Below, piece by piece: positions 1 through 38,295 of a DNA stretch of 38,295 bases. Source of the DNA: a virus; IMG/VR virus record IMGVR_UViG_3300027896_000108, positions 1 to 38,295 of that record, one strand, 5' to 3'. Within the stretch, counting starts at the first letter, position 1. Each line of letters opens with the position of its first letter. Made by a program: the position numbers and the translations under genes. The notes under the pieces are model-generated. The model saw only the letters and a list, made by a program, of their open reading frames with translations. It was not told the origin of the DNA and made no database searches.

Positions 1-8154: not shown

Positions 8155-9234
8155 ATGCCAACTGATATCCTGTTGCTCTCGGTAGCCCCAACGGCGACGG
8201 TCACCTGCAAGGTGTCTGCCGTCCTGGTGGGCGCATTGGCGGACGAGGTTCTATCGGCAGACGCACTTGCCTTGGCGGCTGCCGCGAGCGCGGTTAACCT
8301 GCTGACGCCCAACCAGGCGGGCGCCGAGACCGACACGACGGGCATGGAGGCGATCAACGGTACACTCTCGCGGGATACAACTGCCTTCTATACGGGTGCG
8401 GCATCGTTCAAGTTGATTGCTCTGGCAGCGGGCGACGCACAGATCCGAGCAACATATACCGCGGTAACCGCCGCTCTGGCCTATGCTTTCTCCGTCTATG
8501 TTAAGGCGACGGCCGCTGCCGGGCGCACGTGGAAAGTGCGCATTGAATGGTTCGATACGATTGGCACTTCTCTTGGCGTACAGGATAGTCTGGCTACGTT
8601 GGTCTCGGCTTCCTGGACGTGTCTCTATGTGACGGGCGTCGCTCCGGGCGCAGAGCCGATCACATTGGCCCAGGCAAAAGTTCAGACGCGCGTCGAGACG
8701 AGTGATGAGGATCCGAATATTGCCAGCCTGATTGCGACCGCTCGAGCGTATGTCGAAGAGACCACGGGGCGGGCGCTTCTTACCCAAACGTGGACATGGC
8801 AGCATGTCAACTGGCATACATTATTCAGTGGATCATGGAGCAGACTGTCTCATGGGGCCTGGGGCCGTAAGGTTATTGTGCCTCGGCCTCCATTACAGTC
8901 AGCGACCATCACCTATCTGGACGCGAATAACGTGTTGCGGACGCTCGCGCCGACCGAGTACGTCGTAACACCCGGGGATCCCGGGACCATTGAACGGTCA
9001 TCCGCGTTCAGTTGGCCGACGGTCGCCTCCTCCGGCTACCCAATCACCATTACCTTTGTCGCCGGCTATGGTACTGCGGCCAAGATTCCGGGGCCGCTAA
9101 CGCAGGCCATGCTGCTTTTGATTGAGGAATGGTATGGAAACCGGTCATCGATTCTGAGCGGTTCACGTGCTACGATAGCGGCGTTGCCGCATGCTGTTGA
9201 GGCCTTACTGGCCCTGTACCACTGGTATCTGTAG
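8155..9234 (+). CDS. Head-tail connector fused to a CBM-like domain
   Basis: 359 residues in two parts. The C-terminal part from about residue 167 is a typical phiE125 gp8 / HK97 gp6-type connector: EPITLAQAKVQTRVETSDED, IASLIATARAYVEETTGRAL, the ITITFVAGYG strand and LLLIEEWYGNR. Such genes normally begin within 15 residues of the ITLAQAK motif. Here about 165 residues come first. They contain a beta-sandwich resembling the CBM4_9/galactose-binding fold (AFYTGAASFKLIAL, AYAFSVYVKATAAAGRTWKVRIEWFD, SASWTCLYVTGVAP) that stops before its expected last strands. The reading frame is continuous across the join near 8640-8660. An in-frame deletion that fused a decoration-type gene to the connector gene would explain this. 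Confidence 0.88.
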   Translation: MPTDILLLSVAPTATVTCKVSAVLVGALADEVLSADALALAAAASAVNLLTPNQAGAETDTTGMEAINGTLSRDTTAFYTGAASFKLIALAAGDAQIRATYTAVTAALAYAFSVYVKATAAAGRTWKVRIEWFDTIGTSLGVQDSLATLVSASWTCLYVTGVAPGAEPITLAQAKVQTRVETSDEDPNIASLIATARAYVEETTGRALLTQTWTWQHVNWHTLFSGSWSRLSHGAWGRKVIVPRPPLQSATITYLDANNVLRTLAPTEYVVTPGDPGTIERSSAFSWPTVASSGYPITITFVAGYGTAAKIPGPLTQAMLLLIEEWYGNRSSILSGSRATIAALPHAVEALLALYHWYL

Positions 9235-9555
9235 ATGGACGCAGGCATTCTGAACCGTCGCGTTATGATTCAGCAGTCCTCGACGGCGCAGGATGCGTAT
9301 GGTCAGCCGGTTGCCGGTTTCACGACCCTTGCGACTGTCTGGGCTGCTGTTGAACCCCTCTCCGGACGGCAGTTGTTTGCGGCCAAGCAGGCGCAGAGCG
9401 AGGTGTCTGTGCAGGTGACGATCCGTTACTTGGCCACGCTTACGACGGCCATGCAAGTGGTCTATGGAACGCACATCTATGGGATCGATGCGATTATTGA
9501 CTATGAAAGCAGGCACGAGAGCATGGTACTACTCTGCAAGGAGATTGCGGCGTGA
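9235..9555 (+). CDS. Head closure / head-tail adaptor protein
   Basis: 106 residues, a typical Phage_H_T_join (SPP1 gp16-like) protein that seals the connector and docks the tail. The opening LNRRVMIQQSSTAQDAYGQPV, the W-containing strand TLATVWAAVEPLSGRQLFAAKQ and the late YGIDAIIDYESRHESMVLLCKE strands are diagnostic. The ATG follows the connector stop directly (TAGATG), with no separate ribosome site, so coupled translation is likely. Confidence 0.93.
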   Translation: MDAGILNRRVMIQQSSTAQDAYGQPVAGFTTLATVWAAVEPLSGRQLFAAKQAQSEVSVQVTIRYLATLTTAMQVVYGTHIYGIDAIIDYESRHESMVLLCKEIAA

Positions 9556-9959
9556 GAAACTTCATCACTCTGGATGTCCAAGGCCTTAATGAGTGCGATG
9601 CTAAGCTGAAATCGCTGTCGACGCGCGTTGCCAAGTTCAAGATCAACGAGGCGTTGCGGAATGCAGCTGCCTATCTAGTGGTCAAGATCGAACGGGCGAC
9701 CTACGTCGGCAAGGACAATCCGCGGGTAAGGCTCAAAAATAGCTTCTCAGCGGGCGCGGTCCATGCCGATGGAATGAATCAGGTGATCAACGTGGGCCCG
9801 AACAAGGCCAAGACGGCCGTCGCAATGGCACAGGAATTCGGCTTTCCGACGACACCCGCGCACCCGATGATGCGCCCGACGATGGATGCGGAGAAGGAGA
9901 AGCTTATCGACATCTTTGTTGCGACCTTGAATGAGGAATTGGAGAACATCAAACTGTGA
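9552..9959 (+). CDS. HK97 gp10-like tail completion protein
   Basis: 135 residues starting at GTG 9552, overlapping the head-closure stop (GTGA). The pattern GLNECDAKLKSLSTRVAKFKINEALRNAA near the start and AMAQEFGFPTTPAHPMMRPTMDAEK in the second half is the hallmark of HK97 gp10 family proteins: a basic helical N-terminus, then an E.G....P..P.MRP motif. They act at the head-tail junction or in tail completion. Length is normal. Confidence 0.92.
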   Translation: MRNFITLDVQGLNECDAKLKSLSTRVAKFKINEALRNAAAYLVVKIERATYVGKDNPRVRLKNSFSAGAVHADGMNQVINVGPNKAKTAVAMAQEFGFPTTPAHPMMRPTMDAEKEKLIDIFVATLNEELENIKL

Positions 9960-10345
9960 CGGACCTCGATGCAGCCCTTTTCACACGACTGAGCACGTAT
10001 GCTTCATTGATTGCTCTCGTGCCTGCGGCGCATATTGCCGCAGTGACCATAGCGCAGGGCATTCTCGTGCCGTATGTGGTTTTCCAGGAGATTGACGACA
10101 TTCCGGACTACACCCATGATGGTCAGAACGGTCTGAGGCATCCGCGCATGCAGATCTCATCGTATGCTGCGTCGCTTCTCGGAGCCAAGGCGATTAATGT
10201 GCAGGTTACGGCCGCACTCGAAACTTGGCCAGCGACTAATCCTGACGTGCGACCAGTCCAGGTGGAGAATACGATTCCGATGTACGATTCAGCCACCGCA
10301 CTCTTCGCGGTGATCACCGACTTCACGATCTACTATTTGACATAG
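9956..10345 (+). CDS. Tail completion / terminator protein, DUF3168-like
   Basis: 129 residues from GTG 9956, overlapping the gp10-like stop by 4 nt. LDAALFTRLSTYASLIALVP, VPYVVFQEIDDIPDYTHDG, RHPRMQISSYAAS and the C-terminal strand TDFTIYYL fit the DUF3168 / SPP1 gp17-like tail-terminator fold. Position between the gp10-like gene and the tail genes is the usual one. Confidence 0.88.
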   Translation: MTDLDAALFTRLSTYASLIALVPAAHIAAVTIAQGILVPYVVFQEIDDIPDYTHDGQNGLRHPRMQISSYAASLLGAKAINVQVTAALETWPATNPDVRPVQVENTIPMYDSATALFAVITDFTIYYLT

Positions 10346-10352
10346 GAGGCTA

Positions 10353-10943
10353 ATGATGGACTTCTCAACTGTTGAAAACGTACCAATCGAGATCGCCGGA
10401 ACTGTCCGGCATTTGCGATTGACGCTCTCTACCCCGGGCTGGTACAAGGCAATTACCCACAAGTCCATCAATGATCTGATTACCCTCCTGCAGCATCAGT
10501 TTCAGGTGGGCATGGCGGTCAGAAGGGTCAATGAAGCGCACGCCGAGGCGCTCGGGGTTCCCGTAGCGGACCTGCCACCGGATGAGATTGTGGATCCTGA
10601 TTCGATTCTCGATGCGAAGGACAGGGTCGGGACCGAGGACATGATCGCCGACCTGACGGCTGCCGTCTATGCCCTGGCACACTGGGAGGACGTAGTTGCC
10701 CGACCACAGGGGCGCAAGGATATCCCGCAGCCCGGCGAACTCACCTATGAGGACCTCGGGGCACAGTTGGATTTCGCCGCCTATCCGCTCCTCATGGTGG
10801 CGGTCGTGGAAGTGTACGGTAAGCAGGCGATGAAAGCTGGCAAGGACACGGAGGCCGCCGACCCAAACGCCTCGAGCCCGGGGCCACAGAGCTCTGGGCC
10901 ATCGGGCGCGTCCTCTTCTCCCTCACCTCCGACGACTTTGTAA
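10353..10943 (+). CDS. Tail assembly chaperone, short form (lambda G-like)
   Basis: 196 residues. The N-terminal 165 residues form an acidic, mostly helical domain (FSTVENVPIEIAGTVRHLRLTL, DMIADLTAAVYALAHWEDV, LTYEDLGAQLDFAAYPLLMVAVVEVYGKQAM). The last 30 are low-complexity Pro/Ser (ASSPGPQSSGPSG), which is what translation past an unused frameshift site looks like. Tail chaperones bind the tape measure and tube proteins during tail assembly and are not part of the virion. It is close to the tape measure gene but lies upstream of the tail tube gene, a swapped order relative to lambda. SD AGGAGG at 10346-10351 sits only a few bases from the two start ATGs. Confidence 0.85.
   Translation: MMDFSTVENVPIEIAGTVRHLRLTLSTPGWYKAITHKSINDLITLLQHQFQVGMAVRRVNEAHAEALGVPVADLPPDEIVDPDSILDAKDRVGTEDMIADLTAAVYALAHWEDVVARPQGRKDIPQPGELTYEDLGAQLDFAAYPLLMVAVVEVYGKQAMKAGKDTEAADPNASSPGPQSSGPSGASSSPSPPTTL
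10877..10883 (+). promoter_or_regulatory. Probable -1 frameshift heptamer CCCGGGG
   Basis: In the chaperone frame this reads C CCG GGG, fitting X XXY YYZ, so both the Pro and Gly tRNAs can re-pair one base back. The -1 frame is open from 10823 (after TAA 10820-10822) to 11206. No other good heptamer was seen in the overlap 10823-10943. Confidence 0.7.
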
Positions 10944-11206
10944 CCTGTACTCCACTGGAATGGCAGGAACTATGGAAAGCATATGACAGTCGAGAGCACA
11001 GAAGGGAGGTCTCCGATGACTACCAGTCGGCGAAACTCTGTAACCTCATCGTCAACATGTTCCGAAGTGCTGACACCGATCCTGTCGAGTTGGGAGATTT
11101 CCTGATCTATGACAGGCCAATGAAAAAAGGACAGACGGCAGAACAAATGTTGGCGATCGCTGGCCTGTTGACCGATGCCTATGGTGGCAAACGGGTGCTG
11201 AACTGA
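10883..11206 (+). CDS. Chaperone frameshift extension (lambda T-like)
   Basis: A 107-residue continuation in the -1 frame that would give a fusion of about 284 residues (177 + 107). It reads ATELWAIGRVLFSLTSDDFV, then PLEWQELWKAYDSREHRR and SAKLCNLIVNMFRSADTDP. The P..W..LW.AY pattern followed by an alanine/leucine helix and a late YDRP motif is characteristic of GT-type extensions. No ATG, GTG or TTG lies in this frame between 10823 and the W/F-rich core, so independent initiation is unlikely and the segment is easy to miss in gene prediction. It ends shortly before the tail tube gene. Confidence 0.82.
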   Translation, partial: ATELWAIGRVLFSLTSDDFVTCTPLEWQELWKAYDSREHRREVSDDYQSAKLCNLIVNMFRSADTDPVELGDFLIYDRPMKKGQTAEQMLAIAGLLTDAYGGKRVLN

Positions 11207-11280
11207 TGAAGACCGGTCGCAATATGGACAGCAAGAGTGCTGCCACGTTCGCCTGCATAAACAATTCATGAGGAGATAAC

Positions 11281-11997
11281 ATGTCTCAAGCGCAAACTTC
11301 GTTCGGTGTAAGCCTGCTCCGGGGCATTGTGCCCGTTGCAGAAATCACTTCCCTCACTCCGCCAACGTTCAACAGTGAGACGATCGATGTCACGAACCAC
11401 GACAGTCTTGGGCGCATGGCTGAGTTCATCGGCGGCATGAGGTCGAGCGACGACGTCAAGATCACCGGCAATCTGATTCTCGCTGACCCCGGACAGGTCC
11501 TGCTTCTGGCGGATCAGGCAGACGGATTGGTCCATGCCTATACCATCACGTTCCCGGCCGCTTGGGGCGCAAGCTTCGGCTTCTCGGCGGTTGTCCTGAA
11601 ATTTGGCGTCACTCCGTTCACCGCAAAGGGCGACGCAGTCGGGTTCGAAGTTACCATGAAGATATCTGGTGCAGTTACGTTGAACGAGACCCTTTCTGCC
11701 GGTCTCACCACGCCCTTCTTCGTCTTCTCGGCTGCTGGACTCAACGTACCAGTTGCTTCGGGCACACCAGGCACCTTTGTGAACAACCAGGCAACGGGCG
11801 CGACTTCGGTTACTCTCACGCCGACGGCTACGGCCGGGGTCATCACCGTCAATGGGGCTGTCGTTGCAACCGGTGCTCCTTCGAGCGCCATCGCTCTGGG
11901 CGCAGCCGGATCAATTACAGACGTCACCATCGTGGTCAAGGAAACAGGGAAGGTCTCCAAGACTTATCTGATTCACGTCGCGAGGGCCTCAGCCTAA
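11281..11997 (+). CDS. Major tail tube protein with C-terminal beta domain
   Basis: 238 residues with a good ribosome site (GAGGAGATAAC before ATG). Residues 1-145 match the siphovirus tail tube fold: EITSLTPPTFNSETIDVTNHD, GRMAEFIGGMRSSDDVKITGNL and ITFPAAWGASFGFSAVVLKFG. Residues about 150-238 form an added beta-sandwich (LNVPVASGTPGTFVNN, TLTPTATAGVITVNG, ITDVTIVVKETGKVSKTYLIHVARA) resembling the cadherin-like beta-sandwich (PF12733) or Ig-like decorations of tail tubes, which project from the tube surface and may help contact the cell surface. It is placed downstream of, not upstream of, the chaperone gene. Confidence 0.9.
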   Translation: MSQAQTSFGVSLLRGIVPVAEITSLTPPTFNSETIDVTNHDSLGRMAEFIGGMRSSDDVKITGNLILADPGQVLLLADQADGLVHAYTITFPAAWGASFGFSAVVLKFGVTPFTAKGDAVGFEVTMKISGAVTLNETLSAGLTTPFFVFSAAGLNVPVASGTPGTFVNNQATGATSVTLTPTATAGVITVNGAVVATGAPSSAIALGAAGSITDVTIVVKETGKVSKTYLIHVARASA

Positions 11998-12011
11998 CGT
12001 GAACTATCTGG

Positions 12012-12075
12012 CAACAACAATGTACGTCGGCATCGGGAGCAGAGACTATTCTCTGCTCCTGGATGCCGGTTGTTG
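12012..12075 (+). other. Large bipartite hairpin between tube and tape measure genes
   Basis: Core stem GGAGCAGAGA (12036-12045) / TCTCTGCTCC (12050-12059) with loop CTAT. It is extended by CGGCATC (12028-12034) / GATGCCG (12062-12068) across a 1x2 internal loop, and further by CAACAAC (12012-12018) / GTTGTTG (12069-12075) with a 9-nt bulge on the left. About 24 bp in all. GTAAGACG follows, with no T run. Confidence 0.75.
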
Positions 12076-12106
12076 GTAAGACGTCTGGCGAAAAGGAGGT
12101 GATGAA

Positions 12107-14965
12107 ATGTCGACGTTGGCAAAACTGATTGTGCAGATTGGCGCGAACTCTGCGGAGTTCGAGCAGGAGATCACGAAGGTCTCCAAGCAACTCAAGGCCT
12201 TCCAGAAGGAGACGAAGGGCCTTGAACCGGTGATGGATGGCATTGGCCGAGCCCTTAAGGTTGTCGGGATTGCGGCCGTTGCTGCCTTTGCTGCTGGGGG
12301 GACCGCTGCATTTGCCTCCGGCAAGGTGATCGAACAGTACAGACTCTCGCTCACGACGCTCATGGGTAGTAGCAAGGCGGCGGGCGAGGCCGTGGCTAAT
12401 GCGTTGGCCCTGGCGGGCAAGACGCCGTTCACCGACGATCAGTTGCTTGCGGCGACGATAGCCCTCACAAAGTTCGGACAGAGTGCGCAGAGTGTGCTCC
12501 CGCAAGTTGCCAATATGGCTGCGGCCACGAACAAGGATGTTACGGAGGCTGCTGAGGCCTTTGGTGCCTTCCTACAGGGCCGTGTCAAAGCGCTGGCTTC
12601 CTATGGTATCACGAAGGCAGCAGTCCTCGCAGAGGGCGCGGCAACCGAGCAGGGGATTCAGATTACGAACCAGAAAGGCCAGATTGTCAATGAACAGGCT
12701 TATAGCAAGGCGTTGCTCTCCCTCATGGACAAGCGGTTCAAGGATGGCGCCCTTCTCCAGTCAAACAGTCTGAATGGGTTGGTCATCCGCGTCAAAGATG
12801 CGATGGAAGATGCCCTGCGAACCGTCGCTGGGTTCGCTTCTGATGGTACGATTCGCGTCGGTTCGTTCTTTGACCTCTTCAAGAAGGGTGTCACCGAGGT
12901 GATCGCCAAGATTGAGGAATGGCAGGCAAGCGGACAACTCCAGGAATGGGCCGACAAGGTGGGCAAGGCGCTGGCCGCTTTCTTCACCGGCGCTAAAGTC
13001 GTCTTCAATTGGCTGGGGAATATCGCCACATGGATCGCAGACAACTGGACGGCGATCACGGCCGTCCTTGGGGCCGTTCTAGGGGCATTCCTGGCCTTCA
13101 AGGTAGTGACGGGCATTGTTAGTGGCATCACTATCGCTTTGGGCGCGTTGAAGGCCATATTGGTGGTAACGAATGGGGTCCTGGCTCTTACGCCGTTGGG
13201 CGCCATCATGATTGCAGTGGCCGCCCTGACGGCCGTCGTTATCCTGGCGACGACCGCATGGAAACGTTTCAAGGAGTCCATGACGTTGACGGCCGATGCC
13301 TCGGCCACGAACATTGAGATCTACAAGAAGCAGCTCGAGGCGTTTGACGCGCTGACGGCCAACGGCATCGCCCTTCGGAAACAGGACGGTGCCTCAGTGA
13401 AGGTACTCGCCGACTACGAGGCTGCCCGCGCGAAAGAACGCGTGCCCCTCGAGAAGAAGGTCTATGACGAAATCGCAGCGGTGCGGGGCGCTGCCTACAA
13501 CAAACAGGCGCAGGCAGAAATAGATGCGGCGGATCGGATAGCAGCGGCCGAGAAACAGCAGCGGGATGCCAAGACCGCAGCAGACAAGGCAGCGGCCGAT
13601 GTGGCACTGGCCGCGGCAAAGACCAATGCCGAGAAGGTCGCTAAGGTCAGTTCGGATCTCGGGGACAAGATCTACAAACTCACCCATACCGCAGTCCAGA
13701 ATCAGATCTATGACCTCGAGAAAGAAGTCGCAGCGATGATCGCTGGTGGCGCTAAGAAACTGGATGCCGAGAAGTATTACGCGCTAGCCTCCAAGAAGAT
13801 TTACGCCGATGCGGCAGAGGCCAAGGCTACGGCCGAGAAAGAGGCGGCCGACAAGGCTGCAAAGGCGTGGGACGACGCGAATGCCAAGCAGATCCAAGAC
13901 GTCAAGGACACCTACGACGCGTATATCGATGCCCTGGGTGACTATGCGGACAAGCAGAAGGACGTGCAGGGCGCCCTGACGCAAGCGATCATCGACAACT
14001 ATTCGACACAAGAGGACGCGGCGGTCTCGGCCCTTGAATCAGAACGCGACACGGCGATCGACACCATCAACGATCAGATCGATGCCCGGAACAGACAACT
14101 CGAGACGACCCTCAACAACATTTCGATTGAGAAAGATGCGGCACTCGGGATCTTCGACACGCAGATTCAGGCCTTGCAGGATGCACATGCGGCAACCGAA
14201 CGGGCAGAGCGTGTTGCTGGCCTGCGGGCAGATGTCGCTAGTGCGACGACGGCAGAGGAACGCTTGAAGACACAGAAGGCGCTGGATAAGGAATTGGCAG
14301 ATGAAGCCTACAGCGACCAGCTCGAGGGCCTCAGAAAGCAGCGTGCGGCGGCCTCTGACTTCTGGGACGCGCAGACAAAGGCAGCGCAGACCGTAGCTGC
14401 GTCGGACCTGCAAGTGCTCAAGGACCAGGTGACGGCCACACAGGATTCTTATGACAGCCGGATCACCTCGGTCAAAGCCTACTATGACAACCTGAAACCC
14501 CATCGCAATGCAGATGCCGAAGCGGAGAAGTTGCTGGCCAATAAGACGCAGGGCGAGATCATGGCCATGCTCCAGGGCAGGTTAGGGGAATGGAAGGCGC
14601 TTGGCACGCAGATAGGCGATTCGGTTTATGCTGGGTTGGAAAGGGCAATAGATGCTCTCAACACGCTTATCGGGACGACGATCCCGGTGGCTCCGGTAAC
14701 GGGCGGGGGAGGCGGTGGTCGGGCGATGATTGCCCATGCTGCCGGCGGGTACTTCACGACGCCTCACATCGCGGCGATCGCCGAGCGCGAACCCGAATTC
14801 GTTGTGCCTCAATCGCAGGCGGCGGCCTTCGCTGCGCGGATGGGCAATATGCCGGTCAACGTCACCTACAACATCAATGGCGCCAGCGACATCCCAGCGA
14901 TCCGCCTGGAACTGCAGCACCACGACAAGGAACTGCTTGGCATGCTAAGAGGTGGCCGATGGTAA
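12107..14965 (+). CDS. Tape measure protein
   Basis: 952 residues, the longest gene. It sets tail length and is ejected at infection. The N-terminus (LAKLIVQIGANSAEFEQEITKVSKQLKAFQKETKGLEPV) is the typical tape-measure start. FASGKVIEQYRLSLTTLMGSSKAAGEAVANALALAGKTPF through TEAAEAFGAFLQGRVKALASYGI matches the conserved N-terminal TMP domain. Hydrophobic segments lie at about residues 47-68, 295-345 and 350-385. Residues 410-800 are Ala/Lys/Asp-rich coiled coil with many short repeats. The C-terminus (MIAHAAGGYFTTPHIAAIAEREPEFVVP) is the usual conserved G-rich tail. A strong AAAGGAGG precedes the ATG. Confidence 0.96.
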   Translation: MSTLAKLIVQIGANSAEFEQEITKVSKQLKAFQKETKGLEPVMDGIGRALKVVGIAAVAAFAAGGTAAFASGKVIEQYRLSLTTLMGSSKAAGEAVANALALAGKTPFTDDQLLAATIALTKFGQSAQSVLPQVANMAAATNKDVTEAAEAFGAFLQGRVKALASYGITKAAVLAEGAATEQGIQITNQKGQIVNEQAYSKALLSLMDKRFKDGALLQSNSLNGLVIRVKDAMEDALRTVAGFASDGTIRVGSFFDLFKKGVTEVIAKIEEWQASGQLQEWADKVGKALAAFFTGAKVVFNWLGNIATWIADNWTAITAVLGAVLGAFLAFKVVTGIVSGITIALGALKAILVVTNGVLALTPLGAIMIAVAALTAVVILATTAWKRFKESMTLTADASATNIEIYKKQLEAFDALTANGIALRKQDGASVKVLADYEAARAKERVPLEKKVYDEIAAVRGAAYNKQAQAEIDAADRIAAAEKQQRDAKTAADKAAADVALAAAKTNAEKVAKVSSDLGDKIYKLTHTAVQNQIYDLEKEVAAMIAGGAKKLDAEKYYALASKKIYADAAEAKATAEKEAADKAAKAWDDANAKQIQDVKDTYDAYIDALGDYADKQKDVQGALTQAIIDNYSTQEDAAVSALESERDTAIDTINDQIDARNRQLETTLNNISIEKDAALGIFDTQIQALQDAHAATERAERVAGLRADVASATTAEERLKTQKALDKELADEAYSDQLEGLRKQRAAASDFWDAQTKAAQTVAASDLQVLKDQVTATQDSYDSRITSVKAYYDNLKPHRNADAEAEKLLANKTQGEIMAMLQGRLGEWKALGTQIGDSVYAGLERAIDALNTLIGTTIPVAPVTGGGGGGRAMIAHAAGGYFTTPHIAAIAEREPEFVVPQSQAAAFAARMGNMPVNVTYNINGASDIPAIRLELQHHDKELLGMLRGGRW

Positions 14966-15645
14966 GACTCTATTGGGGCACGGGCGGGAGTGACTATACC
15001 GAGGTCTCGGAGAGTGAGGCCCTGGCTATCCGCTACGAGCGCACGGTCATCACTGACCATGTTCCGTACAGCAACCACGTGGTGAGCACAGAGCAGGGCT
15101 ACCAGGCGCGCATTGCCTTCTCGACCTTCATGAAAACGACAGCGACACGCGACGCCCTCCTGGGACATCTGCCAGACGTGTACAAGGTGTCCATCGACAG
15201 CGGGACGTCCTACCGCCTGACGATCGACGTAGGGCATGAGGTACGCCGGGAGTGGCTCGACCTCTGGCCAGTCGACCTCGACTTGGTGTGCGACGCGGAC
15301 GCGCTGAGTTCGACCCTGCATTCCGTCGCGGGAACTGCGGCAGTCCCCAATGCCGGCAACCGGGCGGCCAGCCCCATCTTCACTATCACGATCGGCACGC
15401 AGATCACGGCCCTGACGATCTCGGATGGCGTCCGGACACTGACCCTGACCGGAACATATGCCGTCGGGCACGTGCTGGTCATTACCGACTGGAAGGCGCT
15501 CGACAATGCCGATGAAGTAACACTCCTCATGAGCGGCGACTATCCGAAGGTTCCTGCGAGCGCGACGACCTTCACCTTCACCATCACGGGCGTCACCGCC
15601 GTAGCAACCAAGGTCGTCATTACCTACCGCGACACGTGGAGATAG
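14959..15645 (+). CDS. Distal tail protein (Dit-like)
   Basis: 228 residues, starting at ATG 14959 inside the end of the tape measure gene (7-nt overlap). The N-terminal half (LYWGTGGSDYTEVSESEALAIRYERTVITDHVPYSN; VYKVSIDSGTSYRLTIDVG) and the C-terminal galectin-like half (ASPIFTITIGTQITALTIS; TLTLTGTYAVGHVLVITDWKA) have the two-domain layout of SPP1/TP901-type Dit proteins. They form the ring at the tail tip that joins the tube to the hub. Location immediately after the tape measure gene supports this. Confidence 0.82.
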   Translation: MVRLYWGTGGSDYTEVSESEALAIRYERTVITDHVPYSNHVVSTEQGYQARIAFSTFMKTTATRDALLGHLPDVYKVSIDSGTSYRLTIDVGHEVRREWLDLWPVDLDLVCDADALSSTLHSVAGTAAVPNAGNRAASPIFTITIGTQITALTISDGVRTLTLTGTYAVGHVLVITDWKALDNADEVTLLMSGDYPKVPASATTFTFTITGVTAVATKVVITYRDTWR

Positions 15646-15646
15646 A

Positions 15647-15976
15647 ATGCCAGTGCCGACGATCCAGCTGCTGGCACCACACCCGACCGAGGACCCGGCC
15701 ATCTGGCTCCTGCGGGCGTACATCAGTGACCTTGGCGGCTCTCCTACCGCCGTCGAGTTCCACTACGGAGCCACGACAGACTACGGCACCACGGCGGCAG
15801 TCGCCGGCAACCCAGCGGTCAAGACCGTCGTCACGAAAGCCGTGCGCCTGGTAGCCGACACGACGTACCACGTGCGGGTACGGGGCACGAACACGACCGG
15901 GGCAACCGATACGGCCGACAGCGTTCTCCAGACAAGCAGCAAGCAGCGCTGGCGCGCGTATTCCGAGGTCGCATAA
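15647..15976 (+). CDS. Fibronectin type III-like tail protein
   Basis: 109 residues, essentially one FN3-like domain. VEFHYGATTDYGTTAAVAG, TVVTKAVRLVADTTYHVRVRGTNTTG and TDTADSVLQTSS show the Y/W and L.....Y.VRV.. pattern of that fold. Such domains decorate phage tails and may bind surface carbohydrates. It sits between Dit and hub genes, with a 1-nt gap before and a 1-nt overlap after. Confidence 0.8.
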   Translation: MPVPTIQLLAPHPTEDPAIWLLRAYISDLGGSPTAVEFHYGATTDYGTTAAVAGNPAVKTVVTKAVRLVADTTYHVRVRGTNTTGATDTADSVLQTSSKQRWRAYSEVA

Positions 15977-18384
15977 TGGCCTACAAAATCCTCGAAAACG
16001 TCTTGTCGGCAACCGTCAGCGAGGCGCGAAACGCTCCGGCCACGGCCGCCACGATCGTCATAGCGGGCGCAACCGACATCGTTCACGGTGACACGGTTGT
16101 CCTCACGCATGATCAGGCAGGCAAGCGGGCACTCTATCCCCTGCAGGCTGTGAAAGTCGAGTACGCGAACGGCAGGACCACCATCACGGCGCGGTCCCTG
16201 CTCACCCAACTCTTCAACTGCATCCTGCCCGAGATGCCGGATCAGGTCGGTGAGGCGTCGGTCATCGTCAAGGCGGTCCTCGCAGCCCTGAACACCGCGC
16301 TCTTTGCGGACGTTTACGTCAACGATGACAACTTTGTAGCGACGGGCACGACGTATGGCTTGGTCAACGTCAGCCATCGCAAGGTCGGGGAGCTCCTCCA
16401 GGACATCTGCAAGGACACGCAGTTCGTCATGTGGATCGGGTACGACGAAATCAACGACAAGATGAACGCCTTCTTCTTCAAGCCCATCAGCGTCATCACG
16501 CAGGACCTGGGGGCGGTCAAGGAAGGGGTCAACATCGTCTCGGAGACGGTCCAGAAGGGGTCAGTCGACGACATCACGAACTACGTCCTCATGTACTACT
16601 TTCCGCGCCGCTATCCCTATGGTGAGGACTGGACAGAACCACCTCCCATAGCGCCTGGCACGGCAGCTAAGACGTGGTATGCCGACTATGCAGCGCAAGC
16701 TCGAATACCGGGCGCGGCGCGCGAGGTTCGCCTGTTCCAGACAGGGCCGGTCACGACCCTGAGTTCCGACTGCGTCAATGAAGATCACCTGCACGTTGGC
16801 GACACGACGGGCTTCGAGGACGCAGGACTCTTGCTCATCGACGGCTACGCCCTCGTCTACTACGCGAGCAAGACCGCGACGACCTTCGTCCTGCCAGGCG
16901 CCATCAACGGCAAGTGGTCCGACGGCGCGATCATCTGCCAGGGTTGGATGAGCGACGGCGACTACGATCCCACGTGCGAGGCTGTGTCCGTCATGATGGC
17001 GCCAATCACGGAGGCCGTAGACCAACTCGACTTCTATGTTGACAGTATCCACGGCACGCCCGGCAACATCAAAGTCTACGTCGTGTCCAGCGAATACGGG
17101 CAGCCACTCCAGTTGATTGGCACCATCACCCCGAGCGTCGGTTGGAACACCCTGTCCTTCGATCCGGCCGTCGTCTTCGGGGCGGGCACGTTCTACACCT
17201 TCCGCGTCGTGTTCCTCGTCGAAACAGTGGCGACCGTCAATGACTACTACACCCTAGGCATGGGACCGTCAGCAGCCGGCAACTTCTGGTATTGGTCGGC
17301 AACCGGTTCAGACGTCTTTGGCACGGTCAGCGATACCCTGCAGATGCTTTCATTCGGCCTCTTCTCCGGACTCATGACGGCACCAAACACCACCTGGGTT
17401 TGCACGGGCGCGACAAAGGCCCTGGACCAACAGGCATTCCTCTCGGCGGGCGGCACCGTCATGAACGACAACCGCGTGGGCAAGGGATGCATTCGCTTCA
17501 TCGGCGCGGGAACAGCCAAGGTCGAGGACGCGTCGGACATCAGCCAATATGACCGGCTGCACTTCTTCTACAAAGGCCACATCAGCCAAGTGGAGATCAT
17601 CTGCCAAGGCGGTTCCTACCTGCAGGCCCTCGACGCTACGAACAGCAGTTGGAGCGAAACAGAAGTAACGCTGGCCACGATGCTGACGACAGGAACGCCA
17701 ACCGACACCCTCATCAGCATCAAGTTCACCATCACCGGCGGGTCAGCGTGGGTTGATGGCCTCTACTTCCTGGCCCCGACGTCCGGGCTACCCGTGACAT
17801 GGCAGGATGATGCCTCGGTCCTCCTCTACGGACAGCACCCCGAGGTCATCTACGCGACGGGCGTGACCGAAAGCAGTTACGCCTACTCGCTGGCCCAGGC
17901 GATCGTCGCGGACAAGAAGGTCCCAAAGTACGCTGGGTCCATCGTCGTCCAGGACGTGCCTGCCCGCTGGACGCCACAGCGGTCCGTGCGCGTGATCATC
18001 CCAAGCAAGTCTATCGACGAAGTCATGGACATCTACCAGGTGACGCACACGATGGACGGCCTGGCAACCCTCGAGGTCAACAGCTTCGAGTTCGACTATG
18101 CCCGAGTCCTTGCCGGATTGCAGTCGGGCGTTGAGAACTTGCAGATATCCTTCGGTGCTACACCTCGGGCTGATGAAAGCATATCACAGCAGGTGACCGC
18201 GCAGCCGACGAACACCACAAACTTCCTGCCGAAAACCGGCGGCACCATGACCGGCGCTCTCATCACAGCAAATCATGGACTAGCGACCCTCCCCGAGGCA
18301 GTAAATGTCGTTTACGGCACCGTCGGACCACCGTCAGCTGAAACCACCCCGATCGGCACGCTGTTCGTCAACTATGTGGCCTAG
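15976..18384 (+). CDS. Tail hub / tip protein with fibre-like C-terminus
   Basis: 802 residues. The first 230 residues (ILENVLSATVSEARNAPATAATIVIAG, LYPLQAVKVEYANGRTTITARSL, VGELLQDICKDTQFVMWIGYDE) resemble the hub region of siphovirus tail-associated proteins of the ReqiPepy6 Gp37-like type. The middle has two beta-sandwich regions, one with GNIKVYVVSSEYGQPLQLIG and one with SQYDRLHFFYKGHISQVEII, which look like carbohydrate-binding folds. The C-terminus LPKTGGTMTGALITA and a final PIGTLFVNY motif are typical of tail fibres. It probably acts as both tail tip and adhesin carrier. Domain boundaries are approximate. Confidence 0.8.
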   Translation: MAYKILENVLSATVSEARNAPATAATIVIAGATDIVHGDTVVLTHDQAGKRALYPLQAVKVEYANGRTTITARSLLTQLFNCILPEMPDQVGEASVIVKAVLAALNTALFADVYVNDDNFVATGTTYGLVNVSHRKVGELLQDICKDTQFVMWIGYDEINDKMNAFFFKPISVITQDLGAVKEGVNIVSETVQKGSVDDITNYVLMYYFPRRYPYGEDWTEPPPIAPGTAAKTWYADYAAQARIPGAAREVRLFQTGPVTTLSSDCVNEDHLHVGDTTGFEDAGLLLIDGYALVYYASKTATTFVLPGAINGKWSDGAIICQGWMSDGDYDPTCEAVSVMMAPITEAVDQLDFYVDSIHGTPGNIKVYVVSSEYGQPLQLIGTITPSVGWNTLSFDPAVVFGAGTFYTFRVVFLVETVATVNDYYTLGMGPSAAGNFWYWSATGSDVFGTVSDTLQMLSFGLFSGLMTAPNTTWVCTGATKALDQQAFLSAGGTVMNDNRVGKGCIRFIGAGTAKVEDASDISQYDRLHFFYKGHISQVEIICQGGSYLQALDATNSSWSETEVTLATMLTTGTPTDTLISIKFTITGGSAWVDGLYFLAPTSGLPVTWQDDASVLLYGQHPEVIYATGVTESSYAYSLAQAIVADKKVPKYAGSIVVQDVPARWTPQRSVRVIIPSKSIDEVMDIYQVTHTMDGLATLEVNSFEFDYARVLAGLQSGVENLQISFGATPRADESISQQVTAQPTNTTNFLPKTGGTMTGALITANHGLATLPEAVNVVYGTVGPPSAETTPIGTLFVNYVA

Positions 18385-19350
18385 ATGAACACAGTCGAAG
18401 TGCTGGTTGTTGGCGGTGGTGGCTATGGCGGCTCCAACGGTGGCGGCGGCGGCGGCGGTGGCGGGCTGCTGTATGAAGCTGCACATGCAGTCACGGTCAA
18501 GGAATATCACGTCGTTGTTGGAGTAGGGAGTCAGGACAGTGTCTTCGACACCCTGGTTGCAAAGGCTGGAGGCCACGGGGCCAACAGAGACTATGTTGCG
18601 CCTGCCTCCATCGGCGGCTCAGGTGGCGGCGGCGCGAACTACTGGACAAATGGTGGAAGCGCTCTGGGAGCGGATGGCATCGCGGGACAGGGGCATGCCG
18701 GCGGAGACCACATCGGCAGGAACCAAGAAGGCGGTGGTTCTGGCGGCGGCGGCGGCGGCGCAGGTGCCCCTGGTGGCGACAGCAACGTAGGTGTCGCAGG
18801 CGCAGGCGGTGACGGCGTTGAGTGCTCCATTTCGGGCACAGCGGTCTACTACGCAGGCGGCGGCGGCGGCGGCGTCACGATCGCTGGAACGATTGGCGCG
18901 GGTGGTCAGGGCGGCGGGGGTCATGGGGGCAACAACACCAATAACGAGACGCCAGGCACTCCCCATACAGGCGGTGGCGGTGGCGGCGGGGGTCATGGGC
19001 TCCAGGGCGGTTCGGGCATCGTCATCATCCGCTACCTCACCGGCAGTCTGCTGGGAGTCGGCGGCACGATCACCGTGGACGGGCTGTACACGATCCACAC
19101 GTTCACGGTGAGTGCGTATTTCACCGTATACCTGCCAATGTTGGCGGCGATCAACATTGCGGACACCTGGAAAGCAATCAAATGGGGAGCGTCGCGCTTG
19201 AACGTCGCACACGCGTGGCGTGTGATCAGCGCCCTGTACATCAATGAGGGCAACGCGTGGAAACAGATATACCCGCTGTTCCTCATGCTCGAGGACAGGT
19301 CGCACGTGCTCCTCGAGAGCGGCGACAAGATCGTCATGGAGGATCAGTAA
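18385..19350 (+). CDS. Glycine-rich tail adhesin-like protein
   Basis: 321 residues. Residues 1-215 are a polyglycine-rich domain that opens with VEVLVVGGGGYGGSNGG, passes through many G4-G8 tracts and closes with GGSGIVIIRY. This is a recognised phage glycine-rich domain likely to fold as a polyglycine-II bundle at the tail tip, as in T-even gp38-type adhesins. The C-terminal 100 residues change character: ADTWKAIKWGASRLNVAHAW then INEGNAWKQIYP give a repeated A/DW+I unit, ending in ESGDKIVMEDQ. The gene begins right after the hub stop (TAGATG) with no ribosome site, suggesting coupling. A receptor-binding role is inferred. Confidence 0.85.
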   Translation: MNTVEVLVVGGGGYGGSNGGGGGGGGGLLYEAAHAVTVKEYHVVVGVGSQDSVFDTLVAKAGGHGANRDYVAPASIGGSGGGGANYWTNGGSALGADGIAGQGHAGGDHIGRNQEGGGSGGGGGGAGAPGGDSNVGVAGAGGDGVECSISGTAVYYAGGGGGGVTIAGTIGAGGQGGGGHGGNNTNNETPGTPHTGGGGGGGGHGLQGGSGIVIIRYLTGSLLGVGGTITVDGLYTIHTFTVSAYFTVYLPMLAAINIADTWKAIKWGASRLNVAHAWRVISALYINEGNAWKQIYPLFLMLEDRSHVLLESGDKIVMEDQ

Positions 19351-19904
19351 TGGCAGACACGAAAATCACGAACCTGACCGAGGACACGCTACCGCTTGAA
19401 ACCGACCTCGTCATGACGGTCGATGACCCCGCTGGCACGCCTGTCAACAAGAAGGTCACGCTCGCCAACCTCCTGCGGTTCGCGTTCCTCAAATCATTGT
19501 TCACCGCCAAGGGAAGTCTGATAACGGCAAGCGGTTCGGCGACGCCGGTTGAACTTGTGGTTGGAACGGACGGGAAAGTGCTCACGGCACAAGCCGACGG
19601 CACTGTGGCATGGGAAAGTCCTGCGGCGGTTGGTACTCCGCTTGAAACAATCCTCACAGCCAAGGGAAGCATTGTCACGGCAAGTGGCGCGAACACGCCT
19701 GTGGAACTGCTGGTTGGGACAGACGGGCGTGTATTGACCGTGCAACCTGATGGCTCTGTCGCATGGGCAATTCCGACAGGTGGCGGCGGGGCAGAAGCAT
19801 CGTGGGTTGAAGAAGATGTGAACGGCGACCTGATGCCGTGTCTGGTGGCTGTCGCTGGTATCTATCTTGAAGAAGATGTTGATGGCAATATCATGCCCGT
19901 CTAA
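19350..19904 (+). CDS. Tail fibre protein with tandem repeat
   Basis: 184 residues; ATG 19350 overlaps the previous stop (TAATG), and GGAGGATCAG supplies the ribosome site. The N-terminus (DTKITNLTEDTLPLETDLVMTVDDPAGTPVNKKVTLANL) is the common phage fibre attachment motif. Two 42-residue repeats follow: FTAKGSLITASGSATPVELV and LTAKGSIVTASGANTPVELL, each continuing VGTDG+VLT.Q.DG.VAW. The C-terminus carries a repeated EEDVNGDLMP / EEDVDGNIMPV motif. The repeats fit a thin trimeric fibre. Confidence 0.85.
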   Translation: MADTKITNLTEDTLPLETDLVMTVDDPAGTPVNKKVTLANLLRFAFLKSLFTAKGSLITASGSATPVELVVGTDGKVLTAQADGTVAWESPAAVGTPLETILTAKGSIVTASGANTPVELLVGTDGRVLTVQPDGSVAWAIPTGGGGAEASWVEEDVNGDLMPCLVAVAGIYLEEDVDGNIMPV

Positions 19905-19917
19905 GGAGCGTTGACAC

Positions 19918-20754
19918 ATGGCAACCAAAAATATCGTCCCACGAGCAAACAATGAGGGTCAGATTGGTACGGCGGCAAAGAATTGGAACAAGGTCATCAC
20001 GAATGAATTGAACATCGGGACAATCGTTGTTGCCGCTATTGGCGCAGATGGTTGGGCGGCACTCGGAGCCTGTACCTACGAAGGCGCGGACGCCCCGACG
20101 TATACAATCTCGTTCGCTTCGGATATGACCGCAGTCCTCGGCGTCGGCATGCGGATCAAGGTAACCGACAGCACCGTCAAATACTTCATCATCGTGGCTG
20201 TTGGAACGTACACCGCTGGCAAGACCATCATCACGGTCTATGGCGGCACAGACTACACGTTGAGTGGGGGGGCGATCACGTTCCCATACTATTCCGTGCA
20301 CAAAGCACCGTTCGGCTTTCCTCTCAGTCCACTCAAATGGGAACAGCGTTTTGTCCAGACAAGCGATGTCACCACGAATACGCCAACGCAGAACATTTGG
20401 TACAACGTGGCTTCGCTGGCGATTCCGATTGGCGCATGGGCTGTATCGTATGAAGGAATCATCGGTGTTGTCAGCGCGGCTTCCAAGACAGGAGTGCGTG
20501 TGTCGGGAACGCTCTCAACGGCAAATAATTCAGAGAGCAGTACGGAAATGAGCGCATATCAGGGTATGTCGGGTGCGGCTGGAACACTGGTCTGCATTGC
20601 GACAATCGGGAAGCGGAAACTGTTGACGCTGACAAGCAAGGCAACGTACTATTTCAACTACAGGACAATCTCACCAACTGCTGATATTGCCTCTTTGGTC
20701 ACAGCATATGCCAACCAACCCTTGGTCATCGTGGCGTTGTGCGCCTATCTGTGA
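19918..20754 (+). CDS. Tail fibre / receptor-binding protein candidate
   Basis: 278 residues. The first 30 residues, IVPRANNEGQIGTAAKNWNKVITNELNIG, are the pseudo-repeat found in many phage fibres (P..+.EG.IG...K.W..V). The remainder is beta-rich (AVLGVGMRIKVTDSTVKYFIIVAV; TVYGGTDYTLSGGAI; WAVSYEGIIGVV), with no recognised enzyme motif. As the last tail gene before the lysis promoter it is a good receptor-binding candidate. The SD is weak (AAGGAG 19903-19908, 9 nt from ATG). Confidence 0.8.
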   Translation: MATKNIVPRANNEGQIGTAAKNWNKVITNELNIGTIVVAAIGADGWAALGACTYEGADAPTYTISFASDMTAVLGVGMRIKVTDSTVKYFIIVAVGTYTAGKTIITVYGGTDYTLSGGAITFPYYSVHKAPFGFPLSPLKWEQRFVQTSDVTTNTPTQNIWYNVASLAIPIGAWAVSYEGIIGVVSAASKTGVRVSGTLSTANNSESSTEMSAYQGMSGAAGTLVCIATIGKRKLLTLTSKATYYFNYRTISPTADIASLVTAYANQPLVIVALCAYL

Positions 20755-20819
20755 TATTGACCAACGCCAAACTCATGGGGTTCGCATGACCTACTGGTTC
20801 AAGGTTCTCTGCGCAACGA

Positions 20820-20848
20820 TTGACCGGAACCACATCAACTGGTAAACT
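20820..20848 (+). promoter_or_regulatory. Sigma70-like promoter of the lysis module
   Basis: TTGACC (20820-20825), a 17-nt spacer and TAAACT (20843-20848) preceded by TGG, an extended -10 element. It lies in the only intergenic gap of the tail-lysis region (20755-20866), just upstream of GGAGG 20856-20860 and ATG 20867. Also in this gap: an imperfect TGGTTC/GAACCA inverted repeat. Confidence 0.55.
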
Positions 20849-20866
20849 AGAATATGGAGGTATGAC

Positions 20867-21211
20867 ATGCCCGATGGAATGGAGGTTCTTAGTCAGAAGG
20901 TCGAGGACCTTACGATGGCAGTCACAAGAGTTGATATAAACACCCAGAAAATGTCTTGGGTCCTATCCGATCCTGACGTTGGGCTAGTGCGGCAAGTCCG
21001 GGAACTCGCAACAGTCGTCGGTGGCTTGAAAGAAACCGACCAAGATCATGAGACGCGGATCAAGGCGATTCAAAGTCGCCATGACACCCAGGATAAGACT
21101 GCGGCAGAACTGCGACAGCCAGCGATCGCCTCCTTCTTTAGTCTGGTCGAGAAATTGCTGTTTTTGGTCATATCTGTGGCGCTTGGATGGTTGTGGGCTA
21201 TCAAGAAATAG
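20867..21211 (+). CDS. Coiled-coil protein with C-terminal membrane helix
   Basis: 114 residues. Residues 1-85 are charged and helical, with heptad-like spacing (MEVLSQKVEDLTMAVTRVDI; VRELATVVGGLKETDQDHETRIKAIQSRH). Residues about 92-111 form one membrane helix (VEKLLFLVISVALGWLWAI) followed by KK. This layout matches XhlA-type or class III holin-associated phage proteins. Immediate proximity to endolysin and holin supports a lysis accessory role. GGAGG lies 6 nt before the ATG. Confidence 0.8.
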   Translation: MPDGMEVLSQKVEDLTMAVTRVDINTQKMSWVLSDPDVGLVRQVRELATVVGGLKETDQDHETRIKAIQSRHDTQDKTAAELRQPAIASFFSLVEKLLFLVISVALGWLWAIKK

Positions 21212-21225
21212 CCGAAAGGAGAGTT

Positions 21226-22032
21226 ATGGACAGATTCTTTCATCTGAAGTTCAAAAAGTGGCAGTTCATGAAAGGGTTCGGAAACTTTGTGCCCGGCCCC
21301 GCGAGGATCCCGCATTGGGATGCCCTCTTCAAGTTGTATGCGCCGCGCGATACGGCGTGGGGTCCTGACTATGGCGAGAGGTTTGTCCTCGAGCTGAACG
21401 GTTTGCACCCACTGACTCGCGTTTCCGAGGCGGCCGATACTTTCATTTCCGATGACAAGAAGTACACCGTCCTGATCAAGGACCGCGGCTTCTTGCCCGA
21501 CGAACTCGAGTACACGGGCAATATTCAGACCGACGTGGTTGAGTACATCAATGGTCTTGACTTGATCGGAGCAGAAAGGGCTGCTGCTCTGAACGACATC
21601 GAGAAGGCCAAGTTCTCATATATCGAGATCACGCAGGCCCGCGATCTACTCATCGCCTATTTCAATGGAGCCAAGACGGGGGTGCGTGAAGATGGCACAG
21701 TCGGGTACATTGGTTGGACGCCGTGGATTGAGGCTCTTCAGGCTCTCCACGCGGCTCATCCTGTGCGTTCTGTTGATTCTCCCCACTACAATCACAAGGA
21801 GGGGCGCACCATCAAGGGCGCCAACGTCGAACTTCGTGTGGGCGGCGAGGTCTATCGCACCGCTGACTGGTATTGGCATGGTGATTCTACCAGCCAGGAC
21901 CAGGTGGCAGACCCCAAGACTATCGGGGACTACGGCGGGCTTACTCGCTGCAGCACCGTCGAGAACTACAGCTTCGCCAGTTTCCACTTCGAAGTCGTCA
22001 AAGCAGGCATTCCCTCCACAACCGACGAATAG
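21226..22032 (+). CDS. Unknown protein in the lysis module
   Basis: 268 residues from ATG 21226, chosen for AAAGGAGAG 8 nt upstream; an in-frame ATG at 21187 lies inside the preceding gene. I do not recognise the family. It has no signal peptide or membrane helix. The sequence is aromatic-rich and soluble (FGNFVPGPARIPHWDALFKL, WGPDYGERFVLELNGLHPL, VGYIGWTPWIEALQALH, EVYRTADWYWHGD). A central helical segment (LIGAERAAALNDIEKAKFSYIEITQARD) separates two aromatic halves. It could be a late virion protein or a lysis factor; the location is the only clue. Confidence 0.85.
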   Translation: MDRFFHLKFKKWQFMKGFGNFVPGPARIPHWDALFKLYAPRDTAWGPDYGERFVLELNGLHPLTRVSEAADTFISDDKKYTVLIKDRGFLPDELEYTGNIQTDVVEYINGLDLIGAERAAALNDIEKAKFSYIEITQARDLLIAYFNGAKTGVREDGTVGYIGWTPWIEALQALHAAHPVRSVDSPHYNHKEGRTIKGANVELRVGGEVYRTADWYWHGDSTSQDQVADPKTIGDYGGLTRCSTVENYSFASFHFEVVKAGIPSTTDE

Positions 22033-22045
22033 GTCAGGGGATCCG

Positions 22046-22651
22046 GTGAGCAAGGCAACATTATTCATCGCCAAGGTTTTGCCGTATGCCAAGCAGGCCG
22101 TCGCGGGGACGCTGGTCCCCGCTGGCCTGATTACGGCACAGTGCGGGGTCGAGGCGACATGGGGCAGCGATCGCCTCGTGGCATACAACAACCTCTTCGG
22201 AGTGAAGGCATACTCAAACTGGAAGGGGAAGACGGTGACGCTTCCAGCCGACGGACAGGCGGCGGTGAAGTTCCGCTGGTACGATAGCCTCGAGCAGTGC
22301 TTCAAGGCTCAAGTGGATCTGCTGACCTCGGACTATTACGCCTATGCCTACAAGTGGCTGCCGACTGATATCTGGCGATTTGTCCAGGAATTGCAGCGCG
22401 GACCGAAGGGGAAGGGCGGTGGCTATTGCACCAACCCGCAATATGCAGACCTGATCCTGGAGATCATGGAGGACTTCAAACTCATGGATGACTACAAGGT
22501 AGAGCGGGCGCGTGATCTAGGGCGCCTAGAGAAGGCTGGTATTCTCAAACCGGCGACGCCGGCTGATGTGACGAAGTTAGTGCCAAAGGACGAGCTCGCG
22601 GTGATTCTCTGCCGCGTGGTCGACGCCTTGGCGAAAGGAGTGAAGATCTGA
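22046..22651 (+). CDS. Endolysin, glucosaminidase family
   Basis: 201 residues, started at GTG 22046 because upstream sequence in this frame belongs to the preceding gene in another frame; the ribosome site (AGGGG) is modest. GLITAQCGVEATWGSDRLVA with YNNLFGVKAYSNWKGKTV matches the glucosaminidase/FlgJ-type fold, with Glu36 as the expected catalytic acid and NNLFG as the signature. FRWYDSLEQCFKAQVDLL and GGGYCTNPQYADLILEIMEDFKL complete the domain. It cleaves the glycan strands of peptidoglycan. The C-terminal 45 residues (ERARDLGRLEKAGILKPATPADVTKLVPKDE) may be a small wall- or partner-binding tail. No signal peptide, so release depends on the holin. Confidence 0.9.
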   Translation: MSKATLFIAKVLPYAKQAVAGTLVPAGLITAQCGVEATWGSDRLVAYNNLFGVKAYSNWKGKTVTLPADGQAAVKFRWYDSLEQCFKAQVDLLTSDYYAYAYKWLPTDIWRFVQELQRGPKGKGGGYCTNPQYADLILEIMEDFKLMDDYKVERARDLGRLEKAGILKPATPADVTKLVPKDELAVILCRVVDALAKGVKI

Positions 22652-22962
22652 TGGAGAATCTAGTACAGGGATGGACTATCCTCGAGGGCCTGATCGTGAC
22701 GGTCATCGTCTCCCTGCTGACGCAGTGGGATATCAAGGGCAAATGGGCCCCGATCGGCACGGCACTGAAAGCCTTGCTGACCCTGCTTATTGCCTTCGTC
22801 GTGGCTGTGGTCGAGGGGCTGTGGCTTCAGACCTTCACCTGGCAGACCCTATGGGCAAACCTGCCGGCGATCGTCGGTTGGGCGATGGGTATTTACGGCC
22901 TGATCATCAAACCTACGGACAAAGTCATACAGGCAAAGTTGGCCAGGGACGCACTGAAATAA
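22651..22962 (+). CDS. Holin-like membrane protein
   Basis: 103 residues with three predicted membrane segments: about residues 8-24 (WTILEGLIVTVIVSLLT), 39-60 (ALKALLTLLIAFVVAVVEGLWL) and 68-86 (LWANLPAIVGWAMGIYGLI). A charged C-terminal tail follows (KPTDKVIQAKLARDALK). The size and topology fit a holin that releases the endolysin. It overlaps the endolysin stop by 1 nt (TGATG). Confidence 0.85.
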   Translation: MENLVQGWTILEGLIVTVIVSLLTQWDIKGKWAPIGTALKALLTLLIAFVVAVVEGLWLQTFTWQTLWANLPAIVGWAMGIYGLIIKPTDKVIQAKLARDALK

Positions 22963-22984
22963 CCTACTTCAGAAGGTGACATAG

Positions 22985-23021
22985 AAAAAGCGAAGCGGCC
23001 CGGGTGAGCGGGCCGTTCCGC
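22985..23021 (-). terminator. Intrinsic terminator for leftward transcription
   Basis: On the minus strand: GCGGAACGGCCCG, loop CTCACC, CGGGCCGCTTCGC, then TTTTT. The core stem is 7 bp of pure G/C, extended by five more pairs across one mismatch. On the plus strand the same stem is followed by TTCCGC, with no T run. It is therefore directed against a minus-strand transcript, although it may also slow lysis-operon transcription arriving from the left. Confidence 0.8.
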
Positions 23022-23081
23022 ATAGGTAGGGGCTGAGTGGGTTACCCGAAGGTAGTTGCACACTAAGGCAGCCCCATAGGT

Positions 23082-23176
23082 CAGGGCGGGTGCGATTCGA
23101 ACGCACTCAAAGACCGTGCCGGTCGCGCGTAACCGGACAACACCGCGGACGCGTCTAGCCACGTTGCCGCCGCCCC
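23082..23176 (-). other. tRNA-like domain (acceptor stem plus T-arm)
   Basis: A 7-bp acceptor-like stem (one G-T), a 5-bp T-stem with consensus T-loop TTCGAAT, a GACC-GGCAC-GGTC mini-arm at the variable-arm position, and a D-loop-like GTGGCTAGA. The anticodon region cannot be folded into a normal 5+7+5 arm, and CCA is not encoded (the 3' end reads GACC). It could be a degenerate class II tRNA, a tmRNA-like domain, or a deliberate tRNA mimic. Confidence 0.4.
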
Positions 23177-23225
23177 ATAAGGTCGGGTCCGAGAAGGAGG
23201 GCACTGGAACCGGACCCGACGTTAC

Positions 23226-23236
23226 ATGATACCATG
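23226..23236 (-). promoter_or_regulatory. Minus-strand extended -10 promoter
   Basis: Read on the minus strand: CATGG then TATCAT (5 of 6 to TATAAT), giving a TGn extended -10. The expected start falls about 6-7 nt downstream at 23219-23220, exactly at the 5' base of the 10-bp hairpin. No good -35 hexamer is visible, which is typical of extended -10 promoters. Confidence 0.45.
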
Positions 23237-23367
23237 AAAGTGCGCAGGGTACAGATCCGCGAGGCTCGAAGCCTTGGAACGACACCGACAATGCCCGCAG
23301 GCGCGCTGATAGGGCCTGTCTTGGGTGATTGTCTCGTCAACTGTGTCGAAAGTGTGTCGTTTCTCGG

Positions 23368-23395
23368 TTGACACGGTGGTGGTAGTGAGTATGGT
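23368..23395 (+). promoter_or_regulatory. Rightward early promoter candidate, consensus -35
   Basis: TTGACA (23368-23373), a 16-nt spacer and TATGGT (23390-23395, 4 of 6). The direction is toward the small early genes starting at 23755, giving a leader of about 350 nt. The stretch 23237-23367 between the two divergent promoters has no supported gene. Confidence 0.5.
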
Positions 23396-23441
23396 TGGAT
23401 TAGGAAGGCAAGACGAGCCTTCGGAGCACTTCTACAGCACC

Positions 23442-23471
23442 TTGACAACGAGAGCACCGTGAGAGTAGAGG
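23442..23471 (+). promoter_or_regulatory. Second TTGACA element before the early genes
   Basis: CTTGACAAC at 23441-23449, with a poor -10 match (TAGAGG, 18-nt spacer). The same nine bases CTTGACAAC occur at 26456-26464 before the replication genes, and TAGAGGGG follows both at different distances. This hints at a shared control signal rather than chance, but the evidence is thin. Confidence 0.3.
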
Positions 23472-23754
23472 GGAAGGTCCGGCTCACGAGTTGGTAACTG
23501 CTACAGATGAGGGCGGGATCAAAATATGCCAGTCCCTCCGCCTGTCTTAACGCATAGCCCACCAGCTACGAACGGCGGCATGTACAAGACACGAGGCACA
23601 CGGGGACGCCTGCTGGTTCCCGCTCTCACCTGTGGCAGCCGCCACAAATCTACAAGCCGAACAGGTCGTTGCAGTCGAGGACTAAAGAACGGAGTGCCGC
23701 CGAGCACCCGTGTCGTCGCAGCCAAGGACCTGTTCGCTATCCAAGGAGGAGAAG
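23472..23754 (+). other. Untranslated early leader region
   Basis: No convincing gene. A perfect small hairpin TGTGGC-AGCC-GCCACA lies at 23631-23646. An ATG frame from 23526 exists but has no good ribosome site, an unusual Arg/Ser-rich composition, and overlaps the better-supported gene at 23755. It is read as the 5' leader of the early operon. Confidence 0.45.
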
Positions 23755-24120
23755 ATGACAGAGAACGAACTGCAGGAACTTGTCGATCGACTCTGCGATC
23801 AGTACGGTTACGAGCATGCGCAGGTTCAGGTGAAGGCCTTGCGGAGTTCGTATGCCTGGTGCAAGTACAAGACGAGACTTATCGTGTTCGACACGAGATT
23901 CGCCATGAGCAACACCGAGCGCACGCTGACGCGGGTCGCCAAGCATGAAATCGCACACCTGAAGTACCACAGCCACAGTCACCTGTTCGCACTGGAACTC
24001 GAACGTATGGGCATGCGCGCCTACAAGAGCACGCGCGGTCACCTGCAGGTGAAAGGTGGACAGCAGCACGTCTATACAACAGCATATTGGAGTGAACGGA
24101 TCAAGGTTCGCCGGTATTAG
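23755..24120 (+). CDS. Small SprT-like zinc metalloprotease candidate
   Basis: 121 residues from ATG 23755, with AGGAGG ending 5 nt upstream. Residues 64-68 are HEIAH, followed by LKYHSHSHLFALELERMG. H64, E65, H68 and H76 with F78 fit the HExxH(x7)HxxF pattern of SprT/WLM-type minigluzincins. The flanking region (CKYKTRLIVFDTRFAMSN) is compatible with the strand that precedes the active-site helix in that family. First gene of the early operon. The substrate is unknown; SprT-like domains in bacteria and eukaryotes act on DNA-bound proteins. The enzymatic call is from motif only. Confidence 0.75.
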   Translation: MTENELQELVDRLCDQYGYEHAQVQVKALRSSYAWCKYKTRLIVFDTRFAMSNTERTLTRVAKHEIAHLKYHSHSHLFALELERMGMRAYKSTRGHLQVKGGQQHVYTTAYWSERIKVRRY

Positions 24121-24238
24121 GGGAGACATTATAGGAAGTGCCCCTGCCACGGGCTCGCTGTGGCAATCTCAACGGGGCTGCCGTATGAATGCACCATCCG
24201 ATGCAAGATCGCCGGCGGGCATACGCAAGGAGGTTTGT

Positions 24239-24463
24239 GTGACCTATCGAGAGTTGGTTCAGAAACTGGAAGGGCTCGACGATCTGCGTCCGATGATCGA
24301 AGCCATTGAAATCGGCAGCCTTGATCCTGATGTCCTCTTCTGGGATATTACGGAGGGCGGGATGTGCGGCGATCAGGTGATGGCCTGGCCTACCGAGCAG
24401 GACAGTGAGAACGATGATGGACAGCGGGCGTTGGTCCGCGTGGAACTGGAGGCATTGACATGA
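24239..24463 (+). CDS. Small acidic early protein, unknown
   Basis: 74 residues from GTG 24239, supported by AAGGAGG 24228-24234; an in-frame ATG at 24185 is possible but has no ribosome site. Acidic protein (LVQKLEGLDDLRPMIEAIEIG, DVLFWDITEGGMCGD), no recognised domain. The upstream gap 24121-24238 holds a hairpin TGCCAC/GTGGCA (24145-24165) flanked by CCCC/GGGG. The gene ends in an ATGA overlap with the next. Confidence 0.7.
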   Translation: MTYRELVQKLEGLDDLRPMIEAIEIGSLDPDVLFWDITEGGMCGDQVMAWPTEQDSENDDGQRALVRVELEALT

Positions 24464-24651
24464 AGAGTCATCTGACCGAGGCGCGAGAAATGATGGAGAT
24501 GGGTTTGAAGAAAGAGCCCCTCCATGCATTGCCGGCGTTGGTAAGTCCTGACCGCAGTAAGAAACCGGAACCGAAACTCTGCCCGCACTGCATCGGTCGT
24601 CGTTGCGACTGGTGGGGAACTGGCGAATGCCTAGGTGGGATGAAGACATGA
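24460..24651 (+). CDS. Small protein with C-terminal cysteine cluster
   Basis: 63 residues. The N-terminal half is a charged helix (LTEAREMMEMGLKKEP). The C-terminal half has CPHCIGRRCDWWGTGEC, four cysteines that could hold a zinc ion. ATGA overlaps on both sides. Function unknown. Confidence 0.75.
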   Translation: MKSHLTEAREMMEMGLKKEPLHALPALVSPDRSKKPEPKLCPHCIGRRCDWWGTGECLGGMKT

Positions 24652-24737
24652 ACGCGGACATCTTCTACTGTGTCGCTCTGGTGGCACTGCTGATTGGTTT
24701 TCTAGCCCGTAAATTCAAATGTCTGAAGGAGAGGTGA
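24648..24737 (+). CDS. 29-residue membrane micro-protein
   Basis: ATG 24648 lies in an ATGA overlap with the preceding stop. The product has one membrane helix (FYCVALVALLIGFLA) followed by a basic tail (RKFKCLKER). It reads into the ribosome site of the next gene (GGAGAGGTGA). The coupling geometry matches its neighbours exactly, which is the main argument that it is real. Confidence 0.6.
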   Translation: MNADIFYCVALVALLIGFLARKFKCLKER

Positions 24738-24741
24738 CATT

Positions 24742-25002
24742 ATGAAGCACGAGGTTACAGCGAAAGATGCGATCGAGATTCTGACGCTTTACCTGCAACA
24801 CAAGAACGAGTGGGGAGGCATTATCATCCGCGACGGTCCACGCGCCGGCCTTCGTTGGCACTGGAGCCGGACCTTGCCCGACTGCATGGAGAAGGGGCGA
24901 TGGTGTTTGATCCAGACGTGCCCGCATACCTACCTGGAGGTCCAGGATATCAACGTACTTTCAACCAAGATCAACAAGGTACTTGACGGGGTGACGCTAT
25001 GA
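24742..25002 (+). CDS. Unknown early protein
   Basis: 86 residues, well-spaced GGAGAGG ribosome site. It begins with a helix (EVTAKDAIEILTLYLQHKNEW) and continues with a Trp-rich segment (GLRWHWSRTLPDCMEKGRW). No recognised family. Its stop is overlapped by the next ATG. Confidence 0.75.
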   Translation: MKHEVTAKDAIEILTLYLQHKNEWGGIIIRDGPRAGLRWHWSRTLPDCMEKGRWCLIQTCPHTYLEVQDINVLSTKINKVLDGVTL

Positions 25003-25223
25003 GCAGAACAGCAGGACCTGTTACAACTTTGAGCCCTATGTTGGGGTTGATCGATGACACGGACGAGACCGGTGATCTGACGCGAACTGCCGGTTGGGAT
25101 TCTAGGTTGGATGACTTCAAGGCACAGGCCCTGCAGGAACGGTGCGGGATTTGTTGCATCGTCGCCTGTGGAAACTGTCCAGAGATTGGCTGCCAGGACC
25201 GCCTGACGAAAGGACACGTATGA
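24999..25223 (+). CDS. Small Cys-rich early protein
   Basis: 74 residues. An acidic N-terminal half precedes CGICCIVACGNCPEIGC, six cysteines within 17 residues, suggesting a metal site or Fe-S cluster. ATGA overlaps on both sides. Unknown function. Confidence 0.72.
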   Translation: MSRTAGPVTTLSPMLGLIDDTDETGDLTRTAGWDSRLDDFKAQALQERCGICCIVACGNCPEIGCQDRLTKGHV

Positions 25224-25708
25224 GCAGAACCCTGGCAGAGACAGCAGAAGTATCTATTGCGGCAGACGCTTGGGCGCGAAGCAGCATCATGGCAATCCTG
25301 AAGGCCGAGGGCCTCGTGCGATTCACCGACGGGTCCCTCTTCCTGGCGACGCGCAAGGACGACGTGATCGCCGACGAGGTATTCGCCAGGCGAGGATATA
25401 TTCGTTACCGCCTCGAGCCAGCGGGCGCAGAAGAGACATTCGCGCTGGCCTATTCCCAACTGCATCGGGCAGCGGGCGACCTCCACATGACAAGTCTGTT
25501 CGCCAAGGGCGACAGAGTCGTTATGTTTACCGGATGGGAGCCGGATCAGGCGCTTGCCCCGGGCTTCTATTCGCATTATCTGAGGGCGGAGGACGTCACA
25601 GTGCTGGTCCGTGCCGCGATCGATGTTCAAGACGTCTCGAGTGACGAGTTAGCGGCAGCCAGCGATATCTTAGAGAAATCTGAGGGGGAGATGAGCAATG
25701 GACTATGA
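25220..25708 (+). CDS. Unknown early protein
   Basis: 162 residues from ATG 25220 (AAAGGA upstream; ATGA overlap). Mixed alpha/beta, with helical SIAADAWARSSIMAILKAEGL and beta segments (FTDGSLFLATRKDDVIADEVF; YIRYRLEPAGAEETF). The C-terminus is acidic. No family recognised. Confidence 0.75.
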   Translation: MSRTLAETAEVSIAADAWARSSIMAILKAEGLVRFTDGSLFLATRKDDVIADEVFARRGYIRYRLEPAGAEETFALAYSQLHRAAGDLHMTSLFAKGDRVVMFTGWEPDQALAPGFYSHYLRAEDVTVLVRAAIDVQDVSSDELAAASDILEKSEGEMSNGL

Positions 25709-25916
25709 GCCGAAGGTTGGAGATTGGATCCGGTATGAAAGCGAATATGGACTGAAGATTGGCGAAGTGAAATATGTGAGGAAGGCAGAGAAACCCGAGG
25801 ACCATGATACTGGCCCTTGTCATCGCGTTGACCTTTTCTATACGGAGGATGACCGGGTTGCGAAGAGTGAAATATTGGAAGTCCGGTGTGCCGAGAAGAA
25901 AGGAGAGGTTCTATGA
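25698..25916 (+). CDS. Small KOW/SH3-like protein
   Basis: 72 residues starting YEPKVGDWIRYESEYGLKIG and continuing with beta strands (EVKYVRKAEK; HRVDLFYTEDD). VGDW.RY at the start of a small all-beta protein suggests an SH3/KOW-like barrel, as in many phage early proteins. It overlaps the upstream gene by 11 nt. Function unknown. Confidence 0.7.
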   Translation: MDYEPKVGDWIRYESEYGLKIGEVKYVRKAEKPEDHDTGPCHRVDLFYTEDDRVAKSEILEVRCAEKKGEVL

Positions 25917-26137
25917 TCAAGCGACTGCACTACGAAAGTCCACTGGCCAAGTGGGTCAGGGAGCAGAAGATGACGCAGTATGAGTTCGCCATCAGGGTCG
26001 GAGTAGGTGAGACCATGATCCGGAGGTACATCGCTGGCATCGCTACGCCGACGGGCATTCGCCTGGAACGGATCACCAAGTTGACGGGGTTGACGGGCGC
26101 CATGCTCGAGGCTGGTCGGTATACCTCGGAGAAGTGA
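25913..26137 (+). CDS. HTH (XRE/Cro-like) DNA-binding protein
   Basis: 74 residues from ATG 25913, with AAAGGAGAGG upstream. SPLAKWVREQKMTQYEFAIRVGVGETMIRRYIAGIATPTGIRLERITKLTG is a complete five-helix XRE-type HTH: MTQYEFA is the first helix of the HTH and ETMIRRYIAG the recognition helix region. Size is that of a Cro-type or excisionase-like regulator. It is the only clear transcription factor in the window, so it is a candidate regulator of the early promoters at 23368 and 26457. Operator sites were not identified. Confidence 0.85.
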   Translation: MIKRLHYESPLAKWVREQKMTQYEFAIRVGVGETMIRRYIAGIATPTGIRLERITKLTGLTGAMLEAGRYTSEK

Positions 26138-26138
26138 G

Positions 26139-26333
26139 ATGGTTACACTCAAGGTGACGGTCGGTACGAAAACGCTGCCCTCGCTAGAGAGCATCACTGC
26201 CTACCTCAGCAACACCACTGGAGGGCCTAGGATGCGAAGTCCTTGGCCCTTTCTTATTCTCGAGCTGAATGGGGAACAGGCAATGGACCTGGCGCACAAT
26301 ATCCTCGAGGCCAATCCCCTGGAGCAGTCATGA
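26139..26333 (+). CDS. Unknown small early protein
   Basis: 64 residues. TLKVTVGTKTLPSLESITAYL and FLILELNGEQAMDLAHNIL are beta-alpha segments with no recognised family. It begins 1 nt after the HTH stop and ends in an ATGA overlap. Confidence 0.65.
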   Translation: MVTLKVTVGTKTLPSLESITAYLSNTTGGPRMRSPWPFLILELNGEQAMDLAHNILEANPLEQS

Positions 26334-26455
26334 CCGCCACACTCTGGTTCGTACTGATGGCCTTTGGCCTCGGGGTCATCTGCGGCATCGGCCTCGGGAT
26401 CATTCTCGTCTACAAGCGCGAGGACTGGCTCGTTAAGCTGCATCTCGTCGAGTGA
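26330..26455 (+). CDS. 41-residue membrane micro-protein
   Basis: ATG 26330 overlaps the preceding stop. One membrane helix (TLWFVLMAFGLGVICGIGLGIILVY, with GxxxG-like small residues) and a charged C-terminus (KREDWLVKLHLVE). Last gene before the replication leader. It resembles the 29-residue gene at 24648 in architecture, not in sequence. Confidence 0.65.
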   Translation: MTATLWFVLMAFGLGVICGIGLGIILVYKREDWLVKLHLVE

Positions 26456-26456
26456 C

Positions 26457-26486
26457 TTGACAACAAACCGTAACAGATGATAGTGT
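26457..26486 (+). promoter_or_regulatory. Promoter candidate for the replication genes
   Basis: TTGACA (26457-26462, overlapping the stop region of the membrane micro-protein gene), an 18-nt spacer, then TGA-TAGTGT (26478-26486). The -35 is perfect; the -10 is poor but has an extended TGn. Confidence 0.4.
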
Positions 26487-26490
26487 CGAT

Positions 26491-26572
26491 AGAGGGGCTT
26501 GGAGAAGGCCTGCTACCTTCTGACGCCCTGCTCACCGTCCGGCGGCCCCTCTGTCTTAACTCATGACGGTGA
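26491..26572 (+). promoter_or_regulatory. Leader with mutually exclusive stems
   Basis: AGAGGGGC (26491-26498) pairs perfectly with GCCCCTCT (26545-26552) and encloses a small hairpin AGAAGG-CCTGCTA-CCTTCT. TCACCGTC (26532-26539), inside that loop, pairs perfectly with GACGGTGA (26565-26572), outside it. The two long pairings can only coexist as a pseudoknot, so they are a candidate switch ahead of the initiator gene. Confidence 0.45.
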
Positions 26573-26590
26573 CACAAAGGGATGGTGACC

Positions 26591-27487
26591 GTGAGTAACG
26601 CGAATCCACAACTAGACGACGGGTACACGCCCATCGCTAATTCGATTATGGATGCCCTCGCCCGCACGCGGTTTTCCGGCTATGACCGGAGCGTCCTGGA
26701 CTTCATCTTTCGCAAGACCTACGGTTGGTCCAAAAAGTCAGACCAAATCAGTCTGAGTCAATTCGTGGATGGGACCGGATTATCGAAGCCCCATGTCGTG
26801 GACACGATCAATCGCCTCGTGAAGAGAAACATCATCCACAAGACCGTTCCCAAATTCGGGAACGACAAGAGCGCAATGTACGAATTCAACAAGCATTACG
26901 GGGCATGGATATCGTTGCCGAAATCGGGAACGTTCCCGAAAATGGGAACGCTACCGTTCCCGAAATCGGGAATGAAACCGTTCCCGAAAATGGGACCCAC
27001 AATATCAATAGAAGATAAATCAAAAGTACAAGAGTGTGCGGCCCAGGTTGTTGTACCAAAGGCGACCATGACTCCCGAGACGGCCGAAGTCCTGGCATAT
27101 CTGAACCAGAAGGTTGGCAGGAAGTTCAGGGTGCCTGGTGAGATCGGGGCACGGTTGAAGGACTACACGGTGGCCGACTGCAAGATGGTGATTGACAAGA
27201 AGTGCGCGGAATGGCTCGGCACGAAGTTCGCTAAGAACCTCGACCCGCTCTCGCTGTTCCGCGTCTGCAATTTCGACCGGTATCTCAACCAACTCGACAT
27301 CCCGCGATCGTCGGCGAAGGCTGCAGACTTCTTTCGGAAGCCCCTCGGCACTGATCGGGATTGGAGCAAGGTGCCTGATCATTTCCCGGGGGGATCTCCA
27401 GAGTTAACGGCAGCCGAGAAGGCTGATTTTGCGGCGCGCGAAGCAGAGATCCAAGAAGCAGACAAGAATCACAGGAGGCAGACATGA
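26591..27487 (+). CDS. Replication initiator, phage O-like / replisome organiser
   Basis: Binds the origin and recruits the helicase loader. The N-terminal domain (SNANPQLDDGYTPIANSIMDALARTRFSGYDRSVLDFIFRKTYGW, then SLSQFVDGTGLSKPHVVDTINRLVKRNIIHK) is the winged-helix Phage_rep_O type. Residues about 160-235 (VLAYLNQKVGRKFRVPGEIGARLKDYT, then LDPLSLFRVCNFDRYLNQ) match the Phg_2220_C domain common in phage replication proteins. The start is taken as GTG 26591 because homologues begin close to SNANPQ and the ribosome site AAAGGGA is then well spaced; ATG 26582 is the alternative. Between the domains is a repetitive FPKxG linker encoded by origin iterons. Confidence 0.9.
   Translation: MSNANPQLDDGYTPIANSIMDALARTRFSGYDRSVLDFIFRKTYGWSKKSDQISLSQFVDGTGLSKPHVVDTINRLVKRNIIHKTVPKFGNDKSAMYEFNKHYGAWISLPKSGTFPKMGTLPFPKSGMKPFPKMGPTISIEDKSKVQECAAQVVVPKATMTPETAEVLAYLNQKVGRKFRVPGEIGARLKDYTVADCKMVIDKKCAEWLGTKFAKNLDPLSLFRVCNFDRYLNQLDIPRSSAKAADFFRKPLGTDRDWSKVPDHFPGGSPELTAAEKADFAAREAEIQEADKNHRRQT
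26845..27035 (+). repeat. Iteron replication origin inside the initiator gene
   Basis: Five 20-bp near-palindromic iterons, consensus CGTTCCCGAAAATGGGAACG. They lie at 26845-26864 (CGTTCCCAAATTCGGGAACG), 26913-26932, 26931-26950, 26955-26974 and 26979-26998. The last four are spaced 18, 24 and 24 bp start to start. An A+T-rich segment follows (about 26999-27035: CACAATATCAATAGAAGATA and on), the expected unwinding element. The layout is that of the lambda origin within gene O. The iterons force the protein linker LPKSGTFPKMG...FPKSG...FPKMG. Confidence 0.88.
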
Positions 27488-28233
27488 CAGATTCAGCATT
27501 GGAACTAACGCTCGAGACGATGGCGGCCCATGCGCAGGAAACGGACCCGCTGATCGCAGAGGAACTTGCCGAACTCAACAAGGCCCGCCGCACGGTCTGG
27601 TTGTCGGATCTGAGGGCCATGATCATCCAGGAGGGCTTTCGCCGGTATCTCGCGTGGGATGCTGACCTTTGTACTAAGCCGGAGGCGATGCAGAAGGCAT
27701 TTAACCGGTGTAAAGGAGGTACGGGCATCGTCATCGAGGGCGCGATCGGCACCGGGAAGAGCACGATGGCCGTGCACCTGTTACTCGGCCTGGCGCTACG
27801 TGACGTGACGGCGATGCAGGAGCGGGGCTTTGAACTGCCCGAGGTGGAGTCCTTCGCTTATCTTACGCGGTCCGCTGACCTGTTTCGGGCGCTGAGTGCT
27901 CGCTATGGAGACGCGAAGGAGCACGGGAATATGTTGCTTGGGCGGGCCAAGATGGCGCGGTATCTGTTGGTCGACGACGTCGGGCGAGAGGAAGAGGACG
28001 GCGAGTCGTTCGCTGCCTTCCAGGCCCTGGTGGACTACCGGTACGCGCAGGAGAAGCCCGTGATCATCGCCACGAACATGGCGCCAGTCGAATATGCGCC
28101 GGCCTCAACTGATGTGGCAACCGGCCAGACCGTCCCAGCGGGCGCGAAGGCGCACTGGTGTGCCATTATCAGCCGGTGGCACCAGGCGGCCTCGTGGATT
28201 ACCCTCGAGGGCGACGATCTGCGGACACACTAA
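27484..28233 (+). CDS. DnaC/IstB-like helicase loader ATPase
   Basis: 249 residues, coupled to the initiator by an ATGA overlap. The N-terminal 75 residues are helical. Walker A is GAIGTGKS (86-93), Walker B LLVDD (161-165), followed by a sensor I region VIIATNMAP and the arginine-containing IISRWHQAASWITLEGDD. The family loads the replicative DnaB helicase. No phage helicase or polymerase is present, so it presumably loads the host DnaB at the iteron origin. Confidence 0.9.
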   Translation: MTDSALELTLETMAAHAQETDPLIAEELAELNKARRTVWLSDLRAMIIQEGFRRYLAWDADLCTKPEAMQKAFNRCKGGTGIVIEGAIGTGKSTMAVHLLLGLALRDVTAMQERGFELPEVESFAYLTRSADLFRALSARYGDAKEHGNMLLGRAKMARYLLVDDVGREEEDGESFAAFQALVDYRYAQEKPVIIATNMAPVEYAPASTDVATGQTVPAGAKAHWCAIISRWHQAASWITLEGDDLRTH

Positions 28234-28243
28234 GGAGGCGTCG

Positions 28244-28648
28244 GTGAAACGGATTGGATGGTTGGTCGCTCTCACGGTTGCCGAATATGAATCCCTGGTC
28301 TGCCGGTGCGAGGACGCCGAGGCGCACGCTGCGGACTTTGCAGAAGAACTGAGCCGGATGCAAGCAAGCCGGAGGGGCGAGCGGAAGGTTGCCTTCTATG
28401 CCGGCAAGTTTGCGGCTTCCGGCGGGTACGGCAGATGGTTGAAGGACACGAAGGCGAAACTGGTTGTGACGAAGGCAGCGCTGATGCTGACACTTGACCA
28501 ACTGGCGCGGTGGCGGCCGTTCGTGGAATGCCTCGAGACCTACCCCGGGGAGATTACGGACTATCCGAATGAGATGAGTGATCTATTTGCAGCTGCCGAG
28601 TTCGCTGAGGTTGGCGCACAGGTAGCAAAGGAGAGGGGGTACGCATGA
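28244..28648 (+). CDS. Unknown helical early protein
   Basis: 134 residues from GTG 28244, with TAAGGAGG (also the loader's stop region) 8 nt upstream. Mostly alpha-helical (VAEYESLVCRCEDAEAHAADFAEELSRM; AKLVVTKAALMLTLDQLARW). No recognised family. It ends in an ATGA overlap. Confidence 0.78.
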   Translation: MKRIGWLVALTVAEYESLVCRCEDAEAHAADFAEELSRMQASRRGERKVAFYAGKFAASGGYGRWLKDTKAKLVVTKAALMLTLDQLARWRPFVECLETYPGEITDYPNEMSDLFAAAEFAEVGAQVAKERGYA

Positions 28649-28836
28649 AGTGTATTGACTGCAGCAAACACGGCCGTGTCTACTGTGCCGTGGGTGAGAC
28701 GATCCTGAAGTCTGAACTAGTCTGCCAGGCGAGCGGAGACAAACCGGTCGTGACGGGCGCGAGTAAGGCAGTTATGGCGGCAACGGAAGCACCGGCATGG
28801 TGTCCGCTGAAGAAGGTGACTAATGCTAGCAGTTAA
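28645..28836 (+). CDS. Small Cys-rich protein with CPLK terminus
   Basis: 63 residues: MKCIDCSKHGRVYC, one mid Cys (ELVCQAS), and AWCPLKKV near the end. This C..C....C...C...WCPLK pattern recurs in small phage proteins and is probably a zinc knuckle. The protein encoded at 30569 has a similar layout (HCLHC, GC, SC, KCPIK). Function unknown. Confidence 0.72.
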   Translation: MKCIDCSKHGRVYCAVGETILKSELVCQASGDKPVVTGASKAVMAATEAPAWCPLKKVTNASS

Positions 28837-29860
28837 GGAACTGCGCGACGGGTTGGTTAGGATCCTGACGGTTCAATCTACGATGTGTGGTGACCCTATT
28901 GATACCGAAGCCATAGGACTTGTTGACTCCCTTATCGTTGCCGTGGGAACCGCGGCAGAGAACAATATATTGGAGGCGATGCGCTCGCGGGCCGGTTCGT
29001 GGATGCTCGACTCTCCCTATCAGGTGGTGCGTCAGTACATTGAAATGCTGAGATCGGTTGACGCACTGACTACTCCTGCCTTGCACGATCCGACAGCGGA
29101 CGAGAAGATTGCCAGGCTCGCGGAGATTGTTCGGCCGCTGGATGAGGAACCGGTTGAGGTGATCACCAGGGCGGGGAGCGCTCCGGAGGAGAACCCGGGA
29201 ATGACCGTTGAGGAGAAGTTGATAAAACTGAGCAAGATGTTCCCGAACAAGCATGTTGCTCTCATATATAAAGAGGGGGACAACAATTACGACATCTATC
29301 TGGGGGATAAAGACTATCCATTCAGACGCGGATTCTCTGCCACAGAAGCGCTTGACAAAATGTTGACACTCGAACCCGATATGGGTGAGGACTGTGCCTT
29401 TTTTGTTCCCGCAAAGGAGAAGCCGGCGATGGATAAACTAAGCGCTGAGGAATTGGTTGACCTTCTCTGCGATACATCTGGAATTGAATATTGTAGACTG
29501 GTACACCGCCTGTATGAAGCCGCAATTGCAAAAGGTGCAGAGCAGGCGGGAGAGACGGCAGTCGGAACAATCGCAATCAAATGTCCTAAGAATGGCTGCC
29601 CATCGATTGACCGTTTGACATTGAGACATGAGGAATGTCCTTATGACTGGAACGAGTACGTTCTTCTTCCTGTCTTCGGCTCGCCCATCCAATCAAAGAA
29701 GGAGTGGGAGATCCAGATGTTGCGCTCAGATATACATGCTCTCGAAGGGTTGCTTGCGGACCTGCCAGCGGATCATGTTATTGAGCGTCTAGGATTCGAG
29801 TCGCAGAAGCAAGAAGATGAAGAACGGTTGGCCGTCCTCGCCCCGAAGGTGCAGTCATGA
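28823..29860 (+). CDS. Unknown 345-residue early protein
   Basis: Starts within the end of the previous gene. It appears modular: an N-terminal helical part (VKELRDGLVRILTVQSTMC), a central beta unit (HVALIYKEGDNNYDIYLGDKDYPF), a helical LSAEELVDLLCDTSG segment, and a C-terminal CPKNGCPSIDRLTLRHEECP cluster, then a coiled coil (EIQMLRSDIHALEGLLADLPADHVIERLG). No family recognised. Acidic overall. It may be a chain of small early modules fused together. Confidence 0.75.
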   Translation: MLAVKELRDGLVRILTVQSTMCGDPIDTEAIGLVDSLIVAVGTAAENNILEAMRSRAGSWMLDSPYQVVRQYIEMLRSVDALTTPALHDPTADEKIARLAEIVRPLDEEPVEVITRAGSAPEENPGMTVEEKLIKLSKMFPNKHVALIYKEGDNNYDIYLGDKDYPFRRGFSATEALDKMLTLEPDMGEDCAFFVPAKEKPAMDKLSAEELVDLLCDTSGIEYCRLVHRLYEAAIAKGAEQAGETAVGTIAIKCPKNGCPSIDRLTLRHEECPYDWNEYVLLPVFGSPIQSKKEWEIQMLRSDIHALEGLLADLPADHVIERLGFESQKQEDEERLAVLAPKVQS

Positions 29861-30342
29861 ACGTCCGAGAGATGATTGAGGACTATCTGACAGCCAACGG
29901 TTATACCGGACTTGTGTGCGACGAGATACCCTGTGGTTGTATTCTCGGTGAGTTGGAACCAGGTGGCGATTGCATGTGTTGTGACGTCTGCGAAGCGGGG
30001 TACGTCCATTACTGTGAGGACTGTCCGGCGGAGATTCAAGCCGAGTGTGGTGTCGAAGGTTGCCCGTGCCAAGGGGGCTACTGCGTCGGTCCCGAGAAGG
30101 AGCTGAAGGTGCGAGAGCCAGACCCACCGCCTGAACCGTGGATCACGGATGCGAAGTTGCAAGACGTGGTGGAGTTCTACTATGGTGTCATATTGAACGA
30201 GCAGAAGATGACCGGCTTGGTGAAGTACATCGACCCTGATCACCATTTCTTGCAGGTTCTTGTTGAGGGGCGAGAGACATTGGTGGGGGTCACGCAGGCG
30301 GCATTCATCCGCATAGTCCCTGCTGCCGAGGTGAAGCCGTGA
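29857..30342 (+). CDS. Cys-rich early protein with beta C-terminus
   Basis: 161 residues. VREMIEDYLTANGYTGLVCD opens a motif seen in many phage early proteins (YL..NGY.GL.C). It is followed by about 14 cysteines within 60 residues (CGCILGELEPGGDCMCCDVC, CEDCPAEIQAECGVEGCPCQ), suggesting two or more metal sites. The C-terminal 70 residues are a small beta domain (MTGLVKYIDPDHHFLQVLVEGRETLVG). Function unknown. Confidence 0.75.
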   Translation: MNVREMIEDYLTANGYTGLVCDEIPCGCILGELEPGGDCMCCDVCEAGYVHYCEDCPAEIQAECGVEGCPCQGGYCVGPEKELKVREPDPPPEPWITDAKLQDVVEFYYGVILNEQKMTGLVKYIDPDHHFLQVLVEGRETLVGVTQAAFIRIVPAAEVKP

Positions 30343-30572
30343 CCTTCCTGCAGGCGTGGCTCAAGCAGTTGAGGGGAGGTTTCCCTCGGCCGGACTTCAC
30401 GAAGGGCGACGAGATCAATCTGTACGATCCAAAGGAGCATAGGACGTTAAGAGGGAGGGTGTTTGCTGCCTGTGGAGAGGGAGGCATTGTCGTCGAGAGT
30501 CTCGATAGTCATGGAACGCGACTTATGTATACGGTCTCGAATGCCCAACTGCGAAGGATGGTGAAGCCATGA
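30339..30572 (+). CDS. Unknown small early protein
   Basis: 77 residues from GTG 30339 (GTGA overlap). It begins basic (LQAWLKQLRGGFPRPDF), then FTKGDEINLYDPKEHRTLRG and FAACGEGGIVVESLDSHGTR, a small beta-barrel-like pattern. No recognised family. Confidence 0.7.
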   Translation: MTFLQAWLKQLRGGFPRPDFTKGDEINLYDPKEHRTLRGRVFAACGEGGIVVESLDSHGTRLMYTVSNAQLRRMVKP

Positions 30573-30766
30573 AGTACCAGATAACGCTGGACACGAAACC
30601 AGACCATTGCCTACATTGTCTGTTCAGAGACAGAATAGAAAGCGATGGTTGCATCTTGCAATACGAAGACAATGGAGAGAATGTCTCCCCGCATTATTCC
30701 TGTGTAGAGTTTGAGAACTGGGAAGCGCAAATGGCAAAATGCCCGATTAAGGAGGCGGCGGGATGA
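30569..30766 (+). CDS. Small Cys-rich protein with CPIK terminus
   Basis: 65 residues with CLHC (about 14-17), GC, SC and KCPIK at the C-terminus. It is probably a zinc-binding protein related in layout to the one at 28645. ATGA overlaps on both sides. Confidence 0.72.
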   Translation: MKYQITLDTKPDHCLHCLFRDRIESDGCILQYEDNGENVSPHYSCVEFENWEAQMAKCPIKEAAG

Positions 30767-31644
30767 ACCGGACAAAGATCGACTGGGCTGAGTACTCATG
30801 GAATCCGGTGACGGGGTGCCTAGGTCCTGACGGGCGCGGACCCTGTAGCTACTGCTATGCCAAGAGAATCGCGGCCCGGTTTGGGGCGGATACGTATTAT
30901 TTCGACAGCGCCTATCCCGAGCGAGTACGTCTCCATTACATCCGCCTTAACATCGAAGACGAGTTCATCGATCTGAACTTTCGTGACAGGAACGACCGGC
31001 CGATGGAGCTCGGCAATCTCGAATGTCGTTCAGTCTACCCCTTCAAGTTCGAGCCGACCTTCCACGAATACCGCCTAAGTGAACCGGAGTGGCTCAAGAA
31101 ACCCTCTCGCATCTTCGTCGGCAGCATGGGAGACACGTTCGGTTCATGGGTGCCGACTGAATGGATTACGAAGGTCTGCGAGGCATGCGACAAGGCCCGA
31201 CAGCACACCTATCTGTTCTTGACAAAGAATCCGATGCGGTATCGGTGTCTGGTTCCCGTCTTCGACAAGTACCTGCCTCCGTCCTTGAAATGGGGGGCAC
31301 GGCCGAACTGGTGGTTGGGCGCGACGTTCGATACCGCCAACGATACCTCGACCTTTCGTGATCACCTGGCTGAGATCAAGGCTCGCGGTTACCATACCTG
31401 GGCTTCGGCTGAGCCCCTGCTCGAGGACATTGCTCCTATGATGGACTGGGAGGACAGCATCGACTGGCTGGTGATTGGTGCCATGACTGGACCAGGAGCA
31501 AAGAACCGGCAGCCGCAGCGGGCGTGGGTTCAGACGCTTGTCGAGGGCGCGAAGGCTCACGGGATCCCAGTATTCATGAAGCGCAACCTCCAGGCAGTGT
31601 GGGGTGCGTTACTCATCCAGGAACTGCCAAAGGACATGAAATGA
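30763..31644 (+). CDS. Phage Gp37/Gp68 family (DUF5131), radical-SAM-like
   Basis: 293 residues. The N-terminus TKIDWAEYSWNPVTGCLGPDG then GPCSYCYAKRIAARF is the signature of this family; the C(x8)CSYCYA cluster resembles the CxxxCxxC Fe-S motif of radical SAM enzymes. IFVGSMGDTFGSWVP, YLFLTKNPMRY, WWLGATFD and IDWLVIGAMTGPGA are the conserved TIM-barrel-like strands. Common in phages and mobile elements; the reaction is not established to my knowledge. It lies next to nuclease and methyltransferase genes, compatible with nucleic-acid modification, but that is inference. Confidence 0.9.
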   Translation: MNRTKIDWAEYSWNPVTGCLGPDGRGPCSYCYAKRIAARFGADTYYFDSAYPERVRLHYIRLNIEDEFIDLNFRDRNDRPMELGNLECRSVYPFKFEPTFHEYRLSEPEWLKKPSRIFVGSMGDTFGSWVPTEWITKVCEACDKARQHTYLFLTKNPMRYRCLVPVFDKYLPPSLKWGARPNWWLGATFDTANDTSTFRDHLAEIKARGYHTWASAEPLLEDIAPMMDWEDSIDWLVIGAMTGPGAKNRQPQRAWVQTLVEGAKAHGIPVFMKRNLQAVWGALLIQELPKDMK

Positions 31645-32138
31645 AGCGAACCGAATTGAAGCGCACTCCATTTAGGCGCAAGCCGGCGAAGCCTCGGTCC
31701 CGAGCAGTGAAGCTAGCCCACAAGCGCAAGGCGGCTAAGAACAAGGTCGTCAAGGAGAATGATCAGATTCTCCGGGCGCTGGCTCTCATGCGCGACGGGC
31801 GATGTGTCGTACCCGACTGCGAGCATCCCATGAACAAGCTGGAGGTCAGTCACATCTATCCGAAGGGGGAGGCGCAGTTCCCGCATATGCGCTGGATCCT
31901 AGAAAATGTCGAGATCCGGTGTGTCGGGCATCATAAGTTCCTGCCAGGTAGTCCGCATAACGATGCCGGCGGCTGGGGTATCTGGGTGATGCAACTGCCT
32001 CGTAAGCGTATGAATCTGCTGAAGCGTGAGGCCGCTCGTCGTGGCCTCGTGAAGGTTGATCGGGCGTTCATTGATCAGTGGAACGTCGACCTGCGTGCTG
32101 CATACCTGCGGGCGACGGGCAGTGCCTGGGGGGAATGA
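31641..32138 (+). CDS. NinG/HNH-like nuclease or recombination protein
   Basis: 165 residues from ATG 31641 (ATGA overlap). A highly basic N-terminus (KRTELKRTPFRRKPAKPRSRAVKLAHKRK) leads into CVVPDC, then KLEVSHIYPKGEAQFPHMRW and EIRCVGHHKFLPGS. This is a C..C...H...H..C..HH arrangement like lambda NinG and other HNH-fold phage nucleases. NinG-type proteins act in phage recombination. The exact family is uncertain. Confidence 0.8.
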   Translation: MKRTELKRTPFRRKPAKPRSRAVKLAHKRKAAKNKVVKENDQILRALALMRDGRCVVPDCEHPMNKLEVSHIYPKGEAQFPHMRWILENVEIRCVGHHKFLPGSPHNDAGGWGIWVMQLPRKRMNLLKREAARRGLVKVDRAFIDQWNVDLRAAYLRATGSAWGE

Positions 32139-32139
32139 G

Positions 32140-32379
32140 ATGTGGTACAATTTGCGATGGAGTTGGCGGTTGCTAGGTTTTGAGGTGATTCCTCCCGACG
32201 ATAAGGTCAGTTACGATGACTTCGGTGGTTGTCTGAGTATCAACGCCGGGATCAGGCACAGAGAAGACTGTGCAAACCGCAGTCCGGATTGTCTGCGCTG
32301 TGATGAGTACACGTTCTGCTATGGCAAAGAGTTAGATGAGAATCGCCCTCACTTTCGGTCAATACGAAAAGGCAGTTGA
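32140..32379 (+). CDS. Small protein with Cys motif, unknown
   Basis: 79 residues from ATG 32140 (TGAGATG junction). An aromatic N-terminus (MWYNLRWSWRLLGFEVIPP) is followed by CLSINAG and CANRSPDCLRCDEYTFCYG, five cysteines that could bind a metal. It overlaps the next start. Confidence 0.68.
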   Translation: MWYNLRWSWRLLGFEVIPPDDKVSYDDFGGCLSINAGIRHREDCANRSPDCLRCDEYTFCYGKELDENRPHFRSIRKGS

Positions 32380-33050
32380 TGATCACTCTCTATTCTGGCG
32401 ATTGCCTGGCCATTATGCCGACCTTGCCCGACAACAGCATGGAAGCGATCATTACTGACCCGCCGTATAACGAATGCAACAGGGATGACCACGGCCTGCG
32501 GTCATTCGACAAGGGTATTGCCGACAGCAGTCCGATCGACATCCCAGCGTTGGCCGACGAGTTTGTCCGCCTGGCGAGGGGATCCGTTTATGTGTGGTGT
32601 GGGTTCAGACAGGTATCGGCTTGGTGCGACGCCCTGGTCCTCCGCGGCCTGTCGATACGGGTCGGGGTATGGGATAAGATCAACCCGTCGCCCGTTGCCG
32701 GCGACTACCTATGGCTGTCGGCTCTCGAACTCTGCGTGTATGGGCGCAAGCCCCTCGCCTACTTTTCAGAACACTGCGCAAAACCGATATGGAGCGGCCC
32801 CTCGGAACTGGTGGACGGATTTCCAACCCCGAAGCCGGTCTGGCTGATGCGGCGCCTTATTCAGGCAAGCGTCTCGCCCGGCGGTCTCGTCCTCGACCCG
32901 TTCATGGGATCAGGGTCAACGGGTGTGGCCTGCATCTTGGAGGGCAGAAACTTCGTGGGGATCGAACTGAATAAGGAATATGCTGAAATTGCGAGAAGGC
33001 GGATAGACGATATGGTCGGCCCACTATTCACCGGGGTGATGTGTGATTGA
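32379..33050 (+). CDS. DNA methyltransferase (DPPY, N6-adenine/N4-cytosine type)
   Basis: 223 residues from ATG 32379, which overlaps the preceding TGA; TTG 32376 is possible. It has the catalytic motif IV DPPY (about 27-30) after MITLYSGDCLAIMPTLPDNS, and the SAM-binding motif I DPFMGSGS near the C-terminus (about 173-180) followed by FVGIELNKEYAEIARRR. Motif IV precedes motif I, the class beta order. It is short, with little room for a target recognition domain. DPPY is commonest in N6-adenine enzymes. No restriction partner is adjacent. Confidence 0.92.
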   Translation: MITLYSGDCLAIMPTLPDNSMEAIITDPPYNECNRDDHGLRSFDKGIADSSPIDIPALADEFVRLARGSVYVWCGFRQVSAWCDALVLRGLSIRVGVWDKINPSPVAGDYLWLSALELCVYGRKPLAYFSEHCAKPIWSGPSELVDGFPTPKPVWLMRRLIQASVSPGGLVLDPFMGSGSTGVACILEGRNFVGIELNKEYAEIARRRIDDMVGPLFTGVMCD

Positions 33051-34425
33051 TACGATCCTGGTGGGCGACGTCCGCTCCTGCCTGAAGCAGGTCGAGGATG
33101 GCTCCGTGCAGTGCGTGATCACCTCGCCGCCGTACTGGGGCCTCCGCGACTATGGGACGGCGAAGTGGGAGGGCGGCGATCCGGACTGCGACCATCTAGG
33201 GCCACCGAAGGCGACTCAGGCTGGGTTCAACGAACGCTGGTATGGCAAGGCCCCAGTTGCTAGCAACAAGCAGGGCGAGCTCCGGATCCCCTACCGCGGG
33301 ACCTGCGGCAAGTGTGGTGCCCGTCGCGTCGACAACCAACTCGGGCTCGAGCCGACACCCGAAGCCTACGTTGCCGACCTTGTAGCGGTCTTTCGGGAGG
33401 TGAAACGGGTTCTGAGAGAGGATGGGACGGTCTGGTTGAACTTGGGAGATTCCTATGCCGGAAGCGGGAAGGGACGCATGGGAGACGGGAGTCATTGTGA
33501 AGGAGGGAAACAGGCGACCGACGCGGGATCCTGTAACGGAGAACTATACAGGACCGACATCAATGCTTGCAAGCCGAAAGACCTCGTGGGGATCCCCTGG
33601 ATGGTCGCCTTTGCTCTGCGTGCTGATGGTTGGTGGCTGCGGTCCGAGATCATATGGGCTAAGCCCGGACCTATGCCGGAATCGGTACAGGATCGGCCGA
33701 CGCGAAGTCATGAACAGGTATTTCTCCTGGAAAAGTCCGGGCGGCCACTACTCTGGGTGCACCGAGACCATGCTTATCACGATGCGGTCTACGTCGAGCC
33801 CGAACCCGACTATCGATGGACAAACGTACTGACGACAGAGGAAGTGGCGGTTGAACCGAAAGATTGGGCAACTGCGATGTACCTCGATGATCATGGGAAA
33901 GAACAGAAGCTCTGGGAACGGCGCAACCTCTGGAGAAGCTGCGAATATTACTACGATGCGGAAGCGATCAAGGAGTTGGCTAGCCCACACTCAGATCTGA
34001 GTTGGCCGCGCAATGGCGCAAGTTCCACGCTGGTCGTTCCTGGACATCGGACAGCGCAGCACGGCAAGATTCGGACAAGCGTGAAGCGCGGTGGCTTCAA
34101 CGGGAAGACCAGCGGCCTCGAGGGGCGCGAGGCTTTCCGCGCGATCACGGAGATGCGGAACAAGCGCGACGTCTGGACCGTCGCCACTCAGCCTTGCGCC
34201 GAGGCGCACTTTGCGACGTTCCCCGCGGGCCTGATAGACCCCATGATCCTAGCTGGCAGTCCCGAGGGCGGCGTAGTCCTGGACCCCTTCATGGGTTCCG
34301 GCACGACGGCAATTGAATGCGTGAGGCTCCACAGGCACTACATTGGCTGCGAACTGAACCCGAAGTATGTGAAGATGGCAGAACGGCGCATACGGGATAT
34401 GATTGGGCCGTTGTTTACGCGGTGA
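33043..34425 (+). CDS. DNA methyltransferase (SPPY) with zinc ribbon
   Basis: 460 residues from GTG 33043 (8-nt overlap). Motif IV SPPYWGLRDYG (from about residue 28) is the form usual in N4-cytosine methyltransferases. DPFMGSGTT (about 414-422) is the SAM-binding motif. Between them an insertion contains C...H and GTCGKCGAR, a probable zinc ribbon, then FREVKRVLREDGTVWLNLGDSY and WWLRSEIIWAKPGPMP, conserved in phage DNA methylases. It probably protects phage DNA from host restriction. Confidence 0.93.
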   Translation: MIDTILVGDVRSCLKQVEDGSVQCVITSPPYWGLRDYGTAKWEGGDPDCDHLGPPKATQAGFNERWYGKAPVASNKQGELRIPYRGTCGKCGARRVDNQLGLEPTPEAYVADLVAVFREVKRVLREDGTVWLNLGDSYAGSGKGRMGDGSHCEGGKQATDAGSCNGELYRTDINACKPKDLVGIPWMVAFALRADGWWLRSEIIWAKPGPMPESVQDRPTRSHEQVFLLEKSGRPLLWVHRDHAYHDAVYVEPEPDYRWTNVLTTEEVAVEPKDWATAMYLDDHGKEQKLWERRNLWRSCEYYYDAEAIKELASPHSDLSWPRNGASSTLVVPGHRTAQHGKIRTSVKRGGFNGKTSGLEGREAFRAITEMRNKRDVWTVATQPCAEAHFATFPAGLIDPMILAGSPEGGVVLDPFMGSGTTAIECVRLHRHYIGCELNPKYVKMAERRIRDMIGPLFTR

Positions 34426-34432
34426 ACAGCTA

Positions 34433-35215
34433 ATGCACGAGTATCAGCCCAATATCTTTGGCCTTGATCGCCTCGTCGAGAAATCCTTACACCTGTTGCA
34501 GGAGCACTGTCCGCCTGATGGCTATTACGTGGCCTTTTCTGGCGGTAAGGATTCTGTAGTGACCTTGGACCTAGTGAAACGGAGTGGCTGCCGATACGAT
34601 GCGCATTATAACGTGACAACCGTTGACCCGCCAGAACTTGTGCTGTTCATTCGGAACCAATACCCTGAGGTCAGATGGGAGCGGCCGGTCAAGACGATGT
34701 ACCAGTTGATTGAGGACAACATGACGCCTCCGACCCGTCTTATGCGGTACTGTTGCCGCGTCTTGAAAGAACATGGCGGTGAAGGCCGGACGGTTGTAAC
34801 GGGCATTCGGGCAGAGGAATCGCAGGCAAGAGCAAAGCGGTCGGAAGTGCAAGACGATTACAGCAACCCGAAGTCCTATGTGCATCCGATTTTCATGTGG
34901 AGCAAGAATGACATCTGGCAGTATATTTCGGAACGGCGCCTGACCTATTGCACCCTATATGACGAAGGATTTGAGCGACTGGGGTGTATCGGGTGCCCGA
35001 TGGCGGGCGCAAAGGAGCGAGAGCGAGAGTTTGAGCGTTGGCCTGGAATCGCGAGAGCCTACGTTGCTGCTTGTCAGAAGGCCGTAAATCGCAGGATTGC
35101 CAAGGGCAAGCAGATCGAAACTTCGTGGCAGACGGGGCAGGAGATGTTCGATTGGTGGTTGGAACGAGACCGCAAAAGGGGGAAAGATGGAAGAGAAGAT
35201 GTACCTGCACTTTGA
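34433..35215 (+). CDS. PAPS-reductase-like Fe-S enzyme
   Basis: 260 residues from ATG 34433; the ribosome site is weak, so coupling to the methyltransferase is likely. The PP-loop is AFSGGKDSVV (34-43). MRYCCRVLKEHGG (Cys107/108), GIRAEESQAR and FERLGCIGCPM (Cys185, Cys188) are conserved in PAPS reductase/DndC-type proteins, in which these Cys residues hold a 4Fe-4S cluster. Known relatives reduce PAPS or act in sulfur transfer for DNA phosphorothioation. Here no DndB/D/E partner is present. It is embedded among three DNA methyltransferases, so a role in nucleic-acid modification is possible but unproven. Confidence 0.88.
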   Translation: MHEYQPNIFGLDRLVEKSLHLLQEHCPPDGYYVAFSGGKDSVVTLDLVKRSGCRYDAHYNVTTVDPPELVLFIRNQYPEVRWERPVKTMYQLIEDNMTPPTRLMRYCCRVLKEHGGEGRTVVTGIRAEESQARAKRSEVQDDYSNPKSYVHPIFMWSKNDIWQYISERRLTYCTLYDEGFERLGCIGCPMAGAKEREREFERWPGIARAYVAACQKAVNRRIAKGKQIETSWQTGQEMFDWWLERDRKRGKDGREDVPAL

Positions 35216-35417
35216 CGAAGCGGGGCACAGTGCCTCGGGTAAGACTCGGATATGGAATGTGCGTGGTGCGTCGGTCTGCGATCGCCTCGGAGTCATCAAA
35301 TGGTATGGTCCGTGGCGTCGCTATGTGTTCTGGCCCGACGCTGACACCTTGTACGACGCAAGTTGTCTCAAGGAGATTGCCGCGTTTATCGAAAGGGGAT
35401 GGAGACATGACGCCTGA
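35187..35417 (+). CDS. Unknown small protein
   Basis: 76 residues, ATG 35187 with AAGGGGGAAAG upstream; it overlaps the preceding gene by 29 nt. MYLHFDEAGHSASGKTRIWN, then LGVIKWYGPWRRYVFWPDADTLYDASCLKEIAAFI. The W/Y-rich middle (IKWYGPWRRYVFWP) is a pattern I have seen in small phage proteins, but no function is known. Confidence 0.72.
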   Translation: MEEKMYLHFDEAGHSASGKTRIWNVRGASVCDRLGVIKWYGPWRRYVFWPDADTLYDASCLKEIAAFIERGWRHDA

Positions 35418-35586
35418 ACAGCGAGTCATCCAGGCTATTCACAATGTCCTGTACGATGCCGGTGTTCCGCATAAGGTGATCCGCGAACTAGTGGCGAAGG
35501 TGCAGGTCGAGCTCAAGCAGATCGAATGGAGGCAGCATGAAGAGTCTCAGACAGTGGATAACCGATCTCAGACGCCGGTGGTATAG
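35407..35586 (+). CDS. Unknown small helical protein
   Basis: 59 residues from ATG 35407, overlapping the previous gene by 11 nt; GGGGATGGAGAC lies upstream. Helical (TPEQRVIQAIHNVLYDAG; HKVIRELVAKVQVELKQI). No recognised family. Confidence 0.6.
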   Translation: MTPEQRVIQAIHNVLYDAGVPHKVIRELVAKVQVELKQIEWRQHEESQTVDNRSQTPVV

Positions 35587-35632
35587 CGCACGGGCTCGGC
35601 GACAGGCTATGCGGTCCTGGCCAATCCGTTAG
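35537..35632 (+). CDS. Possible 31-residue basic peptide
   Basis: ATG 35537 lies 4 nt after a GGAGG (35528-35532) and is open to TAG 35632 in a frame different from its overlapping neighbour. The product is strongly basic (LRQWITDLRRRWYSARARRQ). Evidence is only the ribosome site and operon-like packing. Confidence 0.35.
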   Translation: MKSLRQWITDLRRRWYSARARRQAMRSWPIR

Positions 35633-35641
35633 GGGCAGACC

Positions 35642-36070
35642 ATGCTCCTAGAGGATGCGAGATCAATCAGGGCCCGGGCTTACAGCCAAACTCGTCGGGA
35701 TCTCTTGGCGCCTACCGCAGTGAAACGAAGCAATCATGGCTCACCTGTCCTGGAATACGCGTTGCGGCCGCTCTTCGGGGATGTGACGCACATTAGTGAC
35801 TCAACGGCTCTCGTGCACGTTGCGGATGTGCGCCTCATTTCGTGGGCGGCCGTTGATCAGGCCTTACGCACGGCGCTCACTGCGCTGAGTTGGCCTGGCG
35901 TCATGCTGGTGGCAGTCGACGACAAACGAGTCGTCCTCTTCGAAGCACTAGTGCTCTTTAGCCGGCGCGAGGATGTTACACGCATGACTGAGGGGCAACG
36001 GGCACGCAAGGCCACACACGAGTGGCTAGCACAGCACGAGATTGTGGAACTACGTCCAGAACGCACCTGA
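35642..36070 (+). CDS. Unknown protein
   Basis: 142 residues, ribosome site AGGGGC. Mixed sequence: basic N-terminus (RSIRARAYSQTRRDLL), a central alternation of strands (THISDSTALVHVADVRLISW; GVMLVAVDDKRVVLFEALVLF) and a helical C-terminus. No family recognised. It is the last gene before the promoter at 36073. Confidence 0.72.
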   Translation: MLLEDARSIRARAYSQTRRDLLAPTAVKRSNHGSPVLEYALRPLFGDVTHISDSTALVHVADVRLISWAAVDQALRTALTALSWPGVMLVAVDDKRVVLFEALVLFSRREDVTRMTEGQRARKATHEWLAQHEIVELRPERT

Positions 36071-36072
36071 CC

Positions 36073-36107
36073 TTGTAGCTCGAGCTGAATCAACTATACT
36101 TCTGCCA
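36073..36107 (+). promoter_or_regulatory. Promoter placed for a leaderless mRNA
   Basis: TTGTAG (36073-36078), a 16-nt spacer and TATACT (36095-36100). A start 6-7 nt after the -10 falls on the A of ATG 36107. There is no Shine-Dalgarno sequence between -10 and ATG (TCTGCC), unlike almost every other gene here. Leaderless initiation is the simplest reading. Confidence 0.5.
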
Positions 36108-37351
36108 TGAGAGCAGTGAAGGTGAAAGAGGAATTAGCGGACGGGATACCGGTCTATTGCGCGTTCGATAAACTGGTCGAGGTCGCGGATCTCAAGCCAA
36201 ACCCTCGCAACCCAAACCAGCATCCGCAGCAGCAGGTAACCTTGCTCGCTAAGATCATCAAGACGCAGGGTTGGAGGGCGCCCATCACCGTCTCGACGCG
36301 TTCCGGCTTCGTCGTGCGCGGGCATGGCCGGTTGCTGGCGGCGCGTCTCCTGAGCAAGACCGTGGTTCCGGTCGACTACCAGGCATATGCCACAGAAGGT
36401 GAGGAATATGCTGATCTGATCGCCGACAACCGGATCGCTGAACTTGCCGAGATGGATCCGGTCGCTCTCAAGGACCTGATTCTCGACATTGATACCGGCG
36501 ACCTCGACATCGAACTAACCGGGTTCACGCAGGAGGTCCTTGCCGAGATGATGGCGCCAGCGGCGGGCGGTGCCGTCGAGGACGAGGTGCCGGAGCCTCC
36601 AGTCATCCCGATCAGCAAGCCAGGAGACCTCTGGCTACTGGGGAAGCATCGCGTCCTCTGCGGTGACGCAACCGACCCCGACGCGGTGAAGAGGTTGATG
36701 CAGAAGGACGTCGGTCAGATGATGTTCACGGATCCTCCGTGGAACGTCGCCATAGGACTCGACAGCAACCCCCGGCACCGTCAGCGCTCGGGGTTGATTA
36801 ACGACAACCTCGAGGATGTCGACTTCGTCAAACTGCTGAATGACTTCATCCGCGTCTTCAAACCGTATGTGGCGGGGGACGTCTACTGCATCCTTGGCTG
36901 CCAGCAATGGGCGGTCCTGAACGCAGCCTTCGCAGCGAATGGCTACCACCTGTCTGCGAACATCATCTGGGTCAAGGACCTGTTCGTCTTGGGTCGCGCG
37001 AACTACCAGCGGCGCTTCGAACCGATGTGGTATGGATGGTCCAAGGAGGGCAAGTCCTCGTTCTGCGATCGCCGCGACCTCGACGACGTGTGGGAGATCC
37101 CGCGCCCCCGGGTATCAGTAGAGCACCCAACGATGAAGCCGATTGCCCTCATGGCCAAGGCAATAGAGAACTCAAGCAAGGGCGGGAGAATCGTCATCGA
37201 TCCCTTTGGTGGGTCCGGCTCGACGTTGATCGCCGCCGAGCAGACGAAGCGTACTTGCTACATGATGGAGATCGACCCGAAGTATGTCGATGTCATCGTG
37301 AAGCGATGGGAGAACCTTACAAGTCAGAAGGCGGAGTTATGCGATGCCTAA
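36107..37351 (+). CDS. ParB-like domain fused to DNA methyltransferase
   Basis: 414 residues. Residues about 25-115 are a ParB/sulfiredoxin-like N-domain (LKPNPRNPNQHPQQQVTLLAKI, then FVVRGHGRLLAARLL, where GHGR replaces the usual GERR, and ADNRIAELAEMD). From about residue 168 comes an N6-adenine methyltransferase: GDLWLLGKHRVLCGDATD, catalytic DPPW (209-212), HPTMKPIALMAKAI and the SAM motif DPFGGSGST with CYMMEIDPKYVDVIVKRWE. Motif IV before motif I marks class beta. This fusion is a known phage architecture. DPPW is typical of adenine methylation. It appears to have its own promoter. Confidence 0.93.
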   Translation: MRAVKVKEELADGIPVYCAFDKLVEVADLKPNPRNPNQHPQQQVTLLAKIIKTQGWRAPITVSTRSGFVVRGHGRLLAARLLSKTVVPVDYQAYATEGEEYADLIADNRIAELAEMDPVALKDLILDIDTGDLDIELTGFTQEVLAEMMAPAAGGAVEDEVPEPPVIPISKPGDLWLLGKHRVLCGDATDPDAVKRLMQKDVGQMMFTDPPWNVAIGLDSNPRHRQRSGLINDNLEDVDFVKLLNDFIRVFKPYVAGDVYCILGCQQWAVLNAAFAANGYHLSANIIWVKDLFVLGRANYQRRFEPMWYGWSKEGKSSFCDRRDLDDVWEIPRPRVSVEHPTMKPIALMAKAIENSSKGGRIVIDPFGGSGSTLIAAEQTKRTCYMMEIDPKYVDVIVKRWENLTSQKAELCDA

Positions 37352-37661
37352 GTTGAGAGATGAACCTGCTGTCTTAGCTACTCAGGACCAGGCAGCACAG
37401 GAGCGTGAACAGAAGGCCCAGTTGGTCCTGAACGAAGGCGAGCAATGGGATCTGTCCTGTATGAGCACGGCGAAGGCATTGCTTGCCGCAGTGAACCAGG
37501 CGGTACTGCGTGCGACCCACGTCGACGCCAAAGGGAAGCAGGAGATCCTCTTGTCCGAAGCGGCCATCATACGGCTGTCGAATGCTGCTGGAAGGGCGCA
37601 GGAGATGGGTCAGCATGCCCTCGAGGATGTGCGACAGTTACAGCGGGCAAAGGAGAAGTGA
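37344..37661 (+). CDS. Unknown coiled-coil protein
   Basis: 105 residues, overlapping the methyltransferase end by 8 nt. Helical and charged throughout (ATQDQAAQEREQKAQLVLNEGEQWDL; LSNAAGRAQEMGQHALEDVRQLQRA). The middle has LSCMSTAKALLAAVNQAVLR. No family recognised; position beside HNH and terminase suggests a late or packaging-adjacent role. Confidence 0.75.
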   Translation: MPKLRDEPAVLATQDQAAQEREQKAQLVLNEGEQWDLSCMSTAKALLAAVNQAVLRATHVDAKGKQEILLSEAAIIRLSNAAGRAQEMGQHALEDVRQLQRAKEK

Positions 37662-37667
37662 TGCTTT

Positions 37668-37850
37668 ATGCTGCGTAGCAACACGATTGATCAATATATG
37701 GGGCTGGACACAGCAGTCAGCCAGGGCGCTGATGCGGGTGCGACTCCCGTAGGCTCCTACAACTACACTGCGAGTGGGATGATGACTGCCTTAAGCACCA
37801 AGTCGGGCAACGTTCCCGGACAGTCCCCACTCGCACCTATGGCGATGTGA
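37668..37850 (+). CDS. Unknown 60-residue protein
   Basis: ATG 37668; AAGGAG lies about 11 nt upstream, a little far. Low-complexity, small-residue-rich (GADAGATPVGSYNYTASGMM; STKSGNVPGQSPLAPMAM). Placed between the coiled-coil and HNH genes with 1-7 nt gaps, which supports it being translated. Confidence 0.55.
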   Translation: MLRSNTIDQYMGLDTAVSQGADAGATPVGSYNYTASGMMTALSTKSGNVPGQSPLAPMAM

Positions 37851-37851
37851 C

Positions 37852-38223
37852 GTGCCCTATGCCGCGCACCGGTTCTGTGGGTATGCTGGGTGTCACAAGT
37901 ACGCATTGCCAGGCGGCTATTACTGTGAAGATCATCGACAGGCTGCGCCTCATGCCTATGATAAGGCGCGTTATACAGAGGCAGAGCATTGCTTCTACAA
38001 GTCACCCGAGTGGCGGGCTGCGCGCGCGCAGTATCTACAGGACCATCCTCTCTGTGAGAACTGTCTGGCTCAGGATAGAATCACGCCTGCTACCCTGGTC
38101 CATCATAAGCAGCGAATCAGAGACCATCCCGAACTCGCACTTGATCCTGCCAACTTCAAGTCGTTATGCGATGCCTGTCACAACCCAGAGCATCCAGAGA
38201 AGGGAGGACGACATGATGAGTAG
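37852..38223 (+). CDS. HNH endonuclease
   Basis: 123 residues from GTG 37852. An N-terminal Cys pair and YYCEDHRQ precede the HNH core: HPLCENCLAQDRITPATLVHHKQ, then LDPANFKSLCDACHNPEH. The CxxC...HH...N...CxxCH order is the phage HNH type. In HK97-like phages this gene lies immediately upstream of terminase and is needed for specific cos cleavage and packaging; here it is the last full gene before the right end, which fits a circular map joined to terS at the left end. Confidence 0.93.
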   Translation: MPYAAHRFCGYAGCHKYALPGGYYCEDHRQAAPHAYDKARYTEAEHCFYKSPEWRAARAQYLQDHPLCENCLAQDRITPATLVHHKQRIRDHPELALDPANFKSLCDACHNPEHPEKGGRHDE

Positions 38224-38295
38224 GGAGGGGAGGTCAAATATCTACGACTATGCGCCCTTCAGGCCGGCGGGGGGGCACGCGCGTGCACTCGCAGA
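38213..38295 (+). CDS. Partial small ORF running off the right end
   Basis: ATG 38213 (38216 is an alternative) overlaps the HNH stop and is open for 27 codons to the end of the window (SREGRSNIYDYAPFRPAGG and on). If the ends are joined it continues in frame from base 1 (EDGRFFRVLGEMT) and stops with TGA at 38-40, overlapping the terS start as ATGA. The full product would be 40 residues. Function unknown; the DNA here may also serve as a packaging site. Confidence 0.6.
   Translation, partial: MMSREGRSNIYDYAPFRPAGGHARALA
38275..38286. other. 12-bp perfect palindrome near the terminase junction
   Basis: GCACGCGCGTGC, preceded by a seven-G run, lies between the HNH and terS genes on the circular map. 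This is the expected location of cos or pac. The match is by position and symmetry only. Confidence 0.3.

What the first reader, a model, noticed from the sequence alone, without database searches (positions are those of the whole stretch)
22985..23236. Minus-strand structured RNA with its own promoter and terminator in an otherwise all-plus genome
An extended -10 (TGG-TATCAT), a start predicted exactly at a 10-bp 5' hairpin, further stems and a textbook minus-strand terminator (12 pairs then TTTTT) define a transcription unit of about 235 nt with no ORF. It is the only leftward unit in the genome and sits between the late lysis genes and the early promoters, where a regulator of the lytic programme would be placed. 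No known family was recognised.
Basis: partly seen in the sequence, partly recalled or inferred. Interest (0 to 1): 0.8.

Follow-up and report, generated by a model that had tools for sequence, protein, structure and literature searches.

The report
Phage small RNA with tRNA-like domain
This phage, and two others found in environmental DNA, carry on the strand opposite their genes a small RNA gene with its own start and stop signals; its middle part mimics a transfer RNA, which suggests that it engages the host's tRNA machinery, although what it does is untested.

Summary
On the minus strand of 22985-23234 lie an extended -10, a 5' hairpin, further stems and a strong terminator; the stretch folds better than 199 of 200 shuffles. 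First, the middle (23083-23176) is tRNA-like: a 7-bp acceptor stem and a 5-bp T-stem with a canonical T-loop (GTTCGAATC), although ARAGORN and Rfam do not call it. Second, it has relatives. Two uncultured phages (L019, L026) carry the same unit antisense, between holin and early genes. Hairpin 1 (loop TTCCAG(G)TGCCCTCCTTC) and the -10 are well conserved, as is the terminator of L019, while the middle is rebuilt: it keeps acceptor and T-arm, with compensatory T-stem changes, but in L019/L026 the anticodon arm is gone. No ORF is conserved. I conclude that this is a real phage small RNA made of an SD-complementary (CCUCCUU) hairpin, a tRNA mimic and a terminator. Its function is inferred: the mimic recruits or decoys tRNA-handling proteins, and the loop pairs with ribosome-binding sites. 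A test of the loop against the phage's own start sites was inconclusive. No described family fits.

The parts
23226..23234 (-). Extended -10 (TGG-TATCAT) of the leftward promoter; -35 poor
   Evidence: Sequence; TTTCrTGsTAkCrT kept in L019 and L026
23182..23220 (-). Hairpin 1: 11-bp stem, loop with CCUCCUU (23200-23194), complementary to Shine-Dalgarno AAGGAGG
   Evidence: Fold; 43/48 identical in L019; the outer nine pairs invariant in three members
23083..23176 (-). tRNA-like domain: acceptor stem 23176-23170 with 23089-23083, T-arm 23106-23090 (GTGCG-TTCGAAT-CGCAC), 63 nt between them
   Evidence: Signature seen once in the window, twice in 400 shuffled windows; T-stem with two pairs changed on both sides in relatives
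23029..23075 (-). Hairpin 3 (GGGGCTG ... CAGCCCC); dispensable, absent in L026
   Evidence: Fold; comparison of the three members
22985..23021 (-). Intrinsic terminator: stem 23021-22990, then TTTTT
   Evidence: 38/42 identical in L019, hairpin of other sequence but same design in L026

Best explanation
It is a phage-encoded, trans-acting small RNA of about 235 nt, transcribed leftwards from its own promoter and ended by its own terminator. It has two working parts. The 5' hairpin presents a C-rich loop (GUGCCCUCCUUC) that can pair with Shine-Dalgarno sequences. The centre is a tRNA mimic (acceptor stem plus T-arm, a D-arm-like element, no decoding arm needed). The mimic is recognised by enzymes that read the acceptor/T-arm of tRNAs (RNase P, RNase Z, CCA-adding or T-loop-modifying enzymes). 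They process or protect the transcript and so free the 5' hairpin, which blocks translation of mRNAs, more likely host than phage. Shown from sequence: the unit, its conservation, the T-arm, the loop and the lack of any conserved ORF. Inferred: transcription, processing, targets. Rough odds: real RNA gene 0.85; tRNA-like centre meaningful 0.8; processing plus SD pairing as the function 0.3-0.35.
For: Promoter, hairpin and terminator are in order on one strand, and the fold is beyond shuffles in the window and in L019 (z -3.3 and -4.3). Two phages with the unit at the same place and orientation. Canonical T-loop GTTCGANTC invariant in all three and right only on the minus strand; T-stem compensatory changes. 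L026 folds by itself into hairpin 1, acceptor/D/T domain and terminator, MFE equal to centroid. Rfam's sub-threshold hits on the relatives' domain, same strand, are tRNA-Sec and full-length mascRNA. C-rich loops of Gram-positive sRNAs pair with SD sites (PMC4132741); noncoding RNAs use tRNA mimicry to recruit RNase P (PMC4810234). Hairpin 1 is conserved in sequence, the centre only in structure, as expected of a pairing loop plus a shape-read module.
Against: The free optimum of the window's domain (-45.0) breaks the T-arm; the cloverleaf is -40.4. In L019 the two forms are nearly tied (-24.4 and -23.9). The acceptor has a bulge in the relatives; no CCA; no U8. ARAGORN and Rfam do not call it. 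Only three members in two lineages, so covariation is thin (53 of 500 shuffles as good). The loop pairs with the phage's own start sites no better than shuffled loops and no long complementary site lies at one of them. No expression data.
Confidence: 0.4

Rival explanations
1. The tRNA mimic is itself the effector: a decoy that ties up a host tRNA-acting protein, such as a tRNA-cleaving anti-phage nuclease or toxin, a modification or processing enzyme, or EF-Tu. Hairpin 1 and the terminator only flank and stabilise it.
For: The centre is rebuilt between phages while its ends stay, as in an arms race; the relatives lack an anticodon arm that an anticodon nuclease could cut. YrlA's tRNA-like domain has been proposed as a competitive inhibitor of an anticodon nuclease (PMC7790460).
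Against: Does not explain why the sequence of the hairpin 1 loop is kept. No tRNA-targeting system of the host is known, as the host is unknown.
Confidence: 0.25
2. A captured and decayed tRNA gene, or an attachment-site remnant, carried by chance inside an otherwise ordinary small transcript.
For: The D-like stretch GTGGCTAGACGCG resembles tRNA-Leu by eye; no CCA and an irregular middle.
Against: A T-arm with other stem pairs is kept in relatives at the same place; a relic would decay. No integrase was recognised among the proteins scanned. The relatives are shorter but still paired.
Confidence: 0.12
3. An OOP- or RNA I-like regulator acting on the replication or early region by antisense pairing.
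For: Leftward, between lysis genes and the early promoter at 23368-23395, upstream of an O-like replication gene.
Against: It overlaps no recognised gene; the O-like gene is 3.4 kb away; the early promoter lies beyond the unit, so early transcripts do not contain its complement.
Confidence: 0.1
4. The stems act as DNA or on the plus strand, for instance ending or processing late transcripts, with no minus-strand RNA.
For: Stems exist on both strands, and the plus-strand leader 23402-23754 is also structured (z -3.7).
Against: The T-run, the -10 and the canonical T-loop are right only on the minus strand, and all are kept in relatives.
Confidence: 0.07

Closest known systems
Bacterial Y RNA YrlA (Rfam RF02553)
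   Same: Bacterial noncoding RNA with a tRNA-like domain carrying a T-loop
   Different: From general knowledge, YrlA's 5' and 3' ends pair into a Ro/Rsr-binding stem; here the ends form separate hairpins and the acceptor is closed by the domain's own ends. Only an 11.8-bit partial hit on the T-arm of L026; no Rsr gene was seen among the proteins scanned.
mascRNA/menRNA of MALAT1/MEN beta (Rfam RF01684)
   Same: Compact tRNA mimic of about 56-58 nt inside a longer noncoding RNA; full-length sub-threshold hits in L019 and L026 (13.0 and 16.1 bits)
   Different: Eukaryotic; below the gathering score of 42.5; resemblance is convergent at most
C-rich-loop sRNAs of Gram-positive bacteria (RNAIII, RsaE, LhrC)
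   Same: Hairpin loop with C-rich sequence complementary to Shine-Dalgarno sites (PMC4132741)
   Different: CCUCCUU rather than UCCC repeats; those do not carry a tRNA mimic as far as I know; no target shown here
Lambda OOP RNA and other phage sRNAs
   Same: Short leftward phage RNA with its own promoter and terminator beside the early control region
   Different: OOP is antisense to cII; this RNA overlaps no recognised gene and has a tRNA-like centre

Membership tests
functional tRNA | T-arm with canonical T-loop and seven-pair acceptor stem | tested here: met
   Window: 5 + 7 pairs, GTTCGAATC; relatives have one bulge in the acceptor
functional tRNA | Anticodon arm with a seven-base loop | tested here: not met
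   Irregular in the window; 11 unpaired nt instead in L019/L026
functional tRNA | Recognised by ARAGORN or by Rfam RF00005/RF01852 at gathering score | tested here: not met
   best 19.0 bits against 47
tmRNA | tRNA-like ends around a tag reading frame | tested here: not met
   ARAGORN finds none; the tRNA-like part is internal
YrlA Y RNA | Match to RF02553 and a stem formed by the 5' and 3' ends | tested here: not met
   No hit in the window; 11.8 bits on the L026 T-arm only, gathering 69; ends form separate hairpins
mascRNA-menRNA | Match to RF01684 at gathering score | tested here: not met
   13.0 and 16.1 bits in relatives against 42.5; none in the window
SD-targeting C-rich sRNA | Exposed C-rich loop complementary to Shine-Dalgarno | tested here: met
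   CCUCCUU in the loop of all three
SD-targeting C-rich sRNA | Pairs with and represses target mRNAs | tested here: inconclusive
   Own start sites: mean duplex energy -14.6 against -13.6 (sd 0.9) for shuffled loops, best site not special; host targets not testable
OOP RNA | Antisense to the end of a regulatory gene (cII) | tested here: not met
   The unit lies between recognised genes, 22963-23754

The most novel reading that the evidence does not exclude
A new class of phage-encoded RNA: a compact, decoding-arm-less tRNA mimic joined to an anti-Shine-Dalgarno hairpin, carried as an independent antisense cassette, that captures host tRNA-handling or tRNA-cleaving proteins and represses translation. 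The middle is exchanged between phages while promoter, hairpin and terminator stay.
Probability: 0.3. Interest if true: 0.85.

Novelty: new variant of a known kind. Interest (0 to 1): 0.6.

Why it matters
Phage small RNAs of known function are few, and I found no paper in the library describing a phage sRNA that carries a tRNA mimic. If the RNA recruits or decoys tRNA enzymes, it links phage RNA regulation with host tRNA biology, a common target of anti-phage defence, and gives a small, testable module that tRNA finders and Rfam overlook.

Tried and rejected
Protein-coding: the 132-codon minus frame is broken in both relatives. Ordinary tRNA or tmRNA: ARAGORN and Rfam negative. Relatives by terminase: nine loci, mostly fragments, none with the RNA detected; G002 has a minus-strand lipoprotein-like ORF in that slot instead. 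Lysin as bait: none. Phage and plasmid blastn of the unit: chance only. T-loop and D-arm patterns: one ordinary phage tRNA-Leu and nothing. Hairpin-1 patterns in 85,000 bacterial and archaeal genomes: no convincing homologue; nine hits without the surrounding structure, judged by eye. Hairpin-1 covariance model in about 800 genomes of two phyla: weak hits at chance level. L017 15771-15835 matches the T-arm signature but lies inside an 88-aa ORF; taken as chance. Own-gene targets of the loop: not beyond shuffles. Amber-suppressor reading of CUA in L019/L026 (UUCUAGA): no proper stem, and the window lacks U33; dropped. My first pattern excluded L019 by a slip and was replaced.

Full report
Observation. 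Among 178 stretches of 240 nt it has the second-largest excess. The terminator has the most G-C pairs of any listed in the window. Every gene recognised in the window lies on the plus strand (terminase, portal, capsid, tape measure, endolysin, O-like replication protein, methyltransferases). Weak points: the -35 is poor, and an unconserved 132-codon frame crosses the unit.

Read 5'-3' on the minus strand, 23176-23083 is GGGGCGG ... GTGCG-TTCGAAT-CGCAC-CCGCCCT: a seven-pair acceptor stem and a five-pair T-stem with the canonical tRNA T-loop. A scan for this signature (T-arm plus seven acceptor pairs 41-90 nt upstream) finds it once in the window and twice in 400 dinucleotide-shuffled windows; the signature was defined after seeing it, so this is a guide, not a clean p-value. 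Between the two helices lie 63 nt that can form a D-like arm, an irregular arm and a variable-arm-like hairpin; the constrained cloverleaf is -40.4 kcal/mol, but the free optimum, -45.0, breaks the T-arm. ARAGORN and Rfam do not call a tRNA.

Relatives. The first recognised early gene product (23755-24120, YgjP-like metallopeptidase) led to L019, IMGVR_UViG_3300036979_000499, in which hairpin 1 (43/48 identical) and terminator (38/42) are present at the corresponding place and orientation, 92 nt apart instead of 149. A loop pattern then found L026, IMGVR_UViG_3300037042_002382, about 92% identical to L019 in this region. L019's contig has no match to the window's terminase, so the RNA seems to travel with the lysis/early junction and not with the structural genes. 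The -10 region TTTCrTGsTAkCrT, the outer nine pairs of hairpin 1 and the loop TTCCAG(G)TGCCCTCCTTC are kept in all three. A hairpin-1 covariance model gives 83-101 bits for the three, which it was built from, and nothing else convincing among the loci held.

The middle in relatives. L019: GGGCCCTGG-CTCC-GGTGA-GGAG-TTCTAGACTGC-GCGGG-TTCGACT-CCTGC-CCAGGCCC; L026 is nearly the same. Both can form an acceptor helix with one bulged C, a D-like arm, 11 nt where the anticodon arm would be, and a T-arm. Across the three members the T-stem is 100% paired with two of five pairs changed on both sides (with three sequences the shuffle control is weak, 53 of 500). The nine-nt core GTTCGANTC is invariant. 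L026 folds on its own, MFE equal to centroid, into hairpin 1, acceptor/D/T domain and terminator hairpin. Rfam's sub-threshold hits on this domain in L019 and L026, on the right strand, are tRNA-Sec (17.4 and 19.0 bits) and full-length mascRNA-menRNA (13.0 and 16.1 bits). Hairpin 3 is different in L019 and absent in L026, so it is not essential. L026's terminator hairpin has another sequence but the same design.

Reading. Two kinds of conservation stand side by side: sequence in hairpin 1, structure in the tRNA-like centre. That fits a base-pairing loop joined to a module that proteins read by shape. The loop contains CCUCCUU, the complement of AAGGAGG; C-rich motifs that occlude Shine-Dalgarno sites are described for Gram-positive sRNAs (PMC4132741). 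RNase P, RNase Z and other enzymes recognise the tRNA elbow, and several noncoding RNAs use tRNA mimicry to recruit RNase P (PMC4810234). I therefore favour a trans-acting RNA whose mimic is used for processing or protection and whose hairpin pairs with mRNAs. The main rival is a decoy for a tRNA-acting host protein: the rebuilt centre and the missing anticodon arm suit it, and YrlA's tRNA-like domain has been proposed to inhibit an anticodon nuclease (PMC7790460). Against specific phage targets: the loop does not pair with the phage's own start sites better than shuffled loops, and no long complementary site lies at one of them. The host is unknown; terminase and methyltransferase relatives point loosely to Clostridia phages.

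Known or new. Phage small RNAs with their own promoter and terminator are known (OOP and others; review PMC12197685, whose text does not contain 'tRNA'). tRNA-mimicking bacterial RNA is known (YrlA). Searches of the paper library for phage tRNA-like small RNAs gave nothing that describes this, but that library lacks most subscription papers. It fails at least one defining feature of each named structural family, so I rate it a new variant of a known kind, with a real chance of being a new RNA family. The limits are plain: three sequences in two lineages, no host, no expression data.

Noticed in passing
window 23402-23754 (+): The leader between the early promoter (TTGACA-16-TATGGT, 23368-23395) and the first recognised early gene is itself strongly structured (353 nt, z -3.7, 0 of 100 shuffles) and has no Rfam match.
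   Followed up: partly
window 12011-12074: A long, nearly perfect hairpin without a T-run sits between the ORF ending at 11997 and the tape-measure gene at 12107; largest fold excess of the 178 stretches scanned.
   Followed up: no
L019 3350-3623 (and L026); single copy near window 23310: Repeats of GAGCCTGTCTTGGGC lie between the RNA promoter and the early promoter; possible operator or origin repeats. The window has one related copy, GGGCCTGTCTTGGG.
   Followed up: no
L014 18570-19064 (-) and L013 405-1154 (+): The related phage G002 has in the same slot a minus-strand lipoprotein-like ORF followed by a ParA-like ORF (read by eye), suggesting that this junction accepts independent cassettes and that G002 may be a plasmid-like prophage.
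   Followed up: no
window 23234-23371 (+): A 45-codon plus-strand ORF starts just behind the RNA promoter; no SD at a usual distance, and its conservation was not tested.
   Followed up: no
L017 15771-15835 (+): A T-arm plus six of seven acceptor pairs and a five-bp D-like hairpin in a related phage, but inside an 88-aa ORF; probably chance.
   Followed up: partly
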